A stretch of 64,000 nt of DNA. It comes from an uncultured Eubacteriales bacterium (GTDB lineage Bacteria > Bacillota > Clostridia > Lachnospirales > Lachnospiraceae). Position 1 is the first letter of the stretch; the number at the start of each line of letters is the position of its first letter. The notes beneath the pieces were generated by a model. The model worked only from the letters and a program-made list of their open reading frames with translations, did not search any database and was not told where the DNA came from. Shown in pieces: positions 1 through 64,000 of the stretch. The position numbers and the translations under genes are program-made. The DNA lies in contig ONPU01000001.1 in assembly GCA_900319795.1 (NCBI GenBank), forward strand, positions 124,001-188,000, read 5' to 3'.

Positions 1-630
1 GGTGAAGGAATGAGCGAGATCTTCACGGGCCTTGGCGTCGACCATCTGATTGAAGGCGGTCAGACCATGAATCCGAGCACGGATGATATTTTAAAGGCCG
101 TTAAAGATGTACATGCGGAAACCGTATACATTCTTCCGAATAACAAGAACGTGATTCTCGCGGCAAATCAGGCCAAAGCGCTGGTGAAAGACTGTGAAGT
201 GATCGTTGTTCCTTCAAAGACTGTTCCGCAGGGCATTACCGCGATGATCGCTTACTCACCGGATCATTCTCCGGAAGAGAACCTTTCGCGCATGACGGAA
301 GATATGGCCAATGTGAAGACCATCGAGATCACATATGCCGTAAGAGATACGAAGATCGACGGCAAAGAGATCCACGAGGGCAATATTATGGCCATCGGCG
401 ACAAGGGCATTCTCTCTGTTGGCGACAGCATACCGGAAGTGGCTTTGGAAGCTCTTAAAGAAGTCGCTGACGATGAAACGGAACTGATCAGCATCTACAA
501 CGGAAAGGATTTCTCGCAGAGGGAAAGAGATGAGTTCTCCGCGCTTGTCGAAGAACAGTTCCCGGACGCGGATGTGGAAGCCAATTACGGAGGACAGCCG
601 GTATACTACTGCATCATCTCCGTAGAGTAA
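1..630 (+). CDS. fakA: FakA/YloV-type DAK phosphatase-family protein, C-terminal part (5' end outside window)
   Basis: The frame is open to the window edge: the codons before the first internal Met (base 10) read G-E-G and continue the protein, so this is the C-terminal 209 residues and not a complete gene. The stretch IEGGQTMNPST followed by LPNNKNVILAANQA is the hallmark of the middle/C-terminal region of FakA (YloV, DAK-phosphatase) proteins. The N-terminal DhaL-like nucleotide-binding domain lies off the window. In the family FakA is the ATP-binding subunit of fatty acid kinase and works with a FakB lipid carrier to make acyl-phosphate for phospholipid synthesis. It is followed 9 bp later by recG, a common neighbour in Bacillota. 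Confidence 0.85.
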   Translation, partial: GEGMSEIFTGLGVDHLIEGGQTMNPSTDDILKAVKDVHAETVYILPNNKNVILAANQAKALVKDCEVIVVPSKTVPQGITAMIAYSPDHSPEENLSRMTEDMANVKTIEITYAVRDTKIDGKEIHEGNIMAIGDKGILSVGDSIPEVALEALKEVADDETELISIYNGKDFSQRERDEFSALVEEQFPDADVEANYGGQPVYYCIISVE

Positions 631-639
631 AAATCTGAT

Positions 640-2688
640 ATGAAATTAACGGAATTAAAAGGAATCGGACCTAAGACAGAAGAGCTCTTCGCGAAACTGG
701 GCGTGTTTTCGACTAAGGATCTGATTCGCTATTATCCGATCAGTTATGATGCCTATGACTCCCCGAGAGCCATAGGCAGTCTTTATGCCGGGATGCGGGC
801 TGCCGTTGAGGGCATTATTGCCAAAAACGTGGTCGTAAGGAATGTGAAGCGCCTGACAATCGTCACTACCGAGATCTCAGATCCGGGCGGCCGTCTTGTC
901 CTGACCTGGTTTAACGCTCCGTTTGTGGCATCCCTTCTGAAAAAAGGATCCCGCCTGATCTTTCGGGGATCGGTCAGGGAGAAAAACGGAAGACTTTACA
1001 TGGATCACCCGGAGATTTTTACTCCGGAAAAATACGGCGCGGTTGAAAATACGCTTGTCCCGGTTTACGGGCTGACCAAAGGTCTTTCCGGGAAAACCGT
1101 CACGAAAGCCGTTTGCGCCGCGCTTGAAGCGGATTCCTCCCTTTTGAACGAATATCTTCCGGAGACATCCATGCATCTTCTGGGCCTTGCGGATGAAGCG
1201 GAGGCCATCAGGAATATTCATTTTCCAAAAACCGCGGAAGATTTTCAGAAGGCAAGGGAACGCCTTGCTTTTGACGAGCTGTTCCTGTTTATTATGGCGG
1301 TCAGAACGCTGAAGGCAAGGGATGAAGAGCAGCCGAATTACTGGCCGATGAAAAAGTGCTGGGAGACGGAAGAACTCACGGACGCGCTTCCTTTTGAGCT
1401 GACGGGAGCGCAAAAACGGGTATGGAGAGAGATTGAAGGTGATCTTTCCGGGCATAAGCCGATGTCGCGCCTGATCCAGGGGGACGTCGGAAGCGGTAAA
1501 ACCATTCTCGCGTTTTTCGCGATGCTCATGTGCGCGGTCAACGGATACCAGAGCGCGCTCATGGCTCCGACGGAGGTCCTTGCCAAACAGCACTATGAAA
1601 AGCTGTGCGCGCTGAAAGAAAAACCGGGTACGGAAAAGCTGGCTCCGGTTCTTCTGACCGGCAGTATGAAAGCAAAAGAGAAGAGGGAAGCGCTGCAGAA
1701 AATCAGCAGCGGCGAGGCCAATACGGTCATAGGGACGCATGCGCTGTTCCAGGAAGCGGTCGTTTATAAGAATCTGGCTTTGGTTATTACGGACGAACAG
1801 CATCGGTTCGGTGTCAGACAGAGGCAGGCGATGACGGAAAAGTGCGATCCTCCTCATACCATGGTCATGAGCGCCACGCCGATTCCGAGGACTTTGGGCG
1901 TCATTTTCTACGGGGATCTGGACATCTCTTTGGTGGATGAACTTCCGAAGACCCGCCTTCCCATAAAAAATGCCGTTGTTGACAATACTTTCCGCCAAAA
2001 AGCCATGCGTTTTTTTGCCGGGCAGCTTAAGGAAGGCCGCCAGATCTATGTCATCTGTCCGATGATTGAGGAAAATGAATCCATCGAAGCAGCCAATGTG
2101 ACGGATACGGCCGCGGCTTTACGCAAGGAATTTCCCGGTGTGGAAGTGGGAAAACTTCACGGACGGATGAAAGCGGAAGAAAAAGACCGGATTATGGAGA
2201 AGTTCCTGAACGGGACAATCCGGATTCTTGTATCCACTACGGTCGTGGAAGTCGGTGTGGATGTACCGAACGCGACGGTGATGATGATTGAAAATGCCGA
2301 GCGATTCGGGCTGGCACAGCTTCACCAGCTGCGGGGCAGGGTCGGAAGAGGAAGCTTCCAGTCCTATTGCATTTTCATGGCAGGAGAACAGTCGGAACAG
2401 GCGAAAAAGCGCCTTGAGATTTTGAGGACTTCCGATAACGGATTTGAGATTGCCGAAAAGGATTTTGCGCTTCGGGGACCCGGAGATCTTCTGGGTATCA
2501 GACAGAGCGGCGACGCGATGTTCCGGATCGCCGATCTGACCCGGGACGCGGAGATCCTTAAGACCGCCGGCGCGTATGCAGCATCGGTCATGCATGATGA
2601 TCCTGCGCTGATTTTCTCTGAACACGAATTGCTCAGGGCAGAAATGGAACGCTATATCGAATCCTATGAAAAGACGATTACAATCTGA
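640..2688 (+). CDS. recG: ATP-dependent DNA helicase RecG
   Basis: 682 aa, usual RecG length. The N-terminal wedge region begins with a helix-hairpin-like ELKGIGPKTEELFAKLGV, then an OB-fold. Helicase motifs follow in order: QGDVGSGKT (Walker A, about residue 280), APTEVLAKQH, DEQHRFGVRQR (DEQH box), MSATPIPRTL, and the C-terminal LHGRMKAEEKD and QLRGRVGRG. RecG remodels stalled replication forks and branch-migrates Holliday junctions. It starts 9 bp after the fakA stop and is probably cotranscribed; the ribosome-binding site is weak, suggesting coupling to fakA translation. Confidence 0.97.
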   Translation: MKLTELKGIGPKTEELFAKLGVFSTKDLIRYYPISYDAYDSPRAIGSLYAGMRAAVEGIIAKNVVVRNVKRLTIVTTEISDPGGRLVLTWFNAPFVASLLKKGSRLIFRGSVREKNGRLYMDHPEIFTPEKYGAVENTLVPVYGLTKGLSGKTVTKAVCAALEADSSLLNEYLPETSMHLLGLADEAEAIRNIHFPKTAEDFQKARERLAFDELFLFIMAVRTLKARDEEQPNYWPMKKCWETEELTDALPFELTGAQKRVWREIEGDLSGHKPMSRLIQGDVGSGKTILAFFAMLMCAVNGYQSALMAPTEVLAKQHYEKLCALKEKPGTEKLAPVLLTGSMKAKEKREALQKISSGEANTVIGTHALFQEAVVYKNLALVITDEQHRFGVRQRQAMTEKCDPPHTMVMSATPIPRTLGVIFYGDLDISLVDELPKTRLPIKNAVVDNTFRQKAMRFFAGQLKEGRQIYVICPMIEENESIEAANVTDTAAALRKEFPGVEVGKLHGRMKAEEKDRIMEKFLNGTIRILVSTTVVEVGVDVPNATVMMIENAERFGLAQLHQLRGRVGRGSFQSYCIFMAGEQSEQAKKRLEILRTSDNGFEIAEKDFALRGPGDLLGIRQSGDAMFRIADLTRDAEILKTAGAYAASVMHDDPALIFSEHELLRAEMERYIESYEKTITI

Positions 2689-2727
2689 AGGTTTTATGAA
2701 AAATTACAAAAAATCAGCGGAATCTGA

Positions 2728-2756
2728 TTGACATTTTTGTACACTTTTTATACAAT
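2728..2756 (+). promoter_or_regulatory. Sigma-70/SigA-type promoter upstream of mgsA
   Basis: A consensus -35 TTGACA (2728-2733), a 17-bp spacer and -10 TACAAT (2751-2756) lie in the 128-bp gap after recG. Transcription would start near 2763, about 55 nt before mgsA. The following leader carries a strong Shine-Dalgarno-like AGAAGGAG near 2772 with no usable start codon in the right place, besides the AGAGGA just before the mgsA ATG. Confidence 0.75.
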
Positions 2757-2816
2757 GGTGATAATAACAGTAGAAGGAGAAGTGTAATCCCGTCAAACAG
2801 ACCGAAAAGAGGATCT

Positions 2817-3227
2817 ATGAATATCGGAATCATATCGCATAATAGTAAGAAAGTCCTGATCGAGGATTTTTGTATCGCTTACAAAGGGATTCTGTCAAAA
2901 CACAACATTTACGCAACCGGAACAACCGGCAGACGGATTGAAGAAGCAACCAATCTCCGCGTTTATAAATTTCTTCCCGCTTCCCTCGGTGGAGACAAAC
3001 AGTTCACGGAGATGATCGAAAGAGGCGCGATGGACCTTGTGATTTTCTTCTATAATCCGTCTATTATCGATCCGAAAGATCCCGATATCAAGCCGGTTCT
3101 CTATGCGTGTGATCAGAACACCATTCCTCTTGCTACCAACATCGCCACTGCCGAGATGCTGATTCTCGGGCTGAACCGGGGAGACCTGGACTGGAGAATC
3201 GGCATGAAGAGCAGTGATGAGCTATGA
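2817..3227 (+). CDS. mgsA: Methylglyoxal synthase
   Basis: 136 aa. It converts dihydroxyacetone phosphate to methylglyoxal and phosphate, a bypass that relieves sugar-phosphate stress. Family motifs are clear: an N-terminal IISHNSKK, YATGTTGRRIEE (phosphate-binding), the GGDKQ segment carrying the catalytic Asp, DLVIFFYNP, DPKDPDIKPVL and PLATNIATAEMLI. The start is the ATG preceded by AGAGGA; no earlier in-frame start exists back to 2775. It is the first gene after its own promoter and overlaps rsmD by 4 bp (ATGA). Confidence 0.95.
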   Translation: MNIGIISHNSKKVLIEDFCIAYKGILSKHNIYATGTTGRRIEEATNLRVYKFLPASLGGDKQFTEMIERGAMDLVIFFYNPSIIDPKDPDIKPVLYACDQNTIPLATNIATAEMLILGLNRGDLDWRIGMKSSDEL

Positions 3228-3793
3228 GGGTGATTGCAGGGTCGGCCAGGTCCATGCCTCTTCGGACCGTTAAGGGACTGGACGTCAGGCCGACTACAGA
3301 CCGCACAAAGGAAACGCTTTTCAATATTATACAGTCTTATATACCGGGATGTCGCTTCCTGGATCTTTTTGCGGGTTCGGGTTCCATCGGAATTGAAGCA
3401 TTAAGCCGTGGAGCCGAAGCAGCTTTTTTTGTGGAAAAAGATCCCCGCGCCCAGAAACTGATTCTGGAAAATCTCGAGTTTACAAAGCTGGATGACAGAG
3501 CAGTATTGAAAAAAGGTGATGTGTTCTCCCAGCTGCCTCTTCTCGAACGGGAAGATCCGTTTGACGTCATTTTCATGGATCCTCCTTTCCGGCTTCATCT
3601 GGAAAAGGATGTTCTCACTTATCTGAAAGACAGCGGAATCCCTTCAGACGATGCGGTCATCATAGTGGAATGTGAACCTTCGACAGATTTTTCCTATCTT
3701 CCGGAGCTTGGTTTTGATATTATAAAACAGAAGATTTACGGAAACAGTTCCCATGTCTTTTTAAAAAAGAACCGAAGAAAAGAAGATGAATGA
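3224..3793 (+). CDS. rsmD: 16S rRNA (guanine966-N2)-methyltransferase RsmD
   Basis: 189 aa, typical RsmD size. N-terminal [13 protein letters not shown] and [14 protein letters not shown] match the family signature. [20 protein letters not shown] is the SAM-binding motif I (about residues 43-62) and IFMDPPF is the DPPY-like catalytic motif of N6/N2 methylases. It methylates G966 of 16S rRNA during 30S assembly. It starts inside the mgsA stop (ATGA overlap) and is followed by coaD, the classical rsmD-coaD pairing. Confidence 0.95.
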
Positions 3794-3801
3794 GGTGTAA
3801 A

Positions 3802-4278
3802 ATGCATAGAGCGGTATATCCCGGAAGCTTCGACCCGTGCACAAAAGGGCATCTGGATATTATCCAGCGGGCTTCCGGTCTGTTCGATGAAGTGATCGTC
3901 GGGGTTTTGTACAATTCGGCAAAAACTCCGTTGTTTTCCATAGATGAACGTGTTAATATACTAAAAGAAGTGACAAAAGGTATTGAAAATGTCCGAATTG
4001 AAGCATTTGCAGGCCTTTCTGTTGACTTTGTCCGAAAATGCAATGCGCAGGTGATCATCCGCGGATTGCGTGCTATTACGGATTTTGAATTTGAGCTTCA
4101 GATGGCTCAGACCAACCGGGTTCTTGCTCCCGATATAGATACCATGTTCCTGACAACATCGTTGGAATATGCCTATTTAAGTTCCACTACGGTAAAGGAA
4201 GTTGCTTCCTTCGGAGCGGATCTGACGGAGTTTGTGCCTCCATACGTTCTGTTGAAGCTTAAAGAAAAGCTTTCGTAA
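3802..4278 (+). CDS. coaD: Phosphopantetheine adenylyltransferase
   Basis: 158 aa from the ATG at 3802. An in-frame ATG at 3790 would add MRCK before the conserved [12 protein letters not shown], but GAGGTG at 3792-3797 is a good ribosome-binding site for 3802. The nucleotidyl-transferase signature [16 protein letters not shown] is present (the T/HxGH motif reads TKGH), followed by [14 protein letters not shown] and the C-terminal SSTTVKEV (ISSTxVR-like). It catalyses the penultimate step of coenzyme A synthesis. Confidence 0.95.
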
Positions 4279-4340
4279 TATATTCGATATACAGGGGATT
4301 GTTTGCAAAGGGGAAAATTGGGAAAAAGGAGATCAAAGCA

Positions 4341-5018
4341 ATGAGCAGCAGAATTGAGCAGATTATTGAAGAAATTGAAGAGTATATTGACAGCTGTAAA
4401 TTCCAGCCGTTATCCACAACCAAAATTGTTGTTAATAAAGAAGAACTGGAAGAGCTGCTCCGAGAACTGAGACTGAAGACCCCGGATGAAATCAAGAGAT
4501 ATCAGAAAATTATTTCCAATAAAGACGCCATCCTGGCTGATGCTCAGAATAAGGCGGACAGCATTATTGCCGCGGCGGAAGCTCAGGCAAAGGAGATGGT
4601 CAGCCAGCACGAAGTGATGCAGCAGGCCTACGCTCAGGCAAACGACACCATCAATAAAGCCAATCAGCAGGCTCAGAACATTGTCGATTCGGCTACATCC
4701 GACGCCAATAATATGCGTTATTCCGCAGTCAGCTATACGGATGACCTTCTTGCCAACCTCGGCAATATTCTCGGCAATGCCATCGAAGACGCGAATTCAC
4801 GCTATAACGGTCTGATCGGTACTCTGAACAGTGCTTATACACTTGTAAAGCAGAACAGACAGGAACTGGCCGCGCAGAATCCTTCGGCAGAGCCCGCTTC
4901 GAGCTATACGGCTTCCTTCGATGATGAGGAAGAAGAATCCTATAGCGCGGATGCCAATGATGATCTTGACGATCTGAGCGACCTTGACGATCTTGATGAT
5001 TTCGATGATGAGGATTGA
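4341..5018 (+). CDS. Coiled-coil protein with acidic tail, DivIVA/V-ATPase-H-like, function unknown
   Basis: 225 aa from ATG 4341, which has AAAGGAG about 8 bp upstream; a TTG at 4299 in the same frame is less likely. Residues about 5-60 are predicted helical (IEQIIEEIEEYIDSCK...). Residues about 65-175 form a long Ala/Gln-rich heptad region typical of ATP-synthase subunit b/H or DivIVA-like coiled coils. The last 40 residues are almost all Asp/Glu/Ser with DLDDL repeats. No catalytic motif or membrane segment is visible. Similar proteins sit next to coaD in Lachnospiraceae and are usually labelled ATPase without evidence. A terminator follows directly. Confidence 0.75.
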   Translation: MSSRIEQIIEEIEEYIDSCKFQPLSTTKIVVNKEELEELLRELRLKTPDEIKRYQKIISNKDAILADAQNKADSIIAAAEAQAKEMVSQHEVMQQAYAQANDTINKANQQAQNIVDSATSDANNMRYSAVSYTDDLLANLGNILGNAIEDANSRYNGLIGTLNSAYTLVKQNRQELAAQNPSAEPASSYTASFDDEEEESYSADANDDLDDLSDLDDLDDFDDED

Positions 5019-5036
5019 TTGTTTTTCATGATAACG

Positions 5037-5070
5037 AAAGGGATGGCCCTTGAGGGTACATCCCTTTTTT
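5037..5070 (+). terminator. Rho-independent terminator after the coaD/coiled-coil genes
   Basis: The 9-bp stem AAAGGGATG (5037-5045) pairs with CATCCCTTT (5059-5067). The loop itself can fold (CCCT/AGGG), and a run of T follows to 5070. It separates the coiled-coil gene from the broken peptidase gene. Confidence 0.85.
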
Positions 5071-5088
5071 AAGTAAAAAGGACGTGCT

Positions 5089-6534
5089 ATGAATATGACA
5101 GAAGAATTGAAACCCGTTGATGTTTTTTACTGGTTTGGAAAGCTTTCGGAAATTCCCCGCGGATCCGGGAATACGGAGGCCGTTTCCGAGTTTCTGGTTC
5201 AGTTCGCATCGGAGCGTTCACTTGACGTTCTGAAAGATGATTACTGAAATGTAACCATTTTCAAAGACGCGCAGGGAACAGCGGCTCATCCGGATCCCGT
5301 TATTCTGCAGGGACATATGGATATGGTTGCCGTTAAAACGGCGGAATCGGATCATGATTTTACAAAAGACCCGCTGAAGCTGTACGTCGACGGAGATCTG
5401 CTTCGCGCGGAAGGAACATCTTTGGGAGGAGACGACGGGATTGCCGTGGCTTACATGCTTGCGCTGCTTGACAGTGACAGCTATGTCCATCCTCCTTTGG
5501 AGTGTGTCTTTACGACGGATGAAGAAATCGGCCTCATCGGTGCTGTTGCCTATGACATGTCCGTGCTCAAAGGGAGAAAGATGATCAATCTGGATTCCGA
5601 ATCGGAGGGGAGCTTTGTGGCGGGATGCGCCGGCGGCGGTCAGATCACGATGAGATTTCCGTTTACCGTAAGAGAGTGTTCCGGAACAAAGATCAGGGTT
5701 GAAGTGAAAGGCTTAAAAGGCGGGCACTCCGGGGGGATGATCAAGAAAGGACGCGCGAACGCTCTGAAACTGATCGCCCGCTTTTTCGACGGTTTGAGCA
5801 GCAAGTGCGAACTGGCTCTGATCTGCATTGATGGCGGCGTTAAGGACAATGTGATTCCGTTTGAAGCGACAGCAGAAGCGGTTGTGTCCGATTCTTCCAT
5901 CCTGGATCAGTATCGGAAGGATTTCCTTCGGAATGTAAACGAGGAATTCGGAAGTTTTGAGGGCGGTATTCAGATTGTGTCTGAAGAAAAGGGAAAGGGA
6001 AGTTTCCTTGCCGCGGATCCTGCCGGCACAGAGAGGATGCTCTCAACGATTCTTCTTTCTCCGAACGGCATAAGAAGCATGTGCCCGGACCTGCCCGGTC
6101 TTCCGCAGACGTCTTCCAATCTGGCGATCGCCGAAACGAATGAGAACAGTTTTACGTTAATTGCCAGTGTACGCAGTTCCGTGGGATCCGCCAAGGACGC
6201 TCTGTTTTCGGAATATGCCCGCCTGACTTCCTGGGCCGGCGGAACTTATGAATTGAGCGGATTTTATCCCGCCTGGCCTTTCCGGAAAGATTCCGAGCTG
6301 CGTTCCGTTTTGAACAGGGTTTATTCTGAAATGTACGGCAGGGAAGCCGGAACGGAAGTGATTCACGCGGGACTGGAATGCGGTCTGTTTGTCAGTGCCA
6401 TTGAGGGACTGGACGCCGTGTCCTTCGGACCGGAAATGCACGATATTCACAGCACGAATGAAGCTCTGTCCATTTCTTCTTCGGAAAGAGTATGGGAGTT
6501 TCTGCTGAAAACGCTGGAGGCTCTGGCGACCTGA
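5089..6534 (+). pseudogene. pepD: Aminoacyl-histidine dipeptidase (PepD-like, M20 family) interrupted by in-frame TGA
   Basis: The reading frame from ATG 5089 (AAAGGA 6 bp upstream) encodes a full-length M20 dipeptidase of 481 codons, but codon 53 (5245-5247) is TGA. By family alignment the stop replaces the Gly of the VxxDxxGN segment (here DDY-stop-NV), so one G-to-T change of GGA explains it. Downstream the protein is intact: QGHMDMV, LGGDDGIAVAYMLALL, TTDEEIGLIGA, KGLKGGHSGG, HAGLECGL and FGPEMHDIHS. Restart at ATG 5317 would lose the zinc-ligand His76 just before it, and no ordinary start precedes that His, so an internal restart should be inactive. A sequencing error or readthrough are alternatives. 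Confidence 0.85.
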
Positions 6535-6560
6535 TTTGTATTTTATATGAGGTTTGATAT

Positions 6561-7382
6561 ATGGAAATTCAGCTTTGGAAAGAGCTGCTCGACCCCTATG
6601 AGCAGGCTGTGTCGGAACTTGTAACCAAGTTCCGGAATCTCAGGGAAGAGTACAGGCGAAAGAATGTCTATTCACCGATCGAAAGCGTGAGCGGCCGGGT
6701 CAAGACCGTCAAGAGCATTCTGGAAAAGATGCAGAAAAAAGGCATTTCTTTTGAAAAACTCGAAGATGAAGTTGAGGATATTGCGGGTGTAAGGATTATC
6801 TGCCAGTTTGTAGAGGATATCAATTCCGTTGCGGAGCTTCTCGAAAAGAGAACGGATATGGAGATCCGCAGCAGAAAAGATTATCTGGCCAACAATAAGA
6901 AGAACAGCGGATATCGTTCTCTGCACCTGATCATTTACTATACCGTACAGACAATCGACGGTCCGAAAAAGCTCCAGGTAGAAGTGCAGATCCGGACGAT
7001 GGCAATGAATTTCTGGGCAACGACGGAGCACTCTCTGCAATATAAGTACAAGGGAGAAATCCCGGAACACGTCGCTGAAAAGCTGGCCGCCGCCGCGGAC
7101 GCGATTGAAATACTCGACAATGAGATGTCCACCGTCCGCCATGAAATCATGAACGCCCAGATTGACAGCCAGTTTGAGACAAATGTCATCAAAGATATTT
7201 TGAGAAATATCGAAAACCTCTATCGTCTGGACAACAAGAGAGAAGTTGTGAAGATCCAGAACGAATTTTACAAGATTTTCTCTACGCATAATCTCGAAGA
7301 ACTCGAACGCTTCCGCAAACAGCTGGATATTCTCGCGGAAGGTTCAGGCGCGCAGTCGATCGAACACTATAAATCCTTATAA
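6561..7382 (+). CDS. relQ: Small alarmone synthetase, RelA/SpoT-domain GTP pyrophosphokinase (RelQ/YjbM type)
   Basis: 273 aa, a single RelA/SpoT synthetase domain with no HD hydrolase and no TGS/ACT regulatory part, as in RelQ/SasB. Visible motifs: SPIESVSGRVKTVKSI (pyrophosphate-donor binding), LEDEVEDIAGVRIIC (catalytic region), KDYLANNKKNSGYRSLHL (the YRSLH substrate motif, about residues 115-120) and VEVQIRTMAMNFWATTEHSL (the EVQIRT motif). It makes (p)ppGpp from ATP and GDP/GTP in stress. The C-terminal helix supports oligomerisation in the family. GAGG stands 8 bp before ATG. A membrane-protein gene follows 10 bp later. Confidence 0.93.
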   Translation: MEIQLWKELLDPYEQAVSELVTKFRNLREEYRRKNVYSPIESVSGRVKTVKSILEKMQKKGISFEKLEDEVEDIAGVRIICQFVEDINSVAELLEKRTDMEIRSRKDYLANNKKNSGYRSLHLIIYYTVQTIDGPKKLQVEVQIRTMAMNFWATTEHSLQYKYKGEIPEHVAEKLAAAADAIEILDNEMSTVRHEIMNAQIDSQFETNVIKDILRNIENLYRLDNKREVVKIQNEFYKIFSTHNLEELERFRKQLDILAEGSGAQSIEHYKSL

Positions 7383-7392
7383 GGAGTAGCAG

Positions 7393-7998
7393 ATGCTGAA
7401 ATCCCGCAAAGGCGAATGGGGATATTTCCGTGCCGAAAAGGTCCGGCGCATCCTCATGACAGTCCTGATGTTTGCGATTCCGATTATTATTCTTGTCAGC
7501 GGAATCCTCTATTTTAAAACGAAAAACAACCTGATGACGATCGTGGCAATGGTCGGAATGATCCCCGCTGCCATGAGTTTTGTGGGCCTTGTGATGGTCC
7601 TGCTCCGCAAATCGCTCCCGGAAGAAGAGTACAAAGAACTGAGCGCTCACGAGGGAAAGCTGACGGTCGCGTATGAACTCTATTTCACTTCGGAGAAGCA
7701 GAACGCGCTTGTCGACTGCATCGCCATCTGCGGAAATGAAATCATCGGCCTTATCACCGACCCGCGCACGGACGCGCGTTTCGCCCAGGAGCATTTGCAG
7801 AAAATGCTGAGAGCCGACGGATACAAAATGTCCGTTCATATGTTTACCGATATCCGGAAGTTCACGGAACGCATGGACAGTATGAACGAGCATGCGGATT
7901 CGTTAAGAAGCGGCATAAGCTTTAAGCCCAATCCCGCCTATGAAGGATACGGAAGGGAGGATCTGATCAGACACTTCGCTCTGAATTACTGCATATGA
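7393..7998 (+). CDS. Membrane-anchored protein of unknown function
   Basis: 201 aa, AAGGAG ribosome-binding site 6-7 bp before ATG. A positively charged N-terminus is followed by two hydrophobic segments (about residues 20-42 and 50-72) that should form a hairpin membrane anchor. The remaining 125 residues are soluble and begin EEEYKELSAHEGKLTVAY. No catalytic motif is recognisable. It lies between relQ and an RluA-type gene and overlaps the latter by 4 bp (ATGA), so it is cotranslated with it. I do not recognise the family. Confidence 0.75.
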   Translation: MLKSRKGEWGYFRAEKVRRILMTVLMFAIPIIILVSGILYFKTKNNLMTIVAMVGMIPAAMSFVGLVMVLLRKSLPEEEYKELSAHEGKLTVAYELYFTSEKQNALVDCIAICGNEIIGLITDPRTDARFAQEHLQKMLRADGYKMSVHMFTDIRKFTERMDSMNEHADSLRSGISFKPNPAYEGYGREDLIRHFALNYCI

Positions 7999-8999
7999 CG
8001 GAATTGACTATTTCGGGAAATGAATCCTCTCAGCGCCTGGACAAGTTCCTGAAAAAATATATGGATCTGGCGCCTCAGTCATTTTTCTACAAAATGCTGC
8101 GAAAGAAAAATATCACCCTGAACGGGAAAAAGGCCTCCGGATCGGAACTGCTCAAAGAACAGGATACGGTCAGACTCTTTCTGAGCGATGAGACCATCCG
8201 CTCTTTTCAAAGCGGCAAAACGGGGAGAGCAGCTCTTCTAAATGAAGGAAACAGCCTTGATCCCCGGAGAATTCTCTATGAAGACAAGGATGTTCTGATA
8301 TATAATAAAGAGTCCGGACTTCTGGTTCAGAAAAGCGCGCCCGAAGATGTTTCACTGACAGAGGAGCTGCTTACCTATCTGATCCGTGAAGGGGCAGTGA
8401 ATCCGGAATCCCTCCGTGCGTTCAGACCCTCGCCGGTCATGAGGATTGACCGGAATACCAGCGGGATTGTTCTGTGTGGGAAGACTCTTACAGGTCTTCA
8501 GATCCTCTCGGAATGGATCCGGGAACGCCGAATCCGAAAGCTGTACCTGGCCGTTACGGAAGGAATCCCTTCCTCCTTCGGCATCATCCGCTGCGCGGTT
8601 CGTAAAGATCACCGGCGGAATACGGTTCACTTAAGGAGGCTGAAAGAGGAAGAAGAGCCGGCCAGGGGAGAGGAACTCTGTATGAGTTCGTTCAGACTGA
8701 TTGCCAAGGGGCATGGTTACGGCCTTATAGAAGCGGAACTTCTGAGCGGGAAAACCCATCAGATCCGGGCACAGCTTTCGCTTCTTGGAAGCCCAATCCT
8801 TAGAGATGTCAAATACGGCAGCAAGTCAGCGGTTCACGGCCCGGATGGGTACAAGGGGCAGCTGCTTCATGCATGGAAGGTGATCTTTCCCAAAGACCTT
8901 GAAGGACTTCCGGAACTTTGCGGAAGGAGTTTTGAGGCGGAACCGCCGGAAGCGTTTCGGAACATAATGAAACAGTACTTTTTACTGGATGGTATGTAA
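7995..8999 (+). CDS. RluA-family pseudouridine synthase with S4 domain
   Basis: 334 aa. The N-terminal S4 RNA-binding fold (SSQRLDKFLKKYM ... KKNITLNGKKASGSELLKEQDTVRLFL, about residues 8-65) is followed by the catalytic domain: RRILYEDKDVLIYNKESGLLVQ, VMRIDRNTSGIVLCGKT (HRLDxxTSG-like motif with the catalytic Asp, about residue 154) and LLSGKTHQIRAQLSLLGSPILRD. It isomerises uridines in rRNA or tRNA; the target cannot be assigned. The RIDR...TSG motif lacks the usual leading His. A second family member lies at 43598-44524 on the other strand. Confidence 0.9.
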   Translation: MTELTISGNESSQRLDKFLKKYMDLAPQSFFYKMLRKKNITLNGKKASGSELLKEQDTVRLFLSDETIRSFQSGKTGRAALLNEGNSLDPRRILYEDKDVLIYNKESGLLVQKSAPEDVSLTEELLTYLIREGAVNPESLRAFRPSPVMRIDRNTSGIVLCGKTLTGLQILSEWIRERRIRKLYLAVTEGIPSSFGIIRCAVRKDHRRNTVHLRRLKEEEEPARGEELCMSSFRLIAKGHGYGLIEAELLSGKTHQIRAQLSLLGSPILRDVKYGSKSAVHGPDGYKGQLLHAWKVIFPKDLEGLPELCGRSFEAEPPEAFRNIMKQYFLLDGM

Positions 9000-9002
9000 G
9001 CG

Positions 9003-9566
9003 ATGGAGAAGAACAGCAAGAAAGAAAAACCGGCTGAAGAATTCAACCTGAAAAAAGAGATTATGGATTATTTACTGATGTTTTTGATCGTCGGGGCAGT
9101 TGTGTTCGTCGTGAACGGGCTGATCCTGATCAACGCGAGGATTCCTTCCGAATCCATGCAGGACACGATTATGGTTCACGACCGTGTTTTCGGTTACAGA
9201 CTTGCGTACAAATCGAAAGAACCCGAACGCTTCGATATCGTGATTTTCCGTTTCCCCGATGACGAGCGGACTTTATTTATCAAACGAATCATCGGCCTGC
9301 CCGGCGATACGGTCCTCATTTCCGACGGAAAAGTCTATATTAACGGAAGCGAGGAGCCTTTGGACGACAGCTTTTGTCCGGAAAAGCCGGAGGGAGATTA
9401 CGGGCCCTACGTGGTGCCGGAGAACTGTTATTTCATGATGGGTGACAACCGGAACTACAGCAACGATTCCCGCTTCTGGGTCAATAAATTCGTGGCCAAG
9501 GACAAGATTCTCGGAAAAGCCGTATTTCGCTACTGGCCGCTCACACGTATGGGGATTGTGAGCTGA
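9003..9566 (+). CDS. lepB: Signal peptidase I
   Basis: 187 aa with one N-terminal membrane segment (about residues 20-42). Catalytic Ser51 is in PSESMQDT and Lys94 in FIKRIIGLPGD, giving the Ser/Lys dyad; box E reads YFMMGDNRNYSNDSRFW. It cleaves signal peptides of Sec/Tat substrates at the outer face of the membrane. It begins 4 bp after the RluA-like gene and its stop overlaps the recU start by one base. Confidence 0.95.
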   Translation: MEKNSKKEKPAEEFNLKKEIMDYLLMFLIVGAVVFVVNGLILINARIPSESMQDTIMVHDRVFGYRLAYKSKEPERFDIVIFRFPDDERTLFIKRIIGLPGDTVLISDGKVYINGSEEPLDDSFCPEKPEGDYGPYVVPENCYFMMGDNRNYSNDSRFWVNKFVAKDKILGKAVFRYWPLTRMGIVS

Positions 9567-10105
9567 TGGCTGCCTGGACTTCAAGAGGGCTCCGCGGATC
9601 GACGCTGGAGGATCTGATCAATCATACGATTGAAAGGCTGAAGGAAGACGGACTGGCCCTTGTCCAGAAGGTTCCCACGCCGATCACGCCGATCCGGATC
9701 GACAAAGCCACACGCCATATTACCCTTGCTTATTTCGACCAGAAAAGTACCGTGGACTATCTTGGTGTGGTTCAGGGGATTCCCGTCTGCTTTGACGCGA
9801 AGGAATGCGCCGAAGATACATTCCCCCTTGCCAATATCCATGCACATCAGGTAGACTTTATGACGGAATTCGAAAGACAGCAGGGGGTTTCCTTTCTGAT
9901 CCTGTTTTTTACTTCCCGCCAGGAGTTCTACTACATGTCCTATTCGGAAATGATGCATTTCTGGAACCGCATGGAGAACGGAGGGCGTAAGAGCTTTCTG
10001 ATCTCCGAACTGGACCCGGCATATTTTATGGAAACAGGCAATAACAGTTTTCTGCCGATACTGGACTATCTGCAGAAAGACCTGAATGACAGGGAGAGTC
10101 AATGA
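9566..10105 (+). CDS. recU: Holliday junction resolvase RecU
   Basis: 179 aa. The family signature is visible as AAWTSRGLRGSTLEDLIN at the N-terminus and the nuclease core STVDYLGVVQGIPVCFDAKEC, which supplies the Asp and Glu/Asp-x-Lys metal ligands, then HQVDFMTEFERQQGVSFLIL. RecU resolves four-way junctions in Gram-positive bacteria. It is somewhat shorter and more divergent than Bacillus RecU. The start overlaps the lepB stop (TGATG) and the end overlaps hisZ (ATGA), so the gene is embedded in a coupled operon. Confidence 0.85.
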   Translation: MAAWTSRGLRGSTLEDLINHTIERLKEDGLALVQKVPTPITPIRIDKATRHITLAYFDQKSTVDYLGVVQGIPVCFDAKECAEDTFPLANIHAHQVDFMTEFERQQGVSFLILFFTSRQEFYYMSYSEMMHFWNRMENGGRKSFLISELDPAYFMETGNNSFLPILDYLQKDLNDRESQ

Positions 10106-11100
10106 ACAATAATCTGTTGATTCACACACCGGAAGGTTTCCGGGACACATACGGCACGGATCTTCAGTCCAAAAGGATCCTGATGGACAAGCTGAGGGAT
10201 GTTTTCACCGGCTATTCCTACAGGGAGATTCAGACGCCTGTCGTGGAGTTCTTTGATGTATTCGGAAGCGACGTCGGCACGACGCCTTCCAACGAGCTGT
10301 TCAAGTTTTTCGACAGAAACGGCTATACACTGGTTTTAAGGCCGGATTTTACTCCTTCCGTGGCGCGTGCCGTGGCCATGCATTTTACGAAAGACGATTT
10401 TCCGCTCAAGCTCTTCTATGAAGGCAGCACCTTCGTCAATTCACAGGAATACCAGCTGAATCTGAAAGAGAGTACCCAGATGGGCGTGGAACTCATCGGT
10501 GACGGATCCGCTTCGGCAGACGCCGAGGTTCTTCTGCTCACCTGTGATCTGCTTAAAAAAGCGGGACTTACGGAATTTCAGGTCAGTGTCGGTGAAAATG
10601 ATTACTTCAAAGCACTTGCGGAAGACTCCGGCCTCGATGAGGAGCGCATTGAAGAGGTCCGTCGGATGATTTCCAACAAGAATTTCTTCGGTGTGGACAA
10701 TATGCTGGACAGCGATGAGACACCTGCCGATATCCGGGAAGCGTTTGTGCATCTTCCGCAGCTTTTCGGGGGAAAGGAAGTGCTGGACCGTGCGGAACAG
10801 TATGCCGCCAACGAGGGAGCCCAAAAAGCGGTATCGCGTCTTCGGGAAATCGAGAAAGAGATTTCCGGGAGCGGCAACGAAAAATATATTTCCTTTGATT
10901 TTTCCCTTTTAAGCAAATATCACTACTATACAGGCGTGATCTTTTCAGCCTTTACATACGGGACCGGAGAGCCCGTCGCGAAGGGCGGACGCTACGACAG
11001 ACTGCTCGGACACTTCGGAACGGACGCGCCGGCAGTAGGCGTAGGAGTTTACATTGATCAGCTGCGAAACGCGTTAATCAGACAGGGAATCCTGCATTGA
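10102..11100 (+). CDS. hisZ: ATP phosphoribosyltransferase regulatory subunit HisZ
   Basis: 332 aa. HisRS-like fold without tRNA-synthetase function: TPEGFRDTYG, TPVVEFFDVF, LVLRPDFTPSVAR (motif 2-like) and YYTGVIFSAFTYG / VAKGGRYDRLLGHFG near the C-terminus. HisZ pairs with the short form of HisG, which follows directly, to make the active and feedback-regulated first enzyme of histidine synthesis. It is shorter than true HisRS and lacks the anticodon-binding domain. It overlaps recU by 4 bp. Confidence 0.93.
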   Translation: MNNNLLIHTPEGFRDTYGTDLQSKRILMDKLRDVFTGYSYREIQTPVVEFFDVFGSDVGTTPSNELFKFFDRNGYTLVLRPDFTPSVARAVAMHFTKDDFPLKLFYEGSTFVNSQEYQLNLKESTQMGVELIGDGSASADAEVLLLTCDLLKKAGLTEFQVSVGENDYFKALAEDSGLDEERIEEVRRMISNKNFFGVDNMLDSDETPADIREAFVHLPQLFGGKEVLDRAEQYAANEGAQKAVSRLREIEKEISGSGNEKYISFDFSLLSKYHYYTGVIFSAFTYGTGEPVAKGGRYDRLLGHFGTDAPAVGVGVYIDQLRNALIRQGILH

Positions 11101-11118
11101 TACGAGGGAGAATCATAC

Positions 11119-11763
11119 ATGCGTTATCTGACGATTGCCCTGACCAAAGGGCGTCTTGCCGATAAAACACTGGAACTGTTCCGCAAAGTCGGGATCGCCT
11201 CTGCCGGAGCGGATGACAAAGAGACCAGAAAACTCATTTTTACAAATGAAGAGATGAAAGTCCGTTTCTTCCTCGCGAAGGGAACGGACGTGCCGACCTA
11301 TGTCGCGTACGGCGCGGCCGATATCGGAATCGTCGGGAGAGACACGATTCTCGAAGAGGGACGGAAGATCTATGAAGTTCTGGATCTGGGATACGGAAAA
11401 TGCCGCATGTGCATCTGCGGACCTTTAAGCGCGAAGGAGATCCTGAATTCCGGAGCCGAATTTCGTGTGGCCACCAAATATCCGAATATCGCGAAAGACT
11501 ATTTCCACAACCGGAAGCACCAGACGGTGGAAATCATCAAGATGAACGGTTCGATTGAACTGGCACCGATCGTCGGTCTTTCCGAAGTGATCTGCGATAT
11601 CGTCGAAACGGGGACGACACTGAAGGAAAACGGCCTTCATGTTCTGGAGGAAGTATGCGACCTTTCCGCCCGTGTTGTCGTGAACCAGGTGAGCATGAAG
11701 ATGGAAAATGAGCGGATTACCGAACTGATCCGCAAGCTGATGGAGGCGTTAAATGAAGATTGA
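11119..11763 (+). CDS. hisG: ATP phosphoribosyltransferase, short form
   Basis: 214 aa, the short HisG type that needs HisZ. Motifs: LTIALTKGRLADKTLELF at the start, KGTDVPTYVAYGAADIGIVGRD, and the PRPP-binding ICDIVETGTTLKENGL. It condenses ATP with PRPP in the first committed step of histidine synthesis. GAGGGAG stands before ATG. Its end overlaps the hisD start by 11 bp. Confidence 0.96.
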   Translation: MRYLTIALTKGRLADKTLELFRKVGIASAGADDKETRKLIFTNEEMKVRFFLAKGTDVPTYVAYGAADIGIVGRDTILEEGRKIYEVLDLGYGKCRMCICGPLSAKEILNSGAEFRVATKYPNIAKDYFHNRKHQTVEIIKMNGSIELAPIVGLSEVICDIVETGTTLKENGLHVLEEVCDLSARVVVNQVSMKMENERITELIRKLMEALNED

Positions 11764-13048
11764 GAGACTGACGGCGGAATCTTTTCGGGATATGCAGAAA
11801 AGCATGCTGAAACGCAGCCCCGACAGCTATCCTGCCGAAGAAGCAGTGGTAAGAGACATTATCGCTCACGTAAAAGAAGAGGGTGACGCGGCTCTTTTCG
11901 ATTATGAAGAGCGTTTTGACCATGTAAAGCTCGACCGCGAAACGATTAAAGTCAGCGCGGAAGAAATTGAGGAAGCCTATTCCCTGATTGATGAAAAACT
12001 TGTCGATGTCATCCGGAAGGCCATCGCCCGGATTCGCAGATTTCATGAGGAACAGAAGGCCAAGAGCTGGTTCATCACCGAAGAAAACGGGATGGTTCTC
12101 GGACAGAAGGTCACTGCCATGGAACGGGTCGGCGTATACGTCCCCGGCGGGAAAGCTGCCTATCCGTCTTCCGTACTGATGAATATCGTCCCCGCAAAGG
12201 TCGCGGGAGTTGACGAGATTATCATGTGCACACCGCCCGGAAGAGACGGCAAGGTGACGCCGACGACGCTCGTTGCGGCCCACGAAGCCGGAGCGGATGT
12301 CATCTATAAGCTGGGCGGCGCCCAGGCTGTCGCAGCCATGGCTTTCGGAACGGAAACCATTCCCAAAACCGATAAGATTACGGGACCCGGAAACATTTAC
12401 GTAGCTCTTGCGAAGAAAGCGGTCTACGGATTTGTATCGATTGACTCCGTAGCCGGTCCTTCCGAAATTACGGTTCTTGCGGATGAAACGGCAAACGCGC
12501 ACCATGTCGCGGCGGATCTGCTTTCACAGGCGGAACATGACCAGCTGGCATCCGCCGTACTCGTAACGACGAGCGAAAAACTCGCTGAAGAAGTATCAGA
12601 AGAAATCGAAGGCTATCTGAAGACTCTTTCCCGCGCGGATATTATCAGGGCCTCTCTCGATCATTTCGGACATATCTTTGTCGCGGAATCCATGGAAGAG
12701 GCAATTCGTACGGTCAATGAAATCGCGCCGGAACACCTGGAGATTGCTGCCGCAGACGCGTTTTTACTGATGCCGAAGATCAGAAACGCCGGCGCCATCT
12801 TTATCGGGCACTATTCATCGGAACCGTTAGGCGACTATTTCGCCGGTCCGAACCACGTTCTGCCGACCAACGGAACCGCCCGCTTTTTCTCAGCGCTTTC
12901 GGTGGATGACTTCGTGAAGAAGAGCAGTATTATCTATTGCTCGGAAGACGCGCTCAGAGAACTGAGCGACGACATCATCACATTCGCGAACGCGGAAGGG
13001 CTTACGGCACACGCGAATTCCGTGGCCGTACGTTTTGAGAACGATTGA
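11753..13048 (+). CDS. hisD: Histidinol dehydrogenase
   Basis: 431 aa, normal length. [19 protein letters not shown] is the NAD-binding signature, [16 protein letters not shown] and [15 protein letters not shown] follow, and QAEHD (about residue 259-263) and the EHLEI segment carry zinc/catalytic His residues. It oxidises L-histidinol to L-histidine in two steps. The start lies inside the end of hisG, indicating coupled translation. Confidence 0.97.
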
Positions 13049-13062
13049 CGGAGGCGGATGGC

Positions 13063-13380
13063 ATGGAGTGGAGTGAACTGAAGAAAAATGCCGACGGTCT
13101 CGTTCCCTGTATTGTCCAGGACTCAAAGAACGGCGATGTTCTGATGATGGCCTGGATGAATGAGGAAAGCTTTCAAAAGACGATCGCCGAACAGAGGATG
13201 TGCTATTGGTCAAGAAGCCGTAAGGAACTCTGGATCAAAGGAATGACCTCGGGGCATTTTCAGTATGTAAAGGAACTGTACGCAGACTGCGACTCAGATA
13301 CTCTGCTTGCGAAAGTAGAGCAGATCGGCGCCGCTTGTCACACCGGAAGCAGGAGCTGCTTTTTCAAACAAATTCTATGA
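13063..13380 (+). CDS. hisI: Phosphoribosyl-AMP cyclohydrolase
   Basis: 105 aa from ATG 13063, chosen because GGAGG (about 13050-13054) lies 8 bp upstream; the overlapping TTG at 13045 would add six residues. This is the HisI domain alone, without the HisE pyrophosphohydrolase fused in many bacteria. [26 protein letters not shown], the metal-binding DCDSDTLL and [10 protein letters not shown] are all present. It opens the purine ring of phosphoribosyl-AMP in histidine synthesis. It is the last his gene here; hisBHAFC and hisE must be elsewhere. Confidence 0.95.
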
Positions 13381-15344
13381 TAAAACCCGTTCTTTCCAAC
13401 CGGATTCTGATGCAGGTCGAAAAACCTGCCAGATATATCGGAAATGAAGTCAATTCCATCGTAAAGGATCCCGATCAGGTCGACATCCGGTTTGCGATGT
13501 GTTTCCCGGATGTCTACGAAATCGGTATGTCGCATCTGGGAATTCAGATCATCTATGAACAGTTAAACAGAAGGAAGGACACCTGGTGCGAGAGAGTGTA
13601 TTCTCCGTGGCCGGATCTTTCGGAAATCATGAAGCGGGAACAGATCCCGCTTTTTGCGCTGGAATCACAAAGCCCTGTAAAACACTTCGATTTTCTGGGA
13701 ATCACTTTACAGTATGAGCTCTGCTATACGAATGTGCTCCAGGTTCTCGATCTGTCCGGAATCCCGTTCCGTGCCGCGGAACGGAGTGAGGAGGATCCGA
13801 TCGTGATGGGCGGAGGACCCTGTGCTTACAATCCGGAACCGATCGCGCCGTTCTTCGATCTGTTTTACATAGGCGAGTCGGAAACGGTGATGGACGCCCT
13901 CATGGATGTCTATAAAAGGGCCCGTGACGCCGGCTGCACAAGGCGCCAGATTCTGAAGGCCTGCACAACAGTGTCCGGAATCTATTGCCCGCTGTTCTAC
14001 GAACCCTCCTATCATCCGGATGGGACGCTCCGTTCATTTGAGCGGATTCATACTGCCGGCGATCCGGATCTTTGCGAAGAGGCTCTCTCTGCGTTCCGCA
14101 ATGAGGAAATGAAAGATCTCTATGAACGCCTCAGTTCCGAACTTCCGGAAAAGATTGTCAGACAGATTTCCACTACACTGGATAAAGACCCTTATCCGGA
14201 ACATCCGATTGTGCCTTTCATCAAAGCGACACAGGACCGTGTTGTATTGGAAATACAGCGCGGCTGCATCAGGGGCTGCCGGTTCTGCCAGGCGGGGATG
14301 ATTTACAGACCTCTAAGAGAACGGTCGCTTGAAACGCTGAAAAACTACGCCATGAACATGCTGGAGTCGAGCGGTTATGAAGAATTGTCCTTAAGTTCGC
14401 TTTCATCCAGCGATTACCGGAATCTTCCGGAACTGCTGGACTTCCTCATTACGGAACTTCCGGGACAGCACGTCAATATTTCCCTGCCGTCCCTGCGTAT
14501 CGACAATTTCTCTCTGGACGTCATGAGCAAGGTTCAGGACGTGAAGAAGAGCTCCCTGACATTTGCTCCGGAGGCGGGCACACAGAGACTGAGAGACGTG
14601 ATCAACAAGGGAATCACCGAAGAAGATATTCTCACGGGTTCTCTGGCCGCGTTCAAGGGCGGATGGTATAAGGTGAAGCTTTATTTCATGCTCGGCCTTC
14701 CTACGGAAACCGATGAAGACCGGCGCGGCATTGCCCATCTGGCCCAGAAAATCTGTGAAGTCTACTATGATGAAATTCCGAAAGAGGATCGTCAGGGCAA
14801 TGCGGTTGATATTACGGTCAGCACATCCTTCTTTGTGCCGAAACCCTTTACGCCGTTCCAATGGGCTTCGATGCAGCATCCTTCGGACTATCTCGATGAC
14901 GCGCGTACTGTCAAGTCGGAAGTCCGCGCGATGAAGAATCAGAAGCGGATCCACTATAAGTATCACGACGCCCAGGGAACTGAGCTGGAAGGAATCATGG
15001 CAAGGGGCGACCGGCGCGTCGCGGCAGTGATCGAATACGCCTACAGGCACGGGGCACTTTTCGATTCCTGGACGGATTGTTTCCACTATGAAATCTGGCA
15101 GGAAGCTTATGAGAAATGCGGACTGGACGTCGATTTCTATACGACCAGGGCGCGAAATGACGACGAACTGTTCCCCTGGGATTTTATCGACGTCAAGGTT
15201 TCCAGACAATTCCTTCTCAATGAGTGGCACCGGGCAACAAAGGAGCAGATGATTACTCCGAACTGCCGGCAGAAATGTTCCGGCTGCGGAGCTTTATCCG
15301 CCGGAGAAGGTGTCTGTTTTGAATCGAAAAAAGGCGGGGAATAA
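13377..15344 (+). CDS. B12-binding-domain radical SAM protein, TIGR03960 family
   Basis: 655 aa from ATG 13377, which overlaps the hisI stop (ATGA). The N-terminal part (about 1-190) is a cobalamin-binding-like Rossmann region ([20 protein letters not shown]). The radical SAM cluster motif [11 protein letters not shown] (CxxxCxxC, about residue 300) is followed by a TIM-barrel core with [11 protein letters not shown] and [18 protein letters not shown] Cys-rich C-terminus ([11 protein letters not shown]) may bind a second metal centre. The next gene is its usual partner (TIGR03936). The biochemical role of the pair is unsettled; both usually precede RNase G and rplU in Bacillota. Confidence 0.92.
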
Positions 15345-16133
15345 ATGAGAATCAGAATCAGATTCACAAAGCGCGGTCCGGTCCGCTATGTCGGACACCT
15401 GGATTTTATGCGCTGCTTTCAGAAGGGAATCAAGAAGAGCGGTCTTCCGGCTCTCTATTCGGCAGGCTTCAGTCCCCATATGCTGATGAGCTTCGCGGCT
15501 CCCCTCGCGATCGGAGAAGAGACTCTGGGCGATTATGTCGATGTGGATTTCGCCTTCAGGGATCCGTACCCGCTGAGCGAACAGGAGGCTTACCGGCTCC
15601 ATGATATGGGTCTTGTAAATGAAGACCTTCCGCTTCCTCCTTCTTCAGCCGAGTTTTTAAAGACTCTGGGAGAGGCAATGCCGGAAGGAGTAGAGGTCAC
15701 GGATGCCTGCCGGGTCGGTCTGATCAAGGGAAGCAAAGCCATGGCTCTGGTCCGCTACGCGGATTATGACCTTCTCTATGCTCCGGAGCCGGACAGTGCG
15801 TCGAAGCCTTTTGAGGATGCTCTGTCCGCAGTGGATTTTATGAACAGCAGCACGGAGCTCATGATCCGGAAAAAGACCAAGAAATCAGTAAGAGATGTCG
15901 ATATCCGGCCGATGATCGTCTCATTTTCAGGAGAAAAGGATCCTTCCGGGGCTCTTCGTTTCAGCCTCAGGTGCGCGTCCGGGAGTTCGGAAAATCTGAA
16001 ACCGGCAACCGTGATGGAAGTGTTCTGCGAAAAAGCCGGTATCGCGTTCGATCCTTACGCGCTTTTCGTCACGAGGCGGGAACTTCTGAATGAAGAAATG
16101 AAGACGCTGGCCGAACTCGGAATGCCGTTTTAA
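15345..16133 (+). CDS. Radical-SAM-associated protein, TIGR03936/DUF2344 family
   Basis: 262 aa. N-terminal RIRFTKRGPVRYVGHLDFMRCF and SAGFSPHMLMSFAAPLAIGEET are the signature of DUF2344, which often occurs as a C-terminal fusion to, or immediate neighbour of, the TIGR03960 radical SAM protein. Here it is separate and starts one base after that gene ends. It is probably an RNA-modification or protein-partner subunit, but that is inference. Confidence 0.9.
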   Translation: MRIRIRFTKRGPVRYVGHLDFMRCFQKGIKKSGLPALYSAGFSPHMLMSFAAPLAIGEETLGDYVDVDFAFRDPYPLSEQEAYRLHDMGLVNEDLPLPPSSAEFLKTLGEAMPEGVEVTDACRVGLIKGSKAMALVRYADYDLLYAPEPDSASKPFEDALSAVDFMNSSTELMIRKKTKKSVRDVDIRPMIVSFSGEKDPSGALRFSLRCASGSSENLKPATVMEVFCEKAGIAFDPYALFVTRRELLNEEMKTLAELGMPF

Positions 16134-16147
16134 CAGAGGTAGAAGAT

Positions 16148-16948
16148 ATGAGATTAGTATTTATCAGACATGGAGATCCCGACTATGTCCATGACAGTCT
16201 GACAGCGAAAGGCAAAAAGGAAGCGCAGCTGTTAGCGGACCTCCTTGCTGAAAAGGAACTGGGAGAGATCTGTTTATCGCCGCTTGGACGGGCGCAGGAG
16301 ACCGCTTCCTATACGATTGAACGCTTGAGAGAGAACGGGAGACTGAAAAAAGAACCCGTTACATACGAATGGCTTCAGGAATTTCCCTCCAGGGTGAACC
16401 TGGAACGTTCGGAAGAGGCGAGGAAGGCATTTGCCACGGACCTCTATGACGATTCGGGCTCCTCGGTATATAAGCTCCATCGTATGTGGGATTTTCTCCC
16501 TTCCTATTACGGAGAGCATCCGGAGCTGTTTGACGAAATGAAGTGGAGAGAGGCGCAGCTGGTGAAAGACAGCGACGCCGAGGAAATCTATGACCATGTC
16601 ATCCGGGAATTCGACAGCCTGCTTGCTTCATACGGCTATGAACGGCAGGGGATACTCTACCACTGCGATGAGGGGAATGATATAACGCTGACGTTCTTCT
16701 GTCATTTCGGCATTACCTGCGTCCTGCTTTCTCATCTGATGAATGTGTCACCGTTTACGCTTCTTCAGATGACCGCGTCAGCGCCCACATCCGTGACCGA
16801 AGCGGTGACGGAAGAGCGCCAGAAAGGCACTGCCATTTTCAGAATGCTGCGTTTCGGCGACACGACCCATCTGACGCTTGGCAATGAGCCGGCTTCGTTC
16901 TCGGCAAGATTCTGCGAACGTTTTGAAAATACGGACGAACGCCATTGA
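16148..16948 (+). CDS. Histidine phosphatase family protein
   Basis: 266 aa. The phosphoacceptor motif LVFIRHGDPDY (RHG, His8) is at the N-terminus, with LSPLGRAQETASYTIE supplying the second Arg and FFCHFGITCVLLSHLM the second catalytic His. AGAGGTAGAAG precedes ATG. The fold fits phosphoglycerate-mutase-like phosphatases (CobC/GpmB class); the substrate cannot be told. It sits between DUF2344 and the RNase E/G gene, where most relatives have no gene, so it is a local addition. Confidence 0.88.
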   Translation: MRLVFIRHGDPDYVHDSLTAKGKKEAQLLADLLAEKELGEICLSPLGRAQETASYTIERLRENGRLKKEPVTYEWLQEFPSRVNLERSEEARKAFATDLYDDSGSSVYKLHRMWDFLPSYYGEHPELFDEMKWREAQLVKDSDAEEIYDHVIREFDSLLASYGYERQGILYHCDEGNDITLTFFCHFGITCVLLSHLMNVSPFTLLQMTASAPTSVTEAVTEERQKGTAIFRMLRFGDTTHLTLGNEPASFSARFCERFENTDERH

Positions 16949-16956
16949 AACAGAAT

Positions 16957-18099
16957 ATGAGACAATTTGCGGTTACGGAAATTCAATACGGGACCAACTC
17001 GTTCCTTGCAGCCGTTCTTTCAGCAGACGGAACGATTGAGGAACTGGAGCTGGAGAGAAAGGAAAAGGCTTCCGAGACGGGAATTGTTTACTCAGGGATC
17101 ACGGAATCCGTAAACAAAAGTGTCGGAGGAGGCTTTCTGCGCGCCGGAAAAAGGGGACCGTATTACCTGCCCCGCAGGAAACACGAAAAGCTCCGGGTTT
17201 CCGCGCCGATTCTTTTTCAGGTGACGAAGGACGCCTCCGGCCATAAGGGCGCCGAAGTGACGGAGAATATTGAACTGGCGGGCACCAGTCTCGTTTTATC
17301 CCGTTTTCCCGGGCCTCTGTCATTCTCGAGAAAGCTGAATGAGGAACAGAAAAAACAGATCCGCGGATGGCTTCAGGCAATCGATCCCTGTCCTTACAGA
17401 ATCCTTGTCAGAACGAACGCGAAGAAGGCGGAAAAAGCCGGGTTCCTTGAGGAACTGAGCAGACTGCGCGCGGAAATGGACGGCATTCTGGAGCGTTTTC
17501 AGAAAGCCGGCAATGGCGAGATCCTCTATCGCCCGGAAGAATTCTGGAAGAGGATGTACCGGAATCTCTATGAAAAACCGGACGTTACCGTTTCGGATAT
17601 TCCGATCGTCCGGGAAGCTCTGAACGGCACGGAAAATGAGCTCTCCATAAGCATCGACGAGCGTTTCGGGATCACAGCCGAGCTGGACCGGCTGCTTGGA
17701 AAGTATATTTCCCTTAAAAACGGCGCGTATCTGGTCATTGAAAAGACCGAGGCATTTGTCAGCATTGATGTCAACAGCGGCACGTGCAAAAAAGGGAAAA
17801 ATCCGGAGAACGCATTTTACATGATCAATATTGACGCCGCCGATGAGATCGCGAGACAGCTGAGGCTGCGCAATCTCGGAGGTATGATTCTGATCGACTT
17901 TATCTCAATGGAGGACGAACAGCATCAAAAGGATCTGCTCACCCATATGAGAAAGGTCCTTCGAAAAGATCACCAGGTCGCGGAGGCGATTGATATCACC
18001 CCGCTTGGGATTATGGAACTCACCAGGGAACAGAACAGGAAATCACTCTCCGAAGAGATCGGACAGGGAAAGGAGCACTCAGGATGGAAAGCAGTCTAA
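16957..18099 (+). CDS. Ribonuclease E/G family endoribonuclease, short form
   Basis: 380 aa from ATG 16957; a TTG at 16945 overlapping the previous stop (TTGA) would add four residues and cannot be excluded. An N-terminal S1-like segment (GIVYSGITESVNKSVGGGFLRAGK) is followed by a divergent RNase-H-like region and the DNase-I-like catalytic core. The two catalytic Asp residues of RNase E are kept in VSIDVNSG and ILIDFISMED, and the NIDAADEIARQLRLRNLGG helix is well conserved. The protein ends just after LTREQNRKSL, before the CPxC zinc-link and small domain that dimerise RNase E/G. It therefore either works as a truncated form or assembles differently. Confidence 0.88.
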   Translation: MRQFAVTEIQYGTNSFLAAVLSADGTIEELELERKEKASETGIVYSGITESVNKSVGGGFLRAGKRGPYYLPRRKHEKLRVSAPILFQVTKDASGHKGAEVTENIELAGTSLVLSRFPGPLSFSRKLNEEQKKQIRGWLQAIDPCPYRILVRTNAKKAEKAGFLEELSRLRAEMDGILERFQKAGNGEILYRPEEFWKRMYRNLYEKPDVTVSDIPIVREALNGTENELSISIDERFGITAELDRLLGKYISLKNGAYLVIEKTEAFVSIDVNSGTCKKGKNPENAFYMINIDAADEIARQLRLRNLGGMILIDFISMEDEQHQKDLLTHMRKVLRKDHQVAEAIDITPLGIMELTREQNRKSLSEEIGQGKEHSGWKAV

Positions 18100-19214
18100 A
18101 GAATGACGCAATGAAACTCGGATTCGGACTGATGCGTCTGCCGAAAAACGAGGACGGATCCATTGACATTCCGCAGGTAAAGGAAATGGCGGACCATTTC
18201 ATCGCGGGAGGCGGCACTTATTTCGATACAGCCTACGTTTATGACAGCGGAGATAGCGAAAAAGCCTTTAAAGAAGCGGTGGCCGACCGCTATCCGCGTG
18301 AATCCTACACGCTTGCCACGAAACTGAATGCCTGGCTCCAGTGCCACGACGAGGAGAGTGCGAAGAGACAGTTCTATACGAGCCTTTTAAGGACAGGCGC
18401 GGGTTATTTCGACTATTACCTGCTGCATGCTCTTCAGAGAAACAATTATAAAAAATATGACGAGTATCACATCTGGGATTTTGTGAAAGAGCAGAAGGAA
18501 AAGGGACTGATCCGCCACTACGGCTTTTCGTTCCACGCGGATCCGGAGCTTCTGGAAGAGCTTCTGAACAAACATCCGGATGTGGAATTCGTACAGCTGC
18601 AGATCAACTATGCCGACTGGGAGCACCCGGGTGTGGCATCGAGAAGGAATCTGGAGATCTGTAAGGCGCACGGCAAGCCCGTCATCGTAATGGAGCCGGT
18701 CAAGGGCGGAATTCTCGCGGACCCGATTCCGGAAGTCAAACGCGTATTTGACCTAAGCGGAAGCGGAATGAGCTACGCGAGCTACGCTGTTCGCTTTGCC
18801 GCGAGTCTTGACAATGTCTTCATGGTCTTAAGCGGCATGAGTTCTCTTGAACAGATGGATGACAACATGAGCTACATGGAGAATTTCAAACCGCTGAGTC
18901 CTGAAGAAGAGGAGATGATTCTTCAGGCCAGGAAAGCGCTGTTTGACAGTAAGGAAATCCCCTGCACATCCTGCCACTACTGCACGAAAGGCTGTCCGAT
19001 GAATATTCCGATTCCGGAGATCTTCACGATTCTGAACAGAAGAGCCGGAAGCCCCGAATTCCGTACGGTGCGGGAGTACACCATCGTCACTCAGGACAAG
19101 GGAAAAGCCGGCGACTGCATTGAGTGCGGACAGTGTGAAGGCGCATGTCCGCAGAGACTGCCCGTAATGACTCTTCTGAAAAAAGCAAGAGAACTGGAAG
19201 GGTTCGGGAAGTAA
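18084..19214 (+). CDS. Aldo/keto reductase with C-terminal 4Fe-4S ferredoxin-like domain
   Basis: 376 aa, AAGGAG 9 bp before ATG, start inside the end of the RNase gene. The AKR barrel shows LGFGLMRLP, FDTAYVYDSGDSE (catalytic Asp and Tyr), LATKLN (Lys) and YYLLHAL (His). After about residue 290 come two cysteine groups, CTSCHYCTKGCPMNIP and CIECGQCEGACPQRLP, each able to hold a 4Fe-4S cluster. Family members are NAD(P)H- or ferredoxin-linked oxidoreductases of unknown substrate in anaerobes. It precedes the nitrogenase-like operon but is separated from it by a promoter. Confidence 0.92.
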   Translation: MESSLKNDAMKLGFGLMRLPKNEDGSIDIPQVKEMADHFIAGGGTYFDTAYVYDSGDSEKAFKEAVADRYPRESYTLATKLNAWLQCHDEESAKRQFYTSLLRTGAGYFDYYLLHALQRNNYKKYDEYHIWDFVKEQKEKGLIRHYGFSFHADPELLEELLNKHPDVEFVQLQINYADWEHPGVASRRNLEICKAHGKPVIVMEPVKGGILADPIPEVKRVFDLSGSGMSYASYAVRFAASLDNVFMVLSGMSSLEQMDDNMSYMENFKPLSPEEEEMILQARKALFDSKEIPCTSCHYCTKGCPMNIPIPEIFTILNRRAGSPEFRTVREYTIVTQDKGKAGDCIECGQCEGACPQRLPVMTLLKKARELEGFGK

Positions 19215-19223
19215 GGAGGGCGT

Positions 19224-19289
19224 ATGGCTCAACCGGCCGTAGACTTCCGTCTTCTTGTATTTGCGTGCCCGCGGTGCTATAATGCGTGA
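19224..19289 (+). CDS. Candidate 21-residue small ORF with CPRC motif
   Basis: The aldo/keto reductase stop codon is directly followed by a near-perfect ribosome-binding site, AAGGAGGG (19213-19220), and ATG 19224. The frame runs 21 codons and ends in TGA at 19287-19289. It would encode a short peptide with a hydrophobic middle (FRLLVFA) and a CPRC pair near the end. The 3' half overlaps the -35/-10 of the next promoter, so the coding look may be accidental. Only the strong ribosome-binding site argues for translation. Confidence 0.3.
   Translation: MAQPAVDFRLLVFACPRCYNA
19255..19283 (+). promoter_or_regulatory. Promoter of the nitrogenase-like/hyp operon
   Basis: -35 TTGTAT (19255-19260), 17-bp spacer, and a perfect -10 TATAAT (19278-19283) with an extended TG one base upstream (TGcTATAAT). 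Transcription should start near 19290, giving a leader of about 185 nt before the ACT-domain gene. Confidence 0.75.
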
Positions 19290-19415
19290 AGACAAAGCAT
19301 CTGTTCTGACCGGTCAGATTTTCTGCCGGAAAGATCCGTAATTTTAAAAGACTCCGATCCTGACGCGGAAAAGTGATTTGACGCGGAATGTCCTGGAAAA
19401 AACGACTGCGTTTTT
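19290..19415 (+). promoter_or_regulatory. Structured 5' leader with palindrome and direct repeats
   Basis: The predicted leader starts with a 12-bp perfect palindrome, CTGACCGGTCAG (19306-19317), placed where an operator or start-site hairpin would act. It also holds two copies of TGACGCGGAA (19361-19370 and 19379-19388), 18 bp apart. It ends just before a terminator hairpin. I do not recognise a known riboswitch class. A short ORF (ATG 19386, nine codons ending at the hairpin) has no ribosome-binding site. Confidence 0.45.
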
Positions 19416-19444
19416 AAGGATATCCGCTATGGATATCCTTTTTT
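19416..19444 (+). terminator. Intrinsic terminator inside the operon leader (possible attenuator)
   Basis: Perfect 10-bp stem AAGGATATCC (19416-19425) with GGATATCCTT (19431-19440), loop GCTAT, then a T run. Because it lies between a good promoter (19255-19283) and the first gene (19477), it either attenuates that operon or simply ends transcripts from upstream. Confidence 0.8.
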
Positions 19445-19476
19445 AGTAATGAACCATTTAAGAAGGAGGATGGAAC

Positions 19477-19722
19477 ATGGATACACGTATCGCGATCATC
19501 AGCATCATTCTGGACAACCCGAAATCGGTCATGCCGCTGAACCAGCTTCTTCATGACAGCAGGGAATTTATCATCGGCAGAATGGGTATTCCCTATAAGA
19601 AAAATGACATCAATCTGATTTCCGTAGCCATTGACGCGCCGGAAGACGCGATCAACGCTCTGACCGGAAAAATCGGGAAGCTCGACGGCGTCACCGCGAA
19701 GACGGTCTATTCGAAAATCTGA
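19477..19722 (+). CDS. TM1266-family iron-only hydrogenase system regulator (ACT-like)
   Basis: 81 aa, AAGGAGGA 8 bp before ATG. It reads as one small ACT/ferredoxin-like alpha-beta domain: RIAIISIILDNP, the YKKNDINLISVAIDAPEDAINALTGKIGKL block and a final GVTAKTVYSKI. This matches the TM1266-like putative regulator family, normally found beside [FeFe]-hydrogenase maturation genes (hydEFG). No HydEFG is in this window; instead it opens the nitrogenase-like operon. The ligand and target are unknown. Confidence 0.85.
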   Translation: MDTRIAIISIILDNPKSVMPLNQLLHDSREFIIGRMGIPYKKNDINLISVAIDAPEDAINALTGKIGKLDGVTAKTVYSKI

Positions 19723-19747
19723 TTTTTAAAATAAAGAGGCCCATCCT

Positions 19748-21175
19748 TTGATTGACGAACGAGAAATCAAACCGAATATCCCGGTGAAGATCCCATCAAA
19801 AGACGGCTGTGAAGCGAACATCACAGACGTTCCGTTTCCCGTGCCTTTCCCGAAAGGCCTTGTTTATGCGCCTCCGGCGAGGGGAACATGGACAATCGCG
19901 CATTCTCCGATGCTCATACCGGGCTGCCACGAGATCTATGTCTGCTGTCCCTGCTGCCTTCACGGAGTCGTACTTTCCGCGGACGAGATTCCGGACGGCG
20001 GAAACAGCCGTTTTTCCATGGTCACTTTGACAAATGAAAACGTTCTGAAGGGCGATCTGGAGGAGATGATGATCGAGGGAGTTTCCGAGGTCCTGAAGGG
20101 CCTTCCGGAAATGCCGCGGCTTGTGGAGTGCTTTACTTCCTGTGTGCAGCATTTCCTCAACATCGATCTGAAAGTGGTCTATCGCGCTTTAAGGGAACGT
20201 TTCCCGGGTACGGATTTTATTGACGGCTATATGATCCCGACCCTGGCAAGAAAACTGACACCGGACATGCTCGGCAGAAGACAGCTCCTTAGAGCCGCCT
20301 CCATGAAGAGAGCCGGGAAAGATGAGACTCTCCGGGAAAAAAGGGACCGGGCCGTAAGCCTTATCGTCAATTACTATCCGCTGGACCCGGATTCGGAGCT
20401 GAAAGAGCTGTTCGAAAAAGAAGACTATGAAGTCCGGGATTTCGCATCCTGTAAAACCTATGAGGATTATCTGGCCCTGGCGGATTCGGAATGCGCGCTC
20501 GTTTTTGTATCTGCTTCCCTTCCTGCGGCGAAGGACTTTCAAAAGCAGACCGGCATGGATTATCTTTATCTGCCCTACAGCTACAGCTTTGAGGAACTTC
20601 GCAGGGAATATCAGACATTAACAGACCGCTTCGGTCTGAACATGCCGGATCCGGAAGAATATGAACGAAGAATTACCGCGCGGGCGAGGGAAGTATCGGA
20701 GCTCTACAACGGAACTCCTCTGGTTCTGGATTATACCGCTTCACCCCGCATTCTTCAGATGGCTTTATTTCTTCTGGAGAACGGATTTCAAGTAAAGGCG
20801 GTCTATACGGACGCGTTTTCTCCGGAAGAGGAGGAAGTTTACAACGTACTTCGTGAAAAATATCCGCAGCTCCTCATCCGGTCCACGCAGCATTTTAAGA
20901 TGCGCCTCCTTCCCCGTGATGAGGGAAAGAAGGAGAAACTCATAGCCGTAGGACAGAAAGCGGCTTATTTCACGGGAACGGATCATTTTGTAAATATGAT
21001 CGAAAACGGCGCTGTTCTCAAGGGGGACAGTCAGCCGGTGCAACTATACGGATACAGCGGAATTCTGCATTTCCTGGACCTTCTTGAGGAGGCATTCTTA
21101 AGGAAATCAGACGTGAAGAGCGTCATTGAAGTCAAGGCGTTCGGATGCAGCGGAAGAATAGGAGGAGAGGCATGA
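19748..21175 (+). CDS. Nitrogenase component-1-like protein, NifD-like subunit
   Basis: 475 aa from TTG 19748 with AGAGG 8 bp upstream. The NifD/oxidoreductase component-1 fold is suggested by alternating Rossmann-like blocks and by cysteines at metal-cluster positions: C60 in IPGCHE, the unusual CCPCC run (C66, C67, C69, C70), and C132 in FTSCVQHFLNID, which occupies the place of NifD Cys154 (ECP..IGDD). The Cys275 FeMo-cofactor ligand has no counterpart by eye (CALVFVSASL), and the C-terminal YGYSG resembles NifD HGYDG without its His442 context. It is therefore not a conventional nitrogenase. It probably pairs with the next gene, whose start overlaps its stop. Substrate unknown. Confidence 0.82.
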   Translation: MIDEREIKPNIPVKIPSKDGCEANITDVPFPVPFPKGLVYAPPARGTWTIAHSPMLIPGCHEIYVCCPCCLHGVVLSADEIPDGGNSRFSMVTLTNENVLKGDLEEMMIEGVSEVLKGLPEMPRLVECFTSCVQHFLNIDLKVVYRALRERFPGTDFIDGYMIPTLARKLTPDMLGRRQLLRAASMKRAGKDETLREKRDRAVSLIVNYYPLDPDSELKELFEKEDYEVRDFASCKTYEDYLALADSECALVFVSASLPAAKDFQKQTGMDYLYLPYSYSFEELRREYQTLTDRFGLNMPDPEEYERRITARAREVSELYNGTPLVLDYTASPRILQMALFLLENGFQVKAVYTDAFSPEEEEVYNVLREKYPQLLIRSTQHFKMRLLPRDEGKKEKLIAVGQKAAYFTGTDHFVNMIENGAVLKGDSQPVQLYGYSGILHFLDLLEEAFLRKSDVKSVIEVKAFGCSGRIGGEA

Positions 21176-22395
21176 ATCAGTCACAGCGTGTTCTTTCCAC
21201 CTATGCCGCGGATCTGTTCGGCATCAGTTCCGCTCTTTACGAACTCGGCGGCCTCATCGTGATGCACGACGCGTCAGGCTGCAATTCCACTTACGGAACT
21301 CACGACGAGCCCAGATGGTATGATACTCCTTCCATGGCCTATATCTCGGGACTCAACGAAGTGGACACCATCCACGGAAATGACAAAAGACTCAGGGACA
21401 ATATAAAGGAAGCGGCATTGGAAATGCAGCCCGCCTTTATCGCGATCAGCGGAAGCCCGATGCCAAATGTCATCGGAAGCGATCTGAAGTCCGCAGCAGC
21501 CCTTCTGGAACGCGAGACGGGCATTCCGTGCATGGGGTTTCGGACAGACGGCATTCATACATATGCCGCAGGAGCGGGCGAAGCATTTCTTGAGTATGCC
21601 CGGCGCTTCCTGAAACCTGTGCCCGAAGAACAACACGGGGGTATCCGGGTGAATATCCTCGGCGTGACGCCGCTGGACTTTTCAGTGACAGGCAATACGA
21701 CCGCGATGCGTAAAATCCTTGCCGGCGCCGGCATCGAACTCATCAGCCTCTGGGCCATGGGAAGTTCTCCCGAAGAACTTCAAAGAGCGCCTTCTGCCGA
21801 TCTCAACCTGGTGGTATCGTCCGCAGGGCTTTCGGCGGCATCTTATATGGAGGCCGAATTCGGCATTCCGTATCTGTGTATGACGCCTGTCGGGAAAAGC
21901 GGTCAGGAGCTCTGGCTGCGGCTTATCCGCGAACGTGCGGCCGAAGGAAAGAGGAAAGAAAAGGGAAAACTCATTCCGTCAGGACTTTACGGCAGCATTT
22001 CCTGCTTCGGGATGTCCGGAAGGACAAAACCGGAAGAAGACGGGAAGGCGCAGGTTCTGATTATCGGTGAGCCGCTCATTTCCGAAGGGATCAAAAACTG
22101 CCTGATGACGGAATTCGGCATTGAACATGTACGAAGGATCTGTCCCCTTCCGGATCTGCCGAAAGAGGCTTACGCCGGCGCGGAAATCGTGACGCAGGAA
22201 CAGCATCTGGCCAGGGCGGCGGCATCGGCGGAACGGGTGATCGCGGATCCGATTTACGCCCGTCTTTTGCCTGAAGAAAAGAGAAAGGCGTTCATCCGCT
22301 TCCCGCACGAAGCATATTCGGGACGCCATTACAGAGAGGAGATACCGGTCTTTACAGGGAATTCATTTTCCGAATGGATCGGGGAACAATTATGA
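21172..22395 (+). CDS. Nitrogenase component-1-like protein, NifK-like subunit
   Basis: 407 aa from ATG 21172 (GGAGGAGAGG just upstream, ATGA overlap with the previous gene). C37 in HDASGCNSTYGTHDEPRW matches NifK Cys95 (HGSxGC). The partner position of NifK Cys153 is Pro in SGSPMPNVIGSDL. The HDEPRW motif recurs as FDEPRW in the fused protein at 23161-25581, so both belong to one NifK-like subfamily. Likely the beta subunit of a complex with the preceding gene; with fewer Cys ligands its cluster must differ from a P-cluster. Confidence 0.82.
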   Translation: MNQSQRVLSTYAADLFGISSALYELGGLIVMHDASGCNSTYGTHDEPRWYDTPSMAYISGLNEVDTIHGNDKRLRDNIKEAALEMQPAFIAISGSPMPNVIGSDLKSAAALLERETGIPCMGFRTDGIHTYAAGAGEAFLEYARRFLKPVPEEQHGGIRVNILGVTPLDFSVTGNTTAMRKILAGAGIELISLWAMGSSPEELQRAPSADLNLVVSSAGLSAASYMEAEFGIPYLCMTPVGKSGQELWLRLIRERAAEGKRKEKGKLIPSGLYGSISCFGMSGRTKPEEDGKAQVLIIGEPLISEGIKNCLMTEFGIEHVRRICPLPDLPKEAYAGAEIVTQEQHLARAAASAERVIADPIYARLLPEEKRKAFIRFPHEAYSGRHYREEIPVFTGNSFSEWIGEQL

Positions 22396-23168
22396 AAAAG
22401 ATTGCGATATACGGAAAAGGCGGAATCGGAAAATCGACGACGACCGCCAACCTGGCTGCCGCTCTTGCGGCGGACGGCTATAAGGTCATTCAGATCGGCT
22501 GCGATCCCAAAGCGGATTCCACAATGAACCTGCTGAAAGGGGTGCCTGTGCAGCCTGTTATGGACTATTACAGGCTCCATGACGAAGAACCCGATTTCGA
22601 ACACATCGGCCGGGAAGGATTCGGCGGTGTATTCTGCATCGAGACGGGCGGACCGACACCGGGTCTTGGATGCGCCGGACGCGGAATCATCGCTACATTT
22701 GACCTTCTGGAAGAACTGGAAGTCTTTGAACGGATCCGTCCGGATGTCGTTCTGTACGACGTCCTCGGGGATGTGGTCTGCGGAGGATTTGCCGCTCCGA
22801 TCCGGGAGGGTTATGCCGAAGAAATCCTGATCGTCACTTCGGGAGAAAAAATGGCTCTCTACGCGGCGGACAACATCAGTACCGCCGTCAGGAATTTCGA
22901 GGATCGCGGATACGCGCATGTCCGCGGCATTGTTCTCAACAGAAGGAATGTCCCTGATGAAGAGGAAAAAGTCCGTTCATTTGCCGAAAAACATGGATTT
23001 CCGATCTGCGCGGATATCCCGAGGAGCGACGAGATCAACTATTATGAAGACCGCGGAATGACCGTTATAGAAGGAGATCCGTCTTTGCCGGTCAGCCGGC
23101 TGTACATGCAATTAGCGAGAGATCTGATGGGAGACGAAAAGCCTCAGCGCGAAGGAGACCATGAATAA
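22392..23168 (+). CDS. NifH-like Fe-protein (ATP-dependent reductase)
   Basis: 258 aa from ATG 22392, inside the previous stop (ATGA); an upstream in-frame ATG at 22374 would add six residues. It has the deviant Walker A of NifH, YGKGGIGKSTTT, then IGCDPKADST, the first cluster Cys94 in GPTPGLGCAGRGI and the second Cys130 in DVLGDVVCGGFAAPIRE, equivalent to NifH Cys97 and Cys132. Two subunits would share one 4Fe-4S cluster and pass electrons, driven by ATP, to the component-1-like proteins encoded on both sides. It is the only such reductase here and probably serves both pairs. Confidence 0.93.
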   Translation: MKKIAIYGKGGIGKSTTTANLAAALAADGYKVIQIGCDPKADSTMNLLKGVPVQPVMDYYRLHDEEPDFEHIGREGFGGVFCIETGGPTPGLGCAGRGIIATFDLLEELEVFERIRPDVVLYDVLGDVVCGGFAAPIREGYAEEILIVTSGEKMALYAADNISTAVRNFEDRGYAHVRGIVLNRRNVPDEEEKVRSFAEKHGFPICADIPRSDEINYYEDRGMTVIEGDPSLPVSRLYMQLARDLMGDEKPQREGDHE

Positions 23169-25581
23169 GAATCTTCAAGAGCCCAATTATAGAAAACCGT
23201 GGAGCATCACAGCCGAAGAACTCTGTCAAGCCGGTACGGAAGGATGGCCGAAAGAGTTTTCTCAGGCGGAAGCCCTGATCTACAGCTCACCGGCTACTTT
23301 GAGCTATAATTCCCCGGGAGCAAACGGCTTCGGCGTGAAGAGAGCCGGGCTTGTTCTGCCGGAATCCGTTATGCTGCTCGTGTCTCCGGGATGCTGCGGC
23401 AGAAACAGCACGATCCTCAGCCGTGTGAGCGGCTACGCGGAGCGTATGTTCTATCTGCTTATGAATGAAACGGATCTGATCACCGGAAGGCATCTGAAGA
23501 AGATTCCGGATGCTGTACGCCGCATCTGCGACGAGGCAAAACCGAGGCCGAAAGCGGTCGTAATCTGCATCACCTGCGTGGACGCCCTCTTGGGAACGGA
23601 TCTGGAACGCGTCTGCAGAAAAGCGGAAAAGGCGGTTCCGGGAGTCCATGTGGTGCCGAGCTATATGTATGCCCTGACAAGGGAAGGCACAAAGCCGCCG
23701 ATGACATCGATCAGGAAGAGCCTGTATTCCCTTCTTGAAAGGAAGCCGGTCAATCCTCACGCGGTCAATCTGATGGGGTATTTCAGCCCGCTTTCAGATG
23801 ACTCCGAACTCTATCCGATCTTCCGCAAAGCAGGGCTCAGCAGGATCCGTGAGATCTCGCGTATGAAGACTCTGGAAGATTATATGGAAATGGGAGAGGC
23901 GAATTTCAACCTGGTTCTCCATCCGGAAGCACGCTACACGGCGGAGGATCTGCTTAAGCGTCTCGGGATGCCCTATATTGAACTCAGGCGTCTGTATGAT
24001 CCTGAAAAAATAGCGCGCCAGTACGATCTTTTCGCCGCGGCGGTCGGGATCACGCTTGAATACGGTGAATACCGCGTAAGAGCGGAAGAGGCTCTGAACC
24101 GTTTTACGGAAAAATACGGACAGCTGAGAGTCGTGATCGGACAGATGCTGAACGCGAATCCGTTTGAACTTGCGGTGCTGTTCCTTAAAAAGGGACATCT
24201 TGTGCCCCGCATCTTCGCGGTTCCGTCAGAAGAGGATCTGCCGTTTATCAAAGAGATCGCCGGACTCAGCCCTGATACTCGTATTTTCACCAGCACGCAT
24301 CCTTCCATGCTGGAGGATCCGGAAGGGATTTGTGCGGATCTCTGCCTCGGAAAGGACGCGAAATATTTCGCGCCGGAAGCAGTATGCGTGCCGTTCTCGG
24401 ACGACATTCAGCCGTTCGGCTTCCGCGGGCTCGAACTGCTTCTCGAACGGATCGATGCGGCATTGGATCAAAACAGGCGTCAGCAGTCTCCGGAACGTGC
24501 AACCGCTGCCGCGGAAACGGAATATGCCGGCGGGACAGCAGAAGAATTGGCGTACGAAATATCGGATTCCGAAAATCCGGATTATGGGTCGAACCGTCTG
24601 CTGACCAGACTGTCACCTTTTGCCCCTGATATATCGGGTGCCGCGGGCGTATTTTTCGGGCACGGAGGCGTAATTGTCATCATTGACGCGGGCGGATGCA
24701 CCGGAAATGTCTGCGGTTTCGACGAACCGAGATGGTTCAGCGAAAAGAGCGCTGTATTTTCCGCCGGCTTAAGAGATCTGGACGCCATCCTCGGAAGAGA
24801 TAAAAAGCTGATCGCGAAGATCAAAGACGCTCTTCAATATACAAACGCCCGTTTCCTTGCCCTTATCGGAACTCCGGTTCCGGCTGTCATCGGTACAGAT
24901 TTCAAAGCGCTGAAACGAATGGCTGAAAAGGAATTCGGATTGCCGGTCCTCACCGTGGACGCGAGCGGTATGGGGAGTTACGACGAAGGAGAGATCAAGG
25001 CTTACAAAGAGCTTCTGAAAGCATTTCCCGCGGATTTCGGGGCACCTTCCGTATTCGGAGCGCTGCCTCTTGATCTGCCTGGTGAAATAACAGATCTTCC
25101 GGCATTCAAAAAGAGTGTCAGAACGCTCGTTCCGGAGCATCTGAATGCAGCCGTTTCACCCGCCGGAATACGGATCTGTAAAGCCGTCAGGGATCAGGGC
25201 GGCCCGGACTTTTCCGTGGTCTTTCCTGCCAAAGACCTGATCTGCCGGATTCCGGATCATGCAGGGTCGGACATCCATTCCGCCCTTATCATTCACCAGA
25301 CAGTTTGTGCTGACAGTTTTGCCGGAAAGCTGAAAGAAGAACTCCCAGAGTGCGAAGTGGAAACGGCTACGTTCTTCACCGTTCCGGAACATGACGAAGC
25401 GCTGAGATATCCGGTTCATCCGCTTAAAGGAGAAGCGGATCTCAAAGCCCTTCTAAAGAAAAAGAACTACGATCTGGTAGTCGCCGATCCGCTTATAAAA
25501 CCCGCGGTCGAAGGGCATGCGCGCTATTTTCTGCCGCTTTCCCATTTCGCGGTATCCGGGTCAGCGGCGGCACAGCAGTAA
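23161..25581 (+). CDS. Fused nitrogenase component-1-like protein (NifD-like plus NifK-like)
   Basis: 806 aa, overlapping the NifH-like gene by 8 bp. Residues about 1-435 resemble the NifD-like protein encoded at 19748-21175 (C78-C79 in VSPGCCGRN, C136/C139 in ICITCVDALLGTDLE, and a C-terminal FGFRG). Residues about 436-475 are a Gln/Ala/Glu-rich linker. Residues about 480-806 resemble the NifK-like protein at 21172-22395: IDAGGCTGNVCGFDEPRWF (C513, C518) and GTPVPAVIGTDFK, again with Pro at the NifK Cys153 position. The operon thus carries two D/K-like pairs, one split and one fused, recalling NifDK (catalytic) with NifEN (scaffold). The role assignment is inference. No frameshift is seen at the junction. 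Confidence 0.85.
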   Translation: MNKNLQEPNYRKPWSITAEELCQAGTEGWPKEFSQAEALIYSSPATLSYNSPGANGFGVKRAGLVLPESVMLLVSPGCCGRNSTILSRVSGYAERMFYLLMNETDLITGRHLKKIPDAVRRICDEAKPRPKAVVICITCVDALLGTDLERVCRKAEKAVPGVHVVPSYMYALTREGTKPPMTSIRKSLYSLLERKPVNPHAVNLMGYFSPLSDDSELYPIFRKAGLSRIREISRMKTLEDYMEMGEANFNLVLHPEARYTAEDLLKRLGMPYIELRRLYDPEKIARQYDLFAAAVGITLEYGEYRVRAEEALNRFTEKYGQLRVVIGQMLNANPFELAVLFLKKGHLVPRIFAVPSEEDLPFIKEIAGLSPDTRIFTSTHPSMLEDPEGICADLCLGKDAKYFAPEAVCVPFSDDIQPFGFRGLELLLERIDAALDQNRRQQSPERATAAAETEYAGGTAEELAYEISDSENPDYGSNRLLTRLSPFAPDISGAAGVFFGHGGVIVIIDAGGCTGNVCGFDEPRWFSEKSAVFSAGLRDLDAILGRDKKLIAKIKDALQYTNARFLALIGTPVPAVIGTDFKALKRMAEKEFGLPVLTVDASGMGSYDEGEIKAYKELLKAFPADFGAPSVFGALPLDLPGEITDLPAFKKSVRTLVPEHLNAAVSPAGIRICKAVRDQGGPDFSVVFPAKDLICRIPDHAGSDIHSALIIHQTVCADSFAGKLKEELPECEVETATFFTVPEHDEALRYPVHPLKGEADLKALLKKKNYDLVVADPLIKPAVEGHARYFLPLSHFAVSGSAAAQQ

Positions 25582-25604
25582 AAGACGGAGATCACATTTT
25601 CAAA

Positions 25605-27953
25605 ATGACACATACGGACACAGTCAGAAAAAGGATCAAGCTGTACGGAATCGTGCAGGGAATCGGGTTCAGGCCTTTTGTAAAAAGGCTTGCCGATGAA
25701 CTGCGCGTCAATGGCTCCGTATGCAATCACGGATCCTTTGTGGACATTGTTGCCGAAGCGGACCTAAAGATCATTGAGGAGTTCGAAAGAAGGCTCATTG
25801 CCGATGCTCCTCCCGCTTCGCATATCGTACGGACAAAGGCCGTTCCTGAGGAGCCTCTGGGCGAAACGGAATTTCTGATCGTGAAAAGCCGTAAAGAAAG
25901 AGGAGATATCTATGTCTCTCCCGATCTGGCCATCTGTCCGGAGTGCGAGAAGGAACTGTTTGATCCCGGAGACCGCCGGTATCTGCATCCGTTTATCAAC
26001 TGCACGAACTGCGGGCCCAGGCTGACAATTCTGGACTCCATGCCTTATGACCGGGAACGAACCTCCATGGCGGAATTCCCGATGTGTGAGAAATGTTCCT
26101 ATGAATACACGCATCCCGAGAGCCGGCGCTTTCACGCCCAGCCCGTCTGCTGTCATGACGACGGTCCGAAGCTGAGGATCCCCGGAACCTCCCTTAGTGA
26201 AGAGGAATGCATCCGGGAAGTCAGAAGGATCCTGAAAAACGGAGGAATCGCGGCTGTCAAAGGGATCGGAGGATTTCATCTGGCCTGCGACGCTTCCCGG
26301 GACGATGCGGTCTTAAGGCTCAGAACACTGAAAAACCGTCCCATGAAGCCTTTCGCGGTGATGATGAGAGATATGGAGACGGTACGGAGAGAATGCGTGC
26401 TTCTGCCGGGACAGGAAGAGCTTCTCACAGGCTCCGAAAAGCCGATTCTGCTCCTGGAACGGCGCACGGACGGAGGGCAGAAGCTTTCAAATCTGATCGC
26501 CCCGGACAATCCGACTGTCGGTGTGATGCTCCCATATGCGCCCGTACAGCATCTGTTGTTCCGCTATCCCGCGGAAGGAGAGACAGAACCCGCGGATGAC
26601 GGATTTACAGACATGCTGGTAATGACATCCGGCAATCCGTCGGGCGCGCCCATCTGCCGGACGACAGAGGAAGCTGTGGAATATCTTTCGCCGATGTGCG
26701 ATGTCATCCTCGGCAACAACCGGAAAATCCGGCTTCGGGCAGATGATACCGTCATGCGCTTCGCGGACGGAAAGCCTTATATGATCCGAAGATCCAGAGG
26801 GTATGCTCCGCTGCCTCTTACCGTTGAACCGGAAGATCTCCCGGGATTTAAAGCCGGCGGGGATCGGCAGACCCATACGGTGCTCGCAATCGGCGGAGAA
26901 CTGAAGAATACGTTCTGCCTGGCGAAAAACGATCTTTATTATATGTCTCCCTATGTAGGAGATCTCGGGGATCCGAGAAGTGTGGACGCCCTTCAGGCCG
27001 CGGTTGAGCGGATGGAAACTCTGCTGGAAATCAAGCCGGAAGCGGTTGTCTGCGATATGCATCCATTGTATAATTCTTCTGCATTTGCGAAAGAACTCGG
27101 AATTCCGGTTATCGAGATTCAGCATCACTACGCCCATATCCTGAGCTGTATGGCGGAAAATGCTTATCTTGAGCCGGTGATCGGCGTATCCTTCGACGGA
27201 ACCGGTTACGGAACGGACGGAACCATCTGGGGAGGAGAATTCCTCTACTGCCGTACGGACCGTTTCGAAAGAGCCGGCTTCCTGAAGCCTTTCCGTCAGG
27301 CCGGCGGAGATCTGGCGGCAAAAGAAGGCTGGAGGATCGCGGTATCCCTGATGCTGGATGCGTTTGAAGATGCGGCATATGCCGAAAATATAGCGGCGGA
27401 CCTGGGTATCTGTTCAAAGGAAGAATTCCGCATCCAACGGATGATGGTCGAAAAAGGCCTGAACTCCGTGAAATCGACCTCCGCCGGAAGGCTTTTTGAC
27501 GCCGTATCCGCTGTTCTGGGAATCCGGAGAGCCTCCACATTTGAAGGAGAGGCCTCTATTGCGCTTGAATATGCCGCCGAACCGGACATATCGGAAATCG
27601 CCGAAATGGGAATTGACGAAGGAGAAGAATTCGCAATCAAAACCGATGAGCTGATCCGGGCGCTGATCCGGGGACGTATGGAAGGGAAGAGTACTTCTTG
27701 TCTGGCCGGAGGGTTTCATACCGCTTTGGCCGGGGCCGTTCTCAAAGGCTGCCGCCTCATGAGGAACCGCTATCATGTGGAAACGGTCGCCCTGTCCGGA
27801 GGCGTATTTCAGAACATGCTGTTCCTTGATCAGGTGAGGACCATGCTCGGAAATGACGGATTCCGCGTACTCGTTCATTCACAGGTTCCCGCGAATGACG
27901 GGGGCATTGCTCTTGGGCAGGCAGTATACGGAATGAACTACTTGTTGACATAA
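25605..27953 (+). CDS. hypF: Carbamoyltransferase HypF
   Basis: 782 aa. Domains in order: acylphosphatase (GIVQGIGFRPFVKRLADEL, about 15-95), zinc-finger pair (CPEC about 111, CTNC about 133, CEKC about 161, then C182-C183-H-D-D186), a YrdC-like domain (GGIAAVKGIGGFHLACDA ... KNRPMKPFAVMMR), and a Kae1-like domain (HHYAHILSCMAE, FDGTGYGTDGTIWGGEF, ALSGGVFQNMLF). It carbamoylates the HypE C-terminal Cys as the source of the CN ligands of [NiFe]-hydrogenases. The last zinc-finger Cys of the family (CPxCGP) is Asp186 here, possibly compensated by C182 or H184. It lies 23 bp after the fused component-1-like gene. Confidence 0.95.
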   Translation: MTHTDTVRKRIKLYGIVQGIGFRPFVKRLADELRVNGSVCNHGSFVDIVAEADLKIIEEFERRLIADAPPASHIVRTKAVPEEPLGETEFLIVKSRKERGDIYVSPDLAICPECEKELFDPGDRRYLHPFINCTNCGPRLTILDSMPYDRERTSMAEFPMCEKCSYEYTHPESRRFHAQPVCCHDDGPKLRIPGTSLSEEECIREVRRILKNGGIAAVKGIGGFHLACDASRDDAVLRLRTLKNRPMKPFAVMMRDMETVRRECVLLPGQEELLTGSEKPILLLERRTDGGQKLSNLIAPDNPTVGVMLPYAPVQHLLFRYPAEGETEPADDGFTDMLVMTSGNPSGAPICRTTEEAVEYLSPMCDVILGNNRKIRLRADDTVMRFADGKPYMIRRSRGYAPLPLTVEPEDLPGFKAGGDRQTHTVLAIGGELKNTFCLAKNDLYYMSPYVGDLGDPRSVDALQAAVERMETLLEIKPEAVVCDMHPLYNSSAFAKELGIPVIEIQHHYAHILSCMAENAYLEPVIGVSFDGTGYGTDGTIWGGEFLYCRTDRFERAGFLKPFRQAGGDLAAKEGWRIAVSLMLDAFEDAAYAENIAADLGICSKEEFRIQRMMVEKGLNSVKSTSAGRLFDAVSAVLGIRRASTFEGEASIALEYAAEPDISEIAEMGIDEGEEFAIKTDELIRALIRGRMEGKSTSCLAGGFHTALAGAVLKGCRLMRNRYHVETVALSGGVFQNMLFLDQVRTMLGNDGFRVLVHSQVPANDGGIALGQAVYGMNYLLT

Positions 27954-27983
27954 AAAAGTTATGTAAAGAAAGAAGGGGTTATT

Positions 27984-28190
27984 ATGTGTGTCGGACTTCC
28001 CGCAAAGGTAGTAAAGATGAAAAACGGAACCGCCGTGGTAGACGCAACGGGAGCGAAGAGGGAGATTTCCACCGAACTGCTCACGGATGTGCACCCGGGT
28101 GATTATGTAATGGTTCACGCCGGCATGGCGATCGCGAAGATCACGGCGGATGACCAAAGCGAGACAGAAGAAATTCTGGCTGCTTTCTGA
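27984..28190 (+). CDS. hypC: Hydrogenase maturation chaperone HypC
   Basis: 68 aa, AGAAGGGG before ATG. It begins MCVGLPAKVV, keeping the essential Cys2, and has the family's central VDATGAKREIS and the DVHPGDYVMVHAGMAI block. With HypD it holds the Fe(CN)2CO group during assembly. It is positioned between hypF and hypD as in many hyp operons. Confidence 0.95.
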   Translation: MCVGLPAKVVKMKNGTAVVDATGAKREISTELLTDVHPGDYVMVHAGMAIAKITADDQSETEEILAAF

Positions 28191-28203
28191 AAGGATATCG
28201 TTC

Positions 28204-29247
28204 ATGATGAAAGTAAATCAGAAAGCACTTGAGATGATTCAAAACTACAGCGGCAGTCCCGTCCGGATTATGGAGGTATGCGGAACACATACCCACGCGA
28301 TCTTCGAGCATGGAATCCGGAGCGTCCTGCCGGACCGGATCAAACTGATCTCCGGGCCCGGATGTCCGGTCTGCGTGACGGAGACGGACTATATTGACGA
28401 AGCGGTCTGGCTGGCGCTTGAGAAAGGCTGCGTGATCACCACTTTCGGAGACCTCGTGCGTGTTCCGGGAACCGAGATGTCCCTTGCGGGAGCGAGAGCT
28501 CACGGAGCGGACATCCGTACGGTCTACACGCCTCTGGACGCTGTGGAGATTGCCGTCAAAGAACCTGACAAACAGGTTGTGTTCCTTTCGGTCGGCTTTG
28601 AAACGACCGTTCCGATATCCTGTCTGGCTGTTCAAAAAGCGAAGGAAAGAGGGCTGACGAATTTTTCGCTGCTTACCGCCAATAAGACCATGGATGAAGC
28701 ATACAGGGTTCTGAAGGGCTCTGCCGACGCGTTTCTCTTTCCGGGACATGTCAGCACCTATACCGGCATGCAGATCTACAGAGATCTCGCCGAAGAGGGC
28801 ATTTCCGGCGCTGTATGCGGATTTACGGCCGACGAGATCCTGACCGCGATTGCCGTCATCCTGGTAAAGCTTCAGGAGAAGAAGCCGTTTGCCGTAAACT
28901 GTTATACAAGAGTGGTGACGGAAGAAGGAATGCCGGCAGGACGTGCTTTGGTTGAAAAAATGATGCAGCCCTGCGCCGCGCGCTGGAGAGGCATCGGGGA
29001 GATTCCCGGTTCCGGTCTGATGCTGCGTCCTGAATACGAGGATTTCGACGCGCGCATCAAGTATCAGATGCCCCATATTGAGGGACATCCGAATCCCGCG
29101 TGCCGCTGCGGCGAGATCCTGATGGGCAAAGTCAAGCCGTTTGAGTGTCCGCTCTTCGGAAAAGTCTGCACTCCGGAGCACCCGGTAGGGGCCTGCATGG
29201 TCTCTTCGGAAGGAACCTGCTCGGCCTATTACAAATACAGTATTTAA
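28204..29247 (+). CDS. hypD: Hydrogenase maturation protein HypD
   Basis: 347 aa from ATG 28204 (a second ATG follows at once; AAAGG about 9 bp upstream). Signature segments are complete: IMEVCGTHTHAIFEHGI (thiol redox/iron-binding Cys), SGPGCPVCVTE, TTFGDLVRVPGT, and the Cys-rich C-terminus with ACRCGEILMG, CPLFGKVC and ACMVSSEGTCSAYY for the 4Fe-4S cluster. HypD and HypC form the scaffold on which Fe(CN)2CO is built. All motif cysteines that I can place are present. Confidence 0.96.
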   Translation: MMKVNQKALEMIQNYSGSPVRIMEVCGTHTHAIFEHGIRSVLPDRIKLISGPGCPVCVTETDYIDEAVWLALEKGCVITTFGDLVRVPGTEMSLAGARAHGADIRTVYTPLDAVEIAVKEPDKQVVFLSVGFETTVPISCLAVQKAKERGLTNFSLLTANKTMDEAYRVLKGSADAFLFPGHVSTYTGMQIYRDLAEEGISGAVCGFTADEILTAIAVILVKLQEKKPFAVNCYTRVVTEEGMPAGRALVEKMMQPCAARWRGIGEIPGSGLMLRPEYEDFDARIKYQMPHIEGHPNPACRCGEILMGKVKPFECPLFGKVCTPEHPVGACMVSSEGTCSAYYKYSI

Positions 29248-29265
29248 AATGATGGAGAACTGACA

Positions 29266-30270
29266 ATGAATGACTACATCACGCTGGCGCACGGTGCCGG
29301 CGGAAAACAGACGAATGAACTGATCGGCGGGATTTTCAGAAAATATTTTGAGAATCCGTATCTGACAGCGGATGATGCCGCGGTACTGCCCGAAATCAAA
29401 GGGCGGATCGCGATGACTACGGACGGCTTTATCGTATCCCCGCGCTTTTTCCCGGGAGGCAACGTCGGAAGACTTGCCGTATGCGGAACCGTCAATGACC
29501 TGGCCTGCATGGGCGCGAAACCTCTCTATATGACGGTCTCCTGCGTGATCGAAGAGGGATTTTCGATTGCGGAGCTGGAGGAAATCGTAAAATCGCTCGC
29601 GGAAACAGCCGAAGAAGCGGGTGTCAATGTAGTGGCCGGTGACACGAAGGTGGCCGGAAAAGGACAGGTAGACGGTATCTTTATTACGACAGCCGGTGTC
29701 GGCGAGGTTCAGGAAGGTACGGATCTTTCGGGCGCCAACGCGGCTCCCGGGGATGTGATCCTTGTAAGCGGCGATATCGGCCGTCACGGTGGAACGATTC
29801 TTCTGGCCAGAGACGACTACGGAATCGAAGCGGATCTTACGAGTGACGACGCTCCGCTGAACCATCTGATGGAAGAGATGATTGCCGTTACGAAGGACAT
29901 CCATGTCATCAGAGACGCGACACGCGGCGGAGTGGGCACGGTTCTTTACGAGATCGCCTCTGAGAGCCATGTCGGTGTAGAGATCGAACGAGACAGCATC
30001 CCCGTTGATCCGTCGCTTGCGGGCGTCTGCGGCATGCTGGGGCTCGAACCGCTGTATCTCGCATGCGAGGGACGCTTCGTTGTCATTGCTCCCGAACAGT
30101 ATAAGGATCAGCTGCTTGAAGTAATGCGCGCAGGGAAATATTCCGCGAATGCAGCCTGCATCGGAAAGATCATTCCCGAACATGAGGGACGCGTGGTCGT
30201 CACCACCTCTATAGGAGCGAGGACATTGCTTCCTCCGCCGGGCGGAGAGCTCCTTCCGAGAATCTGCTGA
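29266..30270 (+). CDS. hypE: Hydrogenase expression/formation protein HypE
   Basis: 334 aa. PurM/ThiL-like ATP-binding fold: LAHGAGGKQTNELI, TTDGFIVSPRFFPGGNVG, VVAGDTKVAGKG and DATRGGVGTVLYEIA. It ends in PRIC, the conserved C-terminal Cys that is carbamoylated by HypF and dehydrated to a thiocyanate. HypF, C, D and E are all complete here, so CN synthesis and the iron scaffold could be functional, while HypA/HypB (nickel insertion) and a hydrogenase are not in the window. The operon ends here: the next promoter starts 20 bp downstream. Confidence 0.96.
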   Translation: MNDYITLAHGAGGKQTNELIGGIFRKYFENPYLTADDAAVLPEIKGRIAMTTDGFIVSPRFFPGGNVGRLAVCGTVNDLACMGAKPLYMTVSCVIEEGFSIAELEEIVKSLAETAEEAGVNVVAGDTKVAGKGQVDGIFITTAGVGEVQEGTDLSGANAAPGDVILVSGDIGRHGGTILLARDDYGIEADLTSDDAPLNHLMEEMIAVTKDIHVIRDATRGGVGTVLYEIASESHVGVEIERDSIPVDPSLAGVCGMLGLEPLYLACEGRFVVIAPEQYKDQLLEVMRAGKYSANAACIGKIIPEHEGRVVVTTSIGARTLLPPPGGELLPRIC

Positions 30271-30289
30271 ATATTTGTTGAAAAACTGC

Positions 30290-30318
30290 TTGCACAGGCT
30301 ATTTTCCTGTGTTAAAAT
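30290..30318 (+). promoter_or_regulatory. Promoter of the rplU-prp-rpmA operon
   Basis: -35 TTGCAC (30290-30295), 17-bp spacer, -10 TAAAAT (30313-30318). Transcription would start near 30325, giving an 80-nt leader before rplU. It restarts transcription right after the hyp genes. Confidence 0.75.
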
Positions 30319-30325
30319 ACCTGAG

Positions 30326-30407
30326 TGTGCCGCACGGAGAGGCTATAAGTGCGTTCATTTTGACGCCGCCGCATCCGGCGAGTATTGTGAAGAAGGAGGA
30401 GCAAAAC
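30326..30407 (+). ncRNA. Probable ribosomal protein L21 leader
   Basis: The 80-nt leader between the rplU promoter and ATG has short pairable elements (GTG/CAC near 30327-30335, and CGCCG 30364-30368 with CGGCG 30376-30380) and ends in AAGGAGGA. In Bacillota this position carries the L21 leader, an autoregulatory RNA. Assignment is by position and structure only, since I could not score a covariance model. Confidence 0.45.
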
Positions 30408-30713
30408 ATGTATGCAGTGATTGCTACCGGCGGAAAGCAGTACAGAGTTTCTGAGGGTGATGTAATCCGTGTAGAAAAACTCGGAGTCGAGAAGGGCGAG
30501 AAGGTTACATTTGACAACGTTCTTGCTATTGGCGGAGACGCATTCAAGGCCGGCGAAGATGTGAAGGACGCGACAGTCGAAGCAGATGTCATCAGCAACG
30601 GCCGCACCAGAAAAGTGATCGTGTACAAGTATAAGGCAAAGACCGGTTATCATAAGAAAAACGGCCACAGACAGCATTATACGGCAGTAAAGATCACAAA
30701 GATCAACGCCTGA
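30408..30713 (+). CDS. rplU: 50S ribosomal protein L21
   Basis: 101 aa from ATG 30408 with AAGGAGGA 7 bp upstream. MYAVIATGGKQYRVSEGD, RVEKLG, the GRTRKVIVYKYKAKTGYHKKNGHRQ segment and the C-terminal VKITKI are the L21 signature. The frame is open upstream, but only this start has the ribosome-binding site and family N-terminus. Confidence 0.98.
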   Translation: MYAVIATGGKQYRVSEGDVIRVEKLGVEKGEKVTFDNVLAIGGDAFKAGEDVKDATVEADVISNGRTRKVIVYKYKAKTGYHKKNGHRQHYTAVKITKINA

Positions 30714-30715
30714 AT

Positions 30716-31036
30716 ATGATTCGGGCATTCATTTACCGAAAAGGCAGTTCCTATACGGGATATCATGTCGAAGGACATGCCGAATATGCCGAAGACGGGA
30801 AGGACATCTATTGCGCAGCTGTTTCCATGCTGGTGATCAACACGGCGAACTGCATTGAAAAATTCTGCGGTGACAGCGTGGACGGAACAGAGGAGACAGG
30901 ATTGCTGGATATCCGCTTTCCGGACGGACTTTCCGATAAAGGGACACTACTTGTCGAAACAATGATCAAAGGCTTGAAGGATCTCGAAAAGGGAGACGGC
31001 AAACCTTATCTGGAAGTTATTATTGAGGAGGAATAA
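30716..31036 (+). CDS. prp: Ribosomal-processing cysteine protease Prp
   Basis: 106 aa, between rplU and rpmA as in all Bacillota that use it. The catalytic His is in YHVEGHAEYAE and the Cys in GKDIYCAAVSMLV. Prp removes the N-terminal extension of ribosomal protein L27; the extension is present in the next gene, so the pair is consistent. Confidence 0.93.
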   Translation: MIRAFIYRKGSSYTGYHVEGHAEYAEDGKDIYCAAVSMLVINTANCIEKFCGDSVDGTEETGLLDIRFPDGLSDKGTLLVETMIKGLKDLEKGDGKPYLEVIIEEE

Positions 31037-31039
31037 GTC

Positions 31040-31330
31040 ATGCTGAATCTGAATATTCAGCTCTTCGCTCATAAAAAAGGTGTCGGTTCCACAAAGAACG
31101 GCCGTGATTCGAAGGCGAAGAGACTCGGCGCGAAGAGAGCTGACGGCCAGTTTGTAAAAGCGGGCAACATTCTTTACAGACAGCGCGGCACTCATATTCA
31201 TCCGGGCGAAAACGTCGGCCGCGGCGGCGATGATACGCTTTACGCGAAGGCAGACGGGATCGTTCGTTACACAAGACTCGGAAGAGACCGCAAGCAGTGC
31301 TCGATCGAGCTTGTAGACGCAGCCGAATAA
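31040..31330 (+). CDS. rpmA: 50S ribosomal protein L27 with Prp-cleaved N-terminal extension
   Basis: 96 aa. It begins [14 protein letters not shown]: the residues up to F9 form the extension removed by Prp, leaving a mature N-terminus AHKKG that reaches the peptidyl-transferase centre. [21 protein letters not shown] and the [10 protein letters not shown] block are classical L27. A terminator follows. Confidence 0.97.
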
Positions 31331-31351
31331 TCTGCAGGTAATTAAGATGTA

Positions 31352-31385
31352 GGGCTTCGAATCTCAAAGGATTTGAAGCCCTTAT
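31352..31385 (+). terminator. Terminator-like hairpin after rpmA
   Basis: GGGCTTCGAATC (31352-31363) pairs with GATTTGAAGCCC (31370-31381) with one mismatch-like wobble and a 6-nt loop, then TTATT. The T run is short, so readthrough into obgE is possible. Confidence 0.6.
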
Positions 31386-31430
31386 TGCATTATAAACAGT
31401 TCTTTTGCCAAATCGCGAGGTATTGAAATT

Positions 31431-32777
31431 ATGGCTTTTCTGGACTATGCGAGAATTCACATCCGCTCAGGAAAGGGTGGCGACGGACACGTCAGCTTCC
31501 GCAGAGAAAAATATGTCCCGGCCGGAGGACCTGACGGGGGAGACGGCGGAAAAGGCGGAGACGTCATTTTCGAGACGGATCCTTCCATGAACACCCTGTT
31601 CGTCTACAAACACCGCTATCAGTTCAAAGCGGAAGACGGAGGTCCCGGCGAAAAGCGGAGACGTCACGGAAAAAACGGAAATGATATCATCTTAAAAGTC
31701 CCTGAAGGGACCATTCTGAAAGAAGAACACAGCGGCCGGATCGTGGCGGACCTGTCCGGAGAGAATACCCGTCAGGTCATTTTGAGAGGCGGAAAGGGCG
31801 GAAGAGGAAACATGAATTTCGCCACCCCCACCAATCAGGCGCCTCAGTATGCGGAGCCGGGAAAGTCCGCGATGGAACTGGACCTGATTCTCGAGCTGAA
31901 GCTGGTTGCCGACGTCGGCCTCATCGGATTCCCGAATGCCGGCAAATCGACGTTCCTTTCGAGAGTGACAAACGCGGATCCGAAGATCGCGCCTTATCCC
32001 TTCACGACGATTGACCCGAATCTGGGCGTAGTGGACCTTGGCGATGGACGCGGATTTGTGATCGCGGATATGCCGGGCCTTATTGAAGGCGCGTCCGAAG
32101 GTGTCGGCCTCGGACATCGTTTCCTGAAGCATATCGAAAGGACCAGAGTCCTTATCCACCTTGTGGACATGGCTTCCTTTGACGGAAGGGATCCGGTGGA
32201 AGATGTCTTCGCAATTCACGCGGAGCTGGAAAAATACAATCCGGATATCATGAAAAAGCCGATTCTGATCGCGGCCAACAAGATGGATGTGGCAGCGTAC
32301 GCGGAAGACAACCCGCTTCAAAGACTGAAAGAGACATTCGAGCCCATGGGCTATGAGATTTATCCTGTCTCCGCCGTAAGCGGGGAAGGTGTTCAGGAGC
32401 TTTTGGAAGCGGTCAGGAATCTTCTTGATACAACCGCACCTGAGAAGGTATACTATGAACAGGAGTTCTTCCCGGAAGAGATGACCATTCCTTCGGATCT
32501 TCCCTATACGATTACGGTCGGCACCGACTACCGCGGAGATACGGAATATGTGGTGGAAGGACCGAAGATCGAGCGTATGCTGAGCTATACCAACCTGGAT
32601 TCGGAAAAGGGATATCTGTATTTCGCTCGTTTTATGAAGGAATCGGGCATCAATGACGAACTGAAGAAAATGGGAATCGCCGATGGCGGAACGGTAAGAA
32701 TGTACGGTCATTCTTTTGAGTTCTGGTATGACGAACCCGTAGGAGAGGATGTGGAAGAAAATGAAACTGAGCAGTAA
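31431..32777 (+). CDS. obgE: GTPase Obg/CgtA
   Basis: 448 aa. Glycine-rich Obg domain (KGGDGHVSFRREKYVP, GGKGGRGN, about 1-158), G domain with GFPNAGKST (G1, about residue 165), DMPGLIEGASEG (G3) and NKMD (G4), then a C-terminal OCT domain (about 350-430) typical of Gram-positive Obg. It is a ribosome-assembly and stress GTPase. It leads the obgE-yhbY-nadD-yqeK-rsfS block; its stop overlaps yhbY. Confidence 0.97.
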   Translation: MAFLDYARIHIRSGKGGDGHVSFRREKYVPAGGPDGGDGGKGGDVIFETDPSMNTLFVYKHRYQFKAEDGGPGEKRRRHGKNGNDIILKVPEGTILKEEHSGRIVADLSGENTRQVILRGGKGGRGNMNFATPTNQAPQYAEPGKSAMELDLILELKLVADVGLIGFPNAGKSTFLSRVTNADPKIAPYPFTTIDPNLGVVDLGDGRGFVIADMPGLIEGASEGVGLGHRFLKHIERTRVLIHLVDMASFDGRDPVEDVFAIHAELEKYNPDIMKKPILIAANKMDVAAYAEDNPLQRLKETFEPMGYEIYPVSAVSGEGVQELLEAVRNLLDTTAPEKVYYEQEFFPEEMTIPSDLPYTITVGTDYRGDTEYVVEGPKIERMLSYTNLDSEKGYLYFARFMKESGINDELKKMGIADGGTVRMYGHSFEFWYDEPVGEDVEENETEQ

Positions 32778-33057
32778 ACAGCGGGCGTATCTGAGAAGCC
32801 TCGCCGTATCCATAAGCCCCGTTCTCTATATCGGAAAAGCGTCTTTAACGGAAGAAATCATTCAGAACGCGGATGATGCTTTGCGCACACACGAACTGAT
32901 CAAACTGGGCGTACAGAAAAACTGCGAGGATGACGCGCGGATCATCGCGGAAGCAATCGCGGAACATACAAACGCCGAGGTTGTGACCGTGATCGGGAAA
33001 AAGATTCTGCTTTACCGTGAAGGAAAAGACGATCAGAAACGGATCATCCTTCCTTAA
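32761..33057 (+). CDS. yhbY: YhbY-type ribosome-associated RNA-binding protein
   Basis: 98 aa from ATG 32761; GTG 32749 is an alternative giving four more residues. A single CRM (YhbY) domain: SKQRAYLRSLAVSISPVLYIGK (with the GK...G-like loop), then ALRTHELIKLGVQKNC and IGKKILLYRE. It binds pre-50S particles. It overlaps obgE by 17 bp. Confidence 0.93.
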   Translation: MKLSSKQRAYLRSLAVSISPVLYIGKASLTEEIIQNADDALRTHELIKLGVQKNCEDDARIIAEAIAEHTNAEVVTVIGKKILLYREGKDDQKRIILP

Positions 33058-33075
33058 GGCGCGAGGATACATACA

Positions 33076-33693
33076 TTGAAGACCGGAATTATGGGCGGAA
33101 CGTTCGATCCGCCCCATTACGCACATCTGATTCTGGCTGAACAGGCAAAGGAACAGTTTCATCTGGACCGCGTCCTTTTCATGCCGAACGGTTCTCCGCC
33201 GCACAAGCCCGTCCGAACGGGCAGGGCAGACAATGAGCAGCGGCTTCAAATGTGCGCCCTGGCTGTTGCCGGGAATCCGGGCCTTGAGCTCTGCGACCTC
33301 GAAATGAAGAGCGAAGGGCCGAGCTATTCTTACCTCACACTGGAAAAGCTGCATCAGATCTATCCGGAAGATGAGTTCTATTTCATTATCGGCGCGGATT
33401 CGCTGTTCGACTTTCCCGGATGGAGGCAGCCGCAGAAGATCTGCGATCAGTGTATTCTGCTGTGCGCTGTACGCAATAATTGCAGCGAAGAAGAAATCCG
33501 AAAGGGAATGGAGACTCTTAAAACCGCTTTCGGAGCGAGAATCGAACTGATCCGGACTCCGAACATGGACATTTCCTCCAAGATGCTTCGTCAAATGATC
33601 CATGAAGGCCGTTCCGTAAGATACTACATGCCGGATGATGTGATCCGTTACATTGCGGAACAGCGAATTTACAGCAATTTACAAATCCAGTAA
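33076..33693 (+). CDS. nadD: Nicotinate-nucleotide adenylyltransferase
   Basis: 205 aa from TTG 33076 (GAGG about 9 bp upstream); the next in-frame ATG would cut into the conserved core. GIMGGTFDPPHYAHLILAEQ is the nucleotidyl-transferase motif with the TxxH variant, FMPNGSPPHKP follows, and MDISSKMLRQMIHEGRSVRYYMPDDV is the ISSTxIR-like C-terminal block. It makes nicotinic acid adenine dinucleotide in NAD synthesis. Confidence 0.95.
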   Translation: MKTGIMGGTFDPPHYAHLILAEQAKEQFHLDRVLFMPNGSPPHKPVRTGRADNEQRLQMCALAVAGNPGLELCDLEMKSEGPSYSYLTLEKLHQIYPEDEFYFIIGADSLFDFPGWRQPQKICDQCILLCAVRNNCSEEEIRKGMETLKTAFGARIELIRTPNMDISSKMLRQMIHEGRSVRYYMPDDVIRYIAEQRIYSNLQIQ

Positions 33694-33722
33694 ACAGACT
33701 GAATCCACAGAGGACGACTTTT

Positions 33723-34319
33723 ATGGCAGAAGAAAAATATGACATCCAGGCAATGAACAAAACTCTTCGGAAATATATGGACAAGGGCAGGTTTATTCAC
33801 ACACAGGGAGTGCGTTATACAAGCACGGCTCTGGCGATGGCTCATGGAATCGACCTTGAAAAAGCCGAAGTGGCCGGTCTTCTTCATGACTGCGCGAAAT
33901 GCATTTCGGATTCCAAAAAAATAAAGATCTGCGAGAAAAACGATATTCCCGTTTCCCCGGCCGAAAGAGAGAATCCGTTCCTGCTTCATGCCAAGGTGGG
34001 TGCCTATATCGCTGCCGAAAAGTACCATGTGAACGATCCGGAGATCCTTGCCGCGATCCGTTCCCATACGACCGGAAGACCCGGAATGTCTGTCCTCGAA
34101 CAGATTGTGTTCATAGCGGATTATATCGAGCCGCTGCGCAACAAATCCAAACATCTTCCGGAAATCCGAAGAACCGCTTTTCGGGATCTGGACGAATGCT
34201 GCTATATGATTTTAAAAGATATGCTTTTGTACCTCAATTCACGGAGCGCTCAGATTGATCCGACTTCTTCGGAAGCATTTCATTTTTATGAAGAAGTGCA
34301 TGAAGAGCGCAGAGACTAA
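33723..34319 (+). CDS. yqeK: YqeK-type HD-domain hydrolase (symmetrical Ap4A hydrolase)
   Basis: 198 aa. HD-domain metal ligands: RFIHTQGVRYTSTALAMAH (His), AGLLHDCAKCIS (the HD pair) and IRSHTTGRPGMSVLEQIVFIADYIEP (His and Asp). Relatives hydrolyse diadenosine tetraphosphate to ADP. It sits between nadD and rsfS as in many Bacillota. Confidence 0.93.
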   Translation: MAEEKYDIQAMNKTLRKYMDKGRFIHTQGVRYTSTALAMAHGIDLEKAEVAGLLHDCAKCISDSKKIKICEKNDIPVSPAERENPFLLHAKVGAYIAAEKYHVNDPEILAAIRSHTTGRPGMSVLEQIVFIADYIEPLRNKSKHLPEIRRTAFRDLDECCYMILKDMLLYLNSRSAQIDPTSSEAFHFYEEVHEERRD

Positions 34320-34341
34320 CACTTTTGATCGGGAGAATCAG

Positions 34342-34716
34342 ATGGAAAAACTTGAAAGCAAAGAGCTGGTAGGGATCATTGTCAGAGCGCTTGAAGAAAA
34401 AAAGGCCGAGAACATTGAGGTGATTGAGATCGATCAGATCTCTCCTCTGGCGGATTTTTTCGTCATCGCGAACGGCAGTAACGCGAACCAGACGGAAGCC
34501 ATGGTAGATGAAGTACAGGAAAAGGCCGCGATGGCGGGATTCCAGGCGGATCATGTGGAAGGGCATAAAAACGCGAACTGGACTCTGATTGATTTCAAGG
34601 GCGTTGTGGTCCATATCTTTGATCAGGAAGGACGCGAGTTCTATGACCTTACCAGAATCTGGCAGGACGGCACAAAGCTGGATCCGAAATCTTTAGCAGA
34701 ACTCAAGGCGGAATAA
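34342..34716 (+). CDS. rsfS: Ribosomal silencing factor RsfS
   Basis: 124 aa from ATG 34342 (GGGAG about 7 bp upstream); the frame opens further upstream but overlaps yqeK heavily. LADFFVIANGSNANQTEAMVDEV, HVEGHKNANWTLIDFKGVVVHIF and REFYDLTRIW are the family signature. It binds L14 and blocks subunit joining in starvation. Last gene of the obgE block. Confidence 0.95.
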   Translation: MEKLESKELVGIIVRALEEKKAENIEVIEIDQISPLADFFVIANGSNANQTEAMVDEVQEKAAMAGFQADHVEGHKNANWTLIDFKGVVVHIFDQEGREFYDLTRIWQDGTKLDPKSLAELKAE

Positions 34717-34717
34717 C

Positions 34718-36040
34718 TTGAACAAATCCTCCGTTAGAAGCATTATCGGCTGCTTTGGGGCGGCTGTTCTTCTGACCGGCACACTGACAGGCTGTGCCGG
34801 TGTTTCTGATGTCTTTTATACGCTTCTTACGGATCAGTCGGAAACATATTCCTACGAAGAACAGCAGTTTGAGGAGCATGAAGAAGTCACTGCTCCGGAT
34901 GAACTGAGCGCGTCTTCCGGGGACGGAAAAAGCGAAGTCGGAGAAGGTTCCGTCCCGGCCCATGAACAGGAAGCCGTTGACCGTTTCGGTTTTCCCGTGA
35001 CACCAGCGGAAGATCTGAGCGGTTTCGCGTATGACCAGCTGGATGAGGATACGAAAAGCGCGTATTCCTATCTGTGTGCCGGAATCAAGGAAAAGAAGTC
35101 TTCATTTCCCATAAGGGCCAAAAATACCGAAGCCATCAAAAAAGCGATTTCGGCGATTCTTATTGACCATCCCGAATATTTCTGGCTTGACGGCAGCGCT
35201 GAAATGAGCGGTTTCGAAACAGTGGGAATCTGGAAAGTCACGCTGGGATTCAACGTCGGGGAAGAGGAAATTGACGGCATCAGCGGGACGATCGAAGAGA
35301 AAGCGGAAGAGTACCTTGCCACTTTGTCCGAAGAGGACGGAGAGTATGAAAAAGTACGGAAGGCCTACGAGTATATCATTCTCAATACCGATTATCTGAG
35401 AGAGAGCCCGCAGAATCAGAATATCCAAAGTGTATTCGTCAACGGCTACTCCGTCTGTGCCGGGTATGCCAGGGCCATGAAATATCTTCTGGACCGGGCC
35501 GGTGTATGGTGTGCCTATGTCGAGGGCACCATTGCCGATACCAGAGAAGGCCATGCCTGGAATCTGGTCCGAATCGACGGCATTTACACATATGTCGATC
35601 CCTCCTGGGGAGATCCGACATACGGCGAGGATGATACGGACTCCGGCCGTCTCAATATTATCTATGATTATCTCTGTCTCACGACACATGAGATGGACCG
35701 TGCCCGTCATATCCCGGAAAGCACGTATACTTTACCTGAGTGTACAGACCGCTCTTATGACTGGTATGCGTTAAACGGCTTCTATTATGACAGTTATGAT
35801 CCGGATGCTCTGTCATCCGCGCTTTGGCATGCTGTAGATGAGAACGAATCGCTGGTCTATTTCAAGTTCGCCGACTTTGAGACTTATGCCCAGGCTATGG
35901 CGGCTTTATTTCCCGAAAGCGGAGAAGGAAGCCTTCTGGAAGCTCCGCTTCAGCAGCGCATGGAGTGGGACGGAACCGGTTCCATGCAGTATTTCTACAG
36001 CTATTCGGATGAACTGATGATTATCAAGCTTTATTGGTAA
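34718..36040 (+). CDS. Transglutaminase-like lipoprotein
   Basis: 440 aa from TTG 34718 with AAGGCGG 7 bp upstream, one base after rsfS ends. The N-terminus is a lipoprotein signal with lipobox LTGC near residue 26 (VLLTGTLTGCAG). A Glu/Ser-rich linker (about 40-100) leads to a papain-like transglutaminase core with Cys247 (VCAGYA), His279 (GHAWNLV) and Asp294 (YVDPSWGDP) as triad. A roughly 110-residue C-terminal part has no recognised domain. It should be anchored outside the membrane and act on cell-wall or surface proteins; the substrate is unknown. It is the first gene of the secreted-protein region. Confidence 0.88.
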   Translation: MNKSSVRSIIGCFGAAVLLTGTLTGCAGVSDVFYTLLTDQSETYSYEEQQFEEHEEVTAPDELSASSGDGKSEVGEGSVPAHEQEAVDRFGFPVTPAEDLSGFAYDQLDEDTKSAYSYLCAGIKEKKSSFPIRAKNTEAIKKAISAILIDHPEYFWLDGSAEMSGFETVGIWKVTLGFNVGEEEIDGISGTIEEKAEEYLATLSEEDGEYEKVRKAYEYIILNTDYLRESPQNQNIQSVFVNGYSVCAGYARAMKYLLDRAGVWCAYVEGTIADTREGHAWNLVRIDGIYTYVDPSWGDPTYGEDDTDSGRLNIIYDYLCLTTHEMDRARHIPESTYTLPECTDRSYDWYALNGFYYDSYDPDALSSALWHAVDENESLVYFKFADFETYAQAMAALFPESGEGSLLEAPLQQRMEWDGTGSMQYFYSYSDELMIIKLYW

Positions 36041-36070
36041 TTTTCCCTGTTCTCATTCCATTTAAAAATG

Positions 36071-36110
36071 TATAATAGATATATTAGAGTGACTGTTTTG
36101 TCAGGCACTC
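36071..36110 (+). promoter_or_regulatory. -10 element and leader hairpin before the tandem secreted genes
   Basis: A perfect TATAAT (36071-36076) has no good -35 at 17 bp. Just downstream, GAGTGACTG (36087-36095) pairs with CAGGCACTC (36102-36110) with one mismatch, giving a hairpin at the predicted 5' end of the transcript of the two secreted paralogs. Confidence 0.4.
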
Positions 36111-36150
36111 CATCATCAATACAAAATTGTTTTCAGTAAAGGAGAAGGAT

Positions 36151-36951
36151 ATGCAAAATGGGAAGAAGAAATTATCACTGATACTCCTCATCACCCTTAT
36201 GCTATGCCTCACAGCGGCCGTTCCGGCAAATGCGAAAACGAAGGGCTATGTAAAGGCATACAAAGCTTTACTTGAAAAGGGTGAAATCTCGATCACGACG
36301 GTATACAGATATATCGACGATTACGGGAAGATCTCCCAGGAAGAACCCGATACAGAAAAGTTCAAGATTTCCGGCTTTCGTCTCCTGAATATTGACCGCA
36401 AAGGTACTCCCGAGATGGTGCTGCAGCTTCAATACGATGGTGACAATACCTCTAAATCAGCATGTGTAGTTGCCTACAAAGGAGGAAAAGCTGTCGTCCT
36501 GAAAAGTAATAATTCCGGTTCTTCCACTTTTACTTTTGGAAAAGCGTCCTATCATAGGGATAAGAACGGCAAATCCAATTATGACGCGGTGCAGAAGAAG
36601 GTAAACAACAGCTTCTATTACAGCAAAGCTCAAAAAGCGCTTTATGCAGAGCAGAAATATTCGGATGACTACAATTTTGATTCCAAAGGCAAGCGCTATT
36701 CGGACAGCCAGATTTTCAAATATCTGTATACGATCAAATCCGGCACGCTTCTGGAGAAAAGATACTGCAGCAAGAGCACCAGTCAGAGAGGGTATCGGTT
36801 CTATTCTGTACGGGACAACGGCAATAAGACCCGCCAGAGCTATTATGACGCGAAACTCTACAAGAATTACAATAAAAAATACTTCGGCAAGCTGAAAAAA
36901 TACACTTACTATAAACTCACTGCGACGAACATCAAGAAGTATGTCAAATAA
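36151..36951 (+). CDS. Secreted protein of unknown function (paralog 1)
   Basis: 266 aa from ATG 36151 (AAAGGAGAAGG just upstream); a TTG at 36127 is less likely. Signal peptide about residues 1-30 with cleavage after ANA. The mature part is rich in Lys, Tyr and Ser and carries ISGFRLLNIDRKGTPEMVLQL, which resembles the degenerate DxNGDGxPEL Asp loop common in Clostridia secreted proteins. No catalytic motif. It shares layout with the next gene (KAYKALLEKG versus KLYKKFLSKG, NIDRKGTPEM versus NLDQKGAPEL), so the two are tandem paralogs. Confidence 0.8.
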   Translation: MQNGKKKLSLILLITLMLCLTAAVPANAKTKGYVKAYKALLEKGEISITTVYRYIDDYGKISQEEPDTEKFKISGFRLLNIDRKGTPEMVLQLQYDGDNTSKSACVVAYKGGKAVVLKSNNSGSSTFTFGKASYHRDKNGKSNYDAVQKKVNNSFYYSKAQKALYAEQKYSDDYNFDSKGKRYSDSQIFKYLYTIKSGTLLEKRYCSKSTSQRGYRFYSVRDNGNKTRQSYYDAKLYKNYNKKYFGKLKKYTYYKLTATNIKKYVK

Positions 36952-36969
36952 GAAAGGAGAGCGCGGATC

Positions 36970-37650
36970 ATGAAGAATTTTAAAAACAAACTGAGTCTGA
37001 TCGCTATTCTTGCCCTCTCAATGGTGATGCTTTTTGCGGTTCCCGCAGAAGCGAAAACAGCGAAATACAAAAAACTGTATAAAAAATTCCTTTCCAAAGG
37101 AGCTTATACCATTACCGATACCTATTACCGCATGAATTCCAGAACGGGAAAATATCAGAAGGCCACAACGAAAACCAAATTAAAAATATCCAAATACGCT
37201 GTTATAAACCTCGATCAGAAAGGCGCTCCGGAACTTCTTCTTTTCTCGAAGTATTACAGCGGGAAGAATGCTTATAATCCCAATGCCTACAATGCTTCAG
37301 TGGCCTATATAAAGGGAAATAAAGTCAAAATTGCTCCTTTCTCGGAATATGTAATAAAAGCAGGCAAGAAGTCTTATAAGAATACTCTCTATTCTGAATA
37401 TTTCACACTCCGCGAGAATGCGGTTCGCTTCTCCGCCGGAACAAAGACACTTCTTTGCAATTCCTCTTATTTCTATTATGATACCGATATGAAAAAGGTT
37501 ATCAAAGAGGAATACGAAGGCTATTACACATATAAATCCGGAAAGATGACCTATTTCGAAGGGGACGAATCAAAAATAGACAAGACAGGATTTAAGAAGA
37601 TCGGACTGCTCGCGAATTCCAAAAAGAACAGGAATAAGTCTTTTAAGTGA
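36970..37650 (+). CDS. Secreted protein of unknown function (paralog 2)
   Basis: 226 aa, AAAGGAGA before ATG (18-bp gap to the first paralog). Signal peptide about 1-29 ending AEA. The mature chain is very basic (many KKxYKK and KSxKNT runs) with the NLDQKGAPELLLFSKYY block matching paralog 1. It might bind the anionic wall, but no domain is recognised. It is the last + strand gene before the orientation change and is closed by a strong terminator. Confidence 0.8.
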   Translation: MKNFKNKLSLIAILALSMVMLFAVPAEAKTAKYKKLYKKFLSKGAYTITDTYYRMNSRTGKYQKATTKTKLKISKYAVINLDQKGAPELLLFSKYYSGKNAYNPNAYNASVAYIKGNKVKIAPFSEYVIKAGKKSYKNTLYSEYFTLRENAVRFSAGTKTLLCNSSYFYYDTDMKKVIKEEYEGYYTYKSGKMTYFEGDESKIDKTGFKKIGLLANSKKNRNKSFK

Positions 37651-37671
37651 GAAGAAGCATAAATCTGTATT

Positions 37672-37716
37672 AAAAAGAGAACCTTACGGCTTTAGATGCC
37701 TTAGGGTTCTCTTTTT
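37672..37716. terminator. Bidirectional terminator at the convergence point
   Basis: AAAAAGAGAACC (37672-37683) pairs perfectly with GGTTCTCTTTTT (37705-37716); the loop adds GGC/GCC pairing. The A/T flanks give a U tract in both directions, serving the + strand secreted gene and the - strand recombinase. Confidence 0.85.
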
Positions 37717-37758
37717 GGTATATTTTTTTAAAAACTGCATTAGTTTTTGGTAAAATAG

Positions 37759-37769
37759 TTATGTAAATT
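37759..37769 (+). other. Possible dif/Xer half-site
   Basis: TTATGTAAATT differs at one base from the right (XerD) arm TTATGTAAACT of the Bacillota dif consensus as I recall it. The 17 bases to its left (AGTTTTTGGTA arm, AAATAG centre) match the left arm poorly. It overlaps the recombinase stop codon at the gene-orientation switch. Confidence 0.2.
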
Positions 37770-38844
37770 AATCCTTGCGAAGATGTACAGCGGAGGCGGC
37801 AGAGCGCCGGCGGTCGTCATCCATAGCCGCGTAATGACGCCTGGTTGTATCGACATTTTTATGTCCAAGCACATCCGCCACAAGATAGATGTCCCCGGTT
37901 TCCCTGTAGAGGGCAGTGCCATAAGTACTCCGAAGCTTATGCGGTGTAATATGCTTCGTTGTCGTCACGGCAGATGCGTATTTCTCCACGAGATTCTCCA
38001 CAGACCGTACGTTCATCCGTTTTCTCTGCGCGGAATAGAAGAGTGCGTGCTCGTGGCCGGGCGCCGGAGCAATGCCGGCACGGATCTCCAGATAGTTTTT
38101 TAATGCCTGCTCAACTTCCGGACCGAAATACACGTAGGCTTCATTTCCGCCTTTTCGTACAACCTTAATCCGGTTTTCGCGAAAATCGACATCCTCCAGA
38201 TCAAGGCCCACACATTCCGAGACACGGATTCCCGTCCCGAGCAGAAGAGTAATCAATGCGAGATCCCGCTCACGGGTCTTTTTATAATAGGTCAGGGCCT
38301 GGCCTTTTAATGTGCTGCCGCAATTTTCGATATATTCCAGAAGGGCAGCGACTTCACCCGCGTCCAGCCGGACAATCGTTTTTTCATGGATTTTCGGCAT
38401 GTCGATGAGGACCGTCGGATTCGTGCTCAGCATCTCATGTTTGAAATAGAAGGCGTAGAAGCTCCTCAGAGAGGACATTTTGCGTTTCAGGCCTCGTTCC
38501 CCGTTTGTGGTAAGAGAAGCGCTCTGGGACGCGCTGCGGCCGTTCTGATAGAGTTTCAGATATTCCATATATTCGATGAGATCCTGGGCAGTCACGTGAT
38601 CCAGATCCGAAAGAGTAAAATCCTTCAGTTCGTAATTTTTATACACCGGATTGTTTTCCCTGAGGAAATTCAGGAAGACACGTATATCATAGGCATATGA
38701 AATACGCGTTTTGGTGGAAGTCGTCGCTTCGGCAGCCCGGAAATAATCCTTTGCGAACGGTGGAAGTTCAGACAGAACCTCCCGCAGGCGGAGGATATTG
38801 TTCATATCGGTCTGGTCGTGGTAGGTGAGTCGTTTATTTGCCAT
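37768..38844 (-). CDS. Tyrosine recombinase, XerS-like
   Basis: 358 aa, AGAGGT about 8 bp before ATG. N-terminal SAM-like core-binding domain (about 15-165) and C-terminal catalytic domain with the pentad: Arg in LLLGTGIRVSECVGLDLEDV, Lys in VVRKGGNEAYVYF, HKLRSTYGT (His/Arg), LGHKNVDTT (His) and RRHYAAM (nucleophile Tyr). The RERDLALITLLLGTGIRVSE segment and overall size resemble XerS, the single-protein chromosome-dimer resolvase of streptococci. No phage or conjugation genes adjoin it. It sits where gene direction changes from + to -. Confidence 0.85.
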   Translation of the reverse strand: MANKRLTYHDQTDMNNILRLREVLSELPPFAKDYFRAAEATTSTKTRISYAYDIRVFLNFLRENNPVYKNYELKDFTLSDLDHVTAQDLIEYMEYLKLYQNGRSASQSASLTTNGERGLKRKMSSLRSFYAFYFKHEMLSTNPTVLIDMPKIHEKTIVRLDAGEVAALLEYIENCGSTLKGQALTYYKKTRERDLALITLLLGTGIRVSECVGLDLEDVDFRENRIKVVRKGGNEAYVYFGPEVEQALKNYLEIRAGIAPAPGHEHALFYSAQRKRMNVRSVENLVEKYASAVTTTKHITPHKLRSTYGTALYRETGDIYLVADVLGHKNVDTTRRHYAAMDDDRRRSAASAVHLRKD

Positions 38845-38913
38845 TAATCGTACCTCTGATGTATTCTGCAGATCTATTCGCCAAACCGCAGTTTAACGAA
38901 GAGATTGAGCGGT

Positions 38914-38942
38914 GAAAAATGGGCGGGTGCCGCGACACCCGC
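38914..38942 (-). terminator. Terminator of the FN3-like gene
   Basis: On the - strand the stem GCGGGTG/CACCCGC (38936-38942 with 38923-38929) with a 6-nt loop is followed by CCCATTTTTC. It ends transcription 18 bp after the stop codon. Confidence 0.75.
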
Positions 38943-38959
38943 TTGAATTGCTGTAAGAA

Positions 38960-39928
38960 TCAAAGCCAATTTCTGCTGGAGCTGCCTACTCTCCAATAAT
39001 ATTCACTGCCGCTTGGATAAGTGACGCCCTTTACCTTCTTATTGGTAACCACATAGCAATAATACTTTTTCTTTTTGCTGATCTTTTTCTTGTTGAACTT
39101 CTTAATGGTAACGCTGGACTTCTTTGCGCTGACCGTTTTAACTTTCTTGTATCCGCTCTTAGCCTTTGTTGAGATATAGATGCTGTAGCTTGTTGCTCCG
39201 TCTACTTTCTCCCATTTGATCTTCAGCTTGCTTCCGGATCTTTTGAACGATTTGATTGTCGGTGATGTGAAAAGATACGCCGAGTCAGACCAGGGTCCGT
39301 AGAATTTCTTTCCGTTTAACTCTGTATAAGCACGTACCCGGAACGTATACATTTTGCTGTTGGAAATTCTTTTCCCGTTATTGAGCTTTCCAAGTGAATA
39401 TGACGGTTTCGTAGATCTGTACGCTGTATCAGATTTCACAAGTTTGCCTTTGCTGCTGAAAGCCTGAACCTCATAGCCCTTTGCGCACGGAACCTGGTTC
39501 CAGCCGATATCGGAAGCCAGTGCGTAGACCCACCATCTTTGCTGCTTGACACCTGTCACTTTTGTAGGAAGCGTCGTTGCATCATACAGCGATCCTACAG
39601 AGGAATTATAAGTTCTGCCTGATGATTTATAGTCGTACTTAACCATGATATACTTCACCGATCCTGCCGCAGCCGGAACATTATAGCTAGTGGCCGTCGC
39701 TGGAAGTTTGGCGATTTGTTTTGCCGAATTGTAATCATTACCGGCGAATACATAGTAAGCCGTAACAGTGCCATAAGAAGGCTTATCCCATTTGATCGGA
39801 ATCGACGTTGCCTTCACGCCGGTCTGTGTAATGCCGTATGCAAAAGCGCTGACAGTGAAACCAATACTGAGAATGAAACTAAGAATCAAAATGCCGATCG
39901 ATTTCCGGACCCAACTTTCTCTTTTCAT
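38960..39928 (-). CDS. Secreted fibronectin type III-like protein (paralog A)
   Basis: 322 aa, AAGGAGGA before ATG. Signal peptide about 1-30 ending AFA. Three beta-sandwich-like repeats of FN3 type: about 31-110, 115-220 (GYEVQAFSSKGKL, YTFRVRAYTELNGKKFYGPWSD) and 225-310 (IKSFKRSGSKLKIKWEKVDGATSYSIYIST). The last repeat ends in a Lys-rich KKKISKKKKYYCYVV stretch. The repeat closely resembles the gene at 41001-41909 (KIKWEKVDGATSYSIY versus TLKWRKVKGATKYIVY). Probably an extracellular binding protein; ligand unknown. Confidence 0.85.
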   Translation of the reverse strand: MKRESWVRKSIGILILSFILSIGFTVSAFAYGITQTGVKATSIPIKWDKPSYGTVTAYYVFAGNDYNSAKQIAKLPATATSYNVPAAAGSVKYIMVKYDYKSSGRTYNSSVGSLYDATTLPTKVTGVKQQRWWVYALASDIGWNQVPCAKGYEVQAFSSKGKLVKSDTAYRSTKPSYSLGKLNNGKRISNSKMYTFRVRAYTELNGKKFYGPWSDSAYLFTSPTIKSFKRSGSKLKIKWEKVDGATSYSIYISTKAKSGYKKVKTVSAKKSSVTIKKFNKKKISKKKKYYCYVVTNKKVKGVTYPSGSEYYWRVGSSSRNWL

Positions 39929-39971
39929 GTTATTTCCTCCTTGAAAAAGTCGAAATCAATATTGTGATTTC

Positions 39972-40001
39972 ATTATATCTTAATCGTTTTCGAGAGGTCA
40001 A
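39972..40001 (-). promoter_or_regulatory. Promoter of the FN3-like gene (paralog A)
   Basis: On the - strand: -35 TTGACC (39996-40001), 18-bp spacer, -10 TATAAT (39972-39977). It fires away from lexA in the divergent intergenic region. Confidence 0.75.
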
Positions 40002-40032
40002 CACAATAATTGCTTTTTTATTGTATAAAAAA

Positions 40033-40069
40033 CGCCTGTCCCAAGGGGTTTTGGGAAAAAGGACAGGCG
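40033..40069 (+). other. Stable hairpin in the lexA upstream region
   Basis: CGCCTGTCC (40033-40041) pairs perfectly with GGACAGGCG (40061-40069); the loop contains a further CCC/GGG. No T run follows on the + strand (it reads ATAAAGG). On the - strand the bases after the stem are GTTTTTTATAC, which could serve as a U tract for transcripts running toward the FN3 gene. Confidence 0.5.
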
Positions 40070-40089
40070 ATAAAGGGGACCTATTCAAC

Positions 40090-40105
40090 GAGAACGTGTG
40101 TTCTC
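40090..40105. promoter_or_regulatory. LexA (SOS) box 1, perfect palindrome
   Basis: GAGAACGTGTGTTCTC is a 16-bp palindrome containing the GAAC-N4-GTTC core of Gram-positive LexA/DinR boxes. It is the farthest from lexA of the three candidates. Confidence 0.75.
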
Positions 40106-40126
40106 TATGGTCCTTATTATAAGATC

Positions 40127-40140
40127 AGAACATACGTTTG
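40127..40140. promoter_or_regulatory. LexA (SOS) box 2
   Basis: AGAACATACGTTTG matches the CGAACRNRYGTTYG-type consensus at nearly every position. Confidence 0.7.
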
Positions 40141-40152
40141 TCAAGCAAAAAT

Positions 40153-40179
40153 CGAACATATATTCCGAAAATATGTTTG
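40153..40179. promoter_or_regulatory. LexA (SOS) box 3 region overlapping the lexA promoter
   Basis: CGAACATATATTCC (40153-40166) is directly followed by CGAAAATATGTTTG (40166-40179). The second has the CGAA...GTTTG ends of an SOS box and overlaps the proposed -35, so LexA bound here would block its own promoter. Confidence 0.6.
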
Positions 40180-40205
40180 TGTGGTCGGGAAATCTGTGTT
40201 ACTAT
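40177..40205 (+). promoter_or_regulatory. Probable lexA promoter
   Basis: -35 TTGTGT (40177-40182), 17-bp spacer, -10 TACTAT (40200-40205). The -35 overlaps SOS box 3 and leaves a leader of about 40 nt. Confidence 0.55.
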
Positions 40206-40251
40206 AGATTCAAATCAATCTATTTCTAAGGATTTTATGGAGCTGAATCTT

Positions 40252-40878
40252 ATGTCAAAAGGAAAACTCTCACCCAAACAGGAAGAAATCCTGAACTATA
40301 TCAAAGATGAAATCCTGGATCACGGATATCCGCCGGCAGTCCGCGATATCTGCGAAGCTGTCCACCTCAAATCCACATCCTCTGTGCACGCACACCTGTC
40401 CGCGCTGGAGAATAAAGGTTATATCCGAAGGGATCCGACAAAGCCCAGGGCAATCGAAATCATCGACGAGGATTTTAATCTGTCCAGACGGGAACTGGCC
40501 AACGTTCCGGTTGTCGGTACCGTTGCGGCCGGACAGCCCCTTCTTGCGGAACAGAATATCGACTACTACTTCCCTCTTCCGGTGGAATTTATGCCGAATA
40601 AACAGACCTTCCTTCTGAAGGTACACGGAGACAGCATGATCAATGCCGGTATTTTTGACGGAGACCTGGTTCTGGTTATGGAACAAAATACGGCTTCCAA
40701 CGGAGAGATCATCGTTGCCTTACTCGAAGACGGCGCGACTGTAAAGACCTTTTTCAAGGAAAAGGACAGAGTCCGTCTGCAGCCTGAAAATGACACCATG
40801 GAACCGATTTATTCGGATGACGTCACAATCCTCGGCAAGGTCATCGGCGTATTCCGTTTTATGGATCATCGTTTCTGA
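40252..40878 (+). CDS. lexA: SOS repressor LexA
   Basis: 208 aa from ATG 40252 (GGAG 9 bp upstream); ATG 40237 in frame, with AAGGA upstream, would add MELNL. Winged-helix DNA-binding domain about 1-70 (GYPPAVRDICEAVHLKSTSSVHAHL). The self-cleavage site is Ala93-Gly94 (TVAAGQP), the nucleophile Ser128 (HGDSMINAG) and the base Lys165 (ATVKTFF). It represses DNA-repair genes until activated RecA triggers autocleavage. Three upstream SOS boxes indicate autoregulation. It is a + strand gene among - strand neighbours. Confidence 0.96.
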   Translation: MSKGKLSPKQEEILNYIKDEILDHGYPPAVRDICEAVHLKSTSSVHAHLSALENKGYIRRDPTKPRAIEIIDEDFNLSRRELANVPVVGTVAAGQPLLAEQNIDYYFPLPVEFMPNKQTFLLKVHGDSMINAGIFDGDLVLVMEQNTASNGEIIVALLEDGATVKTFFKEKDRVRLQPENDTMEPIYSDDVTILGKVIGVFRFMDHRF

Positions 40879-40916
40879 GAAATGATTTCTATGGACGCCT
40901 GAAACAAGAAACCGGC

Positions 40917-40953
40917 AAAAAAGAGGTTTTCCTGCAGAAGGAGAACCTCTTTT
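40917..40953. terminator. Bidirectional terminator between lexA and the FN3-like gene
   Basis: AAAAAGAGGTTTTCC on the left pairs with GGAGAACCTCTTTT on the right around a small GCAGA-type loop, with A/T runs on both flanks. It serves the convergent lexA (+) and FN3-like paralog B (-) genes. Confidence 0.85.
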
Positions 40954-41000
40954 ATCGTGATCATGGATATTTAAAATGAAATTGTCTGTGAAAGACTCTG

Positions 41001-41909
41001 TCAGGCCTTTCCGTACCAGAAGATCGTATGAGCGCTGGTGATCTTGGTACTGCCCTTCTTGTAATAAGCAACGACGTACAGGTAGTAATTCTTGTCTTTA
41101 ACGAGCTTCTTTCCTTTTACCTTTTTGACGGTATAGCTCGACTTTTTCTTGGAGAGCGTTGCGATCTTCTTATATCCTTTATTCTTCTTTGTGGATCCGT
41201 ATACGATATATTTCGTAGCGCCTTTTACTTTTCTCCATTTTAAAGTCACACTGTCACGGGTACTGTTCCAGGTACCGCTGATTAACGCGGGCTGAGGAAC
41301 GATCGTCTCCGTATGCCACGGACCATACAGCTTCTTCTTGTTATTGGAAAGGACATAGCCGCGGACCTTGAACGTATAGATGGTCGAAGACGGCGCTTTT
41401 GCTTTGAAACCGAGCTTTTTGGATGTTCCGGAAGCTACTTTCTTATTGCCTTTCAAAAGCTGCCACTGATACCCTTCCAGGCATTTGTACTGCTGCTTCT
41501 TCCAGCGGATCATCCCTTTTGTTCCGTCTATGGACCAGGAGTACGCCTTCCAGCCGGTCATTTCACCCGGGACGGAAGAAACATTGATCGATTTGCAGGT
41601 GGCAATCTGAGAACCTGTGTGATCATATGCGGAGACAAAGCACTGAAGTGACTGGTCCGCATTCTTCAAATCCAAAGTGACACTGTTTTTATCGACAATC
41701 TTGGTTTCAACACCGATCACATCGTTATAGTATTTGACAATATAACTGCGCGCGCCGGAGTAGGAATCCCAGGAAAGATCGATTGTATACTGGGAACCGC
41801 CGGTCTGAACAAAATTCGTGATGGTTCCCATTGCCTTTGCCGGAACGCTGATTCCAAGCATGAGAGTCAGTATTGAGACAGAAAAAAGTATTTTCCTAAT
41901 GAATTTCAT
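41001..41909 (-). CDS. Secreted fibronectin type III-like protein (paralog B)
   Basis: 302 aa, GGAGGT before ATG. Signal peptide about 1-26 ending AKA. Three FN3-like repeats (about 28-105, 115-205, 210-295); the last two contain YTFKVRGYVLSNNKKKLYGPWH and TLKWRKVKGATKYIVYGSTK, parallel to paralog A on the other side of lexA. Lys-rich C-terminus. Own promoter and terminator, so it is a single-gene unit. Function unknown. Confidence 0.85.
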   Translation of the reverse strand: MKFIRKILFSVSILTLMLGISVPAKAMGTITNFVQTGGSQYTIDLSWDSYSGARSYIVKYYNDVIGVETKIVDKNSVTLDLKNADQSLQCFVSAYDHTGSQIATCKSINVSSVPGEMTGWKAYSWSIDGTKGMIRWKKQQYKCLEGYQWQLLKGNKKVASGTSKKLGFKAKAPSSTIYTFKVRGYVLSNNKKKLYGPWHTETIVPQPALISGTWNSTRDSVTLKWRKVKGATKYIVYGSTKKNKGYKKIATLSKKKSSYTVKKVKGKKLVKDKNYYLYVVAYYKKGSTKITSAHTIFWYGKA

Positions 41910-41984
41910 GTTTTACCTCCATTCATACAGGCCTTAAAAGGCCAAAGGCAGGAAAGGTTGTGCTTTGATCTGTATGTGGGACAT

Positions 41985-42013
41985 ATTATAGCGCTGAAAT
42001 GCCGTCAGTGCAA
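41985..42013 (-). promoter_or_regulatory. Promoter of the FN3-like gene (paralog B)
   Basis: On the - strand: -35 TTGCAC (42008-42013), 17-bp spacer, -10 TATAAT (41985-41990). The leader of about 70 nt contains a short GGCCTT/AAGGCC hairpin near 41932-41945. Confidence 0.8.
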
Positions 42014-42036
42014 GATTTCCAACCAGGATCGGCCGA

Positions 42037-43533
42037 TCAGGCTTTCTGCTTCTTTTCTTCCGGAAGTGATTCTGAAAGGTCCGGCTTCTTCCTGACTTTC
42101 TCTTTTTGCTCCGTCTTCCTGTGATTGGCTTCTTTATGAAGATAATCCGCGGTACCGTTAATCAGGGCGTCTTCTTCCTCAATCTGATCCATCGTCATGT
42201 CCCATGAGTTTTCCTCCAATGGCTCATCATAGGAGGTCACAATCTCATCTCTTTTACGGATCAGGTCATAGATGCCTTTTTCTTCATCGTTGAAATCGTT
42301 TGTAATAATTTCCTTATTTTTCGGATTGATCTCCCTCAGATAATGATAGGATTCGATATCTCCCGGAAGTCCCTTTTCCTTCATGCGTCTCAGGATCCGG
42401 CTCTGCATGACAGCCACGATCACGGCAGTGCAGGGAACACCGATAATCATTCCCGTCACTCCGAAGAAACCGCCTCCGATCAGAATGGCCAGGATTACCA
42501 GATAGCTGGATACACCTACGGAGTCGCCGAGAATTCTGGGGCCGATCACATTGCCGTCGATCTGCTGCAATACCAGAATAAAAATGATAAAAATCAGCGA
42601 TTTGATCGGACTGGTCACGAAAATCAGAAATACACAGGGAATAGCTCCGAGGAACGGACCGAAAAACGGAATGACGTTCGTCACGCCGATCACTACCGAG
42701 ATCAGAAGCGTATAAGGCATATTCATGATGGAACAGCCTACATAAGTAATCAGTCCGATAATCGCCGAGTCGATGAATTTTCCGATGATAAAGCCGCCGA
42801 ATTTCTCGTCAATGAAGCGGATGCTGAACAGAATTCTGTTCCCCATCTGAATCGAGAACAGGGAATAGATCAGGCGTTTAAAACGGGCGGCATGTGCTTC
42901 CCTGGCACACATAATATAGATCGAAATGACGAGCCCAAGGAGCAGATTCCTGAAAAATGTCACGACAGAAACAACCTGGTTCGTCACATTGTTGGCAATG
43001 GAGTTGACCATGGGATTGAATTCCCTGATAAACCAGTCCTGAATTTTCCCCGCGTATTCCGTGATTAAGGATGTGGTTTGTTCATCGAATTCGGCATTAT
43101 TCTGGAATGTATTGTCAATAAAAGTGTTGATGGTATTCGCGTATTCCGGCACATTGTTGACAATGCTTCGGATACTTCTTAAGAGTTCCGGAACAACAAT
43201 GGACATGAGGCCGTAAATCAGGAACACCGCGATGGCGACCGCGAGGATGGTACAGATCAGGCGGATGGCTTTTTTGGCGCTTTTGCCGGGATTCCATGCG
43301 GTTTTGTGAATCAGCTTATAGGTGATATTTTCTATAAATGTCTCCTGAGGAATCAGAATATAGGCAATGATATATCCGTAGATAATCGGATTGAGAACGG
43401 AAAAAACCGTTTCCAGAGCGGAACCGAGCGTTGACATTCTGAAAATAAAGAAATAAAACAGCATACTCGCCGCTATTACGATAAATGCAGTTAGTCCGAT
43501 CTGTCTGTATTTCGGATCCTGATCCCATTTCAT
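42037..43533 (-). CDS. AI-2E family transporter (PerM/YdiK type)
   Basis: 498 aa from ATG 43533 (AGGGAG about 11 bp upstream); an in-frame ATG at 43557 would add eight residues. Seven to eight membrane segments with the central soluble region between the early pairs (VPELLRSIRSIVNNVPEYANTI), and the family motifs ISVVIGVTNVIPFFGPFLGAIP and QQIDGNVIGPRILGDSVGVSS. The last about 110 residues form a charged cytoplasmic tail. Family members export small molecules or Na+; the AI-2 link is not general. Confidence 0.9.
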   Translation of the reverse strand: MKWDQDPKYRQIGLTAFIVIAASMLFYFFIFRMSTLGSALETVFSVLNPIIYGYIIAYILIPQETFIENITYKLIHKTAWNPGKSAKKAIRLICTILAVAIAVFLIYGLMSIVVPELLRSIRSIVNNVPEYANTINTFIDNTFQNNAEFDEQTTSLITEYAGKIQDWFIREFNPMVNSIANNVTNQVVSVVTFFRNLLLGLVISIYIMCAREAHAARFKRLIYSLFSIQMGNRILFSIRFIDEKFGGFIIGKFIDSAIIGLITYVGCSIMNMPYTLLISVVIGVTNVIPFFGPFLGAIPCVFLIFVTSPIKSLIFIIFILVLQQIDGNVIGPRILGDSVGVSSYLVILAILIGGGFFGVTGMIIGVPCTAVIVAVMQSRILRRMKEKGLPGDIESYHYLREINPKNKEIITNDFNDEEKGIYDLIRKRDEIVTSYDEPLEENSWDMTMDQIEEEDALINGTADYLHKEANHRKTEQKEKVRKKPDLSESLPEEKKQKA

Positions 43534-43597
43534 CGGTACGTTTCTCCCTGAATACATGTAATTCTTAAGCTGTCAAAATCAAAAGCATTGTATAAGT

Positions 43598-44524
43598 TTA
43601 ACTCATTTTACGGAGTTTTTCCAGAAGCATTTCAAAATAGGAAGGCAAAGGGGCTTCGAATTCAACGTAGTTCCCTGTGGAAGGATGGATAAAACCGATT
43701 GTCCTGGCATGAAGAACCTGGCCTTCGATTCCGAACGCGGGTTTTGATGGTCCGTACAGCGGGTCACCGACAAGCGGATGTCCCTTGGATGCCATATGGA
43801 CCCGGATCTGATGTGTCCGGCCGGTCTCAAGAGTAAATTCACAATAGCTGTATTTCCCGAATCGCTCGAGCACCCTGCAATGCGTTACGGCCTCTTTCCC
43901 GCCCTCTTTTACAATGGCCATTTTCTTCCGGTCTTTGGGGTTTCGACCGATATTGCCTGTAATGGTGAATTCGTCCTCTCCGGGATTGCCGTGAACGATA
44001 CCGCAGTATTTTCTTGTGATATGGTGGCCCTTCAGCTGCTCCGCGATGAAGCGGTGCGCTTTATCGTTCTTGCAGACAATGAGCGCCCCGCTGGTATCCT
44101 TGTCAATTCTGTGGACAATTCCGGGCCTTAAGACTCCGTTAATGCCGGACAGCCGGCCTTTGCAGTGAGCCATCACAGCGTTTACCAGCGTACCGTCCGG
44201 ATGGCCGGCAGCAGGATGAACCGTCAGGCCTTTCGGCTTATCCACGATCAGCAGATCCTCATCCTCATAGAGGATTGAAAGCGGAATATCCTGAGGCACA
44301 ATCTCGCATTCCTTTACGGGAGGATGGGAGATCCGGATTTCTTCCCCTTCCTGAATTTTCCGGCTGACCTTAGCTTTCTGCCCGGAAACAAGAACCCTTC
44401 CTTCGTCGATCAGGTTTTCAAAATAGCTGCGCGAGTACTCCGGAAAAGCAAGGCCAAGCGCTTTGTCGAGACGAGTTCCGGCCATTTCCTTTGGCACGAC
44501 AAATGAAATCTCACTGCTCATCAT
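43598..44524 (-). CDS. rluD: RluD-type 23S rRNA pseudouridine synthase
   Basis: 308 aa; ATG 44524 or the next codon. S4 domain (GTRLDKALGLAFPEYSRSYFENLIDEGRVLVSGQ), then LSILYEDEDLLIVDKPKGLTVHPA and the catalytic RPGIVHRIDKDTSGALIVCKND, and LETGRTHQIRVHMASKGHPLVGD. Full signature of RluD (YlyB), adjacent to lspA as in Bacillus and many others. It overlaps the end of lspA. Confidence 0.93.
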   Translation of the reverse strand: MMSSEISFVVPKEMAGTRLDKALGLAFPEYSRSYFENLIDEGRVLVSGQKAKVSRKIQEGEEIRISHPPVKECEIVPQDIPLSILYEDEDLLIVDKPKGLTVHPAAGHPDGTLVNAVMAHCKGRLSGINGVLRPGIVHRIDKDTSGALIVCKNDKAHRFIAEQLKGHHITRKYCGIVHGNPGEDEFTITGNIGRNPKDRKKMAIVKEGGKEAVTHCRVLERFGKYSYCEFTLETGRTHQIRVHMASKGHPLVGDPLYGPSKPAFGIEGQVLHARTIGFIHPSTGNYVEFEAPLPSYFEMLLEKLRKMS

Positions 44525-45062
44525 CGGCCCTCTTTTCGATCTTGCTGTGCTCCTCTCCCGCTTTCGGATTTAAAAATGAGAAGTCTTCTTCTTTATAATA
44601 AAAAAGGACGAGAATAAACATCAGGAACGCGGAAACGGTTACATAGATATCCGCTATATTGAAAATCGGGAAGTCAATCAGCACAAAGTATATAAAATCT
44701 CGCACATAGACAAGTGCCGCACGGTCGATCAGGTTTCCGATCGCTCCTGCGGATACCAGCACACAGAGAATACGAAGTGCCCTGAACGTTCTTATGTTCG
44801 GGATTCTGATCCAGATATACACCATGGCAATGAGGAAGGCGGTTGTCAGAATGATGAAAAACCAGCGCCTGTTCTGAAGGATTCCGAAAGCCGCCCCTCT
44901 GTTTTCCAGATACTGCATACGAAGAACCCCCTTGATCAGATCAACGGGAGCTTGCTTCAAATATTTTTCAGCGAGTATTTTACTCACCTGATCAATGGCC
45001 ACAAGCAGAATAAGTGCCGTGATTCCGGCAATGTTTTTACTGAATGAGTGATTCCGATTCAT
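44511..45062 (-). CDS. lspA: Lipoprotein signal peptidase (signal peptidase II)
   Basis: 183 aa from ATG 45062; the frame also has a TTG at 45086 without a ribosome-binding site. Four membrane segments, YLENRGAAFGIL, and the two catalytic Asp residues in GAIGNLIDRA and FNIADIYVTV. It removes signal peptides of prolipoproteins, including lipobox proteins such as the one at 34718-36040. A C-terminal charged tail of about 35 residues is longer than usual. Confidence 0.94.
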   Translation of the reverse strand: MNRNHSFSKNIAGITALILLVAIDQVSKILAEKYLKQAPVDLIKGVLRMQYLENRGAAFGILQNRRWFFIILTTAFLIAMVYIWIRIPNIRTFRALRILCVLVSAGAIGNLIDRAALVYVRDFIYFVLIDFPIFNIADIYVTVSAFLMFILVLFYYKEEDFSFLNPKAGEEHSKIEKRADDEQ

Positions 45063-45094
45063 ATGGTTTCGTATCGTTCCTATCAATCAAAAAG

Positions 45095-46147
45095 TCAGGA
45101 CATGATGCTGCGGATGCCGGCAAGAAGCTCTTCCTCGCTTACGTCATCCGTGTAGAAGGCGTTTCCGATACGCGAAAGAAGGACAAACCGGATCCCCGCG
45201 GCGGACATTTTCTTATCAGAGCGGGTCAGCTTCAGAATTTCGTCCGGGTCGAGATCACCGACTTTCGTCGGAAGTCCGTAAAGCGTCAGCGTTTCATTGA
45301 TCCGTTTATAATCATTTTCGGAAATAAGGTCTCTTCGCATCGAAATATAGGAAGCTGCCGCAAGGCCTGCCGCAACGCATTCGCCGTGAAGCATTTTAAA
45401 ATCTTTATATTTTTCAACAGCATGCCCGATCGTATGACCGAGATTCAGCAGCGCCCTCTCTCCCGCTTCTTTGGGATCTCTTCGGACGATATCTGTTTTG
45501 ATCGCGGCGCATCTGGCGATGAGATCAGTCAAAATATCGCTTTCCGGATCCCACACCTCCTCATGCTTTTCGCAAAGGAGTTCAAAAAGCTCCCGGTCCG
45601 CTAACAGAGCTGTCTTGATCACTTCACCCATGCCGGATACAAATTCTCTCTTCGGAAGAGTCTTCAGCGTATTTGTCGCGGCATAGATAAACTCCGGCAT
45701 ATGAAATGCCCCGATCATATTTTTATAGGCATCAAGATCCACTGCGGTCTTGCCGCCAATCGAAGAGTCAATCATCGCGAGAAGGGAAGTCGGAAGCTGT
45801 ACGACCCGGATTCCCCTTAAGTAGATCGCAGCGGCAAATCCGGCCATGTCTCCGGTCACACCTCCGCCAAGAGCGAACACACAGTCGTTTCTTCGAATAT
45901 TGCATTTTTGCATCTCACGGATCAGAGCTTCTACGGATGCCAGCGTCTTATACTGTTCACCTGCCTGGAAAGAATAGGTATAGACCCTCCCGAAGCATTT
46001 TAACAGCTCGGCTTCGACGGTTTTGCCATAGAGCGGCATCGTATTGCTGTCGCCGACGAGCATGCAGGAATTGTGAGGAATTCCGCTCTTCAGAACAGCA
46101 TCGGACAGTTCGGAAAATGTTTTTTTGATAATCGGATAATCTCTCAT
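45095..46147 (-). CDS. aroB: 3-dehydroquinate synthase
   Basis: 350 aa from ATG 46147 (GTG at 46153 is an alternative). FALGGGVTGDMAGFAAAIYLRGI (NAD-binding), QLPTSLLAMIDSSIGGKTAVDL, SGMGEVIKTALLAD and the metal-binding NLGHTIGHAVE and LHGECVA are present. Second step of the shikimate pathway. It heads aroB-lspA-rluD and starts only about 10 bp after the sepF terminator. Confidence 0.95.
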   Translation of the reverse strand: MRDYPIIKKTFSELSDAVLKSGIPHNSCMLVGDSNTMPLYGKTVEAELLKCFGRVYTYSFQAGEQYKTLASVEALIREMQKCNIRRNDCVFALGGGVTGDMAGFAAAIYLRGIRVVQLPTSLLAMIDSSIGGKTAVDLDAYKNMIGAFHMPEFIYAATNTLKTLPKREFVSGMGEVIKTALLADRELFELLCEKHEEVWDPESDILTDLIARCAAIKTDIVRRDPKEAGERALLNLGHTIGHAVEKYKDFKMLHGECVAAGLAAASYISMRRDLISENDYKRINETLTLYGLPTKVGDLDPDEILKLTRSDKKMSAAGIRFVLLSRIGNAFYTDDVSEEELLAGIRSIMS

Positions 46148-46153
46148 ATTCAC

Positions 46154-46186
46154 TTACAAAGAAACGCAGTCACATAAAGGACTGCG
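46154..46186 (-). terminator. Terminator after sepF
   Basis: On the - strand CGCAGTC (46180-46186) pairs with GACTGCG (46165-46171) around an 8-nt loop, followed by TTTCTTTG. The aroB start is immediately downstream, so aroB may depend on readthrough. Confidence 0.65.
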
Positions 46187-46208
46187 CAGATAAAATACAT
46201 ATGAATCT

Positions 46209-46919
46209 TTAATACAGACCTCGCATTGACGGAAGGTCAAATGCCCCGTCCAGTATGCTCTGGAAATCACCTGAGATATCGACGCCGCTCGGAGTCAGTA
46301 TGAAAATATAGCTGGAAATCTTCTGAAGATTTCCGTGGAGCGAATAACAGACTCCGCAGGTGAAATCGATGACTCTCTGTGCGATATCCACATCCAGACC
46401 TTCCAGATTCAGAACGACAGTGCAGTCATCCATAAGCGTATCCGCGATCTCTCTGGTATCTTCCATTGAGGAAGGCCTGACCACATTCACTTCCATGGGC
46501 AGGGACCCCTTTCTTCTTTGAACGGGTGCCTTGCGTGCTGCCGGTTTCGGTCGTTCCACGGGCTTTTTTTCCGCTGTTCTTGTGGAAGCGGAAGAAGCAT
46601 AAGACACTTTTCGCGCCGTTGAGCTTCCGGATCTTACGGCTTTCTTCTCCGTGGCTGCGGAAGGCGTCTTTTTTACCTCCCTGGAAGAAGCTTTGCTGCG
46701 GGACGGCTTCGGGGCAGGTTCATCAAATTCATCAAAGTCATCGTCGTCTTCGTCTTCATCATCCATTGTAAATCGGCTGAAAAAACGCTTTCTGGGTTTG
46801 ACATTGTCCTCCGGGGCGTCAGCCTCATCAAGATCATCTTCCTCGTCCAGAAAATCATCTTCGTCATCAAAATCATCGTTCAGTTTGATGGCATTGAGAA
46901 AACGGTCAATTATGCTCAT
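46209..46919 (-). CDS. sepF: Cell division protein SepF
   Basis: 236 aa. The N-terminal amphipathic helix MSIIDRFLNAIKL is the membrane-binding element. It is followed by a long acidic, then Ser/Ala/Lys/Arg-rich linker (about 12-140), and the C-terminal core (VVRPSSMEDTREIADTLMDDCTVVLNLEGLD ... QRVIDFTCGVCYSLHGNLQKI) that polymerises and binds FtsZ. The linker makes it much longer than the usual 150 aa. AGAGGTGGGAG lies before ATG. It is downstream of yggS, as in the ylmE-ylmF order. Confidence 0.93.
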   Translation of the reverse strand: MSIIDRFLNAIKLNDDFDDEDDFLDEEDDLDEADAPEDNVKPRKRFFSRFTMDDEDEDDDDFDEFDEPAPKPSRSKASSREVKKTPSAATEKKAVRSGSSTARKVSYASSASTRTAEKKPVERPKPAARKAPVQRRKGSLPMEVNVVRPSSMEDTREIADTLMDDCTVVLNLEGLDVDIAQRVIDFTCGVCYSLHGNLQKISSYIFILTPSGVDISGDFQSILDGAFDLPSMRGLY

Positions 46920-46933
46920 TGATCTCCCACCTC

Positions 46934-47623
46934 TTAATCATAGTGACGTGCACCAAAGATTTCTGTTCCGACGCGCACACATGTCGCGCCTTCTTCAACT
47001 GCCACTACATAATCATTAGACATCCCCATGCTGAGAATGCCCACTGTTTCATTATTATCGTTTTGCAAATCAGTGTCAACACTTAATTGACGGAGTTCCC
47101 TGAAGTACTTCCGGTTCTCTTCCGGATCCGCTACATACGGAGCGCTGGTCATATATCCGCACAGCTTCACATGCGGCAAAGAGCGGATATAAGCGGCAAG
47201 CTCTGGCGCCTCGTCAATACGGACTCCGAATTTGCTCTCTTCTTCTCCTACGTTTACCTCAATCAGAACGGAGATCACACGGTTGTGCTTGAAAGCTTCC
47301 TTTTCAATCGTATCCGCGAGTTCCTTAGAATCGACAGAGTGGATCAGGTAAATATAATCCGCGATATATTTGACCTTATTTCTCTGAAGATGACCGATCA
47401 TGTGCCAGCGGATGTCTTTCGGAAGTTCTTCGTGTTTTTCCCGAAGCTCCTGGACATAATTCTCACCGAAATCTCTCTGACCCGCCTCATAGAGTTCCAT
47501 AATAGCGGATGCGGGTTTTGTCTTACTGACAGCCAGAAGAAGGACATCTTCCGGTTTTCTTCCGCTTCTTTTACATGCCGCGTCTATTTTCCCGCGTACA
47601 ATTTCAAGCTGTTCCCGAAGCAT
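46934..47623 (-). CDS. yggS: YggS-family PLP-binding protein
   Basis: 229 aa from ATG 47623, preceded by AAGGGGTG 6 bp upstream; an ATG at 47641 overlapping the previous stop would add six residues. PLP lysine in LLLAVSKTKP, then FGENYVQELREK, HMIGHLQRNKVK, and the C-terminal LSMGMSNDYVVAVEEGATCVRVGTEIFG. It buffers pyridoxal 5'-phosphate and amino-acid levels. Upstream partner of sepF (YlmE position). Confidence 0.94.
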   Translation of the reverse strand: MLREQLEIVRGKIDAACKRSGRKPEDVLLLAVSKTKPASAIMELYEAGQRDFGENYVQELREKHEELPKDIRWHMIGHLQRNKVKYIADYIYLIHSVDSKELADTIEKEAFKHNRVISVLIEVNVGEEESKFGVRIDEAPELAAYIRSLPHVKLCGYMTSAPYVADPEENRKYFRELRQLSVDTDLQNDNNETVGILSMGMSNDYVVAVEEGATCVRVGTEIFGARHYD

Positions 47624-47637
47624 GGTGTTCACCCCTT

Positions 47638-49020
47638 TCATCTGGCGGTAATCTGGGAATCATGTACATCCGAAGCATTTTCCACGATATTGTCGAACTG
47701 GGCAATTCCGTAGGAGGTGCCTTTTTCGACGATGCAGTAATCCTCGTTTTTATCAATGATATTGACTCTTCGAAATACTGCGTAACCCTTATTCATATTG
47801 TAAACGCCTTCGAGCTCGGCGGAATCCTTGATGATAAAACGGTCCGTGGAACCTTCACGGATAATGATATCTCCGGCGGAAAACTCGGTATCATCAAGAT
47901 AATAGCGTCCGTTCGCGTGATCATAGATGACAGGCATCACAAACTGCGTCGTGGCATTGCCTTCCCGGTCTGTTACCGCTTTGAGGAACCCGATTTCGTT
48001 GGAGTCTCCGCCAAAGGCCGCGTATTCGTCGGGAACGGTGAAAAACCGTTTGGTTACAATGGACGAAACCGGTATTTTCAAACCGAGCTGTGTATTGGTT
48101 ACCAGTTCGATATCGATAAAACGATTGTCCAGATAGCGGATCATTCCGCTTGTAAAATCGAGTTTTCCGTAATAGGACCCGTTTTCCATCGTAAGGATGG
48201 TAAGAGTAGCTTTCTGAGTAATTCCGTCCTTCAGAAATTTTACTCTGATATTGCTGATATCTCCGAGTCTTACGATCTGCTGGGCACTTAACGGAATGAG
48301 CAGCGACCAGTTCTCCGAATCGATCAGCCGGTAAACGGGATCCCCTGTTTTTACGGCATCACCCGTCTTCAGGCTCTTCATTTCATAGAGTTTCCGGTCA
48401 AAGTCATCGGCGGTAATGGGCCGGTCTTTGAGATCCTCCATGCCGTCCGTCGTATAACTGATGACTCCCTCCATAGGAGCCATATTCAGTGTAGAGTCTC
48501 CGATCGTCATCGTAGACGAGGAGGTACTTCCGTCGAGCGCGGCGTTGAGGATCGCTCCTTCCACCTGATATTTCAATGAATAGATATTGTGGAAATCCGT
48601 ATCGGAAAAAGTCTGCGCGAAAGAATCGATATTGCCGTGGATTTTCTTCAAAGTTTCCGCGGAAACCGGCTGCTCCTTCGCTTCCTGTCTCGAGGAACTG
48701 ATGCCGTATACCACTCCGCCGCTGCGTATTTTCGCGTTATCCGCGGCGTAATAATTGATATATCCTCCGGCATCCGCCCTGAACAGTCTTTCGGAATAGA
48801 CGGCAAGACCCGTATAATTGGTGTTTTTGGTAAGAGGACCGGCTGTCACCTGGTAGGAACGCACATGTGTCGCCGTCATATAGATGAAGACACTGATGAG
48901 CATATAGACAAATATGATGCCAAAAATAATCGTTCCGATATTCGGCGTGAAAATCTGCCTGATACCGGAACGATTGCCATGCTCCGCATGTGTTGAGTTG
49001 AAAGAATTACGATTGAACAT
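47638..49020 (-). CDS. HlyD-like membrane-anchored adaptor protein
   Basis: 460 aa. One N-terminal membrane segment (about 30-52, IGTIIFGIIFVYMLISVFIYM), then an extracytoplasmic chain with a lipoyl/barrel-sandwich look (GPLTKNTNYTGLAVYSERLFRADAGGYINYY and LKTGDAVKTGDPVYRLID) and beta-rich C-terminal repeats. Proteins of this type are annotated HlyD-family but occur without an ABC or RND transporter, next to yggS-sepF in Lachnospiraceae. It may have a wall- or division-linked role; this is inference from context. Confidence 0.8.
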   Translation of the reverse strand: MFNRNSFNSTHAEHGNRSGIRQIFTPNIGTIIFGIIFVYMLISVFIYMTATHVRSYQVTAGPLTKNTNYTGLAVYSERLFRADAGGYINYYAADNAKIRSGGVVYGISSSRQEAKEQPVSAETLKKIHGNIDSFAQTFSDTDFHNIYSLKYQVEGAILNAALDGSTSSSTMTIGDSTLNMAPMEGVISYTTDGMEDLKDRPITADDFDRKLYEMKSLKTGDAVKTGDPVYRLIDSENWSLLIPLSAQQIVRLGDISNIRVKFLKDGITQKATLTILTMENGSYYGKLDFTSGMIRYLDNRFIDIELVTNTQLGLKIPVSSIVTKRFFTVPDEYAAFGGDSNEIGFLKAVTDREGNATTQFVMPVIYDHANGRYYLDDTEFSAGDIIIREGSTDRFIIKDSAELEGVYNMNKGYAVFRRVNIIDKNEDYCIVEKGTSYGIAQFDNIVENASDVHDSQITAR

Positions 49021-49442
49021 TAAAGCGCAATCAACACCTTTTCTTTGAGCTTGTCACTGAGTTCATCCGCGTCCATCGAGAGCGAGATGACGATATTGAT
49101 GTCAAACATAGTGCTCAGGCGGTCCAGCTTGAGGATCACGTTCGTCACGTCCTCTCCTTCCGCTACCTTCGCGCATTTCAAAAAGCCATCCATATAAACG
49201 GACTGAAGATCATGGTCCTGAGAAATAATACCGCTGATAAACCCGGCAAATTCATCGCTGGAAGTAATCGGATATCTGGACATATCAATCAGACGAATCC
49301 TGTTATTGAGCTCAAACATGTGAGCGCTGTTCCGATCGATAAAGACAATATTTCCGTTAGCAGTCTTGATCTCTTCGTTTGCTCTGGCAAGGATTTCCGT
49401 TGTTTTTCCCTTACCCTTCTGTCCGCAGACCAACTGAACCAT
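49020..49442 (-). CDS. Small P-loop nucleotide-binding protein of unknown function
   Basis: 140 aa, GGGAGGT before ATG. The Walker A QLVCGQKGKGKTTEIL is at the very start; IVFIDRN may be the Walker B. Homologs are sometimes labelled twitching-motility protein, but the secretion-ATPase domains are absent. It overlaps the HlyD-like gene by one base and leads the operon with yggS and sepF, suggesting a division or envelope role. Confidence 0.75.
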   Translation of the reverse strand: MVQLVCGQKGKGKTTEILARANEEIKTANGNIVFIDRNSAHMFELNNRIRLIDMSRYPITSSDEFAGFISGIISQDHDLQSVYMDGFLKCAKVAEGEDVTNVILKLDRLSTMFDINIVISLSMDADELSDKLKEKVLIAL

Positions 49443-49516
49443 TGGCAGTTACCTCCCTGAATTGTATGTTATTGTTTGTAAAATCAGGAGAACCGAACTC
49501 CTTTTTATATCTATAG

Positions 49517-49545
49517 ATTATAGAATAGAGAAGGCTAAAAAACAA
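49517..49545 (-). promoter_or_regulatory. Promoter of the P-loop/HlyD-like/yggS/sepF operon
   Basis: On the - strand: -35 TTGTTT (49540-49545), 17-bp spacer, -10 TATAAT (49517-49522). The leader carries an AGGAG/CTCCT mini-hairpin flanked by A and T runs. Confidence 0.7.
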
Positions 49546-49575
49546 GTCTCATTGCCTTCCAAAAGACCCGACGCC

Positions 49576-50583
49576 CTAGCTGTTGATCTGCATCAGAAGG
49601 AGATTCATATCCTTGTAGAGATCTTCCTTCGAAGCCGCCCTTACGATGACGGAGATAAAAAACTGGCCGTAGGCATTGCGCGAGATTACGGAAAGACAGT
49701 TGCCGGCAGCCGACGTGGTTCCTGTTTTGCCTCCCAGAACCGTTACGTCTTTGGGCGGTTCCACTTCGCCCGTCAGGTATTTATCGGTGGAATCCAGCGT
49801 CACATGCTTCTCATTTCCCTCCGCGTCTTTGTACTGGAGGTCATAGACAGAGACCTGGATGATGTTGACGAACTCATCGTACTTCATCGCTTCGTTGAGC
49901 ATCAGATAGATGTCATAGACGGTTGTATAGTGATTTTCGTCATGCAGACCCGTCGGATTCGTGAAATGACTGTTCGTGCAGCCGATTTTCAGCAGTTCTT
50001 CATTCATCATTGTGACGAACTTTTCCTGTGTGCCGCCGACGGTACGGGCGATGGCCTGAGCCGCGTCATTTCCCGAATGAATAAGGAGGCCGCGCATCAG
50101 ATTCTTCATGGAAACCTGATCGCCGATTCGGAATCCGACGACCTGTGAACCGGATTCGAGTTCGAGATCGCGCCAGTTAATCGTGACGGTTTCTTCCATC
50201 TTATCCGATTTCAGAGCCAGAATAGCGGTCATCAGCTTCGTGATACTGGCCGGATAGATCTGCTGGTGCATATCCTTTGAAAAGAGAACTTTGCGTTCGT
50301 CAAGCGAAAACAGCGCTCCTCTCTCATTTCCGATCAGTTCGACATTTTCATTGGAAATGTTGTCGCCTCCGAAGCACAGGGAAGATGCCAGCGAATCATC
50401 TGTTTCCATAGCCGTCTGATCCGCGCTGGAAAATGCCATGGTTTCGTTTTTCCACATGAACGGTATTTCCAGATTGTTCCCTTTTCGCGAGATCCTGATC
50501 ACCAGAAAGATCGCGCAGATGATCAGAAACAGCGTAAGAAACAGGACTGCCGAGATCAGGGCGCGTCTGTTTTTATTTTTCAT
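49576..50583 (-). CDS. dacA: D-alanyl-D-alanine carboxypeptidase, S11 family
   Basis: 335 aa with an N-terminal membrane segment (about 8-28). Active-site motifs: SITK with Ser113 (YPASITKLM), SGN (LLIHSGNDAAQ) and KTG (VLGGKTGTTSAAG). It trims the terminal D-Ala of peptidoglycan pentapeptides. It lacks the usual C-terminal anchor because the anchor is N-terminal. It overlaps rodA by 4 bp, last gene of the elongation cluster. Confidence 0.92.
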   Translation of the reverse strand: MKNKNRRALISAVLFLTLFLIICAIFLVIRISRKGNNLEIPFMWKNETMAFSSADQTAMETDDSLASSLCFGGDNISNENVELIGNERGALFSLDERKVLFSKDMHQQIYPASITKLMTAILALKSDKMEETVTINWRDLELESGSQVVGFRIGDQVSMKNLMRGLLIHSGNDAAQAIARTVGGTQEKFVTMMNEELLKIGCTNSHFTNPTGLHDENHYTTVYDIYLMLNEAMKYDEFVNIIQVSVYDLQYKDAEGNEKHVTLDSTDKYLTGEVEPPKDVTVLGGKTGTTSAAGNCLSVISRNAYGQFFISVIVRAASKEDLYKDMNLLLMQINS

Positions 50584-51746
50584 AGACGCACTTTCCCCCT
50601 TTCCCTTTGCAGTCTGCGCATTTCAGGGCTGATGCGGATCTTCGTCTGCAGGCCCGCGTTGAGGACGAGGCCCATCCCGAGGAACAGTGTCAGGAGGGAA
50701 GTAAGACCGTAGCTGACAAACGGCAGCGGCGTTCCCGTATTCGGAAGAATTCTTGTCGCGACCCCGATATTGATGAAGCTCTGTATGGAAATCAGTGTCG
50801 CCATGCCGCAGCAGATAATCTGCCCAGACAGGTCTTTCGCTCTCATGGAAATGAGCAGGCATTCCAGCGATATCAGCAACAGCAGAATCACAATACCCGC
50901 GCTTCCGAGAAAGCCGAGCTCCTCTCCTGCCACCGTAAAAATGAAGTCTGTCTGGATTTCCGCTATGAAATCGCCTTTGTTCGCGGAACTGGCATCGTTA
51001 TTGTTCAGTCCCTTGCCTGACAGCTCCCCGCTTCCGATCGCGATGACGGAATTGTTCTGCTGTGTCGTATCGTCGGTATATTCCTTACTTTCCGGATTCA
51101 GAAACGCCATGATTCTCTGGCGCTGATAGTCTTTGATCAGAGTCTGGTCCGGCTGGACGACAATACTCATAAAGATAATGATCACGGGCACGAAAATACA
51201 TAAAACACCAAATATATATTTGTAGCTGAGGCCCGCGATATAATACATGACGGCGAAAAGAACCGCGACGGTAATCGTATTCTTCAGGTCCGGCTGGCTG
51301 AGAATGAGAATCAGCGGCAGCGCGATCAGAAGCAGGGATCTGAGAACCGTCGTAAAGCTGTTCAGGTCATTTTCATGTTCCATAAAGTACTTCGCGAAGA
51401 AAATGATCAGAATGATTTTGGACAGCTCCACCGGCTGAAAACGGATACCCGCTATGGTCAGCCAGCGGGTTGCGCCGTTGACGTTATTTCCGAGATTCAG
51501 GAGACGGACCGCGGCGAGCATCAGAAGGTTGCCGAAATACATCACCCAGTAGAAATTCATGATCCATGAATAGTCCATGACGGATACAATCAGCATAATG
51601 ATAATACCCGCTATTACGCCGGCAAGCTGTCTGGTCTGCAATGACGGCTCGGCGCTCCCTACCAGAAGCACACCCAGTGACGATAACACAATGAGCCAGA
51701 GAACCAATCTGAAATTATAATCCTTTAAACGATATTGTCTGAACAT
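50580..51746 (-). CDS. rodA: Rod shape-determining protein RodA (SEDS glycosyltransferase)
   Basis: 388 aa, about ten membrane segments. SEDS motifs: NGATRWLTIAGIRFQPVELSK, LSQPDLKNTI (catalytic Asp region), GSGELSGKGL, IAEIQTDFIFTVAGEELGFLG and LPNTGTPLPFVSYGLTS. It polymerises glycan strands with the PBP2 encoded just upstream. The assignment as RodA rather than FtsW/SpoVE rests on neighbours (PBP2, MreBCD). Confidence 0.9.
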   Translation of the reverse strand: MFRQYRLKDYNFRLVLWLIVLSSLGVLLVGSAEPSLQTRQLAGVIAGIIIMLIVSVMDYSWIMNFYWVMYFGNLLMLAAVRLLNLGNNVNGATRWLTIAGIRFQPVELSKIILIIFFAKYFMEHENDLNSFTTVLRSLLLIALPLILILSQPDLKNTITVAVLFAVMYYIAGLSYKYIFGVLCIFVPVIIIFMSIVVQPDQTLIKDYQRQRIMAFLNPESKEYTDDTTQQNNSVIAIGSGELSGKGLNNNDASSANKGDFIAEIQTDFIFTVAGEELGFLGSAGIVILLLLISLECLLISMRAKDLSGQIICCGMATLISIQSFINIGVATRILPNTGTPLPFVSYGLTSLLTLFLGMGLVLNAGLQTKIRISPEMRRLQRERGKVRL

Positions 51747-51782
51747 AATGTCACCTGCCTTTTCCGCGCCCGGTGGAATCCA

Positions 51783-54680
51783 TCAGTCGACGTTCACCTG
51801 TGTAACCTGTTCGGTCTTGGCTGTTCCGGAGATGATATCCTTTTCATCCGCGAGCTTGAAGTAGTACTGCAGAATGTCTTTGGCCGTCATCATACAGTTC
51901 GTGGAGGAATAGCCGTTACCGATACGCACGGCAATCGCGATTTCCGGTTTTTCATAAGGAGCATAACAGATAAAGAGAGCGTGGGACGGTCTCGATTTGC
52001 TTTCCTGAGCGGTCCCGGTCTTTCCGGCTACATGAATCGGAAGATCGGCATACTCGGTTTTCGAATCGATCACGGCGCGCATGCCTTCGTGGATGACGTC
52101 CCAGGTTGCCGATTTAATGGAAAGCGTGCTCTCGATTTCCGGTGAATAGTCCTTTGTAATATTATTCTCATCGTCTGTCACGCGGTCGACCATGGAGATG
52201 TTGTAGCTTGTGCCTCCATTTGCCAATGTCGTGACATACCTTGCGAGCTGTGTGGTGGTATAGGAATGCGTTCCCTGTCCGATCGAGGACTGAATCGCGT
52301 ACTGATCGGAGACATGGGGTTCATTTTCAGGAACTTCGATGCCGGACGGCTTGTCCATGTTGTAGAGCTTCGCGTACTGCTGCAGCTTGGACAATGACAG
52401 GGAGTCCGACCAGTTTCCTTCTTCGTTGATGCCGAGCTGATACGCGACATTACAGAAGAATACGTTGCAGGAGTTCTCGATGCCGCCGATGATATTCAAC
52501 GGACCGTGGCCGGTACGCAGCCAGCATCTTAAGGGCGTTTCCGTCTCGTCGAAAGTACCGGTACAGTTGAAGACGGTCTTGGTAGTGATCTTCCGCTCTT
52601 CCAGACCGGCAGTCGTGGTTACCAGCTTGAAGGTCGAACCGGGCGCCGTTTCCTGCTGAGTCGCTTTGTTGTAGAACGGACCCGAAGCGTCTGCCGCGAG
52701 CTTGTTGTAATAGGCGACATCCATGGAGTTGGCCAGCCTGTTATTGTCATAACCCGGATAGGTTACACAGGCCAGAATCTCACCCGTATTCGGATTGGTT
52801 ACAACGGCCGATCCGGAACAGGGGTCGAGAGCCAGCATGGTGGGTGTCAGCTCGAGCGAGTTGATTTTTTCGATGATGAGGTCGTATGTTTCAATTTCCC
52901 CGCCCTTAAAAGCTTCGTAGAGATTGTCTTCCTTGTCGAAGACGCCCTGATCATAAAGGGCGAGAACCAGTTTCTTTCCGGAAAGTCCGCCTTCACGGAT
53001 CAGGTATTTGTACAGAATTTTCGAAAATCTGGCATCCGTGGAAAGCTTTTCCTCGATGTAATCCGAAAGCGCGTGGTACGTCTCGTTGGAGTCCATGTAG
53101 CTGTTGTCGGGAGCGATTTCGGAAATATCGATCCAGTTTCTGCTGATCGCGTAAGTCAGATATTCCTTGAGGGAAATGGTCTCGTCTCTTGTCCACGCGA
53201 GATAGGTCGCGTCCGTTTTGTCGATTTTCGAAGAATCGAGAATACCGGTCTCGCTCATCAGCATATTGTTGACGATGTAGGATTCGTATTCCTTCATCTC
53301 ATCCTTCAGTTCGTTATAAGGATAGGGGTTGCTGGTAGTCAGCTGCTGCTGAATTTTACCGAATACTTCCCTCTGTTTATCCGCGAAGATTTCCGCGATT
53401 TCCTTTTCGGTCTCAGACGCGTCTTCTTCATAAAAATGAGGTACATCCAGAACGCCGTTATCGACCAGCGCGACATAGACATCCGTGATCGGAATCATAA
53501 TCGAAGCGGTATCATCCACATCGGAACTGTCAAAGGAATCGGCCTGAATAATGACCGTGCTTAAAATACCGGCAATACGCTGCTCCAGTATTTTATAAAC
53601 CGCCATCTGCAGCTGGGAATCGAGGTTGAGGTATACATTGCCTCCCGCGTGCGGTTCAATACGCATCTCATCATTGATCTGCGTGACCTTGCCGAAACGG
53701 TCGACATTGACAGTCTCCTGTCCGTCGCTGCCCTGCAGTACGCTCTCAAACACTTTTTCAATACCGGATTTTCCGACGACAGACTCACTGTTGTATCTGG
53801 AATCCTCTGCCTGAAGTTCCGCGAGGTCTTCCGAAGAGACGCGGCCGGTATAGCCGATCAGAGAAGCAAACGCAAGAGGATCATTGTAGACCCTGCTTGT
53901 ATCCTCCACGATATCCAGTCCGGTCAGGATGTCCTTCTGCTCGCTGAGCGCGGCGACAGATTCGTCAGAAATCTTTCTGGCGATGGTAACAGGCATGTAT
54001 TTCCGATACTGAGTCGTAAAAAGCTGATAGCGGACATAGATGATATCGAGAAGATCCTTTCTGCTCAATTCAAGAGGAAGCCCGTTTGCCGTAAGTTCTT
54101 CTTCCGAATAGGGATTTTTGGTACGGACGATGGCAAAGCGGGATTCGCTCATCAGCGTTTCGATCATCTCGTCAGCGGTACTCGACGCTTCCTCTTCCTT
54201 CATGTCATCGATTTTGGCGCGCCCGAAAACGTCCGCCTTAAAACGCTGAAGGGACTTGCCTTCAACATCGTAAGTGTAGTTTCCGTTTTCATCCAGTACC
54301 ACGTGGAAGTCGTTGCTTAAGGAATCTCCGTGCGCCTCAAGGATTTTGGAGATTCTGTAAGCTTCCCCGTTCAGCGCGAGCTGACGGGCACGTGTGGTGG
54401 GATAACTTCCCGAGTCTTCCAGCGTCACCGAATAGGACAGCTTATTATAGGCTAAAAGAAAGCCGTTTCTGTCATAGATATTTCCTCTGGTGCTCTTCAG
54501 GGTTCTTGTACGGGTGGTTTTCATACTGAAGTTTTCACGATAGTCCGCCCCGTTGATGATCTGAAGATTGTACAGTCTTTGGATGAGGACAACCGAAAGG
54601 CCGACAAACAGAATAACAAGCAGAAAAGCCCTGTTGATATGAAATTTTCGAAGTGTTTTTCTTTCTTTTCTTCTTTTCAT
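51783..54680 (-). CDS. mrdA: Penicillin-binding protein 2 (class B transpeptidase) with long insertion
   Basis: 965 aa, against about 600-700 for typical PBP2. Membrane anchor about 15-35, dimerisation/pedestal domain (KSTRGNIYDRNGFLLAYN about 60). An unusual Asp/Glu-rich helical insertion of about 250 residues (about 370-615) comes just before the transpeptidase domain. Catalytic motifs are intact: Ser682 (GSTFK), SCN at 737-739 and Lys887 (GKTGTAQ). It crosslinks wall peptides during elongation with RodA and MreBCD. Confidence 0.9.
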   Translation of the reverse strand: MKRRKERKTLRKFHINRAFLLVILFVGLSVVLIQRLYNLQIINGADYRENFSMKTTRTRTLKSTRGNIYDRNGFLLAYNKLSYSVTLEDSGSYPTTRARQLALNGEAYRISKILEAHGDSLSNDFHVVLDENGNYTYDVEGKSLQRFKADVFGRAKIDDMKEEEASSTADEMIETLMSESRFAIVRTKNPYSEEELTANGLPLELSRKDLLDIIYVRYQLFTTQYRKYMPVTIARKISDESVAALSEQKDILTGLDIVEDTSRVYNDPLAFASLIGYTGRVSSEDLAELQAEDSRYNSESVVGKSGIEKVFESVLQGSDGQETVNVDRFGKVTQINDEMRIEPHAGGNVYLNLDSQLQMAVYKILEQRIAGILSTVIIQADSFDSSDVDDTASIMIPITDVYVALVDNGVLDVPHFYEEDASETEKEIAEIFADKQREVFGKIQQQLTTSNPYPYNELKDEMKEYESYIVNNMLMSETGILDSSKIDKTDATYLAWTRDETISLKEYLTYAISRNWIDISEIAPDNSYMDSNETYHALSDYIEEKLSTDARFSKILYKYLIREGGLSGKKLVLALYDQGVFDKEDNLYEAFKGGEIETYDLIIEKINSLELTPTMLALDPCSGSAVVTNPNTGEILACVTYPGYDNNRLANSMDVAYYNKLAADASGPFYNKATQQETAPGSTFKLVTTTAGLEERKITTKTVFNCTGTFDETETPLRCWLRTGHGPLNIIGGIENSCNVFFCNVAYQLGINEEGNWSDSLSLSKLQQYAKLYNMDKPSGIEVPENEPHVSDQYAIQSSIGQGTHSYTTTQLARYVTTLANGGTSYNISMVDRVTDDENNITKDYSPEIESTLSIKSATWDVIHEGMRAVIDSKTEYADLPIHVAGKTGTAQESKSRPSHALFICYAPYEKPEIAIAVRIGNGYSSTNCMMTAKDILQYYFKLADEKDIISGTAKTEQVTQVNVD

Positions 54681-54709
54681 TTCAATCCCGTAGAATGATA
54701 GGAATCACG

Positions 54710-55237
54710 TTAGTCCCGGATCCAGAGCGAATAGATTCCCTTCTTTTCCTTTTCGCGCATCACATGATTGAGCTTTAAGATGATCCTGTAAAGAAGCATC
54801 AGCATAATCAGCGTCGAAACCACTTCCGGAAGGATGATATTTTTCAGATACCCTGCAAAATCGGTTCTGCCCCTTAAAAGGAATCCGGCGATATAGATGA
54901 TGGTATTATAAACCAGATCAAAAACAAGTGTCAGCAGTAAGGGAAGTTTGATGTCTTCGTCAAAGTATTTTTCGGCAAATGTCCCCGAAAAATATCCCGT
55001 GATCACAAAGAGAAGAGCCGAGAATCCAAGGGGACCCGGATTGGAGATATCCAGAAGAAGGCCGCATATGAAACCGGTCAGCGCTCCTTCCGCGCTTCCC
55101 TGCATAAAGGCAATGGAAACCGTGATGACCATCATCAGGTTCGGGACGGCTCCCAGAAACGGAATCATGGGAAATACAGCTGTCTGCAGGATATAACAGA
55201 CAACGATGATCAGAAATATGACCAGTTTCCTTCTCAC
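54710..55237 (-). CDS. mreD: Rod shape-determining protein MreD
   Basis: 175 aa, about five membrane segments, with the MreD-like AFMQGSAEGALTGFICGLLLDISNPGPLG block and FSGTFAEKYFDEDIKLPLL. Membrane part of the MreBCD elongasome; 4-bp overlap with mreC. Confidence 0.85.
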   Translation of the reverse strand: MRRKLVIFLIIVVCYILQTAVFPMIPFLGAVPNLMMVITVSIAFMQGSAEGALTGFICGLLLDISNPGPLGFSALLFVITGYFSGTFAEKYFDEDIKLPLLLTLVFDLVYNTIIYIAGFLLRGRTDFAGYLKNIILPEVVSTLIMLMLLYRIILKLNHVMREKEKKGIYSLWIRD

Positions 55238-56097
55238 GATTCCAGCTCCTTTGCCGTAGTTTTCAGTTCCTTTATGATCAGAACCTCACGGATGTTCTGA
55301 AAATCCGCCGCCGGAATGATCGTTCCGGACTTTGTGAGGTTGTTGGCGTCAAGCGAAATATCGGCCACGTAGCCGATCAGGATTCCCGTCAGATACTTGT
55401 CGCTGATATTCGAAGTGACGACCGCGGTTCCTTCAATGACCTGGTTGTCGGAATCTCTCAACGCGCTGAAGTTGATCTTTCCGCTGTCCATACTGAGAAG
55501 ATTGCCGTTTACGACACAGGGCTCGGACGTATTTGACGCCATTGCGCTGATATTGCTTTCATCATCGACGATCGAACGGATCTGAGCCCAGTTCGGACCG
55601 ACCTGGGTCACAATTCCGACAAGTCCGCCGTAACCGAGCACGTTCATATCCACGGCAACACCGTCGTCACTGCCTCTGTTGACGACAAACGTGCTGTACC
55701 AGTTGCCCGGGTTTCTGGAAATGACCTCCGCGGCGATCTTATCGTATTCACTGTATTTTCTGTCCATCTGGTAGAGAGTGCGCAGACGCTCGAGTTCGGA
55801 CTGGTTCTGTACCAGCTCGTTGTTTTTCAGCGTCAGCTGCTCGATCTCCGCCTTCAGCTCTTCATTTTCATCACTTAAGTGCTTCACATCCTGAAAACCG
55901 GAAAACTGCCGGTAAACCCAGGTGCCGATGCGATTGATGCCGTTCTGGAAAGGCGTTACGACAAAGCCCGTAGCGCTTCTTACGGGTCCACTGATGCGGC
56001 TGGAAGATATCGTCGCCATAAGAAGACCGATACAGATAATAATCAGTACGGCCATCCAGCGCCTTCCTTTTCCGTTAAAATCGAATCTGTTTTTCAT
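55234..56097 (-). CDS. mreC: Rod shape-determining protein MreC
   Basis: 287 aa. N-terminal membrane segment (about 12-32), coiled coil about 65-105 (LSDENEELKAEIEQLTLKN), then the beta-rich MreC domain with SRNPGNWYSTFVVNRGSDDGVAVDM and VGIVTQVGPNWAQIRSIVDDE. Extracytoplasmic scaffold of the elongasome. It starts 4 bp after mreB. Confidence 0.93.
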   Translation of the reverse strand: MKNRFDFNGKGRRWMAVLIIICIGLLMATISSSRISGPVRSATGFVVTPFQNGINRIGTWVYRQFSGFQDVKHLSDENEELKAEIEQLTLKNNELVQNQSELERLRTLYQMDRKYSEYDKIAAEVISRNPGNWYSTFVVNRGSDDGVAVDMNVLGYGGLVGIVTQVGPNWAQIRSIVDDESNISAMASNTSEPCVVNGNLLSMDSGKINFSALRDSDNQVIEGTAVVTSNISDKYLTGILIGYVADISLDANNLTKSGTIIPAADFQNIREVLIIKELKTTAKELES

Positions 56098-56101
56098 GAT
56101 C

Positions 56102-57112
56102 TTATTTCTTCCTGACCGAGCGGATATACTCTTTCATCTCTTTGTCATCAATAATCTTCTTGATACCCTTGACCGTACAGAACTCGTAGTCCGGCGAAAC
56201 GCGTATTCTGCTTCCGATCATACGCGTCAGGAAACGGTCAATTCCTCTGATTCTCGCTGTCGCTCCCGTGAGAAAGATCCCTTCCTGGAGAACACTGTTG
56301 CGGATCTGCGGAGGCGTTCTCTCGAGAAACATTCTCATTTCTTCGGCGCCCCTTGTCATCTCGTCTTCCACGGCCCTGCTGACAATTCTGCCGGAGATTT
56401 CATCTTCTCTCGGGAGTCCGGAAAGCGTGTCGATTCCGGTTACTTTTCTGCTCTCTTCAGCTCCCGCTTCCAGTGAGGAAAGAGAGATTTTCAGTCTGCG
56501 GGCTGTTTTCTGTCCGATCAGCAGGTTTCTGGACCGTCTGATTTCACTGACAATCGCCTCATTGAGATCCTGTCCGCCTATCGCGATCGAATCGCTTACA
56601 ATCACCTGGCCCTGAGTGATCACGGACACTTCCGTACTTTGCGCGCCGATATCGAGAATCATACTGCCGCGCGTTTCCGCGATATCGATCCCCAGCTGAC
56701 ACGCCGTACAGATCGGCCTGTCAATCAGCATAACGGAGGGATTTCTCAAATCACCCAGATTGCTGATGGCATAGTAAGCTCTTTTTTCGATTTCCGACAT
56801 ATTGCAGGGAGCTGAAAAACAGATGGAAGCCCTGGGGCCCGCGTGGCTGTCCGTCTTCTTCAGCAAAAGCCGGAGCAGCATCTCAACCTCCGCCACATCG
56901 GCGATGCGTCCGTTCGCGACAGGGCGCTCGACCACAATGCCCGGAGGGTTCTTCTCATACATTTCATATGCGTCGTTTCCGACCGCAAGCACCTGCGACG
57001 CGTCTTTGATCGCGATCATGTTATGTTCGTGCAGTAGCCGGTTTTTCCGGAACGAATAGATTTTTATCTCGCTTGTTCCGAGGTCAACGCCGAAGACGTT
57101 TCTGTTGAACAT
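56102..57112 (-). CDS. mreB: Divergent MreB-like actin-family protein
   Basis: 336 aa in the mreB position. Actin-fold motifs are recognisable but changed: phosphate 1 is VFGVDLGTSEIKIY (usual DLGTANT), phosphate 2 is MILDIGAQSTEVSVI (usual DIGGGTTEVAVI), and the adenosine motif is FLTGATARIRGIDRFL (usual LTGGGA). Connect-1 is near VERPVANGRIADVAEVEML. It may still polymerise along the membrane and guide wall synthesis, but the glycine losses around the nucleotide are unusual for a sole MreB. Confidence 0.88.
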   Translation of the reverse strand: MFNRNVFGVDLGTSEIKIYSFRKNRLLHEHNMIAIKDASQVLAVGNDAYEMYEKNPPGIVVERPVANGRIADVAEVEMLLRLLLKKTDSHAGPRASICFSAPCNMSEIEKRAYYAISNLGDLRNPSVMLIDRPICTACQLGIDIAETRGSMILDIGAQSTEVSVITQGQVIVSDSIAIGGQDLNEAIVSEIRRSRNLLIGQKTARRLKISLSSLEAGAEESRKVTGIDTLSGLPREDEISGRIVSRAVEDEMTRGAEEMRMFLERTPPQIRNSVLQEGIFLTGATARIRGIDRFLTRMIGSRIRVSPDYEFCTVKGIKKIIDDKEMKEYIRSVRKK

Positions 57113-57235
57113 CCGTTTCCTTTTCCATTCGTGATTTTATGTGCCGTTTTCATAACAGCAAACAACTGGGCGTCGGCCAGTACCGACGCTCCAGACATCA
57201 GACACCTTTATAGGGTTCATCATATTTTACACTAT

Positions 57236-58408
57236 TCACTGGTCCGATGCAAGCGATGCGGCGGCGGACCGTCCGGCGGAAATTCCTCCGGACCACGCGA
57301 ACTGCAGATTCCAGCCTCCGCATTTGCCGACGATATCCAGCATTTCTCCGCAGATATAGAGCCCGGGAACCAAACGGGACATCATCGTCTGATCCTCTAT
57401 TTCTTCTGACAACACTCCCCCGGAGGCAGCCTGGGCTTCCCCAAGCGGCGCGCAGCCGGTGACTTCGAATGCAAGGTGGTGCAAAAGCTTTCCGGCTTCG
57501 TCTGAGGTCAGCTTTGAAAATACGGCCCCGTAAAGCTTTTCAGGAACAATGCTGCGGATAAAATCCGTTTCCCTGATATCCTTCAGTCCGGGCAGGTCCT
57601 TAAGATCCGGAGCGAAATCACAGACGATTCTGACCTTTCGTCCCTTCTGAAGATACGGATCCGCCTTTACTGCGAGATTAAACACGCATATTCCGGACAG
57701 TCCTTTGGAAGTGAACTGGACCTGTCCGTCTTCCCTGTCGATGACGCTGTCATCCGCAAGAAGCGTTACAGAGGCATTCGCGCGGATTCCGGCCAGTTCT
57801 TTTCGTGGATTCCGCACGTATAGCGGAGCAAGCGCGGAACGGAAAGGAAGAAAGGTATGCCCGAAAGAGCGGACCAGTTCACCCTTGAAGAAAACAGAGT
57901 TTTCCGCAAGCCCCGCAGGAGATCCGCAGGCGAGTATCAGGCGTCTGGAACGATAGGTCCAGTTTCCGGATACCGCGTAAAAACCGCTCTCGTCTTTTCC
58001 GCATTCCTTAACAAATTCATTGTTCCGGATGCGGACATGGAGCTCCTCCGCCCTTTCAAGAAGAGCGCCGCGCACAAAAGAGGCCTCGTCATTATAGGGA
58101 TAGAGCCAGCCGTCACGGCTTTTCAGGATCACACCGATGGATTTGAAAAAGGCGTATGTCTCTTCCCGCGTGACATGTTCCAGAACCCGTTCCGCAAAGG
58201 CGGCATTCGTTCCGGAATAGGCGGTCGAACTGTCCCCCGTATTGGACAGATTGCATCTGCCGTTTCCGGTCCTTAAGAGCTTGCTGCCGGCTTTTTTTCC
58301 CGCTTCCAGAACGGTCACAGACGCACCTGACTGCGCTGCAGCCAAGGCCGCCGTCAGCCCGGAGGCTCCTCCACCGATAATGAGAATATCTGAAAATGAT
58401 GCATTCAT
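57236..58408 (-). CDS. HI0933/BaiN-family FAD-dependent oxidoreductase
   Basis: 390 aa. N-terminal FAD-binding ILIIGGGASGLTAALAAAQSGASVTVLEAGKK (split here: GGGASG is the dinucleotide motif), SKLLRTGNGRCNLSN typical of the family, and the C-terminal LYICGEMLDIVGKCGGWNLQFAWSGG. Family members are aminoacetone-oxidase-like or bile-acid reductases; the substrate here is unknown. Confidence 0.9.
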   Translation of the reverse strand: MNASFSDILIIGGGASGLTAALAAAQSGASVTVLEAGKKAGSKLLRTGNGRCNLSNTGDSSTAYSGTNAAFAERVLEHVTREETYAFFKSIGVILKSRDGWLYPYNDEASFVRGALLERAEELHVRIRNNEFVKECGKDESGFYAVSGNWTYRSRRLILACGSPAGLAENSVFFKGELVRSFGHTFLPFRSALAPLYVRNPRKELAGIRANASVTLLADDSVIDREDGQVQFTSKGLSGICVFNLAVKADPYLQKGRKVRIVCDFAPDLKDLPGLKDIRETDFIRSIVPEKLYGAVFSKLTSDEAGKLLHHLAFEVTGCAPLGEAQAASGGVLSEEIEDQTMMSRLVPGLYICGEMLDIVGKCGGWNLQFAWSGGISAGRSAAASLASDQ

Positions 58409-58421
58409 ACCGGATCGCTCC

Positions 58422-59696
58422 TTATAAACTGATGAGTCCCTTCTCTTTCAAACACTGGAGAGACATCATAATGCCGTATTTTGCCGAAGGCCAGGTGAGT
58501 CCTCCCTGGAAAAAGACATTGTAGGGCTCGCGCAGAGGACCGTCAGCGGACAATTCAATGGAAGAACCGCTGATAAAGGAACCGCTGGCCATAATGACCT
58601 GATCGTCGTAGCCGGGCATATCCCACGGTTCCGGAGTCACGAAGGAATCGACCGGTGCCGCCTTCTGGATGCCCGTGCAAAACGCCTGCAGCGCTTCCGG
58701 ACTCTTAAGCGCAACGGACTGAATGATATCGTACCGCTCTTCCGTCGCGTTCGGAACACATTCAAAACCGAGCTTCTCATATACGGACGCCGCGAGGCAG
58801 GCGGCTTTCATCGCCGAAGCCGTTACCGTGGGCGCAAGGAAAAAGCCCTGGAAAAAGGACGTATTCAGATTGAGCGACGGTCCGATCTCACTTCCGAGTC
58901 CCGGACAGGTCATCCGGAAAGAAGCATTTTCCACATATTCTTTCTTTCCGCAGATATATCCGCCGCTTGGCGCCAGTCCGCCTCCCGGATTTTTGATCAG
59001 GGAACCGACGATCAGATCCGCGCCGAGATCCGTAGGCTCGATTGTTTCGGCAAATTCCCCGTAACAGTTATCCACCATACACACAATATGAGGGTTCAGC
59101 GATTTGACAAATGCAATCGCCTCGCCGATTTCCTCGACACTCAGCGTTCGTCTCGAAGAATACCCCTTTGAGCGCTGGATTGCCACCATCCTTGTTCTTT
59201 CGTTAATGGCCGCTTTTATGGCAGGAAAATCAAAACGGCCGTCCGCATCCAGATCCGTTTCGGCATAAGTGATGCCGTATTCGGCTAAAGAACCTCTCGA
59301 CGGACGGATTCCGATCACTTCGTGAAGGGTGTCATAGGGAGTTCCGCTGATTGAAAGAAGCTCATCTCCCGTTTTCAAATTGCCGAACAGAGCGATGGCA
59401 AGAGCATGTGTGCCGCAGGCGATCAGAGGCCTTACAAGCGCCGCTTCGGCCCCAAAGGCATACGCGTAGACTTTTTCCAGCGTATCCCTTCCAATGTCAT
59501 TATAACCGTATCCGCTGGTACCGCTCATACAAGCTTCCGACACATGCGCGTCATGGAAAGCTTTCAGCACCTTGATCTGATTGTACTCTGCTGTTTCGTC
59601 AATATGCACAAATCTTTCCTGAAGTGACGCGCATACAGACTGTGTAAAACGATAAATATCGCCGTCAATACCGGCTTTTTTGTATTGTTCTTCCAT
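58422..59696 (-). CDS. Methionine gamma-lyase family PLP enzyme (YnbB type)
   Basis: 424 aa, PF06838-type. SGTSGYGYNDIGRDTLEKVYA, RPLIACGTHALAIALFGNL, CMVDNCYGEFAE (PLP Asp) and the PLP lysine in ADLIVGSLIKNPGGG. Older annotation calls it aluminium-resistance protein; the activity in vivo is unclear, possibly a C-S lyase. Divergent from the aldo/keto reductase gene at 59842. Confidence 0.9.
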   Translation of the reverse strand: MEEQYKKAGIDGDIYRFTQSVCASLQERFVHIDETAEYNQIKVLKAFHDAHVSEACMSGTSGYGYNDIGRDTLEKVYAYAFGAEAALVRPLIACGTHALAIALFGNLKTGDELLSISGTPYDTLHEVIGIRPSRGSLAEYGITYAETDLDADGRFDFPAIKAAINERTRMVAIQRSKGYSSRRTLSVEEIGEAIAFVKSLNPHIVCMVDNCYGEFAETIEPTDLGADLIVGSLIKNPGGGLAPSGGYICGKKEYVENASFRMTCPGLGSEIGPSLNLNTSFFQGFFLAPTVTASAMKAACLAASVYEKLGFECVPNATEERYDIIQSVALKSPEALQAFCTGIQKAAPVDSFVTPEPWDMPGYDDQVIMASGSFISGSSIELSADGPLREPYNVFFQGGLTWPSAKYGIMMSLQCLKEKGLISL

Positions 59697-59721
59697 AACG
59701 ACCGTTCTCTTTCAAAATGAT

Positions 59722-59766
59722 GTGTAACAAAAATGTAACAAAAGAATAGGTGAAATAGTGTATAAT
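59722..59766 (+). promoter_or_regulatory. Divergent regulatory region with TGTAACAAAA repeats and a -10
   Basis: Two direct copies of TGTAACAAAA (about 59722-59732 and 59734-59743) precede a TATAAT (59761-59766) that probably serves the aldo/keto reductase. No good -35 is at 17 bp, so an activator using the repeats is possible. Confidence 0.35.
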
Positions 59767-59841
59767 TATAAATTGTGTCGGGGAGAGGGAAACCCCGCCA
59801 TGAATCCTAACAGAATCAAATTCCTTAAACAAGAGGTATTT

Positions 59842-60660
59842 ATGTATCCTACGATACGTTTGAATTCATCCTATGATATGCCGCTGCTTGGCCTTGGCCT
59901 CTATAAGGCAACGGATCCTGTAGAAACCAGGGAAGCCATATCCGCTGCGGCCATGCTCGGCTACCGTCTTTTTGATACGGCTTCCGTCTACAAAAACGAG
60001 GAACTGGTAGGCGAAGGAATCGCGGAGTGCGGCGTTCCCCGCAAAGATCTGTTCATTACGACGAAAATCTGGAACAATGCCCAGCGTGTCGGCAACATTG
60101 AAAGCAGCTTTGAGAGGTCTTTGGAACGCCTCGGCCTCGACTATATCGATCTCTATCTGATTCACTGGCCGGTTCCGGGCTTTTATCTCGATACCTGGCA
60201 TGTTCTTGAGGATCTTGTTCATTCCGGCAAACTCCGCTCAATCGGAGTCTCCAATTTCTCCACCCGTGATCTCGACAATCTGATTGAACACTCTTCCATT
60301 ATTCCGGCCGTAAACCAGATCGAATATCATCCTTACTTCGATCAGTCCGGAATCCGGATATTCTGTCAGGAATGCGGAATTGCCGTTCAGGCATATTCTC
60401 CGCTCGCCAGAGGAAAGTATCTGGACGATCCCACTCTGATCATGATCGCAGAAAAATACCACCGCTCGACCGCGCAGATCGGCCTACGGTGGACGATTCA
60501 AAAAGGAGTGGCCGTTATCCCGAAATCCGTCCGGAGCGAACGGATTCTGGAAAACAGCCAGATCTTTGATTTCGAGCTGAATGAAGAGGAAATGGCGATG
60601 ATTGACAGCCTCAATCAGAACTACCGTTCCGCCAGCATCCCTGAAGATATGCTGCGCTGA
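59842..60660 (+). CDS. Aldo/keto reductase
   Basis: 272 aa from ATG 59842 (AGAGGT 6-7 bp upstream); the frame opens 28 codons earlier without a good start. AKR tetrad: FDTASVYKNEE (Asp, Tyr), ITTKIW (Lys) and YLIHWPVPG (His); then GVSNFS, VNQIEYHPYF and VIPKSVRSERILEN for NADPH binding. Single domain without the Fe-S extension of the other reductase in the window. Substrate unknown. Confidence 0.93.
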   Translation: MYPTIRLNSSYDMPLLGLGLYKATDPVETREAISAAAMLGYRLFDTASVYKNEELVGEGIAECGVPRKDLFITTKIWNNAQRVGNIESSFERSLERLGLDYIDLYLIHWPVPGFYLDTWHVLEDLVHSGKLRSIGVSNFSTRDLDNLIEHSSIIPAVNQIEYHPYFDQSGIRIFCQECGIAVQAYSPLARGKYLDDPTLIMIAEKYHRSTAQIGLRWTIQKGVAVIPKSVRSERILENSQIFDFELNEEEMAMIDSLNQNYRSASIPEDMLR

Positions 60661-60674
60661 TGAATCTTCAGGGA
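60638..60674. terminator. 11-bp perfect inverted repeat across the aldo/keto reductase stop codon
   Basis: TCCCTGAAGAT (60638-60648) and ATCTTCAGGGA (60664-60674) flank a 15-nt loop containing the stop. It lies between convergent genes (reductase + and plsY -). No U tract follows, so it may be a factor-dependent or RNA-stabilising element. Confidence 0.45.
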
Positions 60675-60693
60675 CACATTCATTTCCTGCGGA

Positions 60694-61341
60694 TTATTTC
60701 CCGCTCTTAAAGATATAGGTCTTTCTTTCCGTGCCTGTGAGGAGGGCACGGATATTTTTGCTGTGCCTTACATACATCATTCCCGAAATAATCGCTGCCA
60801 GGATGACAATCTCAATATTGATCGCGGTCGTAGTCTGGAACTTGCCTGTAACCGCCATAATGATGATGCCGATCAGGAATTCCGCGCCGACAAGGAGCGA
60901 ACCCAGGGAAACATAGTGCGTCAGGGCAATCGTGCCGAAGAAAAGGACGATTCCGATCAGCGTCATGGGCAGGGACATGGCGATAATCAGGCCGCCTGTA
61001 CATGCGACGCCTTTGCCGCCCTTGAAATTCATATAGAACGGATAATTGTGGCCGAGTATGCAGCCAAGGCCGGCGTACATCCGAAGCAGATAATCCATTT
61101 GGGGAGCCTTTGCTCCGAAAAGGAAGTGAACAATATAAACCGCGATCACGCATTTGATGATATCGCCGATCATCACGATCGCGCCTGCCTTCTTCCCGAG
61201 GGTTCGAAGAGTATTGGTTGTGCCGGCATTTCCCGATCCTTTTGTACGGATATCGATTCCGTGCATTTTCCCGTAAATATAGGAAGTCTGGAAATTCCCG
61301 AACAGATAGCCGATTATCAGTGCAGCAATACGCATTATCAT
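60694..61341 (-). CDS. plsY: Acyl-phosphate:glycerol-3-phosphate acyltransferase PlsY
   Basis: 215 aa, about five membrane segments. Catalytic motifs: [19 protein letters not shown] (motif 1), [17 protein letters not shown] (motif 2) and the later membrane Gly-rich part. It adds the first acyl chain to glycerol-3-phosphate using acyl-phosphate. It overlaps der by 4 bp; FakA at the other end of the window feeds the same acyl-phosphate pool. Confidence 0.94.
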
Positions 61342-62669
61342 GATTCTTTATCCCTTCTTTCTCTTGTGATAATTTTCAGGGCTGTTCCTTTAAATGCAAA
61401 TGATTCCCGAAGCTTATTCTCCAGATAGCGCAGATAGGAGAAATGCATAAGCTCCTTGTCATTTACAAATAATACAAATGTCGGAGGCTTAACGGCCACC
61501 TGTGTCATATAATAGAGCTTCAGCCGTTTGCCTTTGTCCGTTGGCGGAGACTGCATGGCGACGGCTTCCGTGAGGATCTCGTTCAGGACACCGGTAGGTA
61601 TGCGGCGCTGCTGGTTCTCCAGGACCATGTCGATCGTGGCGAACAGTTTTCCGAGCCTTTGTCCCGTCTGCGCGGAGATGAAAATCACTTCCGCGTAATT
61701 CAGATAAGACAGAACCCTGCGGATATCCTTTTCGAAATCCCTGGTGCTGTTCGTATGCTTCTCTTCCACCGCGTCCCATTTATTGACGGCTATGACAATG
61801 CCTTTGCCGCGTTCATGGGCAATTCCCGCGATTTTGGCGTCCTGCTCGGAAATTCCTTCGACAGCGTCGATGACAACGACGACCACATCCGCGCGTTCAA
61901 CCGCGGATACGGTACGGATGACCGTATAACGCTCCAGTTCTTCCTTGACTTTGCTCTTTCTTCTCAGTCCGGCCGTATCGATGAACAGGTAATCTTTTCC
62001 CTGATAACTCACTTCCGTATCGACGGCGTCACGGGTCGTTCCCGCGATATCGGAAACGATCAGCCGGTTCTCTCCCATGAGCTTATTGATGATGCTGGAT
62101 TTGCCGACATTCGGCTTCCCGACGATGGCAACCTTCGGAAGTTCGCTCTCCTCTTCGTCGATATCCAGATCCTCCAAAGAGGCCGTAACCTGATCCAGCA
62201 GCTCTCCGATTCCCTGACGGTTCGCGGCGGAAATCGCCACGGGATCGCCGATTCCGAGTTCATAGAACTCATAGACATACGGCGACTGTTTGACATAATT
62301 GTCGACGGCATTGACGCACAGGACAACCGGTTTGCCCGATTTCCGAAGCATGTCCGCGACTTTCCCGTCGGCATCCACAAGGCCGTTTCGAAGATCGGTC
62401 ATGAAGATAATCACATCCGCGGTCTCGATGGCGATCTGCGCCTGTTCCCGCATCTGTTTTAAAATGATATCTCCGCTCTCCGGCTCGATGCCTCCCGTAT
62501 CCACCAGAGTAAAATGATATCCGGACCATTCCACATCCGCATAGATACGGTCGCGTGTAACACCCGGCGTATCCTTAATAATTGAAATATTTTTTCCGGC
62601 CAGAGCATTGAACAATGTCGATTTGCCGACATTCGGCCGTCCTACGATCGCTACGATTGCTTTTCCCAT
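61338..62669 (-). CDS. der: Ribosome-assembly GTPase Der (EngA)
   Basis: 443 aa with two tandem G domains: [18 protein letters not shown] and NAVD in the first; [23 protein letters not shown] and NKWD in the second; and a C-terminal KH-like domain ([28 protein letters not shown]). Essential for 50S assembly. AGAAGGA before ATG. Confidence 0.97.
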
Positions 62670-62696
62670 AATCCTTCTCTTTCAGGTCTTATGATT

Positions 62697-64000
62697 TTAT
62701 AATTCATATCCCGCTTTTTCCCTGTAGTCTTCATAAGGAAGCCCGCAGGCGGAAAAAACAAGATCCTTCCCGTCATCAGATACAATGCGGACAGAAATGT
62801 CCAGTGCTGAGCGGACATCGTCCACGGTCATGTCATCCAGGAACAGTTCCTCATCCCTTTTCAGCATAACGGACGGAATGAGCAGCTCGTCTCCCTTCGG
62901 CAGTTCCTTCTGAAACTGCTCTTTCATCTGCCGGATCAGGTCGCCGCCCGTAATCAGTCCCGTCACGGTGATCTGTTCGCCGAAAAAGTCATTGCGGATT
63001 GCCGCGACAAAAACACGGATTTCCGGGAACGCTCTTTCTATATTGGAAGCGACTTTTCCGAGCTCTTTTTCTGCAAGAAGTCCGCTTACAAGTATAACTG
63101 TCCGGGGCTTAATTACGGCGCTTCCCTTACGAACGTCTTCGGAGAGCTCTTCGATGGCTCTGTCCGTCTCGATCTGCTGGAGCCTTACGATTCCGACTCC
63201 GTTTTCGTATTGCAGAAAACCGTCGTAACGGGCTTCTTCCGGCAGCTCTCTTCCGGCGAGAATATACCATTCATCGGAAGCATGTATAAAATGTCTCGGC
63301 GCTCCCCGCATCAGGTCCGGTTCTGTCTCATGTGCGTCCGGCACATAGGACAGGGACAGCTGCTCCCAGATCCGTTTCTGCCATGTTTCGATCTGGTCAA
63401 TGACCCGCGAAGCATCTTCAGGAGTAAACGGCTTAAGTTCCGTAAGCCCTTCACGGTAACGGCTGAGTCCGACCGGCACAACCGACACGGACTGCATTTC
63501 CGGAAGATACGCGGTGAGATCCCGGATCGTCCGGTCCAGTTCCTCGCCGTCATTCCATCCCTTGCAGAGCACGATCTGCCCGTTCATCGCTATGTGGGCA
63601 TCCTTCAGGCGCTTCATCTTTTCGAATACGGAACCCGCGAAACGGTTCCGCAGCATCTTTACGCGAAGCTCGGGATTCGTCGTCTGAACGGAAATATTGA
63701 TCGGTTCCATTCGGTATTCGATGATCCGATCGATGTCGTGGTCGGACATATTTGTCAAAGTGACGTAATTGCCCTGCAAAAAGGAAAGCCGGGAGTCATC
63801 GTCTTTAAAATAGAGCGTCTTCCTCATTCCCTTTGGAAGCTGGTCTATAAAGCAGAAAATGCATTTGTTGCAGCAGGAACGGTAATCGTCCATAAGACCG
63901 CTTTCAAATGAGATTCCGAAGTCCTCCTCATCCGGCTCAATGGTCAGTTCCGTCTCGTCCCCGTTTTCCTCCCGGATCAGAAGAGTCACTTCAGGGCGCG
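62697..64000 (-). CDS. DUF512 radical-SAM-like protein, 5' end outside the window
   Basis: The frame is still open at the window edge (codons before GTG 63989 read R-P-E), so the N-terminal PDZ-like part of the family is missing. Visible: CNKCIFCFIDQLPKGMRKTLYFKDDDSRLSF (split: CNKCIFCFID is the Cys motif), LQGNYVTLTNM, INISVQTTNP, LCKGWNDGEELDRTI, and the C-terminal DUF512 block (VTGLITGGDLIRQM, LIPSVMLKRDEELFLDDMTV). Usually located beside der; function unknown. Confidence 0.9.
   Translation of the reverse strand, partial: RPEVTLLIREENGDETELTIEPDEEDFGISFESGLMDDYRSCCNKCIFCFIDQLPKGMRKTLYFKDDDSRLSFLQGNYVTLTNMSDHDIDRIIEYRMEPINISVQTTNPELRVKMLRNRFAGSVFEKMKRLKDAHIAMNGQIVLCKGWNDGEELDRTIRDLTAYLPEMQSVSVVPVGLSRYREGLTELKPFTPEDASRVIDQIETWQKRIWEQLSLSYVPDAHETEPDLMRGAPRHFIHASDEWYILAGRELPEEARYDGFLQYENGVGIVRLQQIETDRAIEELSEDVRKGSAVIKPRTVILVSGLLAEKELGKVASNIERAFPEIRVFVAAIRNDFFGEQITVTGLITGGDLIRQMKEQFQKELPKGDELLIPSVMLKRDEELFLDDMTVDDVRSALDISVRIVSDDGKDLVFSACGLPYEDYREKAGYEL

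Follow-up and report, generated by a model that had tools for sequence, protein, structure and literature searches.

A candidate HydG-independent route to the [FeFe]-hydrogenase H-cluster encoded by an operon of nitrogenase-like and Hyp genes

What might an operon build that joins nitrogenase-like proteins to the Hyp machinery for iron-bound cyanide? The H-cluster of [FeFe]-hydrogenase depends on three maturases, HydE, HydF and HydG, with HydG held to supply CO and CN. In [NiFe]-hydrogenase maturation, carbamoyl phosphate is the starting material from which HypF and HypE form cyanide, which is then assembled with CO on iron by HypC and HypD. Here we analyzed an operon within a 64,000-nt stretch of DNA (the window) from an uncultured Lachnospiraceae bacterium. 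A preliminary description had suggested that its nitrogenase-like complex may build or use an iron centre with CN/CO ligands, or else assist an unlinked [NiFe]-hydrogenase. On comparative sequence evidence, we estimate a probability of about 80% that the operon is a HydG-independent H-cluster maturation system, which takes the place of HydG for [FeFe]-hydrogenases. A search of open-licence papers in PubMed Central, bioRxiv excluded, found no description of the operon's gene set.

Gene content of the operon

The operon comprises nine genes on the forward strand (19477-30270), in the order TM1266, nflA, nflB, nflH, nflD1K2, hypF, hypC, hypD and hypE, with -41 to +30 nt between neighboring mechanical ORFs. 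ORFs, curated models and this spacing confirmed the gene set, order and short gaps or overlaps described previously; no gene starts at 19255, the left boundary given there. The leader (262 nt, 19215-19476) contains an extended -10-like site (TGCTATAAT, 19275-19283), which was read by eye and is absent from the promoter scan's list, as well as a terminator-like hairpin with a T-run directly 5' of the first gene (19416-19440). Across the window, terminator-like sites numbered 26 versus 12.5 in shuffles. The RNA fold of 19290-19480 had a z-score of -3.0, and an Rfam search of 15000-36000 returned no match. The first gene (19477-19722) encodes a TM1266-type putative regulator of [FeFe]-hydrogenase systems (TIGR03959, 105.7 bits; cut-off, 60.8), in which His26 and Lys75 occur in 61 of 61 alignment rows.

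Four genes encode nitrogenase-like proteins: an alpha-like component-1 subunit, nflA (19748-21175; PF00148, 46.7 bits), its beta-like counterpart, nflB (21172-22395; PF00148, 114 bits), a NifH-like ATPase, nflH (22392-23168; PF00142, 295.5 bits), and an 806-aa fusion of NifE-like and beta-like parts, nflD1K2 (23161-25581; PF00148, 142.5 bits in two stretches). The mechanical ORFs of nflB and nflH open earlier, at 21145 and 22374, but M10 of the former and M7 of the latter are conserved among relatives, and starts at these positions (~21172 and ~22392) produce 4-nt ATGA overlaps. The predicted model of nflA (pLDDT 83.2, pTM 0.86) matched exclusively nitrogenase, NifEN, methylthio-alkane reductase or DPOR chains among the 50 PDB matches listed. 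Cys66, Cys70 and Cys132 of nflA are present in 66 of 66 rows, and His41-Asp42 and Ser44-Gly45 of nflB are invariant over 27 rows. As the preliminary description had noted, nflH contains the cluster cysteines of NifH: Cys100 and Cys136, identified by motif as those of the Fe protein, are kept in all 78 rows. The protein also has a P-loop, and in a profile comparison it matched Fe proteins of nitrogenase, at best with E = 1.1e-83. The two halves of nflD1K2 are separate genes in most relatives mapped; we took the NifE-like part, D1, as approximately residues 1-455, a cut of our own choosing. Its best NCBIfam match was nifE, at 96.5 bits and below the cut-off of 505.1, for which reason we class it as NifE-like rather than NifE. 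The top PDB fold match was the fused NifEN 9i0g (TM 0.37), based on a low-confidence model whose pTM of 0.56 is too low for the cluster site to be read.

The operon ends with hypF (carbamoyltransferase, 25605-27953; TIGR00143, 725.1 bits; cut-off, 466.1), hypC (chaperone, 27984-28190; TIGR00074, 71.7 bits; cut-off, 48), hypD (Fe-S scaffold, 28150-29247; TIGR00075, 384.8 bits; cut-off, 192.8) and hypE (29266-30270; TIGR02124, 411.3 bits; cut-off, 251.6). By eye, the true start of hypD probably lies near 28204, and the TIGR00075 match opens at residue 19. Cys2 of HypC is found in 66 of 66 rows, and the C-terminal cysteine of HypE (-PRIC), the thiocyanate carrier in known HypE proteins, is present in the window protein and in 55 of 55 relatives. 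Complete Hyp motifs had been noted in the preliminary description; all four proteins exceed curated cut-offs, and the HypC and HypE cysteines are conserved.

Conservation and linkage to hydE and hydF

Related loci were drawn from the best 80 of 499 relatives, 50 of which were searched genome-wide, and gene presence was counted in the 39 loci that extend at least 8.5 kb before and at least 7.5 kb after nflD1. Each of nflA, nflB, nflH, nflK2, hypC and hypD was found in 39 of 39 loci, followed by TM1266 and a second NifH-like gene (38), hypF (37) and hypE (36). The preliminary description would have been refuted by hyp genes missing from the neighborhood in most relatives; in these 39 loci they instead nearly always accompany the nitrogenase-like genes, and the association is confirmed to go beyond chance. 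Gene order in relatives is TM1266-hydF-hydE-nflH2-nflA-nflB-nflH-nflD1-nflK2-hypF-C-D-E, and hydF and hydE, but not hydG, are frequent members of the operon in Ruminococcus and other bacteria of the rumen and gut. Using tblastn on the 80 loci (best of 499), we detected HydE in 50 and HydF in 36, while four HydG queries revealed no HydG (best score 87 bits, versus about 950-1020 for the queries themselves).

In a tree of 32 rows, D1 formed a single clade (support 100/100) spanning records from Bacillota, Lentisphaerota and Synergistota. One genome, G151, was scored as carrying this module from nflA and nflB alone, D1 not having been found there. Eight genomes of the same order (G026, G067, G156, G161, G166, G185, G264 and G279) have no nitrogenase-like genes other than ones linked to ABC transporters, which share 25-31% identity with the fused protein; these genomes were counted as module-negative because they form a separate group in the tree.

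HydG is absent from genomes with the module

Genomes with the module included 16 from the same order and 50 others, two of them repeats, giving 64 distinct genomes. HydG above its curated cut-off was found in none of them (0/16, 0/50 and 0/64, respectively), compared with 134 of the 295 genomes in the order sample. When that sample was restricted to its 157 genomes with HydE, HydG was present in 131 of 141 without the module versus 0 of 16 with it (Fisher p = 1.8e-15, kinship ignored). HydE exceeded its cut-off in all 16 same-order module genomes, and the HydA H-domain (PF02906) was detected in these 16 and in 49 of the 50 others (63 of 64 distinct), with G287, G305 and G328 having only weak matches (E = 1e-23 to 1e-25) and G316 none. 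The source genome encodes HydE (544.5 bits; cut-off, 254.6) and HydF (513.9 bits; cut-off, 325.55) in tandem on a different contig from the operon, together with a HydA (FeFe_hydrog_A6, 890.3 bits; cut-off, 765) that contains the H-cluster motifs TSCSPGW, MPCTAKKFE and EIMACPGGCINGGGQP. Because this genome is 82% complete, its missing HydG and [NiFe]-hydrogenase would carry little weight by themselves. Ruminococcus albus 7 is described as an H2 producer using two [FeFe]-hydrogenases (PMC6776011); two other strains of that species, KH2T6 and AR67, carry the module and lack HydG.

With hydE and hydF in the operon of many relatives and HydG missing, the [2Fe] subcluster of the H-cluster is the most likely identity of the iron centre in question. 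The same two observations favor the earlier proposal that the operon builds a centre with CN/CO ligands, while its use of such a centre appears less likely. We also considered a separate nitrogenase-like enzyme with its own Fe-CN/CO cofactor and metabolic substrate, in which case common regulation or iron supply would account for the link to hydE and hydF, and another route would compensate for the lost HydG. Two alpha-beta pairs and usually two NifH-like proteins do resemble a nifHDK plus nifEN layout, another nitrogenase-like enzyme is reported to act in isethionate assimilation (PMC11423573), and neither the module nor HydG occurs in ten genomes with HydE, which indicates that HydG loss has further causes or substitutes. 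However, such an enzyme would explain neither the absence of HydG from all 64 module genomes nor the frequent presence of hydE and hydF in the operons, and we regard it as unlikely.

Alternatively, the operon could be a mere accessory of H-cluster assembly (for example, in bridge-ligand supply, repair or regulation), with CO and CN being adventitious or coming from an unrecognized lyase. In work cited in PMC9431212, traces of CO/CN allowed about 1% activation when HydF was matured by HydE in the absence of HydG. In one genus without HydG or the module (g42), hydE-hydF lie close to a radical SAM gene of the B12 type. But an accessory role sits poorly with a complete hypF-E-C-D cyanide machinery, mostly in genomes without a [NiFe]-hydrogenase client, and at a threshold of E = 1e-30, searches for a HydG- or ThiH-type lyase were negative in 12 of the 16 same-order module genomes and in 27 of the 50 others. 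This makes an accessory role distinctly improbable, and the same counts render it unlikely that ThiH moonlights as HydG.

A HydE specialized for different ligands was not seen either. In a HydE tree of 49 rows, for which every third of the 46 operon-borne HydE was taken, partners of the module were scattered among and interleaved with HydE from HydG-positive genomes, with five label changes, at least three of them forced by well-supported branches, and the CxxxCxxC motif was retained in 49 of 49. As the module forms a single clade whereas the HydE proteins accompanying it are dispersed, it appears to have replaced HydG several times.

Nitrogen fixation and [NiFe]-hydrogenases as alternative roles

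The homology of the NifH-like and component-1-like proteins, together with a NifB-like protein (E < 1e-50) in 22 of the 64 module genomes, might suggest a nitrogen-fixing nitrogenase or the assembly of its cofactor. Yet scores fell far below the nif cut-offs (nifH, 298.1 versus 394.35; nifD, 58.2 versus 653.55; nifK, 25.2 versus 427.3), and in alignments D1 and nflA have other residues at positions corresponding to the cofactor-side cysteine of NifE. Two alpha-side P-cluster cysteine positions align in D1, the third lying outside the alignment's coverage. NifB itself exceeded its cut-off in only one of the 22 genomes, and thus in 1 of 64, with no match in the source genome at its 82% completeness. 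The 22 include R. albus strains, and their NifB-like proteins probably belong to a separate nif set. Low nif scores, the missing cofactor-side cysteine and the lack of NifB in the source genome led us to reject nitrogen fixation, whose probability we consider negligible.

The suggestion that the operon mainly assists an unlinked [NiFe]-hydrogenase, with HypFCDE as its maturases and the nitrogenase-like proteins helping, also fails. Profile searches found no [NiFe] large subunit (PF00374) in 55 of 64 distinct module genomes (8 of 16 from the same order and 47 of the 50 others, which include the two repeats), among them the source genome and the single-contig genome G269. The remaining nine had PF00374 matches of 47-51 bits that cover only model positions 1-69 of 508, and RxCxxC and DPCxxC were found in all four proteins inspected. 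Where an Ech-like [NiFe]-hydrogenase occurs, the HypD of the module is often the sole one (five of eight genomes searched), for which reason the module's Hyp proteins may serve both systems there; in G238, however, a second HypD adjoins the [NiFe] gene. HypB, the nickel GTPase, scored above its cut-off in 10 of the 64 genomes with the module. These include the source genome, where it sits in a cobalamin cluster, and three others that have no [NiFe] large subunit. Maturation of [NiFe]-hydrogenases as the main role is refuted by the module genomes that have none and leaves the missing HydG unexplained, making it a highly improbable reading.

Discussion

A HydG-independent pathway must account for a difference in ligands: the CN:CO ratio is 2:1 in the Hyp product, Fe(CN)2CO, but 1:2 in that of HydG, which requires the addition or exchange of a ligand. 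We know of no enzyme that does so between Fe(CN)2CO and Fe(CO)2CN types. We propose that HypF and HypE would supply cyanide from carbamoyl phosphate and that HypC and HypD would place it on iron with CO, producing an Fe-CN/CO unit. The D1/K2 pair, being NifE-like, would probably act as the scaffold receiving this unit and the A/B pair as the catalyst, with the NifH-like protein delivering electrons into both pairs at the expense of ATP. Together, the pairs would convert the unit into an Fe(CO)2CN-type synthon accepted by HydE and HydF, most likely through CO supply (reduction of CO2 to CO) plus reducing power, although the nitrogenase-like complexes could instead provide CO, electrons or ligand editing. 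This detailed chemistry is tentative. Similarly conjectural is the broader idea of two chemically unrelated routes to the H-cluster, the second combining Hyp-derived iron-bound cyanide with nitrogenase-like CO from CO2 (or CN-to-CO exchange) on a NifEN-like scaffold. One pathway would then unite the cofactor systems of [NiFe]-hydrogenase, [FeFe]-hydrogenase and nitrogenase. As a variant, the ligands of the H-cluster may be altered in hydrogenases of module organisms.

Many gut and rumen bacteria with [FeFe]-hydrogenases and without HydG thus share one cluster of nitrogenase-like genes and Hyp cyanide machinery, which probably does HydG's job by a second, undescribed route. If so, the chemistry of the H-cluster has arisen two or more times in evolution, assembly of a further organometallic cofactor can be added to the roles of the nitrogenase superfamily, and the clients of the Hyp proteins extend beyond [NiFe]-hydrogenases. 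Such a pathway would also bear on the origin of CO in anaerobic Hyp maturation, offer engineered cells a tyrosine-free route to [FeFe]-hydrogenases and present a maturation target in bacteria that feed H2 to rumen methanogens. Harmless cultured organisms, including Ruminococcus albus and R. bicirculans, are suited to its direct study.

Among known systems, DPOR (BchLNB), CfbCD and methylthio-alkane reductase share a NifH-like ATPase, component-1-like subunits and matching predicted folds with the module. DPOR and CfbCD differ in gene context, and window proteins score below the cut-offs for BchN, BchB (70.8 versus 490.35), BchL (205.5 versus 345.15), CfbC (295.6 versus 402) and methan_mark_13 (40.2 versus 268.4); methylthio-alkane reductase, compared by predicted fold alone, also differs in gene context. 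A pair of NifHEN-like sets lying close together has been described from Coprococcus catus and Dorea longicatena (PMC3464626), with two P-cluster-like cysteines on the alpha side and one on the beta side. Matched by description, these are probably the same nfl genes, and the account of them in that paper draws no connection to hyp, hydE/hydF or HydG and assigns no function. The NifEN scaffold is similar in that D1 is nearest to NifE by profile and in two alpha-side P-cluster positions, and the alpha-beta fusion in the window is reminiscent of the fused NifEN 9i0g, as judged from a low-confidence model; unlike NifEN, the module mostly lacks NifB, lacks the cofactor-side cysteine and is linked to hyp and hyd genes. 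With the HypABCDEF pathway it shares HypF, C, D and E with their conserved cysteines, but the window operon has no HypA or HypB genes, is joined to nitrogenase-like genes and belongs to a module that mostly occurs without a [NiFe] large subunit. In the HydEFG pathway, HydG cleaves tyrosine to CO and CN and forms an Fe(CO)2CN synthon used by HydE and HydF (PMC9431212). The module shares with that pathway HydE and HydF (in the same operon in many relatives, on another contig here), the HydA target and the TM1266 regulator family, and differs from it by having HypFCDE and nitrogenase-like proteins in place of HydG.

Operon structure and side features

Nine plus-strand genes form a single run at positions 19477–30270 of the window, in the order TM1266-type regulator, nflA, nflB, nflH, fused nflD1K2, hypF, hypC, hypD and hypE; nflA and nflB encode alpha- and beta-like nitrogenase component-1 subunits, nflH a NifH-like ATPase and nflD1K2 a second alpha–beta pair. 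In profile searches, the regulator and all four Hyp proteins passed curated cut-offs, and the four nitrogenase-like proteins matched PF00148 or PF00142 and fell far under the nif, bch and cfb equivalog cut-offs. Gaps between mechanically called ORFs range from −41 to +30 nt, with conserved starts suggesting 4-nt overlaps at the nflA/nflB and nflB/nflH junctions. NflH has an intact P-loop and the two cluster cysteines, HypC retains its Cys2 and HypE its C-terminal Cys, and the predicted model of NflA has a nitrogenase component-1 fold.

The NflA C terminus (21139–21175) carries Cys467, conserved in 66/66 alignment rows and paired with a second Cys in 64/66, the window having Arg there; a ligand-carrying role for this C-terminal Cys is purely a guess. 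The leader 5′ of the TM1266 gene (19215–19476) is structured, with an extended −10, a subsequent terminator-like hairpin (19416–19440) and an upstream stretch able to pair with that hairpin, and may be an attenuator. Directly 3′ of the operon, 30309–30713 reads by eye as ribosomal protein L21, with promoter-like sites at 30278–30318.

Relatives of the operon

The fused protein was used as a query against 295 same-order genomes, and the neighborhoods of strong matches were read, revealing the gene set in three families (f1, f8 and f11). In f11 the operon starts with TM1266–HydF–HydE, the last two being [FeFe]-hydrogenase H-cluster maturases (HydF, 556.7 bits against a cut-off of 325.55; HydE, 561.6 against 254.6). 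Of 504 pattern matches in a scan of GTDB contigs, 499 were relatives, and the best 80 of these 499 were used; they include Ruminococcus albus, R. bicirculans, many rumen Ruminococcus and Oscillospiraceae, together with some Lachnospiraceae, Lentisphaeria and one Synergistaceae MAG. The recurrent order in their maps is TM1266–hydF–hydE–nflH2–nflA–nflB–nflH–nflD1–nflK2–hypF–hypC–hypD–hypE, with hydF or hydE missing from some operons. Among the 39 of these 80 loci with long flanks, nflA, nflB, nflH, nflK2, hypC and hypD were each present in all 39, hypF in 37, hydE in 29 and hydF in 24. Local rearrangements place hypE between nflA and nflB (L088 and L098) or hypC–hypD between nflB and nflH (L119). 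By tblastn, HydE was found in 50/80 and HydF in 36/80 of these best loci, and four queries for the third maturase, HydG, found it in 0/80 (best score, 87 bits).

The linked nfl and hypF-C-D-E genes, hereafter the module, are dispersed in one genome, G238 (L052, L037 and L180), where nflH accompanies a fused D1K2, hypF-C-D lies with nflA about 15 kb off, nflB is near hypE on a different contig and a second HypD adjoins an Ech-like [NiFe] gene. Loci L031, L032 and L054–L059 carry further nitrogenase-like HDK sets, nearer to nflA than to nflD1 in the tree; in L031 and L032 the neighbors match FecCD/BtuC-type ABC transporter parts.

Absence of HydG from module genomes

HydG generates both diatomic ligands of the [2Fe] subcluster, CO and CN, in the form of an Fe(CO)2CN synthon (PMC9431212); a Clostridium thermocellum strain deleted for hydG has been studied (PMC4355364). 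HydG scored above cut-off in 134 of the 295 order-sample genomes and in 0 of the 16 that carry the module, all 16 of which have HydE above cut-off and an [FeFe]-hydrogenase H-domain. Among the 157 HydE-positive genomes of this sample, HydG was present in 131/141 without the module and 0/16 with it (Fisher P = 1.8 × 10^−15, uncorrected for kinship). Fifty further module genomes, two of them repeats of the 16-genome set, gave HydG in 0/50, an H-domain in 49/50 and no [NiFe] large subunit in 47/50, so that the 64 distinct genomes comprise 0 with HydG, 63 with an H-domain (by weak matches only in G287, G305 and G328) and 9 with a [NiFe] large subunit. The cleanest same-order case, G269, is a single contig rated 100% complete in which the module, HydA ([FeFe]-hydrogenase) and HydE were all present, with HydG and a [NiFe] large subunit both absent. 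These patterns point to the module as a probable HydG-independent route of H-cluster maturation.

The source genome of the window, which is 82% complete, has tandem genes for HydE (544.5 bits) and HydF (513.9 bits) on a contig other than that of the window. Its group A6 HydA (890.3 bits; cut-off, 765) contains all three H-cluster motifs, and searches of the genome detected no HydG and no [NiFe] large subunit. It also carries two tandem HypB-like GTPase genes (L174:9865–11185) within a cobalamin cluster containing CbiB, a tetrapyrrole methylase and CobW, and such tandem genes also occur in G084, G135, G151 and G238.

Several findings weigh against replacement of HydG by the module. Ten HydE-positive genomes had neither of the two: four from one genus, g42, and six others, some incomplete. 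In g42 (family f17), the three TM1266–hydE–hydF loci read (L149:9047–13298, L150:6949–11200 and L151:3623–8529) have a gene for a 580-aa B12-binding radical SAM DUF4080 protein closely 3′ of hydE–hydF, and neither HydG nor a match to the nitrogenase-like module was found; this genus is a second HydG-less lineage, perhaps with another HydG substitute. R. albus 7 is described as making H2 and using two [FeFe]-hydrogenases (PMC6776011); the R. albus strains searched were KH2T6 and AR67. Across the 64 module genomes, HypB was above cut-off in 10. NifB-like proteins were present in 22, so nif-type genes coexist with the module in some genomes.

Probable independent replacements of HydG

The D1 subunit formed a single clade in the tree (32 rows; support, 100/100), apart from nflA and the ABC-transporter-linked relatives. 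In a 49-row HydE tree, the module label required five changes, at least three of them forced by well-supported branches, and HydE from f8, G269/G173, G238 and the source genome each grouped closer to HydE proteins from HydG-positive or other genomes than to the Ruminococcus HydE encoded within the operon. Because HydE is scattered while D1 is one clade, the module has probably replaced HydG more than once, and varied HydE enzymes probably function alongside HydG in some genomes and the module in others. This in turn suggests that HydE receives the same kind of substrate from the module as from HydG.

Proposed mechanism

Fe(CN)2CO is the known product of the Hyp proteins, and each iron of the H-cluster calls for additional CO and fewer CN ligands than this unit provides. 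Of eight searched module genomes that encode an Ech-like [NiFe]-hydrogenase, five showed no HypD beyond that of the module, and in the Ech cluster of one of these (G075) hypA-like and hypB-like genes were the only hyp genes seen by eye in the 10.9 kb read; on this basis, the standard unit is probably still what the module's Hyp proteins produce. Members of the nitrogenase family are powerful reductants driven by ATP, and reduction of CO2 to CO is within reach of Fe proteins and nitrogenases. Given this chemistry and the ligand requirement of the H-cluster, we propose that the Nfl complexes would supply CO or swap a ligand, with D1/K2 as a NifEN-like scaffold and NflA/NflB as the catalyst. When D1 is aligned with NifE, two of the P-cluster cysteine positions on the alpha side are conserved; in alignments, the cofactor-side Cys position holds another residue in both D1 and NflA.

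Relation to known systems

Linked NifHEN-like pairs were reported in 2012 from Coprococcus catus and Dorea longicatena, with no function given in the accessible text of that report (PMC3464626). Absence of hydG from some acetogenic Clostridium is, in the accessible text of another, explained otherwise (PMC9431212). The literature searched contained no link of nitrogenase-like and hyp genes to H-cluster assembly and, on that ground, the system would, if confirmed, be new at the level of the pathway, one of a kind not previously known built from known protein families.
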